Numbered from the stretch's first letter, positions 1 through 64,000 are shown. The stretch: DNA of 64,000 bases from Prochlorococcus sp. MIT 1307 (GCF_034092395.1 NZ_CP139301.1:1426001-1490000), one strand, 5' to 3'. Numbers and translations are program-made. Notes: a model not told the origin generated them from the letters alone.

Positions 1-1497
1 AGTGAGCCAAGATGGACCTTTTGCTGAAATGCTTTTAAGTTGCTCGGCCAGATGAGGAAGCCGATCTAAACCATCAGCTATTGCTACAAGATCTCTGGCA
101 CCTGCTTGTCCTGCACCAGCTCGACCTGCTAATCGTTCTAGGTCGCCCATTGAGCGTAGTAATTTGCGTATGGACTTTCGAAGCCCACGAGAGGCAACCA
201 GTTCACTAATTATCTCTTGACGGGCGCGAATGTCTGAAGCCTTAATGAGGGGTTTGTCTAACCATCTACGTAGACACCGCCCTCCCATAGCGGTGAGAGT
301 TTTATCAATCGCCCATAGAAGGGAGCCATGAAATTGGCCATCTCGTTGAGTACTTGTTATTTCTAGATTTCTTCGAGTTTGTGCATCAATAACTAAAGAA
401 TCTTCTTGAAAAGTTATTTTGGGGAGATCTAGTGGGATTTTTGCTGAGCTTCCAAAGCATTCGCTTGCATCATTGATGGGATTAGTGTTATTTAAGTAAC
501 TTAGTAACCCTCCAGCTGCTCTTAGAGCTAATGGCCAGTTTTGAAGGCCAGAGCCATTTATAGTTGTTAGTTCGAAATGAGCTTTAAGAGTGAGTTCAGC
601 TTCGGGGCGACTGAAAGGTGTTTTTTGGGTTTGCGTGAGATGAAGTCGATCTGGGCACCAATCATTGGGTGTTTCTACCTCATTTTTCGAGCATAGAACT
701 TCTGAAGCTTCGAGTTTGTTTAGTTCTTGATATAGCGATGAGCTTCCCTCTCTTTCCATTACAAGAAATTCCCCAGTACTCACATCTGCTGTTGCAAGTC
801 CCCAACACAATGATTGTTTTTGGCTTTTGCTTTCTATGACAACAGCAGCTAGCCAATTGTTACGACGAGCTTGGAGCATTCCTTCCTCAATAACTGTTCC
901 AGGAGTAAGGACTCTTGTAATTCCTCTCTTAATAAGGTTGCCTTTGCTTGGTGTGTTTTCTAGTTGGTCACAAATGGCCACACTTAGACCTTTGCGTATT
1001 AATTCTGCGCAATAGCGTTCAGCAGCGTGATGGGGAACTCCCGCCATTGGGACGCGCCCAATAGTTTTTCCTCCTTCTTTTCCTGTTAGTGTTAAATCTA
1101 AAATTTGTGAAAGTTTGATTGCGTCTTCAAAAAAACATTCAAAAAAGTCTCCCAGCCTATAGAGCAATACCCTTTCTGGATTGGCCGTTTTAAGTTCGAC
1201 ATAGTGTTTAAGTACTGGTGTTAGAAGCTCTATATCAACCAGGTTGTGATGGGACCACGTTGGCAGATCAGAATTGGATGAAGAATTGTCGTTTGAGCTA
1301 GATAAAAATTCCTTGCCTGACTTGAAATTTGTTGACTTGGCTTTTCTTGGGCGTAGTTGAGCATCCTTAGTGAGCTCCTCATCAGAAAAATCGTCGCTTG
1401 ACTTCAGATTGTTGGATGGAGAATATTTTGAATCGATACTGACTGCTTTGGCATCTCCAAATAAACTGCCTTGCAGGGGCTCTACGTCGGCTGCCAT
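1..1497 (-). CDS. mutS: DNA mismatch repair protein MutS, N-terminal part (cut by window edge)
   Basis: MutS recognises mispaired bases and starts mismatch repair. The frame is open on the minus strand from the window edge, so the C-terminal ATPase and clamp parts are missing here. The mismatch-reading motif is visible around residue 115 as [15 protein letters not shown], keeping the Phe and Glu that contact the mismatch. Connector and core regions follow, including [20 protein letters not shown]. The first ~75 residues are low in complexity and Ser-rich. An in-frame ATG at 1509 is possible; I prefer 1497 because a GGGGA lies just before it. It is divergent from the psbZ-like gene. Identity is very secure; the exact start is not. 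Confidence 0.95.
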
Positions 1498-1654
1498 CGA
1501 AGTCCCCATTCCCCAAACAGACGCATAGTAAATGCATTGATTCTTTTTGGATGTGAAGCCTCGCGACAACCGAGCCTGGCTTTTCCTGAAATCTGATGTC
1601 TTCGTGTGAGAATATTTATCTGCATAGAGCACTTTTTCCGCCGCTCCGATTTCA

Positions 1655-1873
1655 ATGCTGGTTATTAACGCCTTTACAACGAACGCTGTTCTATTTGCTT
1701 CTTTGCTTTTGGTAATCGGTGTACCAGTTCTTTACATGACCCAGGCCGATCCTTCTGATCGTCGCAATGGGAACATTAAAAGAATTGAGATCCTTGGTGG
1801 AGTTTGGTTCCACTTAGTACTGATTCAGGCAATTGTTGGTGAATATGTAACTCACCAGACATTTGGTCTTTGA
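1655..1873 (+). CDS. psbZ: PsbZ-like photosystem II small membrane protein
   Basis: A 72-residue protein with two membrane segments, about residues 10-29 and 47-66, joined by a short polar loop ([16 protein letters not shown]). This is the shape of PsbZ (Ycf9), a photosystem II core subunit of about 62 residues. The first helix ends in VIGVPVLY, resembling the VPV segment of PsbZ. The loop is longer and more charged than usual, and the C-terminal tail has extra residues. My memory that psbZ sits between mutS and ribH in picocyanobacteria supports the call. The sequence is divergent, so another two-helix thylakoid protein cannot be excluded. Confidence 0.6.
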
Positions 1874-2011
1874 ACTTAGTGGGTTCTAAAAATTAGTTGC
1901 TTTAGCCTGTCTACAGCCATCTAATTTTTTCAGGCTTAAATTCTGTTGATTTAAATCGGTCTACCCTCGAGACCCTACGGTAGTAATAATTCAAGAAATA
2001 TTTTTGAAACC

Positions 2012-2506
2012 ATGGCCACCATTGAAGGACGCTTTACTGATGCGTCTAGATTGCGTATAGCTGTAGTTGTTGCTCGATTTAACGATCTTGTGACTAATAA
2101 GCTTCTTAGTGGGTGTTTGGACTGCTTAGAAAGACATGGCATTGATACTTCTGTTGAAAGTAATCAATTAGATCTAGCTTGGGTACCTGGATCTTTTGAA
2201 CTGCCAATTGTTTCTCAATCCTTAGCTCGCAGTGGGAAATATCAAGTATTAATTACTTTGGGAGCTGTAATCCGTGGCGATACCCCTCACTTTGATGTTG
2301 TAGTAGCAGAGGCTAGTAAGGGCATTGCCGCAGTTTCTAGGGATACTGGCGTTCCTGTGATTTTTGGTGTATTAACTACTGACACGATGCATCAGGCTCT
2401 TGAGAGGGCAGGAATAAAGAGCAATCTTGGTTGGAGTTATGCTTTGCAGGCTTTAGAAATGGGTTCATTGATGAATGCAATTGAGTCAATAAAGTCTTCT
2501 ACTTGA
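2012..2506 (+). CDS. ribH: 6,7-dimethyl-8-ribityllumazine synthase
   Basis: RibH condenses 5-amino-6-ribitylamino-uracil with dihydroxybutanone phosphate, the penultimate step of riboflavin synthesis, and assembles as a hollow cytoplasmic capsid. The 164-residue protein matches the family length. It shows the substrate motifs VVARFN near residue 20, WVPGSFELP near residue 56 and [14 protein letters not shown] near residue 84, the last with the catalytic His. [17 protein letters not shown] closes the active site. ATG start. It follows the psbZ-like gene by 138 bp and precedes tRNA-Gly, so it is probably a single transcription unit. Confidence 0.96.
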
Positions 2507-2582
2507 ACGATTCAATTGACCAGGTCCCCTGATTTAAGGCATGCTGATCTGAGCTTGAGGGATTTTTTTCTTCTTGCCTTTT

Positions 2583-2654
2583 GCGGATGTAGCTCAGTGG
2601 TAGAGCATCTCCTTGCCAAGGAGAGGGTCGAGAGTTCGAATCTCTTCATCCGCT
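2583..2654 (+). tRNA. tRNA-Gly (anticodon GCC)
   Basis: A 72-nt cloverleaf. The acceptor stem pairs GCGGATG (2583-2589) with CATCCGC (2647-2653), with discriminator T. The anticodon arm is TCTCC-TTGCCAA-GGAGA, giving GCC, which reads GGC and GGT glycine codons. The T-loop core GTTCGAATC is present. No CCA is encoded. Confidence 0.97.
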
Positions 2655-2918
2655 TTCTTTGAAACTCTTTGATAACAAGCTTTTAGAAGATCTATAAATG
2701 GGTTGCATTATTAAATAGTGTCAAGTCTGCTCATAGGCAGCTAAACACTTAGTTGTTTTTTATCGGAGAACACATTTGCGAAAATTGGACTGCATATATC
2801 TCTATAGCAATCCTCAGAAAAGCAAATTCAGTGGACTGAGCCATTTATAAAATGGTAAAAATTTTTTAGGACGTTGAGATTGGAGATGTTTAGATTCAGC
2901 CTCTTAAATCCTTGTTAT

Positions 2919-3074
2919 TTAGCTTTTTGAGACTGGGGGCTTTCCTCCTTTTTGGTCATCTACTAATGAGTTAAGGAGTGAAATGATGCTTTCCCGTGTT
3001 TCAAGAGGGTGATCCACTATGTCTTGACACAGACATTGGAGCAAATAATCACGGTGAGACGTATGAGCCGACAT
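2919..3074 (-). CDS. Small hypothetical protein
   Basis: A 51-residue frame starting at ATG 3074; a TTG further upstream would add nine residues. The product is hydrophilic, with a Cys pair spaced as CLC and a predicted helix LETRESIISLLNSLVDD. I recognise no domain and no membrane segment. It sits alone between tRNA-Gly and the GNAT gene in a region with otherwise little coding potential, and no clear ribosome binding site precedes it. It may be a real lineage-specific gene or a chance frame. Confidence 0.4.
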   Translation of the reverse strand: MSAHTSHRDYLLQCLCQDIVDHPLETRESIISLLNSLVDDQKGGKPPVSKS

Positions 3075-3235
3075 ACTCGTATTGCCATATATCTCGAACA
3101 ACTTAGCAATATATCTAGTGTCTGCTCTATGTATGTATACCTATATTTAGTGTTTTTTCAGTTTTAATCCTGTGAAAGGAGAATTTGCTTTTTAAGTATG
3201 GATGGTTTTATCTAATAGGTAGGTGGTAAGAGCTT

Positions 3236-3700
3236 TTATGCCTGTTCATTTCGAATAACAAGCAAGTTTTGGCTATGACACTCTTGAAAGCCAAGCTGCA
3301 AATAAAACTCAGCACTATTTGTTGTCATTAAATAGATTCTTTCAACATCTTTTAATGCTTTGGATGATACAAGCGCTTCAATAACGTCACGACCTAGCCC
3401 TAGTCCTTGTAAATCGCCTGCTACTACGATGTCCCAAAGCACTGCTCGATAAATTCCATCGCTAGTTGCACGACCGAATCCAACCATTCGATTGCCTCGC
3501 CAAAGACTTATAACAACAGTGCTGCTTGCTAGTGATAGACGTATTTGTTTTTTTGTTCGACCCTTAGCCCAAAAGGCATGTTTATCCAATAGTTGCTTTA
3601 ACTTGAGGATTCCTCGACTTGGTAGGAATCTTGGTCCAAGTCCTAATAGACGCAAGCCTGGGGCACCAGGAGCATGCTTGACAAGTCTGATTCGACTCAT
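3236..3700 (-). CDS. GNAT-family N-acetyltransferase
   Basis: A 154-residue protein with one GNAT domain, which moves an acetyl group from acetyl-CoA to an amine of unknown target. The acetyl-CoA pyrophosphate loop appears as DLQGLGLGRDVIEAL near residue 95, matching the family Q/R-x-x-G-x-G/A pattern. The preceding strand AVLWDIVV and the later strand YLMTTNSAEFYLQLGF are also typical. The first 50 residues are basic and lie outside the core fold. ATG start at 3700, inside the loop of a 16-bp inverted repeat. It is divergent from secA. Fold confident, substrate unknown. Confidence 0.88.
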   Translation of the reverse strand: MSRIRLVKHAPGAPGLRLLGLGPRFLPSRGILKLKQLLDKHAFWAKGRTKKQIRLSLASSTVVISLWRGNRMVGFGRATSDGIYRAVLWDIVVAGDLQGLGLGRDVIEALVSSKALKDVERIYLMTTNSAEFYLQLGFQECHSQNLLVIRNEQA

Positions 3701-3733
3701 TGCCTTAGCTCCACTTCAGCATGCTCCTGGTGC
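3663..3733. repeat. 16-bp perfect inverted repeat spanning the GNAT start
   Basis: The arms are GCACCAGGAGCATGCT (3663-3678) and AGCATGCTCCTGGTGC (3718-3733), perfect complements separated by 39 bp. The GNAT ATG (3698-3700) lies in the loop. One arm encodes residues near position 10 of the GNAT protein; the other is upstream of the gene. In mRNA it could form a hairpin exposing or masking the start. Confidence 0.85.
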
Positions 3734-3933
3734 TTGGTAATAATGCCTGAGAACGCATTGAAATCTTGAAAGTTGAGACTATCAACCCAGTCATTATTAT
3801 GATTTTGGTTGCTGTTTGAGCTTTTCTTCACTGCAAAATAGAATATTGGTTTGCTATTACTACTTGTTGTACTTATGAAGTAAATCAGGGAGCTAGTTAG
3901 GCTGAAAGAATATTTTTGGTAGATGGTCAAATC

Positions 3934-6786
3934 ATGCTCAAGGTTTTGCTGGGAGATCCCAATGCCCGCAAGCTGAAGCGTTACCAGCCGATTGTCACTG
4001 AAATCAATATCCTCGAAGCGGATATTGCTCCTTTAAGTGATGAGCAACTCCGTTCAAAAACAGCAGAGTTTCGCGGTCAACTCGAGAAAGCAGGAAATTT
4101 AGACAAACAACGTGAGTTGTTAGATGAACTTTTGCCTGAAGCTTTTGCAGTGGTTAGGGAGGCTAGTAAAAGAGTGCTAGGGATGCGTCATTTTGATGTC
4201 CAGTTGATTGGAGGAATGGTTTTACATGAGGGACAAATTGCTGAGATGAAAACTGGCGAGGGAAAGACTTTGGTGGCTACTCTGCCAAGTTTTCTTAATG
4301 CACTGACTGGTCGAGGAGTTCATGTTGTCACTGTTAACGATTACTTGGCTAGACGAGATGCTGAGTGGATGGGACAAGTGCATAGATTCCTTGGCTTAAC
4401 TGTTGGTTTGATTCAGCAGGAAATGAATCCCGTTGAACGAAGAAATAATTATGCTTGTGATATCACTTATGCCACGAATTCAGAGCTTGGGTTTGATTAT
4501 TTAAGAGACAATATGGCCACTGATCTTGATGAAGTTGTGCAGAGGGAATTTCAATATTGTGTGATCGATGAAGTCGATTCAATCCTTATTGATGAAGCTC
4601 GGACACCTTTAATCATTTCTGGGCAGATAGAAAGACCTCAGGAGAAATATCAAAAGGCAGCTGAGGTTGTAGCTGGTCTTCAGAGAGCAGCCGAAATGGG
4701 CAAAGATGGGATTGATCCAGAGGGAGATTATGAAGTCGATGAGAAGCAAAGAACATGTACGCTGACTGACGAGGGGTTTGCCAAAGCTGAGCAGACCCTT
4801 GCTGTTCGTGATTTATTTGATCCTGCTGACCCTTGGGCTCATTACATCACTAATGCATTAAAGGCGAAAGAGCTATTCGTCAGGGATGTTAATTACATTG
4901 TGCGTGAAGGTGATGCAGTCATTGTTGATGAGTTCACTGGGCGTGTCATGCCAGGTCGACGTTGGAGTGATGGCCAGCATCAAGCTATTGAAGCGAAGGA
5001 GCAGTTAACTATTCAGCCAGAAACTCAGACTCTGGCATCGATTACATATCAGAACTTTTTCTTGTTATATCCACGTCTTGCAGGAATGACGGGTACAGCG
5101 AAGACGGAAGAAGTTGAGTTTGAAAAAACTTATAAGCTTGAGACGTCTGTAATACCAACTAACCGTCCTATAGCGAGACAGGATTGGGTCGACCAGGTTT
5201 TTAAAACAGAAGCAGCTAAGTGGCGAGCTGTGGCTAAGGAGACAGCAGAAGTTCATAAACAAGGTCGACCTGTTCTTGTAGGTACAACAAGTGTTGAAAA
5301 AAGCGAGCTTTTGAGTTCTTTGCTGTCAGAGCAGCAAATTCCTCACAACTTATTGAATGCCAAACCGGAGAACGTCGAACGAGAGGCAGAAATTGTTGCA
5401 CAAGCTGGACGTGCTGGGGCAGTTACGATTGCAACAAATATGGCTGGTAGAGGGACAGATATCATCCTTGGAGGGAATAGTGACTATATGGCTCGTCTGA
5501 AATTAAGGGAGGTTCTTTTATCAAAGTTAGTTAAACCTGAAGATGACCATAAAGCTCCAATTCCTTTACAACGCAGCCGTAAATCTTCAGTTGGATTTGA
5601 CGCTAAGAGCGCTAATGCTAAAGAAAGTGATAGTCAAGTATCTACTGAGGCCCGAGCAATTGGGAGTCTATATCCCTGTACCCTAACGGAGGAAACAGAT
5701 CAATTTCTTATTACTTTAGAAAAGGATCTTGTTAAATCTTGGGGAGATAGGGCTTTAAACATGATCGAGTTGGAGGATCGAATTGCTACAGCTGCAGAAA
5801 AAGCACCAACTGATGATTCAGATATTGCATCGTTAAGAGAGGCAATTGCAATGGTCAAAGCAGAGTATGACGTTGTTGTTTTGCAGGAGGAAGTTCGGGT
5901 GCGAGAAGCCGGAGGTTTACATGTCATTGGTACAGAGAGGCATGAATCTCGACGAGTTGATAATCAATTAAGAGGCAGATCTGGAAGACAGGGTGACTTA
6001 GGAAGTACTCGATTCTTTTTGTCACTAGGTGATAACTTGCTTCGGATTTTTGGTGGTGAAAGAGTTGCTTCTCTAATGAATGCGTTCCGAGTTGATGAAG
6101 ATATGCCTATTGAATCTGGGATGCTTACACGCTCATTAGAAACTGCTCAAAAGAAAGTAGAAACTTATTATTATGATATTCGGAAACAAGTTTTTGAATA
6201 TGATGAGGTAATGAATAATCAGCGCCGTGCTGTTTATTCTGAAAGGCGACGAGTTCTAGATGGAAGAGCTCTAAAAAAACAGGTAATTGGTTATGGTGAA
6301 AGGACTATGGATGATATCGTGGATGCCTATGTCAATCCTGACTTGCCTCCTGAAGAGTGGGATACTGTTCAATTGATTGAAAAGGTTAAACAATTTGTTT
6401 ATTTGCTTGATGAACTTAATCCAGAAGATGTCAAAGGGTTGAACATGGAAGAACTTAAGGCCTTTTTACAAGAACAATTAAGGAATAAATATGATATCAA
6501 GGAGAGTCAGATTGAGGTGGGAAGACCTGGCTTGATGAGAGAAGCGGAGCGCTTTTTTATATTGCAGCAAATTGATACTTTATGGCGTGAACATTTGCAA
6601 GCAATGGACGCACTGCGTGAATCAGTTGGGCTCAGAGGTTATGGACAAAAAGATCCTTTAATTGAATATAAAAATGAAGGATATGATATGTTTTTAGAAA
6701 TGATGACAAATATGCGTCGAAATGTAATTTACTCTATGTTTATGTTTCAACCAGCTCCTACAGAGAACAATGTTAAAGAGGTGTGA
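3934..6786 (+). CDS. secA: Preprotein translocase ATPase SecA
   Basis: SecA drives unfolded proteins through SecYEG in the cytoplasmic and thylakoid membranes. The product is 950 residues. It shows Walker A ([12 protein letters not shown]) near residue 100, the DEAD-type motif [16 protein letters not shown] near residue 210, and the second nucleotide-binding domain motif [10 protein letters not shown] near residue 510. An insertion of roughly 140 residues, beginning after TDIILGGN, precedes the [26 protein letters not shown] block, as in cyanobacterial SecA. The C-terminal zinc-finger tail of E. coli SecA is absent. I chose ATG 3934 because the longer frame starts at a TTG without homology. 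The stop is 2 bp from the convergent cysE stop. Confidence 0.97.
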
Positions 6787-6788
6787 TT

Positions 6789-7529
6789 TTATGGGTTTTC
6801 GCCTATAAATTCTATAATTTCTCTATCCTTTAAGTTTTGAGATTCCCCTGATAAAACATCTTGAGGGATACGTCCTTGTGTGACATCTTCAAAGCAAATT
6901 TGTAGAGCACAGAGTTGATTTTCTAGTTGGTCAATTCGCTCCATGAGATTACGGATGACATTTGCTTCAGCGTCGGGCAGGGCAGAGTGAGCTAACGGGT
7001 TTATTTTTACCCCACTTTGATGGACTACACGCCCAGGTATTCCGACGACTGTGCTATTTGCTTCTACGTCTCGTACAACTACTGAACCTGCGCCAATCCT
7101 TGTATTAGCTCCAACTTTAATAGCTCCAAGAACCTTAGCCCCTGCCCCAACAACAACGTTTTCAGCCAATGTGGGATGTCTTTTCCCACTTTCCTTGCCC
7201 GTCCCTCCCAGTGTTACGCCTTGATATAAAAGGCAGCGATTGCCAATTTCTGCTGTTTCACCGATAACTACACCCATGCCATGATCTATAAAGACTCCTT
7301 TCCCAATTCTTGCTCCAGGGTGAATTTCTATACCAGTTAGTGATCTTGTGAATTGACTTAGTAATCGCGGAACAAGTGGAACGTGATATTTCCAAAGATT
7401 GTGGCTAAAGCGATGAAGAGAAAGGGCCTGAAACCCTGGATAACAGAGCAGAATCTCCAGTAGCCCTCTTGCGGCTGGATCTCTTTCTCTGATGATGGCT
7501 AAATCGCTCTTGAGGGTTTTGAACAGCAT
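6789..7529 (-). CDS. cysE: Serine O-acetyltransferase
   Basis: CysE acetylates serine with acetyl-CoA to O-acetylserine, the acceptor for sulfide in cysteine synthesis. The 246-residue protein has the N-terminal helical part (LKSDLAIIRERDPAARG) and then a left-handed beta-helix of hexapeptide repeats. The core motif IDHGMGVVIGETAEIG lies near residue 83, with the catalytic His, and LYQGVTLGGTGKESGKRHPT near residue 102. The C-terminal ~60 residues form a helical extension. ATG start. It ends tail-to-tail with secA and is 22 bp downstream of the plmA-like gene on the same strand, so the two may be co-transcribed. Confidence 0.95.
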   Translation of the reverse strand: MLFKTLKSDLAIIRERDPAARGLLEILLCYPGFQALSLHRFSHNLWKYHVPLVPRLLSQFTRSLTGIEIHPGARIGKGVFIDHGMGVVIGETAEIGNRCLLYQGVTLGGTGKESGKRHPTLAENVVVGAGAKVLGAIKVGANTRIGAGSVVVRDVEANSTVVGIPGRVVHQSGVKINPLAHSALPDAEANVIRNLMERIDQLENQLCALQICFEDVTQGRIPQDVLSGESQNLKDREIIEFIGENP

Positions 7530-7551
7530 GGTCTTAGATTACTAAGTCTGA

Positions 7552-8538
7552 TTAAGCAAGTAGGCCTATCTCCTTACGTAATTGTTCGATTGTGGAGTCG
7601 CTTAGATATTTTTCAGCACAATGAACTTGAGGCATGCGTATTAGTTGTGAACGATTTTGACGAAGGCAATGTTCAACTAAAGGCAGGCTAGGGCTATCAC
7701 AAAGCACATGACTAGCAGCGCGAAGTAGGGCTAGTAATCTGCTGCCAACATCTGGTGTTGCTGTCATGAGTAACAGTTCATTGCCTCTCATACTGTGCAA
7801 AATGACTTCTGCAGCTCTCAAAATGCCAGGACTAATACTTACAAGCCCCACGCAGCTGCCAGCTCGAAGTTCTTTGAGCATTGATAATTCTTTTCTAAAG
7901 TCACTGAGGTCTACTGCTACTGCTCTGACTGAATGACGTTTAGCTAGTTCTTCTAAAGGTTTTAGGAAGTATCTACTAGTTACCACTGTTCCGTTAGTTG
8001 AGCTTTCTAGTACGCTTTCCAGCTCCTCCATGGGAACAACTTCTACGGGAACATCCAAATTTGGAGAAAGCTCTTCCGCTATAAGCATTGAGGCTCCAAT
8101 GTCTTCTCTTGGTGTGCTTACTAAAACTCTTGCTCCACAACGGAGACGCCAATCAATTTCGCGAGTTAAAAGTTCTCTTGTTTGTTGCAAGGTGCAGCCC
8201 GCATTTAATAATCCGTCTACACATTTGCGGACTTCTTGATCTAGATCTTTTACGCCTTTATTTCGTATATGCGGAGAGATACGTACTTCTCTTTGTTTTT
8301 GTTGATCTCGAACATAAATACCTGATCCAGCAATTGCTTCAACTACGCCATCAGTTTCTAGTTGGCGGTAAACCTTGCTAATGGTGTTGCGATGGAGGCC
8401 TGTCTGCATTGCAAGTTGTCGAGTACTTGGCAGACGGTGACCAGGAGGGTAATGGCGTGCTGCTATTGCGAAACAGATCTGGTTGTAGAGCTGGCTCGAT
8501 GCAGGGATGTCGCTTTCTTGCTGAATATGAAATCGCAC
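7552..8538 (-). CDS. plmA: GntR-family regulator, PlmA-like
   Basis: A 328-residue transcription factor. Residues 1-75 form a GntR winged helix: IPASSQLYNQICFAI, the recognition region HRLPSTRQLAMQTGLHRNTI, and the wing GSGIYVRDQ. The remaining ~250 residues form an effector domain I do not recognise as an aminotransferase or UTRA domain. Length and architecture match PlmA, the cyanobacteria-specific GntR protein that interacts with PipX and PII, and the related Synechocystis regulator of photosystem stoichiometry; that link is from memory. Start is GTG 8538, with no in-frame ATG near the domain start. A 13-bp palindrome lies 76 bp upstream. Confidence 0.8.
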   Translation of the reverse strand: MRFHIQQESDIPASSQLYNQICFAIAARHYPPGHRLPSTRQLAMQTGLHRNTISKVYRQLETDGVVEAIAGSGIYVRDQQKQREVRISPHIRNKGVKDLDQEVRKCVDGLLNAGCTLQQTRELLTREIDWRLRCGARVLVSTPREDIGASMLIAEELSPNLDVPVEVVPMEELESVLESSTNGTVVTSRYFLKPLEELAKRHSVRAVAVDLSDFRKELSMLKELRAGSCVGLVSISPGILRAAEVILHSMRGNELLLMTATPDVGSRLLALLRAASHVLCDSPSLPLVEHCLRQNRSQLIRMPQVHCAEKYLSDSTIEQLRKEIGLLA

Positions 8539-8613
8539 GCAGCAGGGCCAGGTCGCAATGTGGCTACGATAAGGACTGGAGGCACTGGTGACAATCTCCC
8601 CTTTGTCCCAAGA

Positions 8614-8626
8614 AACTGTGACAGTT
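8614..8626. promoter_or_regulatory. Palindrome AACTGTGACAGTT upstream of plmA, candidate operator
   Basis: AACTGT and ACAGTT are perfect inverted halves around a single G, in the non-coding region before the GTG start of the GntR gene. GntR regulators often bind short palindromes in their own promoters, so autoregulation is plausible. The function is inference. Confidence 0.4.
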
Positions 8627-8737
8627 CCAGGATCATAGTTGGGGACTGCGATTAGGGGTTATCCAACAATTTGGAAAAATTTATCTTTTGATGGGTTATT
8701 TTCTTTTTAGTTTATTTGGCTTGTATCTTTTATAACC

Positions 8738-9403
8738 TTAAATTTCTCTCACCTTAGTGCTACTAGCCACTTTGGTTGACCCTACTCTGGGTGGAGTACT
8801 AATTGTTCTTACTGTCCGAACAGGCCCAGAGTTGTTTTGCTCCTTTTTCACCAGAGGTGTCTTACGAGGCGTAAGAAACATAATCATATTTCGGCCTTCG
8901 CGTTTTGGAGCTTGTTGAACTTCAGCTTGCTCTTCTAGGTCCTTAGCCATTCGCCTTAAAAGTGTTTCGGCTAGAGCAGTGTGCTGAATTTCACGGCCTC
9001 TAAAAATAACTGTGCACTTGACTTTGTCACCGGCTTTTAGAAAGCGCACTGCATGCCCTATTCGAACGTCGTAATCATGTTGGTCAATTTTGTACCGCAT
9101 TTTGACTTCTTTGACTTCAGTCTGATGTGATTTTTTCTTGGCTTCTTTCGCTTTTTTTTCCTGTTCAAATTTGTACTTGCCGTAATCCATGATTCGGCAG
9201 ACAGGTGGGTCTGCCTTTTCGCTAACAAGAACTAGATCTAGTTCTCTTTCTTTTGCTACCTCTAAAGCTTCTTCTCTATTGATGACTCCTAGTTGCGTTC
9301 CGTCTGCGTCTACTACCCTCAGTTTGGGATAGTTGATGCGATCATTAATGTTTGGGAGCTCCCGTACTGGGGCGCGACGATCAAAACGAGGACGTGGTGG
9401 CAT
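8738..9403 (-). CDS. infC: Translation initiation factor IF-3
   Basis: IF-3 binds the 30S subunit, proofreads initiator tRNA pairing and prevents early 50S joining. The 221-residue product shows the N-domain ([21 protein letters not shown]), the lysine-rich linker ([16 protein letters not shown]) and the C-domain ([21 protein letters not shown]). A tail of about 40 residues, rich in Thr, Arg and Lys, extends beyond the usual ~180-residue length. ATG start at 9403. It is 44 bp downstream of miaA on the same strand, probably the same operon. Confidence 0.96.
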
Positions 9404-9447
9404 TCAGTGGGTTAAAGGAACAATGCAGACCAAAAAGAAATCAAAGC

Positions 9448-10362
9448 TCATGTCTGCTTTACGGAGTCTAGACCGGTCTTGATCAAAGATAGTGCTTCTC
9501 TCAGTGGTTCCTCATCGTTCAGCCATATTGGATTGTGTTGCCTACGAAACCAGGTCCGTTGTCTTTTTGCAAATTGATTGGTGCGAAGATTGGTGATTTC
9601 AATGGCTTTTGTGCGTGTTAACTTCCCTTGAATAACCTTCAAAGCTTCCCCATAACCAATTGTTTGTAAAAGAGAAAGATCCTGGTTGTATTGATGAATT
9701 AATTGCTCTGTTTCTTCTATTAGGCCATTTTTGTATAGCTGAGTGGTGCGTTTGGCAATTCTTTCGCGAAGATTTTTCGGGTTTAACCCTAACTCAAGAA
9801 TTTTCCAGGGCGGTGGTTCAGCACTTTCTTGTTGGGTGATTGATTTTCCAGTCGCAAAAAGTACTTCGAGTGCTCTTTGAGTTCGTACTGCATCAGCTGG
9901 TGCAATACGTTTAGAAGCATTCGGATCAGAGGATTTAAGAATTTGATAGCACTCTTGTTGCCCTATTTCAGAGAGTTGTTTGCGAAGATCCTGGATTGGA
10001 GGAACGGCTGAAGGACGAAGTCCAGATGTAAGTGCTTTGAGGTATAACCCACTTCCCCCAACTAAGAACGCCATGGGATTGTTTTTTAGGCTGTTTTTCA
10101 GGCTTGCTTGAGCTGTTTCTTGAAATTCCTTAAGGGTGATTGGTTCATCTGGTTTGCGTATGTCTATCAGGTAGTGCCTCACTCTATTCATCTGTTCTTT
10201 GGATGGTTTCGCTGTCCCTATGTCCATGCCGGCATACAGCTGACGAGAATCGATGTTATGGATACCTAGTTTTAATTTCGCTGCGAGGTCAATCGAGATT
10301 TCAGTTTTGCCGCTAGCGGTTGGTCCTAGAAGAACAATGATTAGTGGCTTAGTGGCTTGCAT
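9448..10362 (-). CDS. miaA: tRNA dimethylallyltransferase
   Basis: MiaA transfers a dimethylallyl group to A37 of tRNAs reading UNN codons. The 304-residue protein opens with the P-loop [15 protein letters not shown] near residue 13 and carries [18 protein letters not shown] near residue 36, both diagnostic. [11 protein letters not shown] near residue 101 and [14 protein letters not shown] near residue 235 are further family motifs, and [12 protein letters not shown] near residue 263 is the tRNA-binding end. ATG start. It is divergent from gyrB across 157 bp and heads a miaA-infC pair. Confidence 0.95.
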
Positions 10363-10489
10363 TAATTTCTTTTAATTGTGTCCTGCCATAAACGATTGAC
10401 AGAAGCATTTGGAAAATAGAGACTTTCGTGGAAGCCAGTGGTAAATTGTGATTGCTGGGTATAGGTTTCTGGTAAATGAGGCCTCTTAG

Positions 10490-12495
<2,006 letters not shown>

Positions 12496-12496
<1 letters not shown>

Positions 12497-12828
12497 TGTT
12501 TGCAGTGACCTATGTTTTTCGCTGGAGCTGGCTTTTAGGAATAGCTCTTTTTTTTCCGGTAGCTCTTCCCGCTGGGGGTGGGCAGTTATATCAACCGAAA
12601 ATTTGTAGGTGCTTTGCTTCAACTCCTCTTCTGGCTGGTAATTGTTGTCTTTTAAAGGCTAGTCCATCCATCTTTGCACCAAGTTTACGGACTATTAGTG
12701 TTGGTACACCATTAAGAGTTTTAAGAAGTTGGAAGGCTGCAGATGGTAAAGAATGGCTCCAGGTCAACATTGCTACTAATCAAATCATGGAATTGTCTTC
12801 GGGACGACGTGGCTGGTTAAATGTCTGA
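12496..12828 (+). CDS. Secreted SH3-like domain protein, hypothetical
   Basis: A 110-residue protein with an N-terminal hydrophobic segment (residues 8-27) ending in LPAGGG, consistent with a signal peptide. The rest contains a Cys cluster (KICRC, NCC) and a C-terminal stretch resembling a bacterial SH3 domain: ISVGTPLRVLRSWKAADGKEW and RRGWLNV. It starts at ATG 12496, sharing its A with the gyrB stop, and overlaps the first crcB start by 8 bp. It therefore looks like part of a gyrB-SH3-crcB-crcB operon. Its binding target is unknown. Confidence 0.72.
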
Positions 12829-13227
12829 ATTGATTGCAGGCTTTAGGCCTTTTTGTTTGGTTGCTAGTGGTGCAATCATAGGCTCTTGGACTCGAATGTA
12901 TATAACGGATTATTTTGCAATTATTTTCCCTGCTAAGTATTGGGGAACAATTTTTGTGAACGTCTTAGCTACTTTTTTTCTTGGTTTTTTTTTGCGCTCC
13001 AGTTCTCAGCTTACAATTTGACTTCTGTTAACAATACGTCCCCATTGTTTTTATTTGGCTGTGTTGGCTTTTTAGGCAGTATGAGTACTTTTTCGAGTTT
13101 TATTTCTGACTTGATCAATACCTTTTTAGTTAAGCGATGGAGGCAATTTCTATTAGTAGTTTTATTTTCTTTGGTTGGCGGCGCCTTGGCTATGGCAGCA
13201 GGTGTTATTTTGGGTAATGGCTTATAA
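12821..13227 (+). pseudogene. crcB: Fluoride channel CrcB, first copy, split by a -1 frameshift at a T9 run
   Basis: Frame 0 begins at ATG 12821 with GAIIGSWTRMYI and GTIFVNVLATFFLGFF, typical of CrcB/Fluc, but stops at 13021. The second half lies in the -1 frame to 13227 with GCVGFLGSMSTFSSF, the Fluc phenylalanine-box motif. The frames join at nine Ts (12985-12993), where T TTT TTT and T TTT TTG are both in slippery register. Read through -1, the product is about 135 residues, normal for the family, and continues as LGFFFALQ. This may be a decayed gene, a sequencing error in the homopolymer, or a gene expressed by ribosomal or transcriptional slippage. Fluc works as a dimer exporting fluoride; an intact paralogue follows. 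Confidence 0.85.
12985..12993 (+). other. T9 homopolymer, candidate slippage site in crcB
   Basis: Nine Ts in the codon register ggT TTT TTT TTg. Re-pairing one base back, or adding one U during transcription, joins the two halves of crcB. I see no obvious downstream stem. Confidence 0.55.
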
Positions 13228-13591
13228 AATTAAATTAGTACATAAGGAGTTTTATAAGCTTTTAATTGTGTTGTTGGGCGCTATCCCAGGAGCGGTTATT
13301 CGTTGGCAGCTTAATAATAATTTTTTTGTTAACCTTACTGGTGCTGCTTTATTGGGATTTGTAATTGGCTTGCAATTAAATAGAAGATGGAAATTAATGC
13401 TAGGGGTGGGATTTTGTGGCTCTCTAACTACTTTTAGTGGTTGGATATTTGATTCTACTTTACTATTACTTAATGGATCATTGATCCAGGCTTTTGGATT
13501 GATTTTGTATACTTTGGGGTTCGGATTGTTATCAGGTGCGTTTGGATTCTTGGTCGGAAGAAATATTAAGCTTCCAAGGCTTTTTCTATAG
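13217..13591 (+). CDS. crcB: Fluoride channel CrcB, second copy
   Basis: A 124-residue, four-helix membrane protein of the CrcB/Fluc family, which lets toxic fluoride leave the cytoplasm. It carries GAIPGAVIRWQL near residue 20, NNFFVNLTGAALLGFVIGL near 35 (with the pore-lining Asn) and GVGFCGSLTTFSGW near 67 (the conserved TTFS and phenylalanine region). I chose ATG 13217, inside the last codons of the first copy; an upstream start would only extend across that gene. Its 3' end overlaps gpx on the other strand by 26 bp. Two tandem copies suggest a heterodimer. Confidence 0.9.
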   Translation: MAYKIKLVHKEFYKLLIVLLGAIPGAVIRWQLNNNFFVNLTGAALLGFVIGLQLNRRWKLMLGVGFCGSLTTFSGWIFDSTLLLLNGSLIQAFGLILYTLGFGLLSGAFGFLVGRNIKLPRLFL

Positions 13592-14045
13592 CAGCTTTTA
13601 ATTCTTCGCTATTAGGCTCTATTGCACTTTTACATCGCATTAATACATTTCCTTCTTTGCTAATTAGAAACTTTTCGAAATTCCATTGAACCTCTCCTGT
13701 TGGTTCTGCTTGATTGAGTGTTGAGTAGGGTTCTGTTGTATTGCCTTTTGCATGTACCTTTTCAAATAGGGTAAATGTTGCGTTATAGGTTGCAGAGCAG
13801 AAAGTTTTAATCTCTGAAATGGTCCCCGGTTCTTGTGCTCCAAAGTCGTTGCAAGGGAAGCCAAGAACTTGGAAGCCTTTTGGCCCATAAGTGTTTTGCA
13901 ATTCTTGAAGTCCTGCGTATTGCTTTGTGAAGCCGCAGCGACTCGCAACATTCACTATTAGTAGTACCTGCCCACGGTATTCCCCCAGTCGTAAGTCATC
14001 TCCATTGGCAGTTTTTACGATCACTTCACTTACGTTCACGCTCAT
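13566..14045 (-). CDS. gpx: Glutathione peroxidase family protein
   Basis: A 159-residue thiol peroxidase that reduces hydrogen peroxide or lipid hydroperoxides. The catalytic triad is visible: Cys in VASRCGFTKQY near residue 37 (Cys, not selenocysteine), Gln in GFPCNDFGAQEPG near residue 71, and Trp in VQWNFEKFL near residue 125. Cyanobacterial relatives often use NADPH or thioredoxin rather than glutathione, so the electron donor is uncertain. ATG start. It is divergent from mgtE with 62 bp between starts, and its end overlaps the end of crcB. Confidence 0.94.
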   Translation of the reverse strand: MSVNVSEVIVKTANGDDLRLGEYRGQVLLIVNVASRCGFTKQYAGLQELQNTYGPKGFQVLGFPCNDFGAQEPGTISEIKTFCSATYNATFTLFEKVHAKGNTTEPYSTLNQAEPTGEVQWNFEKFLISKEGNVLMRCKSAIEPNSEELKAAIEKALEA

Positions 14046-14107
14046 TGACTTACAGATGTTTATTCATGAGCTTAGCCATAAAGTAGTTTTGCCCGACGAG
14101 ACGGCCG

Positions 14108-15529
14108 ATGAATGAGGCAACGGGGGCACCTAACACAACTGCTTTTGTGAGGAATAGCCCTCATCCCGCAGATGTGGTGGCTGCTCAATTGGAATCGATG
14201 TTGTCTGCGGGTAACTATGACGGAGTTAAAACTTTGCTTCAGCCGGTTCAACCGGTGGATATTGCTGAGGCAATTGGTCGTCTTCCTTTGATATTGCAAG
14301 CTTTGGCTTTTAGGCTTTTAAATAAAAATGAAGCAATAGAAGTTTATGAGTATTTAGATCCTGTAGTTCAACAAAGTTTGCTTGATCGACTCCGCTCAAA
14401 TGAAGTCCTTGAGTTAGTGGAGGAGATGTCTCCTGATGACAGAGTTCAGTTATTTGATGAGTTGCCTGCCAAGGTTGTGCGTCGACTGCTTTCTCAGTTG
14501 AGTCCTGCAGAGAGGCGAGTCACAGCTCAATTGCTTGGGTATGAAGTTGAGACAGCTGGCAGATTGATGACTACTGAATTTATTGACCTTAAAGAATTCC
14601 AGACTGCTCAAGAGGCTTTAACGATTGTGAGGCGTCAGGCTCCTTTTACAGAAACTATTTATAGCTTGTATGTGACAGATCGAGAAAGGCATCTCACAGG
14701 AATTCTGTCTTTAAGGGATTTGGTGACTGCTGAGCCAGGAGATCGTATTCGAGATGTTATGACTCGTGAAGTCGTTAATGTTCGAACTGATACTGACCAG
14801 GAAGAGGTCGCACGAGCTATTCAGCGATATGACTTTCTAGCTTTACCTGTAGTTGACCTAGAGCAACGCCTTGTAGGCATAGTCACGGTAGATGATGTGA
14901 TTGATGTAATTGAGCAAGAAGCGACACGTGATATTTATGCTGCTGGAGCGGTACAGGCTGGTGATGAAGATGATTATTTTCAAAGTAATTTGTTTGTAGT
15001 CGCTAGGCGACGTGTTGTTTGGTTATCTGCCTTGGTTTTGGCAAATGGCCTTACAACACAGGTGATAGCAATGAATGATGCTGTTTTGAAGCAGGTTGTG
15101 CTTCTTGCGGCATTTATTCCTTTGCTCATTGGTACAGGTGGCAACGTTGGTGCTCAGAGTTCGACGGTGGTTATTCGAGGTTTAAGTACTCAAAGTATTC
15201 AAACCCTTGGAGTAACAAAAGCGATTGTTAGAGAGGCTATTGCGGGGGCACTATTGGGATTACTGATGTTGTTGGTAGTGGTTCCTTTTGCGTGGTGGCG
15301 TGGGGAAGGTCCTTTGATTGGGACCGCTGTAGGAATCAGTCTCATTGCGATTACAACATTGGCAGCTACTGCTGGGGCTGCACTTCCTTTGTTTTTTGAT
15401 CGGATGGGCTTAGACCCTGCACTAATGTCTGCACCTTTTATTACTACTGCAACTGATGTTGCTGGAGTGTTGATTTACCTGCGCACTGCCTCATGGCTTC
15501 TTGCGCATATGAGCCCATCTCTTCTATAG
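14108..15529 (+). CDS. mgtE: Magnesium transporter MgtE
   Basis: A 473-residue Mg2+ channel of the MgtE family. The cytosolic N domain (residues ~25-130) contains repeated helical pairs such as EEMSPDDRVQLFDELP. Two CBS domains follow (~140-265, with VTREVVNV-like and GIVTVDDVIDVIEQEA motifs), then five membrane helices (~300-470). The pore motif region PLLIGTGGNVGAQSSTVVIRGL matches the family. The N and CBS domains normally close the pore when cytosolic Mg2+ is high. ATG start 14108. Magnesium supply matters for chlorophyll and RuBisCO, but no such link is visible in the DNA. Confidence 0.95.
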   Translation: MNEATGAPNTTAFVRNSPHPADVVAAQLESMLSAGNYDGVKTLLQPVQPVDIAEAIGRLPLILQALAFRLLNKNEAIEVYEYLDPVVQQSLLDRLRSNEVLELVEEMSPDDRVQLFDELPAKVVRRLLSQLSPAERRVTAQLLGYEVETAGRLMTTEFIDLKEFQTAQEALTIVRRQAPFTETIYSLYVTDRERHLTGILSLRDLVTAEPGDRIRDVMTREVVNVRTDTDQEEVARAIQRYDFLALPVVDLEQRLVGIVTVDDVIDVIEQEATRDIYAAGAVQAGDEDDYFQSNLFVVARRRVVWLSALVLANGLTTQVIAMNDAVLKQVVLLAAFIPLLIGTGGNVGAQSSTVVIRGLSTQSIQTLGVTKAIVREAIAGALLGLLMLLVVVPFAWWRGEGPLIGTAVGISLIAITTLAATAGAALPLFFDRMGLDPALMSAPFITTATDVAGVLIYLRTASWLLAHMSPSLL

Positions 15530-15620
15530 GTAATTATACTTAATTTCTTGCGGATTTACGATTCGCAATGGAGCTTTACACTCCTTAGTAGTACTCTTTA
15601 CATCTCGCAACAAAATTTTT

Positions 15621-16628
15621 ATGGCTGCCGCCCCAGGCCGTTTTCAGTCGAATCAAGCAATGGAAGCTCCATCTCAAAAGTTCCCAGTAGAAGTTGACCT
15701 GGTCCGTTCTTATTTACGTGATATTGGTCGTGTGCCATTGCTTACTCATGAGCAAGAGATCACATTGGGGCGACAAGTGCAGGAGTTGATGTCTCTGGAG
15801 CTTCTAGAAGCTGAACTTCAGGCCGATTTAGGTGATAAGCCTAGTCAGGATGCCCTTGCAGTGGCTGCTGGATTAACTCTTTTACAGTTGAAAAAGAAGT
15901 TAAAGAATGGTCAGCGTGCAAAAGAGCGCATGGTTGCGGCCAATTTGCGATTGGTGGTCAGTGTTGCTAAGAAGTACACAAAGCGGAACATGGAGCTCTT
16001 GGATCTAATCCAGGAGGGAACTATTGGATTGGTTCGAGGAGTTGAGAAATTTGATCCGACGCGTGGGTACAAATTCTCTACTTATGCCTATTGGTGGATA
16101 CGACAGGGGATAACTCGTGCGATTTCAGAGAAGAGCAGAACGATTCGTTTGCCTATCCATATCACTGAAATGCTCAACAAGTTGAAGAAGGGTCAGCGTG
16201 AATTGAGTCAACAAATGGCTCGAACACCAACTTTGACTGAACTGGCTGAGTTTGTAGAGCTTCCCGAAGAAGATGTCAAAGAGTTGATGTGTAGTGCACG
16301 TCAACCAATGAGTTTGCAGATGAGTGTGGGGGATGGGGATGAAACTGAGCTGCTTGATTTGCTTTCTGCTGGAAAAGATGTGCCAAGTGAGCAAATTGAG
16401 AGTGAATGCATGAAAGGTGATTTGGAAACATTGCTTGAGCAGTTACCGGAATTGCAGTCTCGAGTTTTGAGGATGCGTTATGGCATAGATGGAGAGGCAC
16501 CGATGAGCTTGACTGGAATCGGTCGTGTTTTAGGAATCAGTAGAGACCGGGTTAGGAATCTTGAGAGAGATGGCTTCAGAGGTCTTCGAAGACTTGGTGA
16601 TGCCGTTGAGGCTTACGTTGCGTGTTGA
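15621..16628 (+). CDS. Group 2 sigma-70 family RNA polymerase sigma factor
   Basis: A 335-residue sigma factor without region 1.1. Region 1.2 is DLVRSYLRDIGRVPLLTHEQE near residue 27, region 2 contains NLRLVVSVAKKY, LLDLIQEGTIGLVRGVEKFD and YKFSTYAYWWIRQ near 110-165, and region 4 ends with GIGRVLGISRDRVRNLERD. This is the cyanobacterial non-essential group 2 type that redirects RNA polymerase under stress or day-night change; which member cannot be told by eye. ATG start. Its last 16 bp overlap the convergent hydrolase gene. Confidence 0.94.
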   Translation: MAAAPGRFQSNQAMEAPSQKFPVEVDLVRSYLRDIGRVPLLTHEQEITLGRQVQELMSLELLEAELQADLGDKPSQDALAVAAGLTLLQLKKKLKNGQRAKERMVAANLRLVVSVAKKYTKRNMELLDLIQEGTIGLVRGVEKFDPTRGYKFSTYAYWWIRQGITRAISEKSRTIRLPIHITEMLNKLKKGQRELSQQMARTPTLTELAEFVELPEEDVKELMCSARQPMSLQMSVGDGDETELLDLLSAGKDVPSEQIESECMKGDLETLLEQLPELQSRVLRMRYGIDGEAPMSLTGIGRVLGISRDRVRNLERDGFRGLRRLGDAVEAYVAC

Positions 16629-17530
16629 ATTAATTTCAAGAGGACACGGTTTACATGCTCAGGCGCTTCGTCATGCGGACAATGTCCAGCTCCAGGGATT
16701 ATTTCTAATGAACGAATACATTTGAAAGATTTCAACCATCTTTTTGCTTCTTCAACAGGTTCCCATGGGTCTTTGTCGCCCCAAATCATGTCGACCGGAG
16801 TTTCTAGATCTTTCATTAAATCAGGGGCAAGATAATCATCAAAAAGGTTGATGAAGCCTCTAAAAGCTTCTTTTGCTCCTGTTCGCTTACTTGGAGTATG
16901 TAGCAAATTAATTAAATGTTCATCAATGTTCTTTTTGCTGGGATAGGCCTGCATAAGTACTCGTCTAATGACAGTTGGATTTGCTGCATTTCGAAAAAGA
17001 TTTCCACTCAACCATCGCTGCCTTACAAGTGTCTTCAACACAGGACGAACTGCTTTCATCCAATTAGGTTGCTCGTTTAAGCGTTTATCGTCCATTGTTC
17101 TTTGTGCGCAATCGATAAGAACTACGCCGCAGCAGGTATCTTTTAGTAATTGACCAGCTCGTAACGCAATAACCCCGCCAATTGAATTCCCTACAAGGAT
17201 TACTCGTTTCTGCACCACATGAGTACAAAAGTCAGCGACTTGCTTGCTCCAAGCATCGAATCCATAGGTGAAGTCTCCTGAGTGAGACTTTTCTCCCTGC
17301 AATCTTGCATTTGGTTGGCTGCTGTTGCCAAAGCCAATTAGATCAATTGCGTAGCAGATTGTGACCTTACCTATGACTGGTTGATTATGGCGCCAATGTT
17401 CTTTGCATGCTCCAAAGCCATGTATGAGCACTATTGCAGGACTTGAGTTGTCACTGCAGCCCTCACTATTCCAGGAGATTTTCCAGTCATGCCAGCGCCA
17501 GCTATTGCTATGAAACAAACATTCCTCCAT
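16613..17530 (-). CDS. Alpha/beta hydrolase
   Basis: A 305-residue alpha/beta hydrolase. The oxyanion region is VLIHGFGACKEHWRHN near residue 36, the nucleophile elbow is VGNSIGGVIALRAG near 115 (Ser), the acid lies in MIWGDKDPWEP near 253 and the His in IIPGAGHCPHDEAPEHVN near 280. A lid of about 90 residues follows the elbow. The protein resembles other cyanobacterial hydrolases of unknown substrate, including the one at 49309 in this window. ATG start. It is divergent from mutY with a very short gap and convergent with the sigma gene. Confidence 0.88.
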   Translation of the reverse strand: MEECLFHSNSWRWHDWKISWNSEGCSDNSSPAIVLIHGFGACKEHWRHNQPVIGKVTICYAIDLIGFGNSSQPNARLQGEKSHSGDFTYGFDAWSKQVADFCTHVVQKRVILVGNSIGGVIALRAGQLLKDTCCGVVLIDCAQRTMDDKRLNEQPNWMKAVRPVLKTLVRQRWLSGNLFRNAANPTVIRRVLMQAYPSKKNIDEHLINLLHTPSKRTGAKEAFRGFINLFDDYLAPDLMKDLETPVDMIWGDKDPWEPVEEAKRWLKSFKCIRSLEIIPGAGHCPHDEAPEHVNRVLLKLIQHAT

Positions 17531-17571
17531 TTGCCAAATTCATTGCCTCTAATTATGTTGTTTTTTGATTA

Positions 17572-18765
17572 TTGGTTGTGATTAATAGAAAAAGTGTTGA
17601 GGAAGGGTCTGGAGAGCTTTTCTTAACATTTGAGAAATTAGATTTCATGCAACTTGGATTGCTTGATTGGTTCGTTGAACATGGACGTCATTCGATCCCC
17701 TGGAAGCTCAAATCAGATGGGAGTCATCCGAAAAATAACGAGGCCTTAAATCCTTATGGAATTTGGATTGCTGAAGTGATGCTTCAGCAGACCCAACTGC
17801 ATGTTGTTTTGCCTTATTGGGAAAGATGGATGCAAACTTTGCCAACTTTGCTCGATTTGGTGCAAGCTTCTGAGCAAGAAATTTTGCTGCTTTGGCAAGG
17901 ACTTGGTTATTACTCCAGAGCACGTCGAATTCACAAATCAGCTCACAAATTGTTGGAAGTTTTAGGAGGCGCTGACTCATTGGACCCATCTTCTTGGCCT
18001 AGTGATTTAAAGACGTGGATGTCTTTGCCTGGAATCGGTCGCAGTACTGCAGGAAGCATCATCTCTTCGGCTTTCAACCTTCCTAAGTCTCTTCTTGATG
18101 GCAATGTTCAAAGAGTATTAAGCCGATTAATCGCAAATCCCAGGCCAGCAAAAGACTGTTTGCCTGTTTTATGGGATCTTAGTGATCAATTAATGGATAA
18201 ACAGAATCCACGACACTTCAATCAGGCCTTAATGGACTTGGGAGCGATGGTTTGTACTCCAAGCAGCCCAAATTGTATTAAATGTCCTTGGAATGCGTAT
18301 TGCATTGCTTACTCTTCTAGGCAAACTCAAAAATTTCCCGTGAAGGCTGCTAGTAGACCCTTACCTTTTCAAGTTATAGGGATCGGTGTTGTTTTTAATG
18401 ATTTCGGAGAGGTGCTGATAGATCAACGTTTGGATGGAGTTTCTATGGGCGGAATGTGGGAATTTCCAGGTGGAAAAAAGGAGTTAGATGAAGAGATTGA
18501 AGAAACAATCAAGCGTGAATTAAGAGAGGAATTGGGGATCCAAGTCGAAGTAGGTGATCTCTTGATTTCAATAGAACATTCATATAGCCATAAAAAGCTT
18601 CTCTTCATTGTGCATATTTGTCATTGCATAGCAGGTAAACCTCAACCTTTAGCTAGTCAACAATGTCGCTGGGTTCAACCAAATGAGCTCGATCAGTATC
18701 CTTTTCCAGTAGCTAATTCCAAGATGATATCTGCATTGAAAACATACCTTCAAAAAGACAATTGA
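17572..18765 (+). CDS. mutY: A/G-specific adenine glycosylase MutY with C-terminal Nudix domain
   Basis: MutY removes adenine paired with 8-oxoguanine. The glycosylase part has IAEVMLQQTQLHVVLPYW near residue 64 (catalytic Glu), GIGRSTAGSI near 155 and LDGNVQRVLSRL near 173 (catalytic Asp). The iron-sulfur ligands are in CTPSSPNCIKCPWNAYC. The C-terminal domain, which normally only reads 8-oxoguanine, here keeps a full Nudix box, G-x5-E-x7-RELREELGI. The start is uncertain: 17572 is TTG, 17578 is GTG, and the first in-frame ATG is 17647, just before the conserved region. It is divergent from the hydrolase across 41 bp if the first start is used. Confidence 0.93.
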   Translation: MVVINRKSVEEGSGELFLTFEKLDFMQLGLLDWFVEHGRHSIPWKLKSDGSHPKNNEALNPYGIWIAEVMLQQTQLHVVLPYWERWMQTLPTLLDLVQASEQEILLLWQGLGYYSRARRIHKSAHKLLEVLGGADSLDPSSWPSDLKTWMSLPGIGRSTAGSIISSAFNLPKSLLDGNVQRVLSRLIANPRPAKDCLPVLWDLSDQLMDKQNPRHFNQALMDLGAMVCTPSSPNCIKCPWNAYCIAYSSRQTQKFPVKAASRPLPFQVIGIGVVFNDFGEVLIDQRLDGVSMGGMWEFPGGKKELDEEIEETIKRELREELGIQVEVGDLLISIEHSYSHKKLLFIVHICHCIAGKPQPLASQQCRWVQPNELDQYPFPVANSKMISALKTYLQKDN

Positions 18766-18806
18766 ATTGATTTTTCCTAATTTCAGATTATTAGAACGCG
18801 AAAATT

Positions 18807-19829
18807 ATGACTGTTGACTTGGATTCTTTAAATGCACCTCAAGTAATTTGTATTGGTGAAGCACTTTTGGACCGTTTGGGCCCTCTTGGTGGAGACCCTT
18901 ATGCAGATAAACCGGTTGAAGATTGTTTAGGAGGGGCTCCTGCCAATGTTGCTTGCGGCTTAGCAAAGCTGGGGATCAATACTGCCTTTGCTGGGCGCTT
19001 AGGAGACGATTTTATTGGGAAGCAATTTCACAAATTGTTTAAGACTTGTGGAGTTAATGTTCAAGCTTTACAAGTAGATCCAGTTAGGCCTAGCAGAATT
19101 GTCCTCGTTCGTCGTGATTTAAAAGGGGATCGTTCTTTTGAAGGATTTCAGGGCGGAGAGGAGCATGGTTTTGCTGACCAGGCTTTGGAGGTTAAGGCAC
19201 TAAAGGAGACATGGCCTGGTTTACTAAGCAATGCTGGCTGGTTATTGGCTGGCACAATTCCCTTGGCAACAACTACTTCTGCAGAGACTTTGTTATGGGG
19301 TGTTGAACAGGCAATCAAAAAAGAAGTTAAATTTGCTTTAGATATAAATTGGCGCCCTACCTTTTGGAGTCAAAACCTTTCTTCAAATTGTGGTCCCAAT
19401 GACGCTGCTCTTAAAAAGATTGCAATTCTATTGGAAAATGCGTCTTTGCTAAAGCTTGCAAATGAAGAGGCAAGGTGGTTTTTCAATACTTCCGACCCTG
19501 TGAAGATATCGAGATCATTGCCTAATCGGCCTGATGTGGTTGTTACCAATGGGGCTAGGCCTTTGCATTGGGTAATTGGAGGTTTTGCTGGAGAGATGAA
19601 GGTTTTTTCGCCACAGACAGTGGTCGATACAACTGGCGCTGGTGATGCTTTTACTGCAGGCTTGCTTCAGCAATATTTGACGTCTTCTTTTAATAAGCTC
19701 AATCAAGAGGTTGTAGAAGAAGCTGTTCGTTTCGCAGCAGCATGTGGAGCTTTAGTTTGCGGCGGCCCAGGAGGAATCGATCCTCAGCCTACTTATGAAG
19801 AGATAAAGAATTTTTTGCAGGATCTATAG
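18807..19829 (+). CDS. PfkB-family carbohydrate kinase (fructokinase-like)
   Basis: A 340-residue ribokinase-fold sugar kinase. The first signature is CLGGAPANVACGLAKLG near residue 42 and the second, with the catalytic Asp, is VVDTTGAGDAFTAGLL near 273. FAGRLGDDFIGKQF and the strand VVVTNGARPLHW are typical. Fructokinase is the likeliest activity, feeding fructose from sucrose turnover into sugar phosphates, but specificity within this family cannot be set by eye. ATG start. The last 41 bp overlap the convergent tsaE gene, the longest such overlap in the window. Confidence 0.87.
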   Translation: MTVDLDSLNAPQVICIGEALLDRLGPLGGDPYADKPVEDCLGGAPANVACGLAKLGINTAFAGRLGDDFIGKQFHKLFKTCGVNVQALQVDPVRPSRIVLVRRDLKGDRSFEGFQGGEEHGFADQALEVKALKETWPGLLSNAGWLLAGTIPLATTTSAETLLWGVEQAIKKEVKFALDINWRPTFWSQNLSSNCGPNDAALKKIAILLENASLLKLANEEARWFFNTSDPVKISRSLPNRPDVVVTNGARPLHWVIGGFAGEMKVFSPQTVVDTTGAGDAFTAGLLQQYLTSSFNKLNQEVVEEAVRFAAACGALVCGGPGGIDPQPTYEEIKNFLQDL

Positions 19830-20310
19830 GAGGGATTACATGAGCTAATCGCTTTCCATCACTATGGTGCTTTAATTTTATTTTCCAGGCTTCTGGAAGA
19901 GACAAACTTAAACGTTCTGGCCATTCGACAACTATGAGTGCACCAAGATCTTCAGCTTCCTCTTCTTCTTGTAAAAACAACTCATTAGCAGCTTCTTTAT
20001 CTTCTAATCGATATAGATCTAGATGAAATAAGGGTGGGTTGCCCTCAGGATAATGCTGTGCCAATGGAAAAGTTGGGCTAGTTATGGGTTCATTAATCCC
20101 TAAGCCACTGGCTATGCCTTTCACAAGAGAGGTTTTTCCTGCCCCTAAAGGACCTTCGAGTAAAAGTATTTTTAAGTCAGGAATTCTTTCACTGAGCTTT
20201 GTGCCTAAAGCAATGGTTTCCTCAAGATTTTGGAGTAGCCAGTATGAATCTGTAGATTGACATTGACTCCACTCGGAAGCTTCGAACATTCCGTAGAGAC
20301 TCTTTTTCAT
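19789..20310 (-). CDS. tsaE: tRNA threonylcarbamoyladenosine biosynthesis ATPase TsaE
   Basis: TsaE (YjeE) is the small ATPase needed with TsaB and TsaD to make t6A37 in ANN-decoding tRNAs. The product is 173 residues from ATG 20310; a TTG at 20325 would add five. The P-loop is LLEGPLGAGKTSLVKGIA near residue 53, followed by EPITSPTFPLAQHY near 77 and FHLDLYRL near 98, with VVEWPERL near 128. A run of acidic residues (QEEEEAEDLG) is present. It is divergent from ahcY with about 28 bp between starts. Confidence 0.93.
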   Translation of the reverse strand: MKKSLYGMFEASEWSQCQSTDSYWLLQNLEETIALGTKLSERIPDLKILLLEGPLGAGKTSLVKGIASGLGINEPITSPTFPLAQHYPEGNPPLFHLDLYRLEDKEAANELFLQEEEEAEDLGALIVVEWPERLSLSLPEAWKIKLKHHSDGKRLAHVIPPIDPAKNSLSLHK

Positions 20311-20338
20311 TATCCTCAACTTCAATTAACGTTTAATC

Positions 20339-21769
20339 ATGGTTGTAATGTCTAATCCTAAAAATACTTTGGCGGATTCTGCTCATTACGTTGTGGCGGA
20401 TATAGGGCTAGCCGATTTTGGTCGGAAGGAACTGAAGATTGCAGAAACTGAGATGCCTGGATTGATGGCTCTTAGAGACAAGTATGGAAGTAGCCAGCCT
20501 TTACAAGGTGCTTGCATTGCAGGCAGCTTGCACATGACTATTCAGACAGGTGTGTTGATTGAAACATTAGTAGCTTTGGGAGCAAAAGTTCGATGGGCTT
20601 CATGCAATATTTTTTCTACTCAGGATCATGCAGCAGCAGCAATTGCAGAAACAGGCACTCCTGTGTTTGCTGTAAAGGGTGAGAGCCTAGATGAATACTG
20701 GGATTATACCCATAGCATTCTGGATTGGGGAGATGGACATGCACCGAACATGATTTTGGATGACGGTGGGGATGCAACGGGATTAGTCATGCTTGGAAGT
20801 AAGGCCGAGAACGATCTTTCGGTTTTAGAAAATCCCAGGAACGAGGAAGAAATTTCATTGTTTTCTTCTATTCGAAAAAAGCTTGCTCAGGACTCAACTT
20901 TTTATTCCCGAGTCAAAGCAAGCATCCAAGGGGTTACAGAAGAGACAACTACAGGGGTAGCTCGGCTGTACCAGATGCAAAAGAGTGGTGAGTTGCCCTT
21001 CCCTGCAATTAATGTCAATGATTCAGTGACTAAAAGCAAGTTCGACAATTTATATGGGTGCCGTGAATCCTTAGTTGATGGTATTAAGCGTGCAACTGAC
21101 GTAATGGTGGCTGGAAAGGTTGCACTGGTTATTGGTTATGGAGATGTGGGGAAAGGATCTGCTCAGTCCCTGAGAGGGCTTGGGGCAACTGTGTTAATTG
21201 CTGAGATTGATCCGATTTGTGCTTTACAAGCGGCTATGGAAGGTTATCGAGTTGTTCGATTAGATGAGATTGTGCAGGATGTAGACATCTTTGTTACTGC
21301 GACTGGAAATTTCAAAGTGATTCAGCATGAGCATTTAATTCGCATGAAGGATGAGGCAATTGTTTGCAATATTGGGCATTTCGATAATGAGATTGATGTT
21401 GCTTCTTTAAAACAATATCAATGGGAAAATATTAAACCTCAGGTTGATCATATAACTCTTCCAAGTGGAAATAAGATCATTCTTCTTGCTGAAGGCCGAT
21501 TAGTTAATTTGGGCTGTGCAACTGGTCACCCTAGCTTTGTAATGAGTAATTCATTTACGAATCAAGTTTTAGCTCAGATCGAGCTATTTACTAAAGGCTC
21601 TAATTACTCAAATGAGGTTTACGTATTACCAAAACATCTTGATGAAATGGTTGCGCGCCTCCACTTGGAAAAGATTGGCGCAAAGCTCACAAAATTAACT
21701 TCCGAGCAAGCAGATTATATATGCGTTCCTGTGGAAGGCCCTTACAAGCCTGATCATTATCGCTATTGA
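20339..21769 (+). CDS. ahcY: Adenosylhomocysteinase
   Basis: AhcY splits S-adenosylhomocysteine into adenosine and homocysteine, keeping methylation reactions running. The 476-residue protein has the substrate motif [15 protein letters not shown] near residue 91 and the NAD-binding loop [19 protein letters not shown] near 265. [11 protein letters not shown] near 350 and [18 protein letters not shown] near 390 complete the active site. The C-terminal KPDHYRY supplies the Lys and Tyr that reach the neighbouring subunit. ATG start; a second ATG at 20348 is possible. Strong family match over the whole length. Confidence 0.97.
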
Positions 21770-21820
21770 ACTTTAATTCTTAATTAGTCCTTTTAAAAAG
21801 ATTTTTATTTCTAAGTATTC

Positions 21821-22480
21821 ATGAATATAACCGAATTGATTAGCAATTTACCTAATGTGATTGGTAATGCTGTTGAAGCTAATCAATGGATTGGTTACGG
21901 GGCAATTTTGTTGGCCATGTTTTTGGAAAATCTTTTTCCACCAATACCTTCGGAATTGATTATGCCTCTCGGGGGATTTTATGTTCAGCAAGGTCAATTG
22001 CATTTTTTGCCAGTTGTTTTTGCAGGCTTGATAGGAACTGTTGTGGGTGCTTTCCCTTGGTATGGAATAGGTAGATTGGTTAATGAAGAAAGGCTTGAAA
22101 TTTGGCTGAAACGTAATGGCAGATGGATTGGCATTAGTCCTGAAGATCTTTCACGCAGCCGGCGCTGGTTTAATCGATATGGAATCCCTTTGGTTTTCTG
22201 GGGGCGCTTAGTACCAGGAATTAGAACTCTCATTTCAGTACCTGCTGGCATTGAGTTGATGCCTTTAGTGCCTTTTTTGATATGGACGACTGCAGGGAGT
22301 TTGATTTGGACTTTGTTGTTGACTTTTGCTGGACTTGTTCTTGGTGAGAGTTATAACAATGTGGCAATTTTGATGGGTCCTTTATCTAAAGGCATCAAAA
22401 TTATTCTTTTGATTGGATTTATATCTGGATTGATTTGGCTATCCATTCGAACTTGGCGTGTGCTTAAGCAAAGAAATTAA
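21821..22480 (+). CDS. DedA-family membrane protein
   Basis: A 219-residue membrane protein of the DedA (VTT domain) family, proposed to flip phospholipid carriers and support envelope homeostasis. Signature motifs are FLENLFPPIPSELIMPLGG near residue 35, with the conserved Glu and Pro, and FWGRLVPGIRTLISVPAG near 126, with the conserved Arg pair. Five or so hydrophobic segments are visible, the last at residues ~185-210. ATG start. It follows ahcY by 51 bp and ends 3 bp from the convergent ssb stop. Confidence 0.92.
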   Translation: MNITELISNLPNVIGNAVEANQWIGYGAILLAMFLENLFPPIPSELIMPLGGFYVQQGQLHFLPVVFAGLIGTVVGAFPWYGIGRLVNEERLEIWLKRNGRWIGISPEDLSRSRRWFNRYGIPLVFWGRLVPGIRTLISVPAGIELMPLVPFLIWTTAGSLIWTLLLTFAGLVLGESYNNVAILMGPLSKGIKIILLIGFISGLIWLSIRTWRVLKQRN

Positions 22481-22483
22481 GCT

Positions 22484-22873
22484 TTAAAAAGGTATTTCTT
22501 CATTATTTGGACTCCCTGAATTAGACGTTGCACCTCCAAACGTATTAGGTTCTGCATCTCGTTTTGAACCGAGAAGTTCTAGGCGGTCAACACGAACAAC
22601 GGGCTTACTTTTGCTTTCACCTGTATTCCTATCAGTCCATTTATCTAGCTTGAATGAGCCAGTGATTCCTAGTAGTGAACCCTTCTTGACATAGTCGGCA
22701 GCTACTTGTGCTTGTTTCCCCCAAATCTCAAGATTGAACCAATCAGGTTCATCATTGCGACTACGGCGATTTACTGCCAAGGTTAAGTTCGCAACAACGC
22801 TTCCTGATTCGAAGTAGCGCACCTCGGGATCTCTGCCAGCTCGGCCTACCAATGTGACGGAATTAATGCCCAT
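22484..22873 (-). CDS. ssb: Single-stranded DNA-binding protein
   Basis: A 129-residue SSB with one OB fold (residues 1-105): NSVTLVGRAGRDPEVRYFESG at the start, NLTLAVNRRS near 31, WFNLEIWGKQAQVA near 45 and KKGSLLGITGSFKLDKW near 65. A short linker leads to the acidic tip NNEEIPF, which recruits repair and replication proteins and here ends in Pro-Phe as expected. It is shorter than E. coli SSB because the linker is short, as in other cyanobacteria. ATG start. It is divergent from mreB across 112 bp. Confidence 0.95.
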   Translation of the reverse strand: MGINSVTLVGRAGRDPEVRYFESGSVVANLTLAVNRRSRNDEPDWFNLEIWGKQAQVAADYVKKGSLLGITGSFKLDKWTDRNTGESKSKPVVRVDRLELLGSKRDAEPNTFGGATSNSGSPNNEEIPF

Positions 22874-22985
22874 TTATGAATCCGATTTTGATACTGCTTA
22901 ATAATGCTTCAAATCAGAGGTTAATGGATGCAAGGAGTTCAAGACTCTTCTTTGTAAGTAACAAGAGTCTTCGCAAAGTACCTCT

Positions 22986-24065
22986 ATGATTCGCCGAATT
23001 GGAAAAAAACCCGTGTTCTTTAGTCGATTTAAGTTCTCTCGCGATATCGGGATTGATTTGGGTACAGCCAATACTCTGATTTATGTGTCTGGGAAAGGGA
23101 TCGTCCTCCAAGAACCTTCTGTGGTGGCTATGGACTTAGAGGAGGGAGTTCCAATGGCAGTCGGTGATGATGCCAAATTAATGCTGGGAAGAACTCCTGG
23201 GAATATTCGTGCAGTTAGACCCCTGCGTGATGGAGTGATTGCTGACTTTGATGCAGCTGAGCAGATGCTCAAAAGCTTTATTCAAAAATGCAATGAGGGC
23301 CGTGGAATAATTTCACCACGCTTAGTGGTTGGTATACCCAGTGGTGTCACTGGTGTTGAACGTCGTGCTGTTCGTGAGGCAGGTATGGCAGGAGCTAGGG
23401 AAGTTCATTTAATTGATGAGCCAGTTGCAGCTGCAATTGGAGCATCACTGCCAGTGACAGAGCCAATTGGAACGATGATTGTTGATATTGGAGGAGGAAC
23501 AACCGAGGTAGCTGTGCTTAGCTTGGGAGGGACAGTGCTAAGTGAATCTGTTCGTGTCGCTGGCGATGAAATTAACGATGCTATTGCCGTCTATTTGAAG
23601 AAAGTGCATAACTTGGTTGTCGGGGAACGTACGTCAGAAGAAATCAAGATTCGAATTGGATCGGCTTTCCCTGACGATGAGTACGATATGAAGTCGATGG
23701 ATGTTAGAGGTCTTCACCTTTTATCAGGTCTGCCTAGGTCGATTAATCTTCAAGCAGGGGATCTGAGGGAAGCTATGGCTGAACCTCTTAGCAAAATAGT
23801 TGAAGCTGTAAAACGGACTTTGGAGAGAACCCCCCCTGAATTGGCGGCTGATATAGCCGATAGAGGGATCATGCTTGCTGGTGGTGGAGCCTTAGTGAGA
23901 GGCATTAGTGATCTTGTGAGCCATGAAACTGGGATTTTTACTCACGTAGCAGAAGATCCTTTACTCTGTGTTGTGAAGGGTTGTGGACAGGTTTTAGAAG
24001 ATTTCAAGCGTTTACGGAGAGTTCTCGACACTCCTGACTTCGCAAGAAATTCAGCTACGGATTGA
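22986..24065 (+). CDS. mreB: Rod shape-determining protein MreB
   Basis: MreB is the bacterial actin that steers cell-wall synthesis along the cylinder. The 359-residue protein has the phosphate-1 motif DIGIDLGTANTLIYVSGKG near residue 20, VGIPSGVTGVERRAV near 113, the phosphate-2 motif MIVDIGGGTTEVAVLSLGG near 168 and the adenosine motif IMLAGGGALVRGI near 297. The N-terminus is ~18 residues longer than in E. coli, basic and possibly membrane-binding. ATG start. It opens an mreB-mreC-mreD operon with a 4-bp gap to mreC. Confidence 0.96.
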   Translation: MIRRIGKKPVFFSRFKFSRDIGIDLGTANTLIYVSGKGIVLQEPSVVAMDLEEGVPMAVGDDAKLMLGRTPGNIRAVRPLRDGVIADFDAAEQMLKSFIQKCNEGRGIISPRLVVGIPSGVTGVERRAVREAGMAGAREVHLIDEPVAAAIGASLPVTEPIGTMIVDIGGGTTEVAVLSLGGTVLSESVRVAGDEINDAIAVYLKKVHNLVVGERTSEEIKIRIGSAFPDDEYDMKSMDVRGLHLLSGLPRSINLQAGDLREAMAEPLSKIVEAVKRTLERTPPELAADIADRGIMLAGGGALVRGISDLVSHETGIFTHVAEDPLLCVVKGCGQVLEDFKRLRRVLDTPDFARNSATD

Positions 24066-24069
24066 AGAG

Positions 24070-24813
24070 ATGTTTGGAGGGGCTAGGTTGGCTTCTTTTC
24101 GTTGGAAAATTTGGCGAAAACTGTGGCCTTGGTTTCTTCTTGCAAGTTGTCTTTTTATTGTTCGATTGAGTAAAGGTGCAGGGTTTTCTGATGCTTATGC
24201 ATTATTAACAAAGCCGTTTTGGCCTGGTTCAGCTCAGAGGGAGTGGATTCAAGATGGGGCTCAACTCGATCAGCAGATCAGATTGAATTTGCTTGAACAG
24301 GACAATGAACGATTAAGAACAATTCTCTCTCTTCAGCAATCATCAAAATTTGGACTTTTCTCCGCTCCAGTCATCTCTCGTCGGCCTAAGGGATGGTGGC
24401 AACAAGTGGAGCTTGGTAAAGGATCCATCGATGGGATTAGGCCGACTTTTGCAGTAATGGGTCCTGGAGGCTTATTAGGGATAGTTGAAAGTGTTACTCC
24501 AACAACTGCAAGAGTGCGATTACTTACTGCTCCTGGGAGTCAAGTAGGGGTATGGGTTTCTCGTACCAAAAGTCATGGGATCTTGCTTGGAATGGGCACC
24601 AATCGTCCTCAGTTGACTTTTCTAGATAAAGCTCCAATGGTTATCGAAGGAGATGTTGTGAGTACTTCCCCAGCCAGCACAATTTTGCCGCCTAATTTGC
24701 CTGTTGGGGTAATTCAGGTTCTAGATAAAAAAGCATTACCAGCACCTCAGGCCAGTGTGCAATTGCTAGCAGCCCCAGAGGCAATTGATTGGGTACAAGT
24801 GCAAAGACCTTGA
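24070..24813 (+). CDS. mreC: Rod shape-determining protein MreC
   Basis: A 247-residue inner-membrane protein linking MreB to the periplasmic wall machinery. One N-terminal membrane helix lies at residues ~15-33. A coiled-coil stretch follows (LDQQIRLNLLEQDNERLRTIL, about residues 60-80), and then the beta-rich periplasmic domain with RRPKGWWQQVELGKG and VMGPGGLLGIVESVTPTTARVRLL. The family order and motifs are complete. ATG start. Its stop TGA shares a base with the mreD ATG, indicating translational coupling. Confidence 0.92.
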   Translation: MFGGARLASFRWKIWRKLWPWFLLASCLFIVRLSKGAGFSDAYALLTKPFWPGSAQREWIQDGAQLDQQIRLNLLEQDNERLRTILSLQQSSKFGLFSAPVISRRPKGWWQQVELGKGSIDGIRPTFAVMGPGGLLGIVESVTPTTARVRLLTAPGSQVGVWVSRTKSHGILLGMGTNRPQLTFLDKAPMVIEGDVVSTSPASTILPPNLPVGVIQVLDKKALPAPQASVQLLAAPEAIDWVQVQRP

Positions 24814-25334
24814 TGGGTAGACAAAAGCTAAGAAAGTTTTTTTTGGCTTCTGCTTTAGCAGTTCCTCTTTTGACTTTTTTATCACCTAGTTGGTTCTCAT
24901 TGATGGGTGTTGGCCCCAGTTGGTCGGTGTTGTGGCTATTGCCCTGGGCACTTGTGAATGGTCCTAATTCAGGGAGCTTGGCGGGTTTTTCATTAGGGTT
25001 GATTTTGGATGCGATTAGTATTGGGGACGGCACTCATGTACCAGTTTTAATCCTTCTTGGTTTTTGGTGGGGTCGAATAGGAAGAAGAGATTTACTTATA
25101 GATAGCAACTTTAGTCTTGGATGCTTGGCATGGATAGGAAGTGTAGTTCTAGGAATAAGTTTTTGGATTCAGTTTTCACTAACACACATTGGTAGACAAG
25201 AGGTTTTATTTAACTCGTGGAGTTTGCATACTATCCTTTGCCAGGCGATTCTTACAGGTTTACTTGCCCCATTAGCTTGTACTTGGCTTTTGACCCTGTT
25301 TAAGGGGCCTAAATCTACCTTTATCTCTAAATAA
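24813..25334 (+). CDS. mreD: Rod shape-determining protein MreD
   Basis: A 173-residue integral membrane protein with about five hydrophobic segments, as expected for MreD, the third member of the elongasome operon. Sequence conservation in MreD is low, so the call rests on size, topology and position directly after mreC. Motif fragments such as GFSLGLILDAISIGDG match the family. The start ATG 24813 overlaps the mreC stop; a longer frame from a TTG at 24789 lies inside mreC and is unlikely. A gap of 491 bp follows. Confidence 0.85.
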   Translation: MGRQKLRKFFLASALAVPLLTFLSPSWFSLMGVGPSWSVLWLLPWALVNGPNSGSLAGFSLGLILDAISIGDGTHVPVLILLGFWWGRIGRRDLLIDSNFSLGCLAWIGSVVLGISFWIQFSLTHIGRQEVLFNSWSLHTILCQAILTGLLAPLACTWLLTLFKGPKSTFISK

Positions 25335-25825
25335 ATAGTACCCAATTTGGGGGGTGATCTTTTTTCTACTTTGGTTAATGGTTTTCTTTTAAGTTGCTCT
25401 TGGACTTGTTAAAAGCTTGACCTGATAGCAGCTAAATTTTTTAGGTAATTTTTGATTGCGAAAAATTATTCAAGGTAATTCAAGTATTTCCAAGAAACTT
25501 GAATTTAGCAATTCCTCAATTCCACCTTTAATGGTGCCTTTGGACCTTAACTTGCAAAGAAATATGTATCACCATTGCTATCTTGAATTTTGGGTCAATA
25601 TCAAAACTCTTTTTTAATAGAAGAGCCCAGTCGGACAGATGTTTTTTTACCTAGTAAGGTGATTTTTGATACAGTCCCAAAATACCCTTAATTGAGTAGA
25701 AATACGCAGGTACAAATACTTTAGAAATCTTAAAAAAAACGAAAAACTCTTCTGTTGAAGGATCTTTTGACCCTTTTTCTTTGGGTTGGAAGGTTAATGT
25801 TGCTTTTCTTGACGAGGAATTCAAC
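25335..25825. other. Long intergenic region between mreD and rpaB
   Basis: This 491-bp stretch has no coding frame I believe. It is AT-rich with several T runs. The only structure I see is a weak inverted repeat, TCAAGT and ACTTGA, near 25480-25502. It probably holds the mreD terminator and a long rpaB leader. I could not find a convincing HLR1-type RpaB box. A small RNA here is possible but not shown. Confidence 0.4.
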
Positions 25826-26638
25826 ATGCCAAGGAGAGGTCCATCAGAGCTTAAAAGCGTTGATGGGTCCCCAAAGAAGGCGCCAGTGAGTAACCCTCGG
25901 GCCACGATCCTTGTCGTGGACGACGAGCCAGCTGTGGTTCGTGTCTTGATGACCAGACTTGAATTGGCTGGTTATAGGGTTCTATCAGCTGAGGATGGGG
26001 AAAAGGCTATAGAGGTGTTTCATAACGAGTCACCAGATTTGGTTGTCCTAGATGTAATGCTTCCAAAGCTTGATGGCTTTGCTGTTTGTAGGCGTCTTAG
26101 AGCGGAATCTTGTGTACCCATAATCTTTTTGACTGCACTTGAAGCGATTTCTGAACGAGTTGCAGGGCTTGATTTGGGGGCAGATGATTATCTCTCCAAG
26201 CCTTTTAGCCCCAAAGAGCTCGAGACACGAATTGCGACAATTTTGCGAAGGATGGGGCCTGGTGTTGCTGTGGCTGAACCAAGGGAACTGCCTGTTGGCC
26301 AGGGAGTTTTACGTTTAGGTGACTTAGTAGTGGATACAAATCGGAGACAAGTAAGTCGTGCGGGGGATCGTATTGGACTTACTTATACAGAATTCAGTTT
26401 GCTTGAGTTGTTGTTCCGTGAACCAGGCAGGGTGGTTCCTAGAGCAGAGATACTGGAACAACTTTGGGGATACCCGCCTAGAAGAGCTGCAGATCTTCGA
26501 GTTGTTGATGTATACGTTGCGCGTTTGAGAGGCAAGCTTGAACCTGATCCTCGTAATCCTGAATTGATCCTTACTGTTAGAGGAATTGGATACGCATCAC
26601 AGCGTATGGGAGAGTTTCCTACTGCTATAGCCAGTTGA
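25826..26638 (+). CDS. rpaB: OmpR-type response regulator RpaB (Ycf27)
   Basis: RpaB, with its kinase NblS, controls high-light and photosystem genes in cyanobacteria. The 270-residue protein has a receiver domain (residues ~25-140) with the acidic pair in VVDDEPAVVRVL, the phospho-acceptor Asp in PDLVVLDVMLPKLDG, and KPFSPKELETRI. The winged-helix output domain follows, with GLTYTEFSLLELLFREPGRVV and RVVDVYVARLRGKLEPDPRNP. The first ~24 residues (MPRRGPSELKSV...) extend beyond the usual start. I chose ATG 25826 because GAGGAAT sits 7 bp before it. High conservation distinguishes it from RpaA. Confidence 0.92.
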   Translation: MPRRGPSELKSVDGSPKKAPVSNPRATILVVDDEPAVVRVLMTRLELAGYRVLSAEDGEKAIEVFHNESPDLVVLDVMLPKLDGFAVCRRLRAESCVPIIFLTALEAISERVAGLDLGADDYLSKPFSPKELETRIATILRRMGPGVAVAEPRELPVGQGVLRLGDLVVDTNRRQVSRAGDRIGLTYTEFSLLELLFREPGRVVPRAEILEQLWGYPPRRAADLRVVDVYVARLRGKLEPDPRNPELILTVRGIGYASQRMGEFPTAIAS

Positions 26639-26710
26639 AGAAATAATTACATTTAAGAGTGCAAGATGGCCCATCTCCAGGCAAGATGACGCGGGTCTGC
26701 TAATCCTTCT

Positions 26711-28201
26711 TTGTCTGATTTACGAGAGATTCGCTTAGAAAAGGCGAAAGCATTGAAAGGTTTAGGTCAAGAGCCTTATGCGGTGAGATATGCAATTACT
26801 CATCATGCGGCTTCTTTAAAGGCTGATCATAAGGATCTTCCCAACGGTCAAGAACGATTAGTCAATGTTTCAGTAGCAGGACGAGTAATGTCTCGCCGCG
26901 TCATGGGGAAGCTTGCTTTTTTTAATTTGGCTGATGAAACTGGCACTTTGCAGCTCTATTTAGAGAAGGCCACTATTGATGGCAAATCTGAATCCTCCAC
27001 TTCTTTTTCGCAATTAATCGATCTTGTTGATACTGGAGATTGGATAGGTGTTAGCGGGATATTGCGTAGAACTGACCGGGGTGAACTTTCTGTAAAGGTT
27101 TTTGCATGGCAGATGCTGTCAAAGTCTTTACAATCCTTGCCTGATAAATGGCATGGTTTGACAGATATAGAGACTAGATATAGACAAAGATATTTGGATT
27201 TGATCGTTTCACCTCAATCGAGGGAGACTTTTAAACGAAGGGCTTTAATGGTTAGTGCCATAAGGAGATGGTTAGATCAGCGTGGATTTTTAGAAATTGA
27301 AACGCCAGTACTGCAATCTGAGGCTGGGGGAGCAGAGGCAAGGCCTTTTATTACTCATCACAACACACTAGATCTGCCGCTTTATTTAAGGATTGCCACA
27401 GAGTTGCATTTAAAAAGACTAGTTGTTGGGGGCTTTGAACGGGTTTATGAACTCGGACGTATATTTCGTAATGAGGGCATTAGTACTAGACATAATCCTG
27501 AATTCACTTCAGTTGAGGTGTATCAGGCTTTCGCGGATTATTTAGACATGATGAATTTGACTGAGGAGTTGATCTCTTCAGTTTGTGCTCAGCTTCTTGG
27601 CTCTACCAAAATTTCGTATCAAGCGATGGAAATTGATCTGACTCCACCATGGAGACGGGCAACTATGCATGATCTAGTGAAGGAAGCAACTGGTATTGAT
27701 TTCACTACTTTTAATGACCGGGATGACGCTGCTGCAGCAATGGTTGAATTTGGTTTAGAGGTCCCAGTAAAAGCAGATAGTGTTGGGAGATTGCTTAATG
27801 AAGCATTTGAGCAGTCAGTGGAGTCAAATCTTCATCAGCCAACATTTGTGATGGATTACCCAATTGAGATATCACCTCTAGCGAGGCCTCATCGTAGTCA
27901 GAAGGGTTTGGTTGAACGTTTTGAACTTTTTATAGCTGGTCGCGAGACTGCAAATGCATTTAGTGAATTAATTGATCCTATAGATCAACGTAAGCGCCTT
28001 GAATCTCAGCAAGCTCGTCGTCAGGCAGGTGACCTTGAAGCTCATGGTGTAGATGAAGATTTTTTGAATGCTTTGGAAGTCGGAATGCCTCCTACAGGAG
28101 GCCTTGGCATAGGAATTGATCGCTTAGTTATGCTTCTCACTGATAGTGCTTCTATTCGAGAAGTGATTGCTTTTCCATTACTTCGGCCGGAGTCAAAATA
28201 A
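26711..28201 (+). CDS. lysS: Lysyl-tRNA synthetase (class II)
   Basis: LysS charges tRNA-Lys. The 496-residue protein has the N-terminal anticodon-binding OB fold ([21 protein letters not shown] near residue 54) and the class II catalytic core: [14 protein letters not shown] (motif 1), [21 protein letters not shown] (motif 2) and [14 protein letters not shown] (motif 3). The start is TTG at 26711: an in-frame stop lies at 26687-26689 and no ATG or GTG occurs between. The initial [11 protein letters not shown] matches the family start. TTG initiation is therefore well supported. Confidence 0.96.
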
Positions 28202-28263
28202 AAACATTTCTAGTGGGGTCCCATCACAGTGGATAATTGAGCGAGTGGCAAAGTTCTGTTCCG

Positions 28264-28521
28264 ATGAGTGGTGAGCGCGTTGGTTTCCGCTTTAAACACG
28301 CCGATGCGGTGGTCAAACGCAATCCTCAGGGACGTTCTAGGCGTGGCTGGGTTATGGAGCCTGTTGAACAAACCACTAGCCGTGGTACCAAGATGCCTGC
28401 CTATCGCATCCGCTGGCGTGATAGCGAAAGACCTGAGATTGTGCTTCAACACATGTTGATAGCTGACCCTGATCCCTCACCCCCACCTGAGAATGTGAGC
28501 CTGCAGCCTCCTGGCCAATAA
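28264..28521 (+). CDS. Conserved hypothetical protein downstream of lysS
   Basis: An 85-residue basic protein without membrane segments. It begins MSGERVGFRFKHADAVVKRNP at ATG 28264 and has a compact beta-rich middle (RRGWVMEPVEQTT, AYRIRWRDSERPEIVLQHML) and a Pro-rich tail. I recognise no named domain; the Arg/Lys and aromatic content would suit nucleic-acid binding, but that is a guess. A longer frame from 28237 starts at an unlikely TTG. It lies 62 bp after lysS on the same strand. The regular codon use supports it as real. Confidence 0.75.
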   Translation: MSGERVGFRFKHADAVVKRNPQGRSRRGWVMEPVEQTTSRGTKMPAYRIRWRDSERPEIVLQHMLIADPDPSPPPENVSLQPPGQ

Positions 28522-28680
28522 CACTGAGCTCACTTAATTACATCAGTTTTTCGTTTCTGGAGGTTGTTTTCAGTGCTAGGAAAACCTAGTAGTTTTATGA
28601 AATAGAGATAAGACAGTTGAAAAGCTTATGTGGCTACTTTTCTGTCTAGCGAGTGTCGAATTGTTCGAATTCTCTCTTGA

Positions 28681-29178
28681 TTAAAAACGTTCTAAAGCTG
28701 ACTTCACATCACGATCAGCTTGTTTCCTTTTTTCCTCCTGCCTTTTGTCATGAAGTTTTCTGCCTTTTCCTAGCCCAATGGTGAGTTTTATCCATGAACC
28801 ATTGAGGTGAAGGCTCAATGGAATCAACGTGAGTCCTTTTCTATCTAGTTGACTTTTTAACTTTTCGATTTCTCTGCGATGAGCTAGAAGCTTTCTTACT
28901 CTTAGAGGCTCATGATTGAAGTAGCTACTAGCCTGTTTATGAGGAGAAATATGTACGTTGTGCAGTTGAAGTTCACCTTTGCGAATTAGACAGAATCCAT
29001 CTCTTAAATTTGCTTTTCCAGCTCGTATCGACTTGACTTCAGTTCCCAATAGCTCCATTCCTGTTTCTAGGGTTTCTAAAATTTCATATTGATGCCTGGC
29101 CAGACGATTTTCTGCCAATCTTTTGTGCGCTGAAGCTCGGAGAGCTGCTTTTAATTTTTTAGCTTTTGTTTTAGCCAT
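28681..29178 (-). CDS. smpB: SsrA-binding protein SmpB
   Basis: SmpB delivers tmRNA to stalled ribosomes for trans-translation. The 165-residue product shows [25 protein letters not shown] at residues 20-45, [12 protein letters not shown] near 50, and the tmRNA-binding block LHNVHISPH. The C-terminal tail [22 protein letters not shown] is the helix that occupies the empty mRNA channel. A basic N-terminal extension of ~18 residues precedes the core. ATG start. It is divergent from ruvB across 50 bp. The tmRNA gene itself is not in this window. Confidence 0.95.
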
Positions 29179-29228
29179 TACTACTTCTTAACACTTGGAA
29201 CATATCCAGAGATGGTTACCCTTCCATC

Positions 29229-30284
29229 ATGGCAATTGTTTCTTCTAATACAGATCGATCCGATTCTCAAGCTTTAAGGGGTAAGAATCGCTATTTATCT
29301 GCTTCACCTCTTATCGAAGAGTTAAGTCCGCTCCGTGACGATGGACTTAGGCCCAAATCGTTACAAGATTATATTGGCCAGTCTGCGCTCAAAGAAGTTC
29401 TTGGTATCGCCATAAAGGCTGCAATTGGAAGAGGGGAGGCTCTTGATCATGTTTTGTTGTATGGGCCGCCTGGATTAGGTAAGACAACTATGGCTCTTGT
29501 TTTGGCTTCGGAATTGGGAGTGAGATGTCGCATTACGAGTGCCCCTGCGCTTGAACGACCACGCGACATAGTTGGCTTGTTGGTCAATGTTCAGCCTCGT
29601 GATTTGCTTTTTATTGATGAGATTCACCGACTACCACGGGTCGCAGAAGAACTGCTGTATCCCGCTATGGAGGACAAACGTTTGGATCTCACAGTTGGGA
29701 AAGGAAGTTCATCCCGTATGAGGTCTTTAGAACTATCACCCTTCACTCTTGTTGGCGCTACAACTAGAGCTGGTTCGCTTAGTTCGCCTTTGCGAGATCG
29801 ATTTGGCCTGAGTCAAAGGTTGGAATTTTATGATTTGAAAGACCTTCAGGCCATTGTTGAAAGAACTGCACGTTTGCTTAGCGTGTCAATTACTCCAGAA
29901 GCTTGTCTTGAGATAGCTAGAAGGTGTAGAGGCACTCCAAGAATTGCGAATCGGTTATTAAAACGGGTACGGGATTTTGCAACAGTTCGAGGAGCTGTTG
30001 ATTTGATTAATCCAGACTTGGTTGATGAGGCTCTCAGATTGCACCGTGTAGATGATCGAGGTTTAGATCAAAGCGATAGACGATTATTGGAATTTCTTCT
30101 TGAGGTTCATGGAGGAGGGCCTGTGGGGCTCGATACTTTGGCAGCTGCCCTCGGAGAAGATTCTGCAACTTTAGAATCAGTTGTTGAACCCTTTCTTTTG
30201 CAAATTGGGTTTCTTCAAAGAACTCCAAGGGGGAGAGTGGTTACTCCTGCTGGCAAGCTTCATATGGCATCAAAAGAGAATTAA
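29229..30284 (+). CDS. ruvB: Holliday junction branch-migration helicase RuvB
   Basis: RuvB is the hexameric motor that, with RuvA, moves Holliday junctions. The 351-residue protein has [12 protein letters not shown] near residue 37, Walker [19 protein letters not shown] near 76, Walker [25 protein letters not shown] near 119, and sensor 1 [11 protein letters not shown] near 174. The RuvB C-terminal winged helix holds [15 protein letters not shown]. The first ~30 residues are family-variable. ATG start. The next gene begins 14 bp after its stop. Confidence 0.96.
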
Positions 30285-30297
30285 TGAGCTTTTTCTA

Positions 30298-31089
30298 GTG
30301 CACAAAAAACTTATTTTGTTTGGTTTGAGGGCTTTATTGGTTTGTTTTTTATTTACTAATCAGCTGCCAGTAGGGGCTTCGCAATTACCGCAACCACTCT
30401 TTGAAAAGGCTATTCAATCTAGTAAAGATGGAGATTTGATCTCAGCTTTAGAACGATGGGATAAGTTCTTGGAATTATTTCCAGAGGATGCTTTGGCATG
30501 GAGTAATCGAGGAAATGTACGCTTTGCACTTGGAGACTTAGAAGGCGCTATTGCGGATCAAACAAAATCCATAGATATTCTGCCTTCTGAGGTGGATTCT
30601 CATTTAAATAGGGGAATAGCAGAGGAAGCGTTGCAGTTGTGGGATGAAGCAGCAGCTGACTACAACTGGATTCTTCAACATGATCCTGAAGATCCTTCTG
30701 CAATGTATAACCTTGGCAATGTGAGAGTTGCACAAACTAGCTGGGCAGAGGCCGAAGTGCTTTTTCAAAATGCTTCATTGGGACGAAAGGGTTTTGTTAT
30801 GGCTCGTTCAAGTAAGGCTTTAATGGTTTACCAGCTTGGTGATTTGGACAAAGCGCAATCAGAACTTCGAGCAATTATTCGGAGGTACCCTATGTTCGCT
30901 GATGCGAGGGCTGCATTGACTGCACTTTTGTGGCATCAAGGTCGTTTTGGTGAGGCGGAGAGTCATTGGGCTGCAGCAGTTGGATTGGATAGTCGTTACA
31001 GAGAGAAAGATTGGCTGTTGCATATTCGTCGTTGGCCTCCTGCACCAGCCAACGACCTTCTTGCATTTTTAGCATTGGAGAAACCATGA
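30298..31089 (+). CDS. Secreted TPR-repeat protein
   Basis: A 263-residue protein with an N-terminal signal sequence (KLILFGLRALLVCFLFTNQLP then VGAS) and about five tetratricopeptide units: GDLISALERWDKFLELFPED, AWSNRGNVRFALGDLEGAI, HLNRGIAEEALQLWDEA, AMYNLGNVRVAQTSW and SSKALMVYQLGDLDKAQ. TPR arrays mediate protein contacts, so this is probably a lumenal or periplasmic scaffold. I chose GTG 30298; the longer frame overlaps ruvB, and the nearby ATG 30284 meets a stop after four codons. The stop overlaps the next gene's start. Confidence 0.82.
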   Translation: MHKKLILFGLRALLVCFLFTNQLPVGASQLPQPLFEKAIQSSKDGDLISALERWDKFLELFPEDALAWSNRGNVRFALGDLEGAIADQTKSIDILPSEVDSHLNRGIAEEALQLWDEAAADYNWILQHDPEDPSAMYNLGNVRVAQTSWAEAEVLFQNASLGRKGFVMARSSKALMVYQLGDLDKAQSELRAIIRRYPMFADARAALTALLWHQGRFGEAESHWAAAVGLDSRYREKDWLLHIRRWPPAPANDLLAFLALEKP

Positions 31090-32282
31090 ATTGTGCAAAT
31101 GTTTTAAAGACTCGCCTGAAAAATTATTTACCTGATCTCATAGAGCTGCGTCGCCATTTGCATGCACATCCAGAGTTAAGTGGTAATGAACATCAGACTG
31201 CCGCCCTTGTGGCTGGAGAATTAAGAAAATATGGTTGGCGGGTAACAGAGGCTGTCGGTCGTACTGGAGTCTTAGCTGAACTTGGGCCTAGTCATGGTCC
31301 ATTGGTTGGTTTAAGAGTGGATATGGATGCTTTGCCTGTCGAGGAGCTAACGGGGTTGGAATATTCATCTCGGAGTCAAGGCTTGATGCATGCATGTGGA
31401 CATGACTTACACACCTGTATAGGGCTTGGTGTGGCAAGGATTTTAGCCGAGGAAAAAGACCTGACGACAGGTGTTCGATTGTTGTTTCAACCAGCAGAAG
31501 AAATAGCAGCAGGGGCCCGATGGATGCGTTCAGATGGTGCAATTCAAGGTTTGGACTCTCTTTTTGGGGTGCATGTATACCCCGATTTACCTGTAGGAAA
31601 AATTGGCGTTAGAAGTGGAAGCCTAACTGCAGCAGCAGGAGAGTTGGAAATTGAAATTATTGGAGAAGGTGGACATGGAGCACGGCCTCACCAAGCTATT
31701 GACGCTATATGGATTGCCTCAAAGGTAATAAGTGGTTTACAAGAATCGATTAGTCGACGACTAGATCCATTACATCCAGTGGTGATTAGTTTTGGACGAA
31801 TTGAAGGAGGGAAGGCTTTCAATGTAATTGCCGATCGGGTGAAACTTTTGGGAACGGTTCGTTGTTTGGATGACACTTTGCATGAGACATTGCCAAATTG
31901 GATAGAAGAGATTGTCCAATCGATTTCTTCTAGCTTTGGCGCTAGCGCAATTGTCAAATACCGCTGTATTACACCAATTGTTTATAACGATCCTATTTTG
32001 ACAACTATGCTTGAAAAATGTGCGATTTCTGTTTTGGGAGAAGTTAATGTCTTAAGACTGGCCACACCCTCTTTAGGTGCAGAGGATTTTGCTGAACTAT
32101 TGCAAGGTATTAGAGGCACAATGTTCCGCTTAGGTGTTGCTAGTGAGAACGGTTGCGCCCCACTTCATAACGGTCATTTTGCGCCAGATGAGAGAAGTCT
32201 TGAGGTTGGTATTGAGGTGCTTTTAGCTACTCTTTTTGAATGGATGCAAGAGCACTCTATAATTGATAGTAAGGATTCATGA
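31086..32282 (+). CDS. M20-family amidohydrolase
   Basis: A 398-residue metal-dependent hydrolase of the M20D group, which cleaves N-acyl amino acids or similar amides. The metal-binding motifs are VGLRVDMDALPVEEL near residue 77 and MHACGHDLHTCIGLG near 100, with the catalytic QPAEEIAAGARWM near 134 and a C-terminal SLGAEDFAELLQ near 322. HGARPHQAIDAI marks the dimerisation domain. The substrate cannot be set. ATG 31086 overlaps the TPR stop by four bases (ATGA), and its own stop overlaps the next start in the same way, so three genes are translationally coupled. Confidence 0.9.
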   Translation: MNCANVLKTRLKNYLPDLIELRRHLHAHPELSGNEHQTAALVAGELRKYGWRVTEAVGRTGVLAELGPSHGPLVGLRVDMDALPVEELTGLEYSSRSQGLMHACGHDLHTCIGLGVARILAEEKDLTTGVRLLFQPAEEIAAGARWMRSDGAIQGLDSLFGVHVYPDLPVGKIGVRSGSLTAAAGELEIEIIGEGGHGARPHQAIDAIWIASKVISGLQESISRRLDPLHPVVISFGRIEGGKAFNVIADRVKLLGTVRCLDDTLHETLPNWIEEIVQSISSSFGASAIVKYRCITPIVYNDPILTTMLEKCAISVLGEVNVLRLATPSLGAEDFAELLQGIRGTMFRLGVASENGCAPLHNGHFAPDERSLEVGIEVLLATLFEWMQEHSIIDSKDS

Positions 32283-32497
32283 AGAACTTCCATAATCGAT
32301 TGTTATCACTTTCTGCTCCTTGTTTGATTTTGATTTCAATATTGGGATTATTTCAACGTGAAGGCAGTGAGCGATTGCAATCTTTGCCTGCTTTATTAGC
32401 AGGGGTAGGGTTAATAATTAGTGGGGCTCTGGAGCGCCGCAATCGTCGAAAGAAGTTACTCTTGGCAATTCGCAATCGAAATCAGCCTATAAATTGA
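32279..32497 (+). CDS. Small membrane protein, hypothetical
   Basis: A 72-residue protein with two hydrophobic segments, residues ~8-24 and ~36-50, and a strongly basic C-terminus (ERRNRRKKLLLAIRNRNQ). I recognise no family. It starts by a four-base ATGA overlap with the amidohydrolase stop, which supports it as a real member of that operon. The topology suggests both ends face the cytoplasm under the positive-inside rule. Confidence 0.65.
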   Translation: MKNFHNRLLSLSAPCLILISILGLFQREGSERLQSLPALLAGVGLIISGALERRNRRKKLLLAIRNRNQPIN

Positions 32498-32709
32498 TCA
32501 ATTCTCAATATAAATAATTAAGGTTCAGATATTATTTATCTTGTAATTGCTAGTTAAACTCTTCAGAGAAATTTTAATATCGAGCACTACTTCCTTCAAT
32601 CTATTTAACTTTCATTTGACTTGGTTCTTTTTTGGGTTCGTGGGAAAAGAATTTGGTTTGGTAAATAGATTACGGCTGAATTAATGAAATAGAGCTAGCT
32701 TTAGACAAT

Positions 32710-32795
32710 CACTAGGGGTGCCATTCAAATTTCTTTTTGATGGCTGAGATCAAACCCTCCGAACCTGATCCGATTTGCGTCGGCGAAGGGAAGTG
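32710..32795 (+). promoter_or_regulatory. TPP riboswitch (THI element)
   Basis: All conserved parts of the thiamine pyrophosphate riboswitch are present: the P1 strand with ACTAGGGGTGCC (32711-32722), the pyrimidine-sensor CTGAGAT (32744-32750), CCGAACCTGATCCG (32759-32772), and GCGAAGGGAAGTG (32783-32795) closing P1. It lies 60 bp before the thiC start. No strong terminator hairpin follows, so control of translation is more likely than of termination. The rest of the 358-bp gap (32498-32855) shows nothing else recognisable. Confidence 0.95.
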
Positions 32796-32852
32796 AATCA
32801 AGTGTGATCTCAGGCTTTGCTACTCCAACCATTCTGTTCTGATTACGTTTAG

Positions 32853-34256
<1,404 letters not shown>

Positions 34257-34328
34257 TATTATCTTTAGAAGAGATAGCTTAAATTTGTTATCAAGCCACG
34301 ATAAGTGGAGTTATTACTTGTTAACTAG

Positions 34329-34371
34329 TTCTAATATCTACTTTGCCGAATAAGCAGAGTAGATATTAGAA
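34329..34371. terminator. Long hairpin between thiC and tkt, candidate bidirectional terminator
   Basis: The 5' arm TTCTAATATCTACTTTGC (34329-34346) pairs with GCAGAGTAGATATTAGAA (34354-34371), with a single G-T wobble and a 7-base loop. It lies between two convergent genes. There is no clean T run on either side, so termination is inferred from position and strength. Confidence 0.65.
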
Positions 34372-34410
34372 GCATGTAGGATTTGACTAGGATTTATTTA
34401 TAAATATTAT

Positions 34411-36420
34411 TTAATTCAATAGCTTTTTGGCTTTATTTATAACATTTTCAACCGTAAATCCGAATTTCTCCATGCATGTTCCACCTGGTGCAGATGCTCC
34501 AAAACTACTCATCGTCACACTGTCACCATCAAGACCAATGTATTTGTGCCAGCCAAAGGCCTCAGCTGCTTCTACGATGATTCTTTTGCGAATACTTGAT
34601 GGGAGTACTTCCTCTTTATAAGATTCACTTTGCTCTTCGAATAACTCTACACAAGGCATAGATACAACTCGTATTTTTCGGCCTTCTGCTGTGAGTTGTT
34701 TGGCTGCTTGTACACAGAGATCTAGTTCGGTCCCTGTACCGATAAGAATTAACTCAGGCTCACCTTCGCAATTCTCAAGGATATAGCCGCCTTGAGCAAC
34801 CTTTGCTAATGAAGTATTTGCTTGGTTCGCCATGCCTTGTCTGCTTAGGCAAAGGGCGCTTGGTCGATTTCTGTTTTCAATAGCAATTTTATAAGCCCCG
34901 CTAGTTTCATTTCCATCACCAGGACGGAAAACCAACATGTTGGGTATTGCGCGTAAAGATGGAATAGTTTCTATTGGTTGATGAGTAGGGCCATCTTCCC
35001 CAACTCCGATTGAGTCATGCGTAAGTACGTAAATCACTCCTAATTCACTTAGTGCTGAAAGGCGCATTGAGCCCCGCATGTAGTCTGCAAAAACTAAGAA
35101 GGTTCCTCCATAAGGAATAAGTCCACTGTTGTGATAAGCGATCCCATTGAGAATTGCAGACATTGCATGTTCTCTGACTCCAAAGTGGAGATAGCGTTTC
35201 TCAGGTGTTCCAGATTGGAAAGACCCTGTTTCTCCTTTTATATCTGTGTAATTTGAATGGGTTAGGTCTGCTGACCCTCCAATGAGTTCAGGAAGGTTTG
35301 GTCCTAGGGCTCCTAGACAGATTTGAGAGTGCTTTCTAGTTGCAAGACCTTTCTCTTCTTCTGTATAGGTTGGTAAATCCTTATCCCATCCTTGGGGAAG
35401 TTCACCACGCAACATTCTTTCAAATTGAGCAGCTTCAGTGGGGTATTTGGTGCGGTATTTAGTTAGCTCTTGATTCCATTCAGCTTCTAAGCTGGCTCCA
35501 CGATTAATGGCTTTTCTATAACAGTCATAAGCTTCTTCCGGAACTTCAAATGGGCCATAGTTCCATCCAAGTTGATTGCGAGTCAGCTGGGTTTCTTCTT
35601 CTCCTAGAGGAGCCCCATGTACGCCAGCGGTATCACTTTTGTTAGGTGAGCCATAACCGATGGTTGTGGTGACTTTGATAATTGAGGGTTTGTCTGTGAC
35701 TGTTTTTGCTAATTCAATTGCTTTTTCAATTGCATTGATATCTGTGTCTCCATCAGCCACATGCTGTACATGCCAGCCATAAGCTTCATAACGCTTTAGG
35801 ACATCTTCAGTGAATGAAACGTCTGTCCTCCCATCAATGGTGATCCTATTGTCGTCATAGAGAGCAATTAGCTTGCCAAGTTTTAAATGGCCTGCCAGAG
35901 AACAGGCCTCTGAAGAGATTCCTTCTTGGTTACAACCATCACCCATCACTACATAGGTGAAATGGTCCACAATTTTTGAATCTACTTTGTTGAATTTGGC
36001 GGCGAGATGAGCTTCTGCAATAGCTAGACCTACTGCATTAGAAATACCTGCCCCTAAAGGACCTGCGGTTACTTCTATGCCAGGGGTTTCAAAAGTTTCT
36101 GGGTGACCAGGGGCTCTTGAGCCCCATTGACGAAATTGCTTGATATCTTCAAGGGTGACTGAGTCATATCCAGTGAGGTGTAAGAGCGCATAGACCAACA
36201 TGCATCCATGACCAGCTGACAGGACAAAGCGGTCTCGATTGAACCATTGAGGGTTTTTCGGGTTATGGCGAAGAAATTTGTCCCAGAGGGTATATCCCAT
36301 AGGGGCACATCCCATTGGCAAACCAGGGTGCCCACTGTTGGACTTATTGATCGCATCGACGGCCAGCATGCGAATGCTGTTGATGCAGAGCGTTTCTAGA
36401 GAGGCTGTCGCGGCGACCAT
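34411..36420 (-). CDS. tkt: Transketolase
   Basis: Transketolase moves two-carbon units in the Calvin cycle and pentose phosphate pathway using thiamine diphosphate. The 669-residue protein shows the ThDP motif [12 protein letters not shown] near residue 152 with [15 protein letters not shown] near 190, the substrate region [15 protein letters not shown] near 27, and the pyrimidine-domain motif [17 protein letters not shown] near 435. [15 protein letters not shown] near 465 carries a substrate-binding His. ATG start. It is last in an acpP-fabF-tkt string on this strand, 55 bp after fabF, and tail-to-tail with thiC, which makes part of its cofactor. Confidence 0.97.
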
Positions 36421-36475
36421 TTCGTTAATTGCGGATTAGTGATGTGAAGATGAGAGGTGTTGTTGGCAGACCTTT

Positions 36476-37723
36476 TTAGATCAATTGCCTAAAGGCCAAG
36501 CAGACGTTATGGCCTCCAAAACCAAAAGAGTTTGATAGAACAACTTTTGAGTTGTGAACTCTGGCTGTGTTCGGTACATAGTCCAGATCACAATCAGGGT
36601 CTTTATTGGAGTAATTGATGGTTGGAGGTACTACTCCATGCTTTAGAGAGAGCACGCACGCTACAGCTTCAATCCCTCCTGAGCCTCCAAGAAGATGACC
36701 AGTCATGGATTTTGTAGAGCTAATAGGGATTTGATGAGCTTTTTCCCCAAACACTGTTTTTATTGCTGATGTTTCGTTTTTGTCGTTGGCTGGTGTGCTA
36801 GTTCCATGCGCATTTATGTAATCGATATGTTCATGGCTTATCTCGCCATCTTGGAGAGCTAGTCGAATTGCCTCTGCACCCCCTACTCCCTCTGGAGAAG
36901 GAGAAGTGATGTGATGCGCATCACAGGTTGTGCCATATCCAATGATCTCGGCATGAATAGTTGCACCTCGTTTTTTTGCATTATCTAAGGTCTCTAGTAC
37001 TAATATTCCAGCCCCTTCTCCTATCACAAAGCCATCTCTTTGTGCATCAAAGGGTCTGCTAGCTGTTAATGGATCATCATTTCTAAATGAGAGAGCCTTA
37101 GCACTTGCAAATCCTGCGACTCCTAAAGGAGTAATGCTTGCTTCGGCGCCGCCACATACCATTGCATCAGCTTTTCCAAGTTGAAGTATTCGAAAGGCAT
37201 CTCCTATTGCATTAGAACCTGCAGCACATGCTGTTGCGACTGCTGAACTAGGCCCTTTTGCCCCAAGGGCAATAGCGGCTAGTCCTGTAGCCATGTTGGG
37301 GATCATCATTGGAACCGTAAAGGGGCTTACTCGAGATGCACCCTTGTCAGCGAGTACATGAGCTTGGGTTTCCATAGTCAGTAACCCACCCACTCCAGAG
37401 CCAATGATTACACCAATGCGAGAGGCATTGCTTTCTTCAATTGTGATTCCTGAATGAGCTAGTGCTTCTTTTGCTGCTATTACACCGAACTTTGAGAATC
37501 TATCCCATCTTTTAGATTCCTTTGGCTCTAAGAGTCCTGTTGGATCAAAGTTTTTGACCTCGGCAGCAAAGCGACAGGCATGAGCAGAAGCATCAAAGAG
37601 AGTGATGCCCGCAACACCGTTACGGCCTGCAGTTAGACCCTCCCAGTACTCTTCGACGGTATTGCCGATAGGTGAAATCGCGCCGAGGCCAGTGACCACA
37701 ACGCGATGAAGACCCTTCACCAT
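36476..37723 (-). CDS. fabF: 3-oxoacyl-[acyl-carrier-protein] synthase II
   Basis: FabF extends acyl-ACP by two carbons from malonyl-ACP. The product is 415 residues from ATG 37723. The Cys-His-His active site is visible: VATACAAGSNAIGDAF near 166 (Cys), YINAHGTSTPANDKNE near 304 (His), and STKSMTGHLLGGSGGIE near 338 (Lys and His). The longer frame (to 37810) overlaps acpP and is unlikely. It begins 7 bp after the acpP stop, so the two are one operon with a shared substrate carrier. Confidence 0.96.
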   Translation of the reverse strand: MVKGLHRVVVTGLGAISPIGNTVEEYWEGLTAGRNGVAGITLFDASAHACRFAAEVKNFDPTGLLEPKESKRWDRFSKFGVIAAKEALAHSGITIEESNASRIGVIIGSGVGGLLTMETQAHVLADKGASRVSPFTVPMMIPNMATGLAAIALGAKGPSSAVATACAAGSNAIGDAFRILQLGKADAMVCGGAEASITPLGVAGFASAKALSFRNDDPLTASRPFDAQRDGFVIGEGAGILVLETLDNAKKRGATIHAEIIGYGTTCDAHHITSPSPEGVGGAEAIRLALQDGEISHEHIDYINAHGTSTPANDKNETSAIKTVFGEKAHQIPISSTKSMTGHLLGGSGGIEAVACVLSLKHGVVPPTINYSNKDPDCDLDYVPNTARVHNSKVVLSNSFGFGGHNVCLAFRQLI

Positions 37724-37730
37724 TAGATCC

Positions 37731-37973
37731 TCAGGATTGCTTGTCTTCGATGTACTTAACAGCATCACCAACTGTGGCGATGCCTTCTGCAGCCTCGTCG
37801 GGAATTTCAATGTCGAAGGCTTCTTCCAAAGCCATGACTAGCTCGACTGTGTCCAGCGAATCTGCTCCGAGGTCATTTTGGAAATTTGATTCCGGCTTTA
37901 CTTCACCGGCATCAACACTGAGTTGTTCTGAAACGATAGAACGAACTTTTTCTAGGATCGCTTCCGCAGCCAT
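37731..37973 (-). CDS. acpP: Acyl carrier protein
   Basis: The 80-residue acidic carrier of growing fatty acyl chains. The Ser that receives 4'-phosphopantetheine is in [19 protein letters not shown] near residue 39, the DSL motif. Helices and length match the family. ATG start at 37973. It heads the operon with fabF and probably tkt. It is divergent from psaC across 137 bp. Confidence 0.97.
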
Positions 37974-38077
37974 AAATAACCGATAAAACCAGATCTGTAT
38001 CCTACGAGCTGACGGAAGTAGTTAACAAGAGTGACGGCAGGTTGGCGAATGTATTTAATTTGTCCAAGGCGGAGTAA

Positions 38078-38356
<279 letters not shown>

Positions 38357-38439
38357 CCTTCCCCAACTTTGTTAGCCTCTAGGTTAGTTTCTAGAAACTA
38401 AAGAAATAACCTCAGCCTGGGTTCCACCCGGGTTAATAA

Positions 38440-40344
38440 ATGTGTGGAATTGTTGCTGTAATTGGTTCTAGAGATGCAGCTCCTTTGCTTCTTGAAGGAT
38501 TAAAGCGTCTTGAGTACAGAGGCTATGACTCAGCAGGACTTGCAACAGTCAACGAATCGCCTCTAAGGGGGAAAGGCTCTCTTACATGTAGAAGAGCCAG
38601 TGGAAAATTGGTAAATCTTATAAATGTGGTTGATAAGGAGGGTGCCTCTGGCCAATTAGGAATTGGGCATACAAGGTGGGCAACGCATGGGAAGCCTGAT
38701 GAGCGGAATGCTCATCCTCATAGGGATAGTTCTGGCAGTTTGGCAGTAGTTCAGAATGGAATTATTGAGAATCACAGCTCTTTACGAAAAGACCTTCAGA
38801 AAGAAGGCATCAAATTTGCTTCCGAGACTGATACAGAGGTTATACCTCATTTAATTTCTCGAGAACTTAAGTTGCTCAAATCTGATGGCCGTGCTTCAAA
38901 CGGTTCGTTGCTTTTAGAAGCTGTTCAAAAAGTCACCTTGCAATTGAAAGGTGCATATGCTCTTGCAGTCGTTTGGGATGCCACTCCAGATGCATTAGTA
39001 GTAGCAAGGCGACAGGCCCCACTATTAATTGGTCTTGGAGAAGGTGAATTTATCTGTGCAAGTGATACCCCTGCACTAGCTGGCTTTACCCGGACGATTT
39101 TGCCAATGGAAGATGGCGAGGTTGCGTTATTAACTCCTCTTGGAATTGAGCTCTATGACATTCAAGGAAAACGACAACTCAGAAGCCCTTCTTTGCTGAA
39201 TGGGCAAGAAGATGTTGTCAATAAGCGACATTTTCGTCATTTCATGCTTAAAGAGATTTTTGAGCAATCGGAAACGGCAAGATATTGGGTGGATAGGCAT
39301 CTTCCATTGGGACTTCCTGAAAAAGCTCCAGTGGTTTATCCATTTGAAGATTCTTTTTATGAAGGTATCGAGCGTATTCAGATTCTTGCCTGTGGAACTA
39401 GTCGCCATGCCGCGACGGTTGGAGCTTATCTTTTGGAACAGTTTGCAGGGATACCTACATCAGTGTTTTATGCCAGTGAATTTCGCTATGCGCCACCACC
39501 GCTAGCCCCTCATACATTGACTATTGGCGTCACTCAGTCAGGAGAAACTGCTGACACACTAGCTGCGTTAGCAATGGAATCTAAAAGACGAGAGGCATAT
39601 GGGAACCCTGCTTTTTTACCTCGTCAGTTAGGTATTACCAATAGACTTGAAAGTTCTATTACCCGTCAGGTTTCAAATATTCTTGATATAGGAGCAGGGA
39701 TTGAGGTAGGAGTTGCCGCTACAAAAACCTTTTTAGGTCAATTATTGGCTTTTTATGGCTTAGCACTGTCATTTGCATCTAGAAGTGATAGTTGTTCTGC
39801 AAAAGAAATACGTAATTTGACAAATGAACTTAGAGCCCTACCGAACCAGTTAGCTGTATTAATTGAGAAACATAATGAAATTTGTGCAAATTTAGCTCAA
39901 CTTTTTTCAGATACACAAAATGTAATTTTTTTAGGACGGGGTATTAACTATCCAATTGCTTTAGAAGGAGCTTTAAAGCTGAAAGAAATTAGTTATATAC
40001 ATGCAGAAGGTTACCCAGCTGGAGAAATGAAACATGGCCCTATAGCTTTATTAGAAAAAAAGGTTCCAGTTATTTCTATTGCTACACCAGGAATAGTTTT
40101 TGAGAAAGTTTTAAGTAATGCACAAGAAGCAAAAGCACGTGATGCAAAGCTTATAGGCGTTGCACCTGAGGGGCTTGCGACAGAAATTTTTGATGCTTTG
40201 CTTCCAATTCCTGAGGTAAGTGAATTGATTAGTCCTTTAGTGTCAATTATTCCAATGCAATTGCTTAGTTACCACATTGCAGCAAATAGGGGTCTAGACA
40301 TTGATCAGCCTCGCAATTTAGCGAAAAGTGTCACAGTTGAGTAG
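38440..40344 (+). CDS. glmS: Glutamine--fructose-6-phosphate aminotransferase (isomerizing)
   Basis: GlmS makes glucosamine 6-phosphate from fructose 6-phosphate and glutamine, the entry to peptidoglycan and lipopolysaccharide amino sugars. The 634-residue protein begins MCGIVAVIG with the nucleophile Cys, and has GHTRWATHGKPDERNAHPH near 76. Two SIS domains follow, with ILACGTSRHAATVGAYLLE near 316 and FLGRGINYPIALEGALKLKEISY near 500. The end RNLAKSVTVE matches the conserved catalytic tail. ATG start. Its last 14 bp overlap the convergent mannose gene. Confidence 0.97.
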   Translation: MCGIVAVIGSRDAAPLLLEGLKRLEYRGYDSAGLATVNESPLRGKGSLTCRRASGKLVNLINVVDKEGASGQLGIGHTRWATHGKPDERNAHPHRDSSGSLAVVQNGIIENHSSLRKDLQKEGIKFASETDTEVIPHLISRELKLLKSDGRASNGSLLLEAVQKVTLQLKGAYALAVVWDATPDALVVARRQAPLLIGLGEGEFICASDTPALAGFTRTILPMEDGEVALLTPLGIELYDIQGKRQLRSPSLLNGQEDVVNKRHFRHFMLKEIFEQSETARYWVDRHLPLGLPEKAPVVYPFEDSFYEGIERIQILACGTSRHAATVGAYLLEQFAGIPTSVFYASEFRYAPPPLAPHTLTIGVTQSGETADTLAALAMESKRREAYGNPAFLPRQLGITNRLESSITRQVSNILDIGAGIEVGVAATKTFLGQLLAFYGLALSFASRSDSCSAKEIRNLTNELRALPNQLAVLIEKHNEICANLAQLFSDTQNVIFLGRGINYPIALEGALKLKEISYIHAEGYPAGEMKHGPIALLEKKVPVISIATPGIVFEKVLSNAQEAKARDAKLIGVAPEGLATEIFDALLPIPEVSELISPLVSIIPMQLLSYHIAANRGLDIDQPRNLAKSVTVE

Positions 40345-41800
40345 CTGAATGCTCTTGGACTTCAGCAATTCGACCATAACGATCTTTGAATCGAACAATG
40401 TCGTCTTCGCCTAAGTAAGTACCACTTTGAACTTCAATTAATTCCACTGGCATACGCCCTGGGTTTGTTAGACGATGTTTACAACCTAAGGGTATGTAAG
40501 TGCTTTGGTTTTCACCTAATAAACTTTTTTCTCCATCTCTTTCGATTAAAGCAGTTCCCTTTACAACTATCCAGTGCTCAGCTCTGTGGTGATGTAGTTG
40601 CAGTGAAAGACTGGCGCCTGGCTTAACTTCAATCCGCTTGACTTGCCAGCGGTTGCCTTTAATGACACCTGTGTAATTTCCCCATGGGCGATATATTTTT
40701 CGATGTGCAATACCTTCAGGACTTCCAGTATTTTCAAGACGCTTGACTATATTTTTGACATTTTGAGCCTCGTTTTGGTCAGCTATGAGAACTGCGTCGT
40801 CAGTCTCTACTACTAGTAGGTTCTCTACCCCAAGGCCAACAACTAGTCGGTGCTCACTTCGCAAGTAACAGTTGCGAGTTTTTTCGGCTATTACTCGTCC
40901 TGTAATGACATTGCCATTCTGGTCTTGATCTGTTGTTTCCCATAGAGCATTCCAGCTCCCAATGTCACTCCATCCTGCCTTTAGAGGTATGACAGTTCCC
41001 AATTGAGTTTTCTCCATAACTGCGACGTCAATTGCCAAATTTGGACATCTTGCAAAGGCCTCCCTTTCCAGGCGGAAGAAGTCAAGGTCAGGGATCTCTT
41101 GATCTAATGCAGCTCTGCAGGAGCTAACAATTTCTGGTACTAAGCGATCTAATTCACTGATAATTGCACTTGCTTTGAAAAGAAACATCCCACTATTCCA
41201 AGTGAACCGAGTATCTTTCAAAAACTCTTGAGCGGTATTTTTGTTTGGCTTTTCAATAAATCTCGATATTGTTACTCCTTCGAGAGAATCATTTTCTAGA
41301 GAATGAGATGCTTCGATATAGCCATAGCCTGTTTCTGGTTTGGTCGGCACTATTCCAAACGTGACAAGTCTTCCTTTTTCTGCATAGGTTTTGCCAGCTT
41401 CAATAGCAAGTAGGAATTGTTTTTCATCTCTTATTACATGGTCTGCTGCTAAGACCAATAGAAGAGGATCTTCCCCTTTGTCTGTAGCTTTTAATGCAGC
41501 TATTGCAATTGCAGGGGCTGTATTTCGGCCTATTGGTTCAAGCAAAATTGCGCTTGGCTCAACATTTATTTGTCGCATTTGTTCGGCCACGATGAAACGA
41601 TGACTTTCGTGGCAGATCAATAATGGTTCGGCTAGGCCTTGCAACCCTTTCAATCTTTGCTGAGTTTGTTGAAGCAATGTTTCTTTGTTGTCGCCATACA
41701 AAGCCCAGTACTGTTTTGGATAGCTAGCACGAGAAAGGGGCCATAGCCTGCTACCTGATCCGCCACAAAGGATGACAGGGGTTATGGAGGATGTTTCCAC
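40331..41800 (-). CDS. manC: Mannose-1-phosphate guanylyltransferase / mannose-6-phosphate isomerase
   Basis: A 489-residue two-domain enzyme. The N-terminal nucleotidyltransferase (PVILCGGSGSRLWPLSRASYPKQ at residues 8-30; VLAADHVIRDE near 115; RFIEKPN near 180) makes GDP-mannose. The C-terminal cupin (RPWGNYTGVIKG near 371 and the metal site SLQLHHHRAEHWIVVKG near 396) isomerises mannose 6-phosphate. Together they supply GDP-mannose for surface polysaccharide. The start is GTG 41800. It lies 64 bp after rimM on the same strand. The end overlaps glmS, another envelope-sugar gene, by 14 bp. Confidence 0.94.
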   Translation of the reverse strand: METSSITPVILCGGSGSRLWPLSRASYPKQYWALYGDNKETLLQQTQQRLKGLQGLAEPLLICHESHRFIVAEQMRQINVEPSAILLEPIGRNTAPAIAIAALKATDKGEDPLLLVLAADHVIRDEKQFLLAIEAGKTYAEKGRLVTFGIVPTKPETGYGYIEASHSLENDSLEGVTISRFIEKPNKNTAQEFLKDTRFTWNSGMFLFKASAIISELDRLVPEIVSSCRAALDQEIPDLDFFRLEREAFARCPNLAIDVAVMEKTQLGTVIPLKAGWSDIGSWNALWETTDQDQNGNVITGRVIAEKTRNCYLRSEHRLVVGLGVENLLVVETDDAVLIADQNEAQNVKNIVKRLENTGSPEGIAHRKIYRPWGNYTGVIKGNRWQVKRIEVKPGASLSLQLHHHRAEHWIVVKGTALIERDGEKSLLGENQSTYIPLGCKHRLTNPGRMPVELIEVQSGTYLGEDDIVRFKDRYGRIAEVQEHSATQL

Positions 41801-41864
41801 TTCTATTACTGAATTACTGTGCTTCTTCTAAGGATCTCCTCAGATTTGACTTTTGTCGACTATT

Positions 41865-42398
41865 TCAAAGTTCTAGAAGTCCCGGTGGTGGAGTTAGCAG
41901 GAGCCACCCTTCTTTGAGATCTACTACGGGTACGATTGCATGGACAAATGGTATTAATACTGTTCGTCCTTCTAAAAGTTTGATTTCTAGTAGATCGTTG
42001 CCACCATTAGTCAGGTTGGTCACCATTCCTATTAGAGGTCCATTTGGCTTCAGTCTGGCTTCTAAGCCAACTAAATCCAGAAGATGGAATTCATTTTCAG
42101 CAAGCTTTGGTCGATCACTTGAAGGGACTAGAAGGTTTGCACCAATAAGTTTTTCAGCCTCAGTCCGATTATTTATTTCAGCGAAGCGCACTACAAAAAT
42201 TTCCTTTCCTGGGACTCGTCTACCAGAGATTAATTTGACTTGGAGGAGATCAGTTTCTTCTTTGTTCTTTAGCCAGCGTTTACCAGGTTGAGTGAACCGC
42301 TCTTCAAAATCGCTGTATGGTTTGACTCTGATTTCGCCATGGAGGCCTTGGGGCGTAACAAGCTTTCCTATCCTTAGCCAATTTTCGTTGCTAATCAT
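41865..42398 (-). CDS. rimM: Ribosome maturation factor RimM
   Basis: RimM binds S19 and helps assemble the head of the 30S subunit. The 177-residue protein has the N-terminal barrel starting [23 protein letters not shown], the linker strand [17 protein letters not shown], and the C-terminal PRC barrel with [11 protein letters not shown] and [31 protein letters not shown] ends the fold. ATG start at 42398. It is divergent from ndhS by 51 bp and upstream of the mannose gene. Confidence 0.95.
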
Positions 42399-42449
42399 GC
42401 GAGAAGGATAGATTGTTTGGACTTGACCTTACGCAAGAGGATTTGATAG

Positions 42450-42635
42450 GTGACTGAATCTTCAACACCAATTTTGCCTGGAGCCACTGTGCAAGTAAAT
42501 GACTCTCGCTCAATTTACAAAGGTTATACAGGCTTTGTTCAGAGAGTGAGTGGAGACCAGGCTGCGGTACTTTTTGAAGGAGGCAATTGGGATAAGTTAA
42601 TAACAATTCCAATTAAGCATCTTCAATTAATTTAA
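42450..42635 (+). CDS. ndhS: NAD(P)H dehydrogenase complex subunit NdhS
   Basis: A 61-residue SH3-like protein matching NdhS, the peripheral ferredoxin-docking subunit of the cyanobacterial NDH-1 complex in cyclic electron flow. Signature pieces are LPGATVQVNDS, YTGFVQRVSGDQAAVLFEGGNW and WDKLITIPIKHL. The start is GTG 42450, supported by AAGAGG about 9 bp upstream and the absence of an in-frame ATG. It is divergent from rimM and convergent with rnc, 37 bp away. Confidence 0.88.
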   Translation: MTESSTPILPGATVQVNDSRSIYKGYTGFVQRVSGDQAAVLFEGGNWDKLITIPIKHLQLI

Positions 42636-42672
42636 TTTGTATTTTATATATATTCTTAATTTATAAACTTGC

Positions 42673-43413
42673 TTAGATTTTAAGACTTTTTAAGGCTGAA
42701 ATTGCTGCTTCTTTTTCTGCGTTTTTGCGAGAGCTTCCCCAGCCCTCTCCTATTACTTTATCTTCGATTTTTACTCTACAAAAGAATCTTTTAGGATCTC
42801 CATGTTCTTGAGAAACTTCTTGCACTGCATACTTCGGTAAGTTAAGTCCTTTGCCTTGGCTCCATTCTTGAAGAGCAGACTTAGAATTGTGTCGGTATGG
42901 GTCTTTCATAACTTGGAATGTTTCTTCTTGCCAATATGGAGAGAGCCAAATAATAATTTGACTGAGATCTTCTAAACATTCGTATATAGCTCCAATTAAG
43001 GCTTCAGTTGCTTCCGCCTGAAGAGTGGAAAGTGCAGCAAAGTCCTTTTCGGCTTTAGGGCCAATAATTAGTACTTTTTCTATCTTTATATTCTTTCCAA
43101 CTTTTGTTAACCAATCATCGCTTACGAGGATTGATCTAAGGGCCGATCTATCGCCAACTGTCATTCTTGGAAAGTTGTAGTCAATGAACTTTGTAGCAGC
43201 AAGCCTAAGAACTGCATCTCCTAGAAATTCCAATCTCTCATGATTGTATGAGCAATTTGCAGAGGTATGAGTTAATGCTTCGTTGATAATTTTGAACCCT
43301 AAATCTGTTTTTTGAAGAACAAATTTGTTGGGGTCAATATTTATGCGTGCCAATAGTAATTGCAACTGATTTGTTCGTTTCGTGGAAATTTTTTCATTTG
43401 TCTTTTGTTTCAT
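42673..43413 (-). CDS. rnc: Ribonuclease III
   Basis: RNase III cuts double-stranded RNA, including rRNA precursors. The 246-residue protein has the catalytic signature NHERLEFLGDAVLRLAATKFI near residue 58, a second acidic site QAEATEALIGAIYE near 133, and a C-terminal double-stranded RNA-binding domain: NSKSALQEWSQGKGLNLPKY near 177 and GSSRKNAEKEAAISAL near 227. The N-terminus has about 20 basic, low-complexity residues. ATG start. It lies 65 bp downstream of rnpB on the same strand, so two RNA-processing genes sit together. Confidence 0.95.
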   Translation of the reverse strand: MKQKTNEKISTKRTNQLQLLLARINIDPNKFVLQKTDLGFKIINEALTHTSANCSYNHERLEFLGDAVLRLAATKFIDYNFPRMTVGDRSALRSILVSDDWLTKVGKNIKIEKVLIIGPKAEKDFAALSTLQAEATEALIGAIYECLEDLSQIIIWLSPYWQEETFQVMKDPYRHNSKSALQEWSQGKGLNLPKYAVQEVSQEHGDPKRFFCRVKIEDKVIGEGWGSSRKNAEKEAAISALKSLKI

Positions 43414-43478
43414 TGTAATTTTGCTTATTGTTGTTTAATATCTTGACTATTTGAATTGGTTGCTAAATATATAAAAAG

Positions 43479-43888
43479 GGTGAAAGCAGGTCATAAGCCG
43501 GGTTCTGTTCACATTCTCGAAAGAGATGTGGGTGATCATCTATCTGGGACTGACGTTACCGACAGCCTCTAGCGGCTCATGTAATGGAACTAAGGCAGAT
43601 GACCAGCATTAGTTCCTTCGCCTTGCTCCTGGCCGGGGTTTACCTAGCCAGCACCTCTCGATGCTGCTGGTGCGCTCTTACCGCACCTTTGCACCCTTGC
43701 CTGTGCTTTGGGGTAAATGCCCCAGTAATAGCCATTGGCGGTGTGTTTCTGTGGCACTTTCCTCACGGTTGCCCGCACTGGGAATTACCCAGCAAGCCTG
43801 GCCATCGAGGAGCCCGGACTTTCCTCAATCGAATACAGAATGCGTATAGCAAATAAGTAACGATTGCGATCACCTCTCCTGCTTTCAC
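43479..43888 (-). ncRNA. rnpB: RNase P RNA
   Basis: The catalytic RNA that trims tRNA 5' ends. Read on the minus strand it begins GTGAAAGCAGGAGAGG and ends with AACCCGGCTTATGACC and CCTGCTTTCACC, so the two ends pair as helix P1. AGAGGAAAGTCCGGGCTCC near the 5' end is the conserved CR-I region. Length about 410 nt is right for bacterial type A. Coding frames across it are spurious. Ends are placed by P1 pairing and may be off by a few bases. Confidence 0.95.
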
Positions 43889-43896
43889 AGTCCATA

Positions 43897-43911
43897 ATGC
43901 CTTGAAGGCAT
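43897..43911. repeat. 15-bp palindrome between rnpB and tRNA-Arg
   Basis: ATGCCTT and AAGGCAT are perfect inverted halves around one G, in the 36 bp between two divergent RNA genes. It overlaps where the rnpB promoter should be, so it could be a control site, or chance. Confidence 0.4.
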
Positions 43912-43924
43912 AATTCATTCCAGT

Positions 43925-43998
<74 letters not shown>

Positions 43999-44096
43999 TG
44001 ATGTTGAAGATTGTTTTTTAGTGGTCGGTGCTACATCTGGTGGGGTGGGCAAACATGGCACCCTGCCGCTAGCGTATGTGAAGTGAAACAGTCGCT

Positions 44097-44426
44097 ATGA
44101 CCCAGCTTCACGATCTTCGACTTCGACTTCTTGTACAGCAGGAAAGTGAGAAAATCGCAAATTTACAATCGACTGAATTAGATCTTTCAGTTGTTCAAGC
44201 TAGATGCCTCTGCTGGTTAGCTCTTTTGGCTGAAGCCCATGAGGATCAGGCTAGTGATGCTGAACGACGAGGTGACACTGAACAGGCAATGGGTTGGTTT
44301 GCAGATTCAATGCGATTGAGGGATGTCATACAGGTTGTTACGAGTGTTGAGATTCCTCTCCCAGATAGCCTTCACCTTGAAGGGGATGAGGACAATTCTT
44401 TTGAAGAACCTCCATTAGCGGCATAG
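44097..44426 (+). CDS. Conserved hypothetical protein, helical
   Basis: A 109-residue, acidic, mainly helical protein with no membrane segment: LRLRLLVQQESEKIANLQ, ARCLCWLALLAEAHEDQA and RRGDTEQAMGWFADSMRLRDV look like three helices, the last two resembling a TPR-like pair. The acidic tail is LEGDEDNSFEEPP. I do not recognise the family. ATG start 44097. It lies 8 bp before the next gene, so the pair is probably one operon. Confidence 0.75.
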   Translation: MTQLHDLRLRLLVQQESEKIANLQSTELDLSVVQARCLCWLALLAEAHEDQASDAERRGDTEQAMGWFADSMRLRDVIQVVTSVEIPLPDSLHLEGDEDNSFEEPPLAA

Positions 44427-44434
44427 CAGATGTA

Positions 44435-44929
44435 ATGATGGTGGAAGCGCTAAGAGGGACTCCGGTGACTGAAGAGCCCTGCCAATGCCCTGACTGTCAA
44501 AGGTTTTATAGGGAGCATGATCGGTTAATTCGTGAGTTTCCCACTCTTCGCAATCAGCAAGAGTTGAATTGGGCAGCTTTGCAATCTTTTAGGACTCTTT
44601 CAGGAAGAGTGTTAGAGGATTTACAAAAGCAATATGGTGCTAGGGCTAGTCATCAGGATGACTCTGCTACATCGCTTTCCATTGCTGGAGAAGCTGAAGA
44701 AAAAGCTGACTCTCTTCAGCAAGCAATAGCTGATCTTGAAAATATTAATGCTCATCTTTTTTCAATAGAAGCATTGATGGAAAGAGTTTTTGATGTGAAA
44801 GTACCAGAAGCTATAGAACAAAAATTCCGTGAATTAGCCGATGAATTGGCTCCTGATCCTCTTAACGCAGACCGTCTCAGATTAAATAGATTGCTTCATC
44901 AGACGCCTGACGTTCCTGATAAAAACTAA
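44435..44929 (+). CDS. Conserved hypothetical protein with CxCxxC motif
   Basis: A 164-residue acidic protein. Near residue 16 the sequence PCQCPDCQRFY contains C-x-C-x2-C, a possible metal or redox site; with only three Cys, a complete zinc finger is not obvious. The rest is helical with coiled-coil character: EEKADSLQQAIADLENINAHLFSIEALMER is split over about residues 88-118. No family recognised. It begins 8 bp after the previous hypothetical; a second ATG at 44438 is equally possible. It is convergent with glgP. Confidence 0.78.
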   Translation: MMVEALRGTPVTEEPCQCPDCQRFYREHDRLIREFPTLRNQQELNWAALQSFRTLSGRVLEDLQKQYGARASHQDDSATSLSIAGEAEEKADSLQQAIADLENINAHLFSIEALMERVFDVKVPEAIEQKFRELADELAPDPLNADRLRLNRLLHQTPDVPDKN

Positions 44930-45021
44930 TTATCTTAACTCTTATAAATTCACGCTTAGCTTTAAGATGATTGTATATAGTTTAACAATTAATGGGAAAA
45001 ATTATAGTTAAGGTTGTTAGC

Positions 45022-47574
45022 CTATGATAATTTATTTGAAGAATTAGTTAATGAATTAACATCACAGGTTATTTCAACAGGGAATGGCTGAACATTCCAT
45101 ATTGATTCACAATATTCACGAATTGATCTATCTGATGAAAAGAATCCAGACCTTGCTGTATTTATAAGTGACATGCGATTCCACTCTTCACGATCTTGCC
45201 ATGCACGGCTGACATTGTCTTGTGACCTTAAATAGTCAGCAAAGTCAGCCATTACAAAGAATGGATCATTACCTGTAAGACTATTTAATAAAGGTTGAAA
45301 GAGCTCTGTATCACCATTACTGAAGTGGCCTAACTCTATTAATCGAATTGCTTCACTTAACTCTGGCAAGGCTTCAATATAACTTTTTGGGTCATAATTG
45401 TTATTTCTCAATTTCATGATCTCACTTTCTGTTTTCCCAAAAAGAAAGAAATTCTCAGCTCCCACTTGTTCACGAATTTCGATATTCGCACCATCAAGAG
45501 TTCCAATTGTCAATGCACCATTCATTGCAAATTTCATGTTTCCTGTACCTGAAGCTTCCTTTCCAGCAGTAGAAATTTGTTCTGAAAGGTCAGTAGCTGG
45601 ATAAACCTGCTCTCCAAGCTTTACGTTGTAATCAGGAAGGAATACAACTCTTAGGCGACCGTCCATATCAGGATCCGCATTGACCATTTCAGCAATGCCA
45701 TTGATAAACCTAATAATTAGTTTTGCCATGAAGTAGCCAGGAGCTGCTTTGCCTCCAAAAATGACTGTTCGAGGAGCCATTCCCTGTGCTTTTCCATTTT
45801 TTATACGAAGATATTGTGCAATTACTTGCAGTGCATTTAGATGCTGTCTCTTGTATTGATGGATTCTTTTGACTTGCACATCAAACATGCTGGCAGGGTC
45901 AACAAGGACACCAGTTTGACGATGGATGTAACCAGCAAGTTTTCTTTTTCCTGATAATTTAGCGGCACCAAATTTTTCGAGAAAGCTTTTGTCAAGCTGT
46001 TTATTTTCTAATTTTGTAAGTAATTCCATATTGGTAATCCAATCAGTTCCTACTTCTTCTGCCAGTAGTTTTGATAGTTCAGGATTGGCCAAGGCAACCC
46101 AGCGGCGAGGTGTAACTCCATTAGTTACATTGGTGAATTTTTCTGGCCAGAGTGCTGCGAACTCTGGTAATAACTGTCTTTTGATTAAGTCAGAATGTAA
46201 GGAAGCAACTCCATTAATGTGGTGGGCACCGATGGTCGCCAAATGTGCCATTCTTATTGCTTTGCCACCGTCTTCATCAATGATTGATAACTTTCTCAAA
46301 ATCAAATCATTTCCTGGGTAGCGCAGGCGAACTTGTTGGAGGAATCTGCGATTGATTTCGTATATCAACTCAAGGTGACGAGGAAGCAAGCTGCTAAATA
46401 GATCTAAATCCCATTTTTCAAGTGCTTCAGGTAACAAAGTGTGATTTGTATATGCAACTGAGCTGTTAGTGACTTCCCATGCTTTTTCCCATTCCAAATG
46501 GTAATGATCTATAAGCAAGCGCATCATCTCCGCGACTGCAATTGCGGGATGTGTGTCATTAAGTTGTACTGTCCAATGTTTTGAGAATTCTTCTATTGCT
46601 ATACCTCTTTTTTCGAGGCTTCTTAGCATGTCTTGAAGTGAACAGCTAACAAAGAAATGTTGTTGCTTTAATCTCAATCGACGTCCTTCATCAGTGCCGT
46701 CATTGGGATATAGAACTTTTGATAACGTTTCTGAAGCTACCTTCTCCTCTACTGCTCCGTAATAATCGCCAATGTTGAAAGCGTAGAAATCAAAACTTTC
46801 TGTAGCGTCTGCTCTCCAAAGCCTTAAACGGTTGCAAGTATTTACTTGATATCCAAGAACAGGAACATCATGCGGAATACCAATTGCGTGTTCTGTTGGT
46901 ATCCACCGTGATCGGTATTTACCATTTTCGTCTATGTAATTTTCTGTTCTTCCACCAAAGCCAACAAAGCAAGCTTCATCAGGTTGAGGAAGCTCCCAAG
47001 GCCAGCCTCCTTTAAGCCATTTGTCTGTTACTTCAACCTGCCAGCCATCTCTAATGAGTTGATTGAAAATTCCAAACTCGTATCTAATGCCATAACCAGT
47101 AGCTGGAATTTGCAAGCTTGCGAGTGATTCCATATAGCAAGCTGCAAGACGTCCTAACCCTCCATTCCCTAGGCCTGGTTCTTCTTCTACTTCCAGAATG
47201 TGACCTAGAGATTGAATACCAAATCGTTTTAATGCGGTCTCGGCTTCCTTCTGTATTCCAAGATTTAAAAGGTTGTTATTTAATTGTGGACCAATGAGGA
47301 ATTCAGCAGATAGATAGGCCACTGTTTTTTGTGGCTTTGCACGTATGGCCTCTTGGCTTGCTAGATACCGCGTCATGAGCCTATCTCGGACTGCATAACT
47401 CAGTGCCATATAAAGATCATGCAGACTTGCAGTTGGAGCTAGTTTCCCAAGCGTGAAAAATAAATGCTCGGTGATGCCATCAAATACTGCATCAGCTCCT
47501 ATGCCTGCTCTTTCATGGTCGGAGTAACAACCTGGTGTTGGAAGCTTTAGTTCTAAAGGCTTGGTGCTGCTCAT
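45022..47574 (-). CDS. glgP: Glycogen phosphorylase
   Basis: GlgP releases glucose 1-phosphate from glycogen, the dark-time carbon store. The 850-residue protein has EEPGLGNGGLGRLAACYMESLA near residue 130, the substrate region WTVQLNDTHPAIAVAEMMRLL near 340, VTNGVTPRRWV near 477 and the pyridoxal-phosphate Lys in ASGTGNMKFAMNGALTIGTLD near 675. The N-terminal regulatory part is short, as in bacterial enzymes. ATG start. It is divergent from the antiporter gene with 230 bp between; I see no clear regulatory site there. Confidence 0.97.
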   Translation of the reverse strand: MSSTKPLELKLPTPGCYSDHERAGIGADAVFDGITEHLFFTLGKLAPTASLHDLYMALSYAVRDRLMTRYLASQEAIRAKPQKTVAYLSAEFLIGPQLNNNLLNLGIQKEAETALKRFGIQSLGHILEVEEEPGLGNGGLGRLAACYMESLASLQIPATGYGIRYEFGIFNQLIRDGWQVEVTDKWLKGGWPWELPQPDEACFVGFGGRTENYIDENGKYRSRWIPTEHAIGIPHDVPVLGYQVNTCNRLRLWRADATESFDFYAFNIGDYYGAVEEKVASETLSKVLYPNDGTDEGRRLRLKQQHFFVSCSLQDMLRSLEKRGIAIEEFSKHWTVQLNDTHPAIAVAEMMRLLIDHYHLEWEKAWEVTNSSVAYTNHTLLPEALEKWDLDLFSSLLPRHLELIYEINRRFLQQVRLRYPGNDLILRKLSIIDEDGGKAIRMAHLATIGAHHINGVASLHSDLIKRQLLPEFAALWPEKFTNVTNGVTPRRWVALANPELSKLLAEEVGTDWITNMELLTKLENKQLDKSFLEKFGAAKLSGKRKLAGYIHRQTGVLVDPASMFDVQVKRIHQYKRQHLNALQVIAQYLRIKNGKAQGMAPRTVIFGGKAAPGYFMAKLIIRFINGIAEMVNADPDMDGRLRVVFLPDYNVKLGEQVYPATDLSEQISTAGKEASGTGNMKFAMNGALTIGTLDGANIEIREQVGAENFFLFGKTESEIMKLRNNNYDPKSYIEALPELSEAIRLIELGHFSNGDTELFQPLLNSLTGNDPFFVMADFADYLRSQDNVSRAWQDREEWNRMSLINTARSGFFSSDRSIREYCESIWNVQPFPVEITCDVNSLTNSSNKLS

Positions 47575-47804
47575 AACGAAATAAGAGATTGATTGGCTTC
47601 TTAGAGATTGTTCCCGCAGTGTTCAGGGATATTTGTGATTAATATTCGAAGACGGTAGCTCTACTTTTGAAGTGGGAATCTTCTTGACTTCAGATCCACA
47701 CCTGATTGGAAGTGAGCGGAAGATTATTTTCGTATGAAATGGCAAGATAATGTTTCTCGGTCCTTTATGTTTCAAGAAGGAAAAGAGTTTGAAAACTTCA
47801 ATCT

Positions 47805-49178
47805 ATGGATTTGCCTCAAGTGTTTTCAGTGCTCAGCACGCATGAAGTCGAAGTAGCAGAAACCTTAATCGGTGTAATTAATTTCCTCTTGATCTTCTTA
47901 GCCGCAAGGACTTTGGCTGAGGTTCTAGTCAGGATTAATTTGCCAACGATTGTTGGGGAGCTTTTGGCTGGGGTGCTGATTGGAGCTTCGGGATTGCATT
48001 TGTTAATACCTCCAACTACTGGGGCGCAATTAAATGCGGGCTTTGTAAATGTGATTAGTTCGTTGGCGTCAGTTCCCCCTGAGGCTGTTCCTGATCTTTA
48101 TTTCGAAACTTTTCCTTCGCTGCAGGCAGTTGCAACTCTTGGCTTATATGCGCTGCTTTTCCTAACTGGTTTAGAGAGCGAGTTAGAAGAACTCGTTGCT
48201 GTTGGTGCGCAAGCTTTCACAGTCGCCATGGCAGGTGTGATTTTGCCTTTTGTCGCTGGAACTGTTGGCTTGATGTTTATCTTTCAGGTTGATTTGATAC
48301 CTGCGGTTTTTGCTGGTGCTTCTATGACAGCAACAAGTATTGGTATTACTGCCAGTGTTTTTGGGGAACTTGGTTATCTCAAAACTCGAGAAGGACAGAT
48401 TGTTATAGGCGCGGCAGTGCTTGATGACATTTTGGGCATCGTCATCCTTGCGGTGGTCGTTGCTTTGGCTACAGGAGGCTCACTGCAGATTGCTCCCATT
48501 GTCAAACTTGTTTTGGCGGCCACTGTATTTGTAGTTGGGGCAATAGTTCTTAGTAGAACAGCTGCACCTGCTTTTGATTGGGTACTAGAAAGACTGAAAG
48601 CTCCAGGAGCTGTCGTGGTGGCTTCGTTCGTAATTCTTGTGTTGAGTTGTTTTGTTGCAACTGCAATTGGGTTGGAAGCAGCGTTAGGAGCCTTTGCCGC
48701 TGGCTTGATCCTCAGTAGTTCTAAAAACAATCACGCCATTCAACAGTCCGTATTACCACTTGTCTCTCTTTTTGCAACTATTTTCTTTGTGCTTGTAGGC
48801 GCAGGAATGGATCTTTCAGTTATTAATCCACTTGATCCCAGCAGTCGCTCAGCATTGGTAGTAGCAGGATTTATGTTATTAGTTGCAATTGTTGGGAAGA
48901 TAGCTGCAGGTTGGTGTTTCGTTATTGACAAGCCTACTGATCGATTAGTGGTTGGTTTGGGAATGATGCCTCGTGGAGAGGTTGGTTTGATTTTTCTTGG
49001 ATTGGGAACCAGTGCAGGCCTGCTAGGTCCTTCATTAGAAGCAGCAGTTTTATTAATGGTTATAGGAACCACTTTTCTTGCACCAGTTTTGCTCCGAATT
49101 GTGCTTAAAGATAAAACCCCAGGTGGTGGTAATACCATCCCTGATGATGTAGCAGCTAACCCTGTTGGACTTGTCTAA
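47805..49178 (+). CDS. Cation/proton antiporter, CPA2 family
   Basis: A 457-residue membrane protein with about twelve hydrophobic segments, a Na+/H+ or K+/H+ exchanger. NLPTIVGELLAGVLIGASGLHLL near residue 45 and YALLFLTGLESELEELVAVG near 118 are typical of the family. The ion-binding region is IGAAVLDDILGIVIL near 203, with the paired Asp, and PRGEVGLIFLGLGTSAG near 390. The C-terminus is short, with no regulatory TrkA domain. Which cation is moved cannot be told. ATG start. It is divergent from glgP. Confidence 0.92.
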   Translation: MDLPQVFSVLSTHEVEVAETLIGVINFLLIFLAARTLAEVLVRINLPTIVGELLAGVLIGASGLHLLIPPTTGAQLNAGFVNVISSLASVPPEAVPDLYFETFPSLQAVATLGLYALLFLTGLESELEELVAVGAQAFTVAMAGVILPFVAGTVGLMFIFQVDLIPAVFAGASMTATSIGITASVFGELGYLKTREGQIVIGAAVLDDILGIVILAVVVALATGGSLQIAPIVKLVLAATVFVVGAIVLSRTAAPAFDWVLERLKAPGAVVVASFVILVLSCFVATAIGLEAALGAFAAGLILSSSKNNHAIQQSVLPLVSLFATIFFVLVGAGMDLSVINPLDPSSRSALVVAGFMLLVAIVGKIAAGWCFVIDKPTDRLVVGLGMMPRGEVGLIFLGLGTSAGLLGPSLEAAVLLMVIGTTFLAPVLLRIVLKDKTPGGGNTIPDDVAANPVGLV

Positions 49179-49190
49179 CATCTTTACTGT

Positions 49191-49211
49191 TCAATCCAGG
49201 CACAGGATTGA
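49191..49211 (+). terminator. Weak hairpin after the antiporter gene
   Basis: TCAATCC and GGATTGA pair across a 7-base loop, 13 bp after the stop codon. There is no T run, so this is a weak candidate terminator. Confidence 0.3.
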
Positions 49212-49308
49212 CTTTGGAGATAAGGATGAGCAATTAAATAATTACCGTCCGAGATGAGAGTTGGTTGCCTAACATCTCATTCTTTAGTTCAGTCAGCTCA
49301 CTCTTTCG

Positions 49309-50262
49309 ATGTCTGCTTTAGCTGGTACGCCTAATGCCCCTTGGAGCTATTTAGGTCATGACGTTTATTCGGTGAGCTGTAGCCCTGCTGATGCTCCTTT
49401 GCAGGTGGCAAGCTTTAACAAAGAGAGCCCAGCAGTCTTGCTAGTTCATGGGTTTGGGGCATCAACAGACCATTGGCGTTACAACATTCCAGTACTTGCT
49501 CGAACTTATGAGGTTCATGCCATTGATTTGCTTGGTTTTGGCAGAAGTGCAAAACCTTCAGAATTGGAATATGGGGGAGAGTTATGGAAGGAACAGGTTG
49601 TTGCATATGTAAAAGAGCGAATAGGAAGACCTACGGTGATTGTTGGTAACTCTCTTGGTGGTTATGCCGCTTTGGCTGCAGGAGCTGCATTGGAATCTGA
49701 TTCTGCTGGTGTGGTTTTATTAAATGCAGCGGGATATTTCAGTGATGAGAAGTTCCCCTCTAAGCCAAAGGATTTTGGAGCAAAGTTGCGTCAAATGGTT
49801 GGCTTGGGCCTTTCAAGGGATCTTTTGGTTAAGTGGGTTGTTTATCCTTTAATGCAACGCTTGATTTTTGAAAATTTACGTAGACCTGGTGTTATTCGGA
49901 GTACTCTCCAACAGGTTTATATAGATCCTACTAATGTTGATGATTATTTAATTGAGTCGATTCGTCGGCCTTCTTTGGATCCAGGAGCATTTCAGGTGTT
50001 TCGTAAAGTTTTTCAAGCACGTGGATTGAAGGGTAAACCGATAGATGAATTATTTAAAGATTTAAAAGCGCCTCTCCTTTTGCTTTGGGGTGATAGTGAC
50101 CCTTGGCTGAGGAATGCAAAAGCCAAACAAGATAAATTTCGGGCATTTGCTCAAAAAGCTTCTTTAGAAGTTAAAGAGGTTCTTCTAAAGGCTGGTCATT
50201 GCCCTCATGATGAGGTGCCCGATAAGGTAAATGAAGCAATGCTTACGTGGTTGAAAGGTTAG
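49309..50262 (+). CDS. Alpha/beta hydrolase
   Basis: A 317-residue alpha/beta hydrolase. It shows LLVHGFGASTDHWRYNIPVLA near residue 46, the nucleophile elbow VIVGNSLGGYAALAAG near 110, the acid loop LLWGDSDPWLRNA near 260 and the His in LLKAGHCPHDEVPDKVNEA near 293. It is a paralogue of the hydrolase at 16613-17530, with the same HGFGAxxxHWR and GHCPHDE blocks. Similar plant plastid proteins exist, so a chlorophyll-related or lipid substrate is possible but unproven. ATG start. Confidence 0.88.
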   Translation: MSALAGTPNAPWSYLGHDVYSVSCSPADAPLQVASFNKESPAVLLVHGFGASTDHWRYNIPVLARTYEVHAIDLLGFGRSAKPSELEYGGELWKEQVVAYVKERIGRPTVIVGNSLGGYAALAAGAALESDSAGVVLLNAAGYFSDEKFPSKPKDFGAKLRQMVGLGLSRDLLVKWVVYPLMQRLIFENLRRPGVIRSTLQQVYIDPTNVDDYLIESIRRPSLDPGAFQVFRKVFQARGLKGKPIDELFKDLKAPLLLLWGDSDPWLRNAKAKQDKFRAFAQKASLEVKEVLLKAGHCPHDEVPDKVNEAMLTWLKG

Positions 50263-50326
50263 TAATTTGTCGGGTTGAGAAATAAGCTTCTAGCTGACCA
50301 TTTGGATTATTCGTAAGAATTGATTT

Positions 50327-51181
50327 ATGCCAATCACTTTTACTAGAAAAGAAGTGCCCTATCATCATTGGGAACTTTTGGATATTGATAGTTGTGATCG
50401 TATAAGAATAGTTCCAGAGCGAGGCGGCTTGATCACTGAATGGTTTTGTAATGGACGAGAGGTTCTTTATTTTGACTACGAGCGATTTAACCAAATCGGC
50501 CAAAGTGTTCGTGGTGGAATCCCTATTTTATTCCCTATTTGCGGAAATTTGCCTGGTAATTCTTGGAAATCAGGTAATCATGAATATAGGCTCCCACAAC
50601 ACGGTTTCTCGAGAGATCTTCCTTGGAAAATAGATTTCATGCATCATGATAAATGTTGTGTTTTAAGTTTGTGTGATAATGAAGCTTCGCGTGCAATGTA
50701 TCCATATTCTTTCCTGGTTGAAATTAAGTTTAAACTAGAGATTAATGCTATTAATTTTTTAATTAATATTGAAAATCGTAGTAAAGAAAAAATGCCTTTT
50801 TCTTTTGGTATGCACCCCTATTTTAATGTAACGGACTTGGGGAAAATAGAAGTTGATGGATTGCCCTCTAAATGTATTAATCACTTGAATATGTTAGAAG
50901 ATGATACTAAAAAACAACTGGCTGTTATTTCAGATGGGATAGATTTTATTTGTGGCCCTTCTAAACTTGTAACTGTGGTTGATTTGTTAACTCGTACCCG
51001 AGTTCATTTGCAACAACAAGAGCCCATGAATCTAACTGTTTTATGGACGGACCCACCTAGAAAAATGATTTGTTTAGAGCCTTGGACAAGCCCACGTGAG
51101 TCGTTGATTAATGGAGAACGTATACTTTTACTGGAGCCAGGAGCGATCCAAAAGTTAGATTGTAGACTTATGACTGATTAA
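50327..51181 (+). CDS. Aldose 1-epimerase family protein
   Basis: A 284-residue galactose mutarotase-like protein that would interconvert sugar anomers, perhaps of phosphorylated sugars. Motifs include RIVPERGGLITEWF near residue 27, RGGIPILFPICGN near 64, YRLPQHGFSRDLPW near 88, with the conserved His and Arg, and MPFSFGMHPYFNV near 155, with the second His. EPWTSPRESLINGERILLLEPG ends the fold. The gene is more AT-rich than upstream genes. ATG start. It begins 64 bp after the hydrolase and precedes the lactate genes on the same strand. Confidence 0.85.
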   Translation: MPITFTRKEVPYHHWELLDIDSCDRIRIVPERGGLITEWFCNGREVLYFDYERFNQIGQSVRGGIPILFPICGNLPGNSWKSGNHEYRLPQHGFSRDLPWKIDFMHHDKCCVLSLCDNEASRAMYPYSFLVEIKFKLEINAINFLINIENRSKEKMPFSFGMHPYFNVTDLGKIEVDGLPSKCINHLNMLEDDTKKQLAVISDGIDFICGPSKLVTVVDLLTRTRVHLQQQEPMNLTVLWTDPPRKMICLEPWTSPRESLINGERILLLEPGAIQKLDCRLMTD

Positions 51182-51343
51182 TTTAATGCTGACGAGCTTG
51201 CTTATTTCAAATCTTTTTTAAAGCATTTCCAATATCCAAATAATTATCTTACTCATGAAACTTCATTTCATAGTGATTTACATCTCTACTTGATGGATTT
51301 ACTCTTATAGGTGATTGGATAACCTCTTATGAGGTATTAAGAG
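51182..51343. promoter_or_regulatory. Leader of dld with hairpin and mini-ORF
   Basis: Just before dld, ACCTC (51322-51326) pairs with GAGGT (51331-51335) across TTAT. The GAGGT could act as the ribosome binding site, 8 bp from ATG 51344, so the hairpin would mask it. An ATG at 51329 opens a three-codon frame (Met-Arg-Tyr, stop at 51338-51340). The role of either is inference. Confidence 0.4.
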
Positions 51344-53044
51344 ATGAGAAATTATCGTTTGTTGGATTTCAGGCAAGAGTTAATTGCGATTGTTGGAAGT
51401 GAAAAAGTAATTACTGAGCAAAGCAAGATTCGATTTTATAGTACCGGAATTCGTGTTGGTTTTGGTGATGCTTGTGCAGTCGTTTTCCCTAAAGACTTGA
51501 TACAACTTTGGAAAATATTGGAAACAGCAATATCTTTCGACAAAATTATTCTTCTTCAGGCTGCAAATACAGGTTTGACTGGTGGTTCGACTCCAGATGG
51601 TAATAATTATGATCGTGATGTTGTTATTATTAATACTCTTCACTTGGACAAGTTATTTATTTTGAATAATGGCTCTCAAGTTATTGCGCTCCCAGGGACA
51701 ACATTATTTCAATTAGAAGAGCAATTGCTTCCTCTCGGGAGAGGACCACACTCCGTCATTGGTTCCTCGTGCATTGGGGCATCAGTTGTAGGAGGTGTAT
51801 GCAACAACTCTGGAGGAAATTTAGTTAATCGGGGCCCTGCGTATACTGAATTATCTTTATTTGCAAGATTAAATCAAAAAGGGCAATTAGAATTAGTCAA
51901 TCATCTTGATATTGAGCTAGGAGACTCACCCGAGAAGATTTTAACTAATCTCGAATCGGCAAATTTTAAGAAAAAAGGTTTACAAGATTCTGACAGAATG
52001 GCATCTGATCGTACATATCAGAAAAGAGTACGTGATTTTCATGCGATTACACCTTCTAGATTTAATGCAGACAAACGGCGCCATTATGAGGCTAGTGGCT
52101 GTGCAGGGAAAATCGCCGTTTTTGCTGTGAGGCTAGATACTTTTCCACTACCAAAAGATGAGCAAGTATTCCTTGTAGGAACGAATAACCCTAGGAGATT
52201 TACTGAGTTGAGAGAAAAGATTCTTTTAACTTTTGATCATTTACCTGATATGGGTGAATATATGCACCGTAGCTATTTCGATGGCTCAGATAAATATTGC
52301 AAGGATACATTTTTGATTATTAAATATTTTGGCACAAGGTTCCTTCCTAAACTTTTAGCTATCAAGAGGAAGTTAGATTACATAGCTGTTAAAACTCGCT
52401 TTTTACCAAAACACTTTTCTGATAAAGTTTTGCAATTTATAGCGAATATATTTCCTGACCACCTTCCTGAAAGAATAAGAGATATTCGCAGAAAATACGA
52501 ACATTACATGGTTCTTTTGACTAGTGATAAATCTATTGAACCAACTCAGAATTTATTAGATTTAGCAATATCACTTGAGGATGATTATGATTACATTAAA
52601 TGCACATCTTCGGAAGGTAAGGATCTCCTTTTGCATAGGTATGTAGCTGGAGCAGCGCCAGTTAGATATCGAATTATTAATTCTTCAAAGGTTGGAGAAT
52701 TGCTTCCTCTGGATGTTGCACTTCCAAGAAATTGTACTTCTTGGTATCAAATTCTTCCACGTGAGATTATAAGCCAAATGGCAGAATCATTCCAAATGGG
52801 TCATTTCCTGTGTATGGTTTTTCATTGGGATTTTGTGTTAAAGAAAGGAGCAAATCTAAATGATTTGAAAGAACAAATTTTAACAATTTTAGATAAAAAT
52901 AATGCAAAGTATCCTGCTGAGCATAATGTTGGTCATTTGTATAAGGCTGATGAGTGCCTAGAGAGCTTTTATAGAAGTTTGGATCCGACTAATAGCTTTA
53001 ACCCTGGGATAGGCAAAACATCGAAAAAGAAGCACTATGAGTAG
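51344..53044 (+). CDS. dld: D-lactate dehydrogenase (quinone-dependent, FAD)
   Basis: A 566-residue flavoprotein closely resembling E. coli Dld, which oxidises D-lactate to pyruvate and feeds electrons to quinone at the membrane. The FAD domain has LLQAANTGLTGGSTPDG near residue 70 and GPHSVIGSSCIGASVVGGVCNNSGG near 130. The cap and membrane-binding part carries YMHRSYFDGSDKY near 305, FPDHLPERIRDIRRKYEHYM near 380, LLHRYVAGAAPVRY near 430, and the C-terminal AEHNVGHLYKADE and NSFNPGIGKTSKKKHYE. Length matches E. coli Dld (571). ATG start. It is followed by an L-lactate-type enzyme, so both isomers are covered. Confidence 0.94.
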   Translation: MRNYRLLDFRQELIAIVGSEKVITEQSKIRFYSTGIRVGFGDACAVVFPKDLIQLWKILETAISFDKIILLQAANTGLTGGSTPDGNNYDRDVVIINTLHLDKLFILNNGSQVIALPGTTLFQLEEQLLPLGRGPHSVIGSSCIGASVVGGVCNNSGGNLVNRGPAYTELSLFARLNQKGQLELVNHLDIELGDSPEKILTNLESANFKKKGLQDSDRMASDRTYQKRVRDFHAITPSRFNADKRRHYEASGCAGKIAVFAVRLDTFPLPKDEQVFLVGTNNPRRFTELREKILLTFDHLPDMGEYMHRSYFDGSDKYCKDTFLIIKYFGTRFLPKLLAIKRKLDYIAVKTRFLPKHFSDKVLQFIANIFPDHLPERIRDIRRKYEHYMVLLTSDKSIEPTQNLLDLAISLEDDYDYIKCTSSEGKDLLLHRYVAGAAPVRYRIINSSKVGELLPLDVALPRNCTSWYQILPREIISQMAESFQMGHFLCMVFHWDFVLKKGANLNDLKEQILTILDKNNAKYPAEHNVGHLYKADECLESFYRSLDPTNSFNPGIGKTSKKKHYE

Positions 53045-53156
53045 TTCTAAGTCGATTCAAATTTTTGCTAATTTGAGATTTGATTTTTAATAATTTTTTC
53101 CTACGGAAACTGATGCTATATTTTAGAATATATAATTAATTCTTACGTTTATTAAG

Positions 53157-54335
53157 ATGGCTGGCAATGTCTCAGCACCAAAGGTTGTAAATGTCCGAGA
53201 TCTTAGGGATTTGGCGAAGAATCGTTTACCTCAGATGGTTTTCGACTATATAGATAGTGGTGCTGATAGAGAACAAACTTTATTGCAAAATTGCACAGCC
53301 TTTAACGAAATTTATTTCCGGCCTAGATGTGCAGTAGCCACTCCTTCTTGTGACTTGTCGATTAAAGTTCTTGATCAGAAATTCCAATTACCCTTCCTTT
53401 TGGCACCAGTAGGTAGTAGCAGGATGTTTTATCCAAAAGGTGAAATTGTTGCAGCACGTGAGGCAGGAATTGCTGGAACTGGTTATACCCTTTCGACTCT
53501 TTCAGGATGCAGGTTAGAAGATGTAAAGGAAGCAACAAATTTTCCTGCTTGGTACCAGTTATATCTGCTTGGTGGTAGGGATGTGGCATTAAAAACAATT
53601 CAAAGAGCTAAATCTGCAGGTTTTTCAGCAATCGTGGTGACTATTGATACTCCTGTTTCTGGATTGCGTGAACGTGATGTACGAAATGGGACAAAAGAAT
53701 TGCTCTCTATGAACCCATTTTCTATGCTTCCTTATATCTCCCAGATGTTAATAAAACCTTGTTGGCTTACTCAATGGCTTGGGGATGGGGGGTTGATGAA
53801 TTTTCCAAATGTTGAACTAGATGATGGGCCAATGGGTTATACAGAAATAGGCCCAGCTTTAGAGCAATCAGTTGTTACTTGGGATGATTTGGATTGGATT
53901 CGTGAAGCATGGGGAGGCAAAATTATTGTTAAAGGTGTGCATGTAGGTGATGATGCCAGAAAGGCTGCTGACTTAGGAGTTGATGCGATTGTTGTTTCTA
54001 ACCATGGTGCTCGACAGCTTGATAGTGTTGCGCCAACAATTAGGGTTCTACCTGAAATTGTGAAAGCTGTGAATGGTCAAATAGATGTTCTTTTAGATGG
54101 AGGTATACGTAGAGGCGGGGATGTTGTAAAGGCTTTATGTCTTGGTGCAAAGGGAGTCCTCATTGGTAGAGCGTATGCTTATGGACTTGCTGCAGGAGGG
54201 GGGCCTGGAGTAGCAAGAGCAATTGAGATAATTCGTACTGATATTTTGCGCACAATGAAGCTTTTGGGTTGTGACTCAGTTAATAAGTTAGATTCATCCT
54301 TTGTTACTTTCCCTGAAAGTTGGAAGCAATATTAA
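53157..54335 (+). CDS. lldD: FMN-dependent alpha-hydroxy-acid dehydrogenase, L-lactate type
   Basis: A 392-residue flavin enzyme oxidising an L-2-hydroxy acid. It has LLAPVGSSRMFYPKGEIVAAREAG near residue 80, the catalytic VVSNHGARQLDSV near 278 with His and Arg, and LLDGGIRRGGDVVKALCLGAKGVLIGRAY near 305. LAPV and TLSTLSG resemble LldD (LAPV, TLSTVS) rather than plant glycolate oxidase (IAPT, TLSSW), so L-lactate is the favoured substrate. A TATAAT at 53131-53136 might give it a private promoter. ATG start, 112 bp after dld. Confidence 0.88.
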   Translation: MAGNVSAPKVVNVRDLRDLAKNRLPQMVFDYIDSGADREQTLLQNCTAFNEIYFRPRCAVATPSCDLSIKVLDQKFQLPFLLAPVGSSRMFYPKGEIVAAREAGIAGTGYTLSTLSGCRLEDVKEATNFPAWYQLYLLGGRDVALKTIQRAKSAGFSAIVVTIDTPVSGLRERDVRNGTKELLSMNPFSMLPYISQMLIKPCWLTQWLGDGGLMNFPNVELDDGPMGYTEIGPALEQSVVTWDDLDWIREAWGGKIIVKGVHVGDDARKAADLGVDAIVVSNHGARQLDSVAPTIRVLPEIVKAVNGQIDVLLDGGIRRGGDVVKALCLGAKGVLIGRAYAYGLAAGGGPGVARAIEIIRTDILRTMKLLGCDSVNKLDSSFVTFPESWKQY

Positions 54336-54379
54336 ATCCAATTTAATCATAGCTTGACTCATAATTAAAGGTTTTTTGG

Positions 54380-55738
54380 ATGAAGATTGTTGTTTTTGAT
54401 GATGACCCTACAGGTTCTCAAACTGTTTATGGTTGCCCTTTACTTTTGCGTTGGGATAAATCTAGTTTAGTTCAAGCTATTAATCATCCTTCACCTTTAT
54501 TATTCCTTTTGGCAAATACTCGCTCTATGAATCCAGTTTTAGCAGAGAAAAGAATAGGTGAAATTTGTCAATCTATAAAACAAGTATTAATTGAGCAAGA
54601 AATTCTCTTGGAAAATATTTGTTTTGTTAGTCGAGGAGACTCAACTTTGCGAGGACATGGTACTCTTGAGCCAGAAGTAATTAATAGTTTACTCGGACCT
54701 TTTGATGCAACATTGCATGTGCCAGCGTTTCTAGAAGGTGGAAGGACTACTGTAAATGGTGTGCATTTTTTACATGGAAAACCGGTTCATACTACTGAGT
54801 TTGCTCGAGATAAAGCTTTTGGATATTCAACGAGTGATTTAGATTTATGGTTACAAGAGAAGAGTAGGGGAAAGATTGTTGCTCAAAATGTTGATCGACT
54901 AAATTTTGCTTCACTTGATGCAGCAATTAACTCAAAGACTGGCCTGAAGAATCTTATTGATTTCCTATTGGCCTTGTCTGGTAATAGACCTGTTGTAGTT
55001 GATGCTCAACATCCTTCACAGTTGGAAGTTTTAGGAAAGGTAGTTAGAACTTTGATTGGAAGAAAACGTTTTCTTTTTCGTTCGGCTGCAAGCTTGATTA
55101 ATGGCTTATCTAACCTGCCTGGAAAAACTCATAATGCTGAGGAGTTTGCGTCTTTAAGACTTAAAGAAAGTTCTGGAGATTTAAAGCCTGGGTTGGTGAT
55201 GGTTGGTTCTCATGTTCGCCTTGCAGATGAGCAGTTGGAACTATTACTGAAGCAAGATTGTTGTGAAGGCATTGAGTTCCCTGCAAAGCAAATCGCAAGT
55301 GTTTTTTTGGGAGACTTGGCAGACACTTTGCTTTCTGATTTCGAGACTGAGGTTTTATACAAGTTAAATCTTATTTTAGCTTCAAGAAAAACACCAGTAA
55401 TTTACACTACTCGCGGAGAAATTTATTTTTCATCAATAGAAGCCAGAATCAATTTTGGAAATTTCTTGGCAGAATTCATGGCTAGTGTAGTCAAGAAAGT
55501 AATCATTAAGTTGGGGTATGTAATTAGCAAGGGTGGTGTTACAACTCATACTTTTCTTGAGAAAGGCTTAAACTTAGCTTCAGTTGAATTGAAAGGACAA
55601 TTATTGCCAGGCTTATCTGTTGTATGTGCGACAGACTATTCATTAGCAGAGGGACTTCCAATTGTTACTTTCCCAGGTAATTTAGGTTTTAAAGATACTC
55701 TCCTGTCTGCATGGCAACTAATGGAGAATGATAGGTAA
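54380..55738 (+). CDS. Four-carbon acid sugar kinase family protein (DUF1537)
   Basis: A 452-residue protein of the DUF1537 family, kinases for D-threonate, D-erythronate, 3-oxo-tetronate and related acids. The N-terminal domain opens IVVFDDDPTGSQTVYGCPLLL and has NTRSMNP near residue 47 and FVSRGDSTLRGHGTLEPEV near 83. The nucleotide-binding C-terminal domain shows LVMVGSHVRLADEQLELL near 271, GYVISKGGVTTHTFLEKGL near 379 and LPIVTFPGNLGFKDT near 430. The usual partners of the family (PdxA2, aldolases, dehydrogenases) are absent. ATG start, 44 bp after the L-lactate-type gene. Exact substrate unknown. Confidence 0.9.
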   Translation: MKIVVFDDDPTGSQTVYGCPLLLRWDKSSLVQAINHPSPLLFLLANTRSMNPVLAEKRIGEICQSIKQVLIEQEILLENICFVSRGDSTLRGHGTLEPEVINSLLGPFDATLHVPAFLEGGRTTVNGVHFLHGKPVHTTEFARDKAFGYSTSDLDLWLQEKSRGKIVAQNVDRLNFASLDAAINSKTGLKNLIDFLLALSGNRPVVVDAQHPSQLEVLGKVVRTLIGRKRFLFRSAASLINGLSNLPGKTHNAEEFASLRLKESSGDLKPGLVMVGSHVRLADEQLELLLKQDCCEGIEFPAKQIASVFLGDLADTLLSDFETEVLYKLNLILASRKTPVIYTTRGEIYFSSIEARINFGNFLAEFMASVVKKVIIKLGYVISKGGVTTHTFLEKGLNLASVELKGQLLPGLSVVCATDYSLAEGLPIVTFPGNLGFKDTLLSAWQLMENDR

Positions 55739-55813
55739 ATATTTTTAACTGATTAATACTTTTTGTTGTTTCTGACCATCAATAAAGTTCACATATAATT
55801 TTTTGCTTTTTAA

Positions 55814-57238
55814 TTAATACCTTTCAATCACAGAAGTTGCAAATCCACTACAGCTTAAGGGTTCTACCTTTGGCTCCATAAGACGAGCTAGATCATAAGT
55901 GACTTTTTGATCTGCAATTGATTGACTAATTCCTTTCGTAATTAGATCAGCTGCTTTTTGCCATCCTAGGAATTCCAACATCATGACTCCACTAAGCATT
56001 AATGATCCTGGGTTTATTCGATCTAATCCAGCATGTTTAGGTGCAGTTCCATGTGTTGCTTCAAATATGGCTGCCTTATCACCAATGTTGGCGCCAGGCG
56101 CCATTCCAAGTCCGCCTACAATTGCAGCTGCTGCATCAGAAATATAGTCACCATTGAGATTCAATGTTGCAAGGATTGAGTACTCTTGAGGTCTGGTTTG
56201 AATTTGTTGAAAAATACTGTCGGCAATTCGATCATCAACCATAACCATTTGTCGCCATTTTCCATTCCCATGACTTGCTCCTATGTTTTCTAAAATTGAT
56301 TTAACCTCTAAACAAATAGCATCTTTTTTCTCTTGAGTTAGTGATTCATAGCCAGGATCAATCATCTTTGCATTATTTTCAATATTGATTGAAAGGTTCT
56401 TTTCTGCATTGTCTAGTATCCAACTTTCCCGTTCTGTGATGCACTCCTTACGAAATTCATCTGTTGCTAATTCATAGCCCCAATCTCGAAAGGCACCTTC
56501 AGTAAATTTCATGATATTTCCTTTATGTACAAGAGTCACGTGACGTCGATCACCTGAAAGCTTTAGTGCATGTTGAATAGCTTTGCGAATATGTCTTTGA
56601 CTTCCAGCTTTGCTCACTGGTTTGATCCCTATACCTGAACCTTGAGGGATTTGCCTTTTGCCAAGTTTTCCGTTTGCAGGGATAACTTTAGAGTTGAGGT
56701 GATCAATTAAGTTAATTCCAGTTTCATCATTGGCTTCCCATTCGATTCCCATATAAATATCTTCTGTATTTTCTCGATAAACAATGACATCGAGATCTTG
56801 AGGGCGCTTATGAGGACTTGGCGTGCCTTTGTAATAGCGACATGGACGAACACATGAATAAAGATCAAATATTTGTCTCAGGGCAACATTTAATGAACGT
56901 ATTCCGCCACCTACTGGAGTAGTTAGTGGACCTTTAATGGCCACTCCATAAGTCTCAATTGCGGTAAGAGTATCTTGAGGAAGGTATTGATAAGTTCCGT
57001 AAAGGTCGCATGCTTCATCGCCTGCATAGACTTTGAACCATTCGATTCGTCGTTTAGTCCCATAGGCTTTATTGATTGCTGCATCAATTACCGCTTGTGT
57101 TGCAGGCCAGATATCTACACCAGTACCATCTCCCCTAATGAAAGGGATGATTGGATCATTGGGAACTTCCGGATTACCGTTAACGAAACGAATCGCTGTG
57201 CCTTGCCTGGGAGTGCTGAGTTTCTCAAACTGGGCCAT
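55814..57238 (-). CDS. icd: Isocitrate dehydrogenase (NADP)
   Basis: Icd converts isocitrate to 2-oxoglutarate, the carbon skeleton for nitrogen assimilation. The 474-residue protein has PIIPFIRGDGTGVDIWPATQ near residue 29, GGGIRSLNVALRQIFDLYSCVRP near 110, YRENTEDIYMGIEW near 152, HKGNIMKFTEGAFRDWGYELA near 238 and GATHGTAPKHAG-like EATHGTAPKHAG near 395. A cyanobacterial insertion of about 45 residues follows the NADP-binding strand. ATG start. It is divergent from ho1 across 307 bp holding a perfect NtcA-type site, and NtcA control of icd is known in other cyanobacteria. Confidence 0.96.
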   Translation of the reverse strand: MAQFEKLSTPRQGTAIRFVNGNPEVPNDPIIPFIRGDGTGVDIWPATQAVIDAAINKAYGTKRRIEWFKVYAGDEACDLYGTYQYLPQDTLTAIETYGVAIKGPLTTPVGGGIRSLNVALRQIFDLYSCVRPCRYYKGTPSPHKRPQDLDVIVYRENTEDIYMGIEWEANDETGINLIDHLNSKVIPANGKLGKRQIPQGSGIGIKPVSKAGSQRHIRKAIQHALKLSGDRRHVTLVHKGNIMKFTEGAFRDWGYELATDEFRKECITERESWILDNAEKNLSINIENNAKMIDPGYESLTQEKKDAICLEVKSILENIGASHGNGKWRQMVMVDDRIADSIFQQIQTRPQEYSILATLNLNGDYISDAAAAIVGGLGMAPGANIGDKAAIFEATHGTAPKHAGLDRINPGSLMLSGVMMLEFLGWQKAADLITKGISQSIADQKVTYDLARLMEPKVEPLSCSGFATSVIERY

Positions 57239-57428
57239 AAAGATTGAATTAGGCGATTATTTGACCTAAGGGAGCCTATGACTAAATGAGGTCCTCTAAG
57301 TTCTATAAGCACTATGCTTTCATGTTCATAATGCAGATATATCTAGGATATGCTTGACCTTTGAGAGTTGTAATCCCTAATCATTTGGAGAGTGAAAGTC
57401 GATTCTGCAGGCTTTGATGGCTGCATTT

Positions 57429-57442
57429 GTATAACTTGATAC
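57429..57442. promoter_or_regulatory. NtcA-type site GTA-N8-TAC between icd and ho1
   Basis: GTATAACTTGATAC fits the NtcA consensus GTAN8TAC exactly and lies 191 bp from the icd start and 104 bp from the ho1 start. The rest of the 307-bp gap (57239-57545) shows no other motif I can name. The consensus is short, so chance is possible; I see no well-spaced -10 box on either side. Confidence 0.45.
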
Positions 57443-57545
57443 TCTCTCCTTCGTAATCAAGGGATTTGTTGAACCCATCGGACTCAAGATTTTAAAGTCT
57501 ATGGGTGCTTATAGCTTCGTTTAATTCTTTCATTGCTTCTCCCCA

Positions 57546-58259
57546 ATGTCTCTAGCCCTAGCGAGCCAACTTAGAGAAGGAACGAAAAAAGCTCACACAA
57601 TGGCCGAAAATACAGGCTTTGTGAGTTGCTTCCTGAAAGGTGTTGTGGATAAGTCGACTTATCGCAAATTATTAGCAGATCTTTATTTTGTTTATAGAGC
57701 GATGGAAGAGGAAATTGGCAGGCTTGCCTTAGATGGACACCCTGTTGTTAGCCGCATTTCCTACCCAGAGCTCAATCGGCGAGAATCTCTTGAGCAAGAC
57801 CTCACTTTTTATTTTGGTGCAGATTGGTTAAAAAGTTTGGAGCCAACTAGTTCCGCAAAAGCTTATGTAGAGCGAATTCGCCAAGTTGCCAAGAATTCTC
57901 CTGAATTGTTGGTTGGCCATCACTACACAAGATATATAGGCGACTTATCAGGAGGACAAATTCTGAAAAACATTGCTCAGAAAGCTATGAATCTGCCAGA
58001 GCAAGATGGATTGAGATTTTATGAGTTTGATAGTATCGATGATGAAAAGGGCTTTAAAAAACAATACAGCGCAACTTTGGACTCATTACCGATCAATCAA
58101 ACAACTGCAGACTTGATTGTTGAGGAAGCCAATCAAGCTTTTAAATGGAATATGGAGATCTTTAAAGAGTTAGAAGGTAATCTTATTGCTGCTATTGGTA
58201 AAGTCCTATTTGGCTTCCTGACTAGGAGAAAACGTAAGGGCAGCACTGAAAAGACCTGA
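57546..58259 (+). CDS. ho1: Heme oxygenase
   Basis: Heme oxygenase opens heme to biliverdin IX-alpha, the first step to bilins, using ferredoxin. The 237-residue protein has LREGTKKAHTMAENTGFVSCFLKG near residue 10, with the proximal His ligand, and VGHHYTRYIGDLSGGQILKNIAQKA near 118, the distal helix with the conserved Gly pair. The C-terminus ends in a basic run (LTRRKRKGSTEK). ATG start. It stands 137 bp upstream of pebA and pebB on the same strand, which use its product. Confidence 0.96.
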   Translation: MSLALASQLREGTKKAHTMAENTGFVSCFLKGVVDKSTYRKLLADLYFVYRAMEEEIGRLALDGHPVVSRISYPELNRRESLEQDLTFYFGADWLKSLEPTSSAKAYVERIRQVAKNSPELLVGHHYTRYIGDLSGGQILKNIAQKAMNLPEQDGLRFYEFDSIDDEKGFKKQYSATLDSLPINQTTADLIVEEANQAFKWNMEIFKELEGNLIAAIGKVLFGFLTRRKRKGSTEKT

Positions 58260-58396
58260 CATTAAAGATTTTGAGATACCTTTGAAGATGATCCCATTGG
58301 TTAGTTGAATACTACAAAATGAGCTTTTTTTTAAGAAAGATTGGAGATCCATACTTAGATCAATTTGCTTAAGATCACACTCGTTAGGTGAGGTAG

Positions 58397-59104
<708 letters not shown>

Positions 59105-59135
59105 TATGCTTCCTCAGGTGAATTAGATCAACCAT

Positions 59136-59921
59136 ATGAGTTATAAACGACTTACAAGTTTAGACCCTGTAGAACTTGAGGGATGGCGATGGGCTCCATT
59201 CCTCAATGAGATAATCCATTCTTTTTCATCTTTGCAGCCGACAATATCTCCTATTGCAGCTGACTTCCTGAACAAAGAATCCACCTTTGGATCCAAGATA
59301 AAGCCTCAAAAAGTGCAGACCCAAACCTGGGCTTGTCGAACAAATAAATTAAGACATGTACGAGCTGCTTGTGTTGAAGCATCAGGCACAGCTTCAGTGT
59401 TGAATTTTCTTGTGCATCCATTAGAGAGTTATGATCTTCCTTTTTTTGGTGCTGATTTTGTAACTCTTTCCTCTGGTCATCTATTAGCACTAGATTTGCA
59501 ACCAGTTATTAAAAGTGACAAGTTACATACACAAGCTGTTTGGAGGGATTTACTCCCTATGCATGCGCGCTGGCAATCTATATTACCGCCTGGAGGTCCT
59601 ATTCCTAAAGAGGCTGAACCTTATTTTTCACCAGGTTTTCTTTGGACAAGACTGCCTTTAGGCCTTGAAGCAGATAGAATAATTTCAGAGGTGATTATGC
59701 CTGCTTTTAAAGATTATTTTTCTCTATACTTAAATTTAGTAAATAATGCGATAGAAGTAACTAAAGGCAGGTCCTCTGATCTTTTATTAGGGCAGGAATC
59801 TTATATGAGATATCGTGCAGAGAAAGATCCTGCCAGAAGAATGTTAACTAGTTTCTTCGGCAAAGAATGGACAGAGTTTTATATACATGATGTCTTGTTT
59901 GACTTGTCAGAAGAAAAATGA
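59136..59921 (+). CDS. pebB: Phycoerythrobilin:ferredoxin oxidoreductase PebB
   Basis: PebB reduces dihydrobiliverdin at its A ring to phycoerythrobilin, the chromophore of phycoerythrin. The 261-residue protein carries [23 protein letters not shown] near residue 85, [23 protein letters not shown] near 108, [25 protein letters not shown] near 150 and [24 protein letters not shown] near 228. It is a paralogue of PebA. ATG start, 31 bp after pebA, so the two are one operon. No phycoerythrin subunit gene is nearby; they must be elsewhere in the genome. Confidence 0.95.
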
Positions 59922-60010
59922 ACTTTTGGGATTATAAGATTTTGATTTTCCACTTTTAATGCCTTCGCTTAATTATTTTATGTTATCGTCTTTGCGATGA
60001 TATTTTTTTA

Positions 60011-60490
60011 ATGCAAAAAAAAATCCTATTTGTTTGTCTAGGTAATATTTGTAGATCACCTGCAGCTGAGGCTGTTTTTTTACACTTGATCAAAAAGAAA
60101 GGTCTTGCAGGACAATTCTTTGTTGACTCTGCAGGTACTGGAGGATGGCATGTAGGGCACAAAGCTGATGGCAGAATGATAAAGGCAGCTCAAAAAAGAG
60201 GAATACAAATTGATAGCATTGCTAGGCAGATACATTTAGATGACTTGGAATCTTTTGATGTAATTCTTGCTATGGATAATGATAATTTAGAATCTCTGAA
60301 CTCATTTTCTCAAGAGTTTGGAACTCAAGATTCTCAAACAATTAAACTAATTCTTGATTATGCAAGGAATACAAACTTAATTGAAGTTCCTGACCCTTAC
60401 TATGGAGGAGAAACTGGCTTTGAAAAGGTTCTAGATTTATTGGAGGATGCATGTGATGGATTGCTCGAGCAGCTTATTTTGAAGGAGTAG
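60011..60490 (+). CDS. Low-molecular-weight protein-tyrosine phosphatase
   Basis: A 159-residue cysteine phosphatase. The P-loop is FVCLGNICRSPAAEAVF near residue 7, giving the catalytic C-x5-R-S, and the acid-base Asp is in VPDPYYGGETGFEKVLDLLEDA near 127. The length and motif order match the family exactly. It may control tyrosine phosphorylation in polysaccharide export, but no partner kinase is nearby. ATG start 60011. The last 17 bp overlap the convergent panC-cmk gene. Confidence 0.93.
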   Translation: MQKKILFVCLGNICRSPAAEAVFLHLIKKKGLAGQFFVDSAGTGGWHVGHKADGRMIKAAQKRGIQIDSIARQIHLDDLESFDVILAMDNDNLESLNSFSQEFGTQDSQTIKLILDYARNTNLIEVPDPYYGGETGFEKVLDLLEDACDGLLEQLILKE

Positions 60491-62024
60491 GCCAAACTTC
60501 TTCTGGCACTACCAGGCGGAATAATTCTTCTATTTTTTCGATCACTGCCTCAATCTGCATTCCATCTGTTACTACTTCTTTTGCATCTTTAGCTTTAACT
60601 AAGGGAGAAATTTTTCTCGAGATATCCATTTGATCACGCATTTTAATTTGGGCTGCCAATTCATTCAAACTTGGAATTGAATAACCTTGATTTTGCAAAT
60701 CAATAACTCGTCTTCGTGCACGCTCTGATGCACTTGCAGTTAAGAAGACCTTTAGTTCTGCATTTGGAAAAACAGCACTGCCAATATCTCTGCCTTCTGC
60801 CACAAGTCCTCCTGACTTCCCAATTTCTTTTTGCTGAGTAGTCAGAGCTTCTCGCACTGACCCTTGGGTGGCAATTTCCGAGACTAGGGATGTGACTATT
60901 GGAGAGCGAATTGCTTCAGTAACGTTGTTTCCATTAATGATGATCTGAGGATTTTTGCCAAATGGTTCTATTTCGAGTTTCAGATTTTCAATTGATTTTG
61001 CTACAGCAGATTGATTTTTTGGGTCTATCCCTTTTTGCTGAATCAGCCATGTGACAGCTCTATACATAGCCCCTGTATCCAGATAAAGAAGCCCTAGCTT
61101 TTCTGCAAAAGCTTTTGTAACTGTGCTTTTCCCTGCACCAGCAGGTCCATCGATGGCAACAATCGGTTTGCGAGTCATAAGGAAGGTGTGATCAATGAGA
61201 CGTGTTTTTCCACAGCGCACGGCTGCAGCTAATAGAGAAAAATGTTTATCAGGATTTGTTGCTTGTAGGGTTGCTGGATCTACGACATCTAGATACTCCA
61301 CTTTTAAACCCTTGAGTTCCAAATTAGATTTCATTGCTTGAAGGTTTAATTTTTTCCCTTTAAGTACATCTTGAGCTGCTTGTGCTAATTCATTGGGTAG
61401 GGCCAAGGATTGTTCTCGTTCTGCATGGTTTAAGTATTGGTTACGAGAACTGTATGCGAGTCCATCAAAGTCCCTGACAGTTGCCACTCCACGAATTTTA
61501 ATTGGGAGATCTAGATCTTTAATGAGTTTGCGCAGAATCACAAATTGTTGCCAATCTTTTTCACCAAGCACCAGCAAGTTTGGCTTGATGCGTCTTAATA
61601 GATGAAGCATGACTGAAGCTACGCCGTCGAAGTGATCTTTTCGTATGGATCCACATAATTTTGAATTGAGTCCCGTAGGGACTTTTACTTTGAAATTTTC
61701 TTCTGGTCCGCCAGGGTAAATTTCATTGATTGCAGGAGCCCAGATTGCATTCGCACCAGATTGATTTGCAGTTTCAATATCACTTTCCAGGTTTCTTGGA
61801 TAATCGTTGAAATCTTCTTCAGCTCCAAATTGCAAAGGATTTATAAAAATGCTGACTAGCACGCTTGGCGCATCATTCGAGTAATTACTTTTAGCGGCTT
61901 TAATTAGCTTTTCATGACCAAGGTGTAGCCCGCCCATAGTTGGAACGAAGCTCACTGGAGATTCTTGTTGCTTGCGCCAATTCAACAGTTCGGTTTGAGT
62001 TCGGATTACAGAAAAGTTCAGCAC
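60474..62024 (-). CDS. panC/cmk: Bifunctional pantoate--beta-alanine ligase / cytidylate kinase
   Basis: A 516-residue fusion known from cyanobacteria. The N-terminal PanC domain (~1-280) makes pantothenate: FVPTMGGLHLGHEKLIKAAK near residue 27, with the adenylate HLGH, and LVLGEKDWQQFVILRKLI near 155. The C-terminal Cmk domain (~285-510) phosphorylates CMP and dCMP: IVAIDGPAGAGKSTVTKAFA near 289, LLYLDTGAMYRAVTWL near 312 and VAEGRDIGSAVFPNA near 411. Start is GTG 62024. The two activities belong to coenzyme A and nucleotide synthesis, so the fusion is structural rather than pathway-based. Confidence 0.95.
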   Translation of the reverse strand: MLNFSVIRTQTELLNWRKQQESPVSFVPTMGGLHLGHEKLIKAAKSNYSNDAPSVLVSIFINPLQFGAEEDFNDYPRNLESDIETANQSGANAIWAPAINEIYPGGPEENFKVKVPTGLNSKLCGSIRKDHFDGVASVMLHLLRRIKPNLLVLGEKDWQQFVILRKLIKDLDLPIKIRGVATVRDFDGLAYSSRNQYLNHAEREQSLALPNELAQAAQDVLKGKKLNLQAMKSNLELKGLKVEYLDVVDPATLQATNPDKHFSLLAAAVRCGKTRLIDHTFLMTRKPIVAIDGPAGAGKSTVTKAFAEKLGLLYLDTGAMYRAVTWLIQQKGIDPKNQSAVAKSIENLKLEIEPFGKNPQIIINGNNVTEAIRSPIVTSLVSEIATQGSVREALTTQQKEIGKSGGLVAEGRDIGSAVFPNAELKVFLTASASERARRRVIDLQNQGYSIPSLNELAAQIKMRDQMDISRKISPLVKAKDAKEVVTDGMQIEAVIEKIEELFRLVVPEEVWPTPSK

Positions 62025-62160
62025 AATGCCTTGCCAATGATGTGAGTTTTTTTAGCTTTTCGGTTTGCTTTCACCCTTTAAAGGATTTGTTGCATACTGG
62101 CCCAGTAGATACCTATCGAGAAAGTGCAGGACAACAACAACATAGGAATCATTTAAAACT

Positions 62161-63198
62161 ATGGATTACAAGACTGCTGGTGTTGATGTCGAAGCGGGAA
62201 GGGCTTTTGTTGATCGCATTAGGTCCAGTGTTGAAGCTACTCATTTGCCAGGGGTACTTGGAGGTCTAGGTGGTTTTGGAGGGGTGATGCGTTTGCCTAG
62301 TGGACTATCTAGTCCTCTTTTAGTCGCAGGGGCTGATGGTGTAGGTACAAAATTGGAATTGGCTCAGGATTATCAAGCCCACTTTGGTGTGGGCATTGAT
62401 TTGGTTGCTATGTGCGTCAACGATGTCATTACAAGTGGTGCACAGCCATTGTTTTTTCTTGATTACATCGCTACAGGTGTTTTGACTCCAGAGGCTATGG
62501 CCGAAGTTGTGGAGGGCATTGCTAAGGGATGTCAGTTGAGTGGATGTGCATTGTTAGGAGGTGAAACAGCAGAGATGCCAGGCTTTTATGCAAAAGGGAG
62601 ATATGACTTGGCCGGTTTTTGTGTTGCGGTGGTGGAAGAAGCTGATCTGATTGATGGCACTGAGATTAAAAGTGGTGATCAGATTGTTGGTGTTTCAAGT
62701 AATGGAGTGCACAGTAATGGCTTTAGTCTTGTGCGCAAGGTCTTAAATGATTGTCCAATTCATGATAAAGGCGATTTGATTTCTGATGGATTGCCTGTGA
62801 TTGATGCTTTGCTTAGGCCAACATCTCTTTACGTTCAGCTAGTAAAAGCTCTTTTGGGAGAGGGAATTCCAATTCGTGCTATGGCGCATATCACTGGTGG
62901 GGGCTTGCCAGAAAATTTACCTCGGTGTTTACCAAAAGGCCTTCAAGCTTCGATTGACATCACGACATGGGAGAGACCTGAGGTTTTTAAGTGGCTTCAG
63001 AATGTTGGAAATATTCCTGAAATAGATTTGTGGAATACTTTTAACCTTGGAGTTGGATTTTGCCTAGTTGTTCCTTCTGAAGATGCACAAGCTACAGTCG
63101 ATATTTGTTGTGATAATGGATTTGGAGCATGGATTATGGGGCGAGTTCAAGACTCAATTACCTCTAATAGCAAAGGCTTGCTTGGCTTGCCTTTTTAA
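62161..63198 (+). CDS. purM: Phosphoribosylformylglycinamidine cyclo-ligase
   Basis: PurM closes the imidazole ring in purine synthesis, giving AIR, the substrate that ThiC also uses. The 345-residue protein has [13 protein letters not shown] at the start, [18 protein letters not shown] near residue 56, [22 protein letters not shown] near 86, [14 protein letters not shown] near 130 and [17 protein letters not shown] near 178. [15 protein letters not shown] near 241 completes the ATP site. ATG start. It is divergent from panC-cmk across 136 bp. Confidence 0.97.
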
Positions 63199-63356
63199 TT
63201 GAGCTGCATTTGGTTGCTTTGGCATCAGTTGTATTGCTTCGGAGTTCAACAAGCAGAAACTTATGTCCACAAACTGTCAATTGTCCTAGTAAAATTAGGT
63301 ATTAAATGCAAGCTGAGTTTTTAGCAGCTGCGAAGTTAGATCTATCTATTATTTCT

Positions 63357-64000
63357 ATGCCCTTTGAGAATCCTCAGCGTCTCACGCGTCGACGTAGCTC
63401 AGCAGGTCCCGTGCCACCCAGACGTCCTTTGGGAAATGGATTAGATGGCATGAGCCCTCATCGTCAAGGTCCAAGACCGACTTTCTTGACTTTGAGAGAT
63501 CATGGCAAGGTTTATGTGGCGGATTTACCAAATCTCTCGGATGGACAATTAGCACATATTCGTAATGAAGCTGAAGAGGTGCTTACTAGTCTTGAAAGAC
63601 GGCTTAGTGATTTGGAGCGTGATGCTGCCAATGGTTTAGGTGATAATGACACTTTAATTAAGGCATCTACGAAACGAGATGTAACTCTCCGTTTTATTAG
63701 AGCTATTCAAGATGAGCAGGATCATCGCCGTAATAATCCAGCATTAAAGAGTGCCGCAGCTGAATCCTTGCCTCGTACATTTCTTGAAGTTGCTAGGCAT
63801 AGATTGCCTGGTTCAACTTTTGACTCTCTTTTACGAGAAGCCTTAGAAGCCTGTGCTCAAGAGGAACAAGCTAAGGATGAACCTCCAACACCAACACCAA
63901 CGCAATCACCACCACCTGTGAAGGTTGTTCCTATACGCTCCAATTCCAATAGTATGCCTGTCGTCGTCAGTCCTGACCCAAACCTCAAAAATACAACAAT
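63357..64000 (+). CDS. Conserved hypothetical protein, cut by window edge
   Basis: The frame is open to the window end (214 residues visible) with no stop. It starts at ATG 63357 (MPFENPQRLTRRRSS); an in-frame ATG at 63306 is possible. The first 40 residues are basic and Pro-rich. A helical core follows: LSDGQLAHIRNEAEEVLTSLERRL near residue 61, TKRDVTLRFIRAIQDEQDHRR near 103 and RTFLEVARHRLPGSTFDSLL near 140. The tail is Pro- and Thr-rich (PPTPTPTQSPPPVK). I do not recognise the family. It lies 158 bp after purM. Confidence 0.75.
   Translation, partial: MPFENPQRLTRRRSSAGPVPPRRPLGNGLDGMSPHRQGPRPTFLTLRDHGKVYVADLPNLSDGQLAHIRNEAEEVLTSLERRLSDLERDAANGLGDNDTLIKASTKRDVTLRFIRAIQDEQDHRRNNPALKSAAAESLPRTFLEVARHRLPGSTFDSLLREALEACAQEEQAKDEPPTPTPTQSPPPVKVVPIRSNSNSMPVVVSPDPNLKNTT

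Follow-up and report, generated by a model that had tools for sequence, protein, structure and literature searches.

A D-lactate dehydrogenase gene and an LldD-like gene occupy a glycolate dehydrogenase locus beside a core DUF1537 kinase gene in Prochlorococcus

Genes at the locus

We analysed a stretch of 64,000 nucleotides (the window) from Prochlorococcus sp. MIT 1307 (GCF_034092395.1 NZ_CP139301.1:1426001-1490000), part of a closed 2.03-Mb picocyanobacterial genome. An earlier note had described three same-strand genes in it as a D-lactate, L-lactate and four-carbon acid module, with an aldose epimerase just upstream. All of these open reading frames are intact, and Pfam and PRK models, together with PDB entry 1f0x, agree with the family names, except that the FMN enzyme can be called LldD-like only. 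The epimerase is where the note had placed it.

47805-50262, + strand: CPA2-type cation/proton antiporter and alpha/beta hydrolase, the conserved upstream frame of the locus
50327-51181, + strand: aldose 1-epimerase-like protein, 284 aa (PF01263, E=2.3e-20)
51344-53044, + strand: dld, predicted quinone-linked peripheral-membrane FAD D-lactate dehydrogenase of the E. coli type, 566 aa (PRK11183, PF09330, 1f0x)
53157-54335, + strand: lldD-like FMN 2-hydroxyacid dehydrogenase, 392 aa (PF01070)
54380-55738, + strand: DUF1537 four-carbon acid sugar kinase-family protein, 452 aa, DDDPTGSQTV subtype (PF07005, PF17042)
55814-57238, - strand: icd, NADP isocitrate dehydrogenase (PRK07362, 962.6 bits against a cut-off of 585; synteny)

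The gaps between the epimerase, dld, lldD and DUF1537 genes measure 162, 112 and 44 bp. The convergent downstream neighbour, icd, is conserved and marks the locus, and the epimerase-like gene holds the same upstream place in most loci compared across the family. As the earlier note had said, no permease is seen among the neighbouring genes examined. A promoter and terminator scan of the locus performed no better than on shuffled sequence. On the other side of icd (57546-59921), a heme oxygenase gene precedes a bilin reductase gene of PebA type and another related one, which indicates that phycoerythrobilin synthesis is kept in this genome.

The AT-richness of the three genes had been read as a hint of a different history. 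The genes are indeed AT-rich, but unspecifically so: GC3 is low all the way from the epimerase through icd (z -1.3 to -2.1), with the lowest value in the core gene DUF1537. Given that the epimerase, DUF1537 and icd share this low GC3, composition is uninformative about origin, and we dropped it as an argument for foreign descent, even though the Dld tree described below places the closest sampled outsiders in marine gammaproteobacteria.

Identity and distribution of the two dehydrogenases

By homology, Dld falls clearly within the E. coli-type family of quinone-linked D-lactate dehydrogenases. Against the PRK11183 model for these enzymes it scores 831.6 bits, where the cut-off is 391, its membrane-binding domain covers positions 1-290 of the 290-position PF09330 profile (380.3 bits), and E. 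coli Dld (1f0x) aligns with it from end to end (residues 9-565, E=2.7e-201). This homology supports the earlier proposal that D-lactate would be oxidised with transfer of electrons to quinone.

The same gene has been studied in strain SS120 under a different interpretation. Both SS120 dld primers of PMC2565063 map inside the dld gene of locus L112, so the published gene is the orthologue beside lldD and DUF1537. With glucose, its mRNA rose about 5-fold (PMC2565063) and an SS120 "L-lactate dehydrogenase" protein rose about 9-fold (PMC10100731), and the authors interpreted this response as NAD-regenerating fermentation, in which Dld would reduce pyruvate and regenerate NAD+ during glucose use. 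The induction itself is compatible with such a role. However, Dld belongs to an FAD/quinone family, carries a membrane-binding domain, bears no resemblance to NAD-linked lactate dehydrogenases and is of a class that runs from lactate to pyruvate; its predicted quinone-linked type contradicts an NAD-linked fermentative function, which we consider hardly credible. Since members of the Dld family are FAD/quinone-linked and should oxidise D-lactate, lactate disposal or respiration would better fit the induction by glucose. Lactate dehydrogenase genes are recorded by Cyanorak in LLI-LLIII Prochlorococcus and in some CRD1 Synechococcus (cited in PMC10100731).

Across 251 Cyanobiaceae genomes, dld is present in 33, a count that leaves out one further weak match with four stops. 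All but one of these genomes (32/33) also carry lldD, and the two genes adjoin, judging from coordinates, in 25 of the 32; in the other seven, dld lies far off on the same closed chromosome (two genomes) or on another contig (five). Some Prochlorococcus have dld elsewhere in the genome, and divergent lone copies of 56-60% identity were seen away from lldD (L169-L172, L174, L176, L193; G078, G039, G120), some of them in Prochlorococcus single cells of very high AT content. The closest named relatives of Dld are from Prochlorococcus single cells AG-363-P01 and AG-363-A16. Phylogenetically, picocyanobacterial Dld proteins form one clade (support 100/98), with Synechococcus Dld branching beside, not within, Prochlorococcus Dld (90/72, weak). 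The closest sampled non-cyanobacterial relatives belong to Halieaceae and Chromatiales MAGs (marine gammaproteobacteria), although the outgroup search used patterns from the query and nearer donors may be missed. In one Halieaceae MAG, the gene directly upstream of dld encodes an FMN dehydrogenase.

The FMN enzyme matches the FMN_dh family well (PF01070, 411.5 bits), but it falls under the cut-offs of both LldD models, equivalog and subfamily (278 against 550 and 314.7 against 376), and we therefore name it LldD-like only. Among 31 orthologues, the catalytic residues Y31, Y136, K259, H283 and R286 are invariant. We compared specificity residues at No-LOX positions 82/112/212, of which the third could not be aligned and two were usable; the orthologues have V85 (I in one) and L115 there, whereas the residues are T and W in those glycolate oxidases that have been tested, and M and L in Nostoc lactate oxidase (PMC7020209). 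We set aside a plant-type glycolate oxidase as an identity for this enzyme, its V and L standing where the T/W/V signature has T and W, and these two residues suggest that L-lactate would be a better fit than glycolate. Aligned to soluble glycolate oxidase, the protein has an excess of about 22 residues, most of them in a single loop, and its length is near that of full mandelate dehydrogenase (6bfg); the loop suggests membrane association.

Orthologues of lldD are found in 49 of the 251 genomes, counted at 79% identity or more, with a few dozen weak matches and one 43% homologue set aside. That distant homologue (L126, G224 C1:1585409-1586560) lies outside the DUF1537 locus; its genome carries glcF and GlcD as well. 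In all 48 lldD genomes with coordinates, the gene is directly upstream of DUF1537, on the same strand and within 300 bp, an adjacency far beyond chance.

A core kinase gene beside accessory dehydrogenase genes

The DUF1537 protein has both kinase domains above cut-off (PF07005, SBD_N, 150.5 bits; PF17042, NBD_C, 75.9 bits). Its gene is present in 229 of the 251 Cyanobiaceae genomes (161 of the 167 good ones) and in 228 of 244 Cyanobacteriota genomes, being near-universal in photosynthetic ones, and the DDDPTGSQ motif occurs in all the photosynthetic-class proteins examined. We therefore class the kinase as core and the two dehydrogenases as accessory. Across the class Cyanobacteriia (e.g. L129-L145), the DDDPTGSQTVH-subtype gene is near-universal and single-copy; one high-quality genome, G379, is without it.

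These counts bear on whether the genes arrived together as one catabolic module, an acquired form of the module named in the earlier note. LldD or Dld would then act as oxidant on the 2-hydroxyl group of a four-carbon acid sugar, and the 2-oxo product would be phosphorylated by DUF1537, following the three-step threonate route of a dehydrogenase, a 2-oxo-tetronate kinase and an FBA-type aldolase. The constant adjacency of lldD and DUF1537 would fit, and the closest plasmid-borne DUF1537 relatives (Deinococcus, Rhodococcus) do lie beside class II aldolase and dehydrogenase genes. Against it, about 180 family genomes have DUF1537 without lldD, including minimal high-light Prochlorococcus-type genomes that lack both lldD and glcF; dld encodes a canonical D-lactate enzyme; and no aldolase or permease is linked. 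When presence and order were compared across genomes, as the note had suggested, the linkages held (lldD with DUF1537 in 48/48, dld with lldD in 25/32), but the distributions proved nested rather than shared (DUF1537 in 229, LldD in 49 and Dld in 33 of 251). We dropped the single three-gene module, and joint acquisition for four-carbon acid catabolism seems to us quite unlikely.

The kinase scores far under the D-threonate kinase and 3-oxo-tetronate kinase equivalog cut-offs (43.4 against 450 and 26.7 against 350). Neither an LtnD-type dehydrogenase nor an FBA-type aldolase (2-OtnC) of the three-step threonate pathway is found at the locus in the window, and the two were seen linked only in non-cyanobacterial relatives. 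In Deinococcus and Rhodococcus, relatives on plasmid records, with 26-41% identity to the cyanobacterial subtype, lie beside genes for a class II aldolase and for a dehydrogenase or racemase; in Priestia and Ligilactobacillus, their neighbours are garR and a gluconate symporter gene. These settings resemble threonate catabolism. A PDB search with a single DUF1537 sequence gave no match, and a profile search returned only DUF1537-type entries of several subtypes, with no pointer to a substrate. No constant partner appeared in the other cyanobacterial loci examined. In four of them (L133, L134, L139, L141) DUF1537 is directly beside minC and minD, with minE in three, a partnership we regard as probably incidental. 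In one filamentous-type cyanobacterium, a tartronate semialdehyde reductase gene (L131:4730-5617, TIGR01505 above cut-off), a photorespiration-type neighbour, lies beside DUF1537. Ascorbate breakdown, mentioned in the earlier note, is unlikely to be a general substrate source, because DUF1537 also occurs, as another subfamily, in non-photosynthetic gut relatives.

Alternatively, the core kinase could fill an early gap in the vitamin B6 pathway of Cyanobacteriota by making a phosphorylated four-carbon precursor for PdxA, either 2-oxo-3-hydroxy-4-phosphobutanoate or 4-phosphohydroxythreonine. Cyanobacteria are reported to be without Epd and PdxB/PdxR (PMC9997740), and DUF1537 has a side activity that phosphorylates 4-hydroxythreonine (PMC7954711). 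In gut-type non-photosynthetic Cyanobacteriota (L146, L147, L195-L213), ssb, DUF1537 and pdxA are consecutive genes on the same strand in all 21 loci examined, and PdxJ occurs in 53 of 55 DUF1537-containing genomes against 7 of 16 without DUF1537, a comparison that ignores kinship. This run and co-distribution, the near-universal single copy and the side activity lend the idea support. However, in our search the seven PdxJ-containing genomes without DUF1537 also showed no PdxB, which counts against it. The gut-type protein directly upstream of pdxA is of the ADDLTGA subtype, unlike the photosynthetic one, and no pdx linkage of DUF1537 was seen in the photosynthetic cyanobacteria examined. PdxB as a substitute in DUF1537-lacking lineages was discarded, being absent from all 21 genomes tested, DUF1537-lacking ones included; the alternative PdxS route occurs in only 1 of 33 genomes. 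A B6 role is possible, though not favoured by the data, and we hold it rather improbable. A role in four-carbon acid salvage is no less likely, and the enzyme might also be a glycerate kinase.

Exchange with glycolate dehydrogenase genes, and known systems

The earlier reading did not include a link to glycolate dehydrogenase, whose genes glcE and glcF occupy this locus in other picocyanobacteria. There the order is epimerase, glcE (leftward), DUF1537 (rightward), glcF (leftward) and icd (leftward), so that the kinase gene lies between genes for an FAD protein resembling GlcE and an Fe-S protein resembling GlcF; both were called from Pfam and from their best models, PRK11282 and PRK11274, with scores under those models' cut-offs. 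Of the 99 genomes in which glcF was located, 93 have it no more than 6 kb from DUF1537 (56 of them less than 300 bp away), always on the opposite strand. In lldD genomes, both glcE and glcF are gone from the DUF1537 locus.

The exclusion extends over the family. With glcF in 160 and lldD in 49 of the 251 genomes, no genome has both (Fisher p=4e-27, ignoring kinship), although the pattern may stem from few evolutionary events, relatives sharing history, and independent exchanges are possibly few. Six Synechococcus/Cyanobium-type genomes have a true GlcD, with scores of about 490-510 bits, whereas in eight lldD genomes tested none was found and the best match was a core paralogue (about 70-80 bits), a GlcD-like protein that remains in all genomes tested. 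The MIT 1307 genome (G000) has no true GlcD and no glcF, and there is no glcE at the locus. About 42 of the 251 genomes, among them high-light-type ones such as G017, have neither glcF nor lldD, from which it appears that glycolate oxidation is dispensable in Cyanobiaceae.

The dld-lldD pair recurs in two lineages in one gene order. In CRD1-like Synechococcus (L157, L160, L162, L192 and MAG L191), a label inferred from the clade named in PMC10100731, the genes dld and lldD, in this order, adjoin DUF1537 and are oriented the other way, and neither glcE nor glcF is found in the stretch at that locus. The occurrence of dld-lldD in one order but two orientations argues that the pair is a unit, and this pairing is the part of the proposed module that survives, the core kinase being no part of it.

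These patterns could accompany plain lactate oxidation, in which Dld and the LldD-like enzyme would recycle D- and L-lactate, whether this stems from methylglyoxal breakdown, from fermentation or from neighbours; glycolate would be irrelevant, the locus having already lost glcE and glcF. Dld is a clear D-lactate dehydrogenase by homology, the specificity positions of its partner are lactate-like, and the two enzymes occur together in many bacteria; the gene pair in the Halieaceae MAG also speaks for it. By itself, however, plain lactate oxidation leaves unexplained both the total exclusion of glcF and the arrival at the same spot in two orientations, and we give it appreciable but minority weight.

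We consider it probable that lldD, joined in a subset by dld, displaced GlcDEF in situ as 2-hydroxyacid:quinone dehydrogenases beside the core kinase. DUF1537, with the epimerase and icd, is the old, fixed part of the picocyanobacterial locus; lldD, in the subset also dld, stands at the place that glcE and glcF hold in other picocyanobacteria, with GlcD lost too, and the loss may be tied to the gain. Counting against this reading are the lactate-like specificity residues, the genomes with neither glcF nor lldD, the seven dld copies apart from lldD, the possibly small number of exchanges and the GlcD-like paralogue that all tested genomes retain. The lldD tree is too weak to date the exchange. 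Both enzymes are predicted membrane-surface flavin dehydrogenases that would pass electrons to plastoquinone, Dld converting D-lactate to pyruvate and the LldD-like enzyme oxidising L-lactate and possibly glycolate; the genes may be co-transcribed. GlcDEF-type enzymes accept both glycolate and D-lactate, so the pair could cover the lost activity. The active-site residues suggest lactate as substrate, and the displacement hints that glycolate may count. The kinase would act independently, in a core reaction whose substrate is a four-carbon acid or the corresponding 2-oxo acid.

Marine photosynthesis has glycolate among its major products, and heterotrophs such as SAR11 live on it. Should the enzymes have been swapped in this way in low-light Prochlorococcus-type cells and in some Synechococcus, what the cells keep or leak would change, and claims of lactate fermentation in SS120 would need revision. 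The locus also highlights a kinase gene found in almost every cyanobacterium, whose substrate is directly testable.

Among previously described systems, which include dld of SS120 and MIT9211, glcE/F are known from Synechococcus only, and GOX/LOX candidates from only MIT9211 and NATL2A among the strains examined (PMC9723591); that account of low-light Prochlorococcus candidates differs from ours in that the same-locus exchange beside DUF1537 is undescribed there, and none of the papers we consulted describes it. The published SS120 dld is an orthologue at the same locus, differing in having been presented as fermentative. E. coli Dld shares end-to-end homology and FAD and membrane-binding domains with the protein described here, but here the host is an oxygenic phototroph, and the gene adjoins lldD at a glycolate-dehydrogenase locus with no lactate permease seen nearby. 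The LldD-like enzyme keeps the catalytic residues of the family of E. coli LldD, (S)-mandelate dehydrogenase and glycolate oxidase; like membrane-bound mandelate dehydrogenase it has a longer loop than soluble glycolate oxidase, while it differs from E. coli LldD in scoring under both model cut-offs and from glycolate oxidases in having V and L for their T and W. Finally, the cyanobacterial kinase resembles characterised DUF1537 kinases (D-threonate, 3-oxo-tetronate and 2-oxo-tetronate kinase) in its two kinase domains and its DDxTG and GGxT motifs, but it falls far under their equivalog cut-offs, and its gene, standing apart from any linked pathway partner, is near-universal rather than sporadic.
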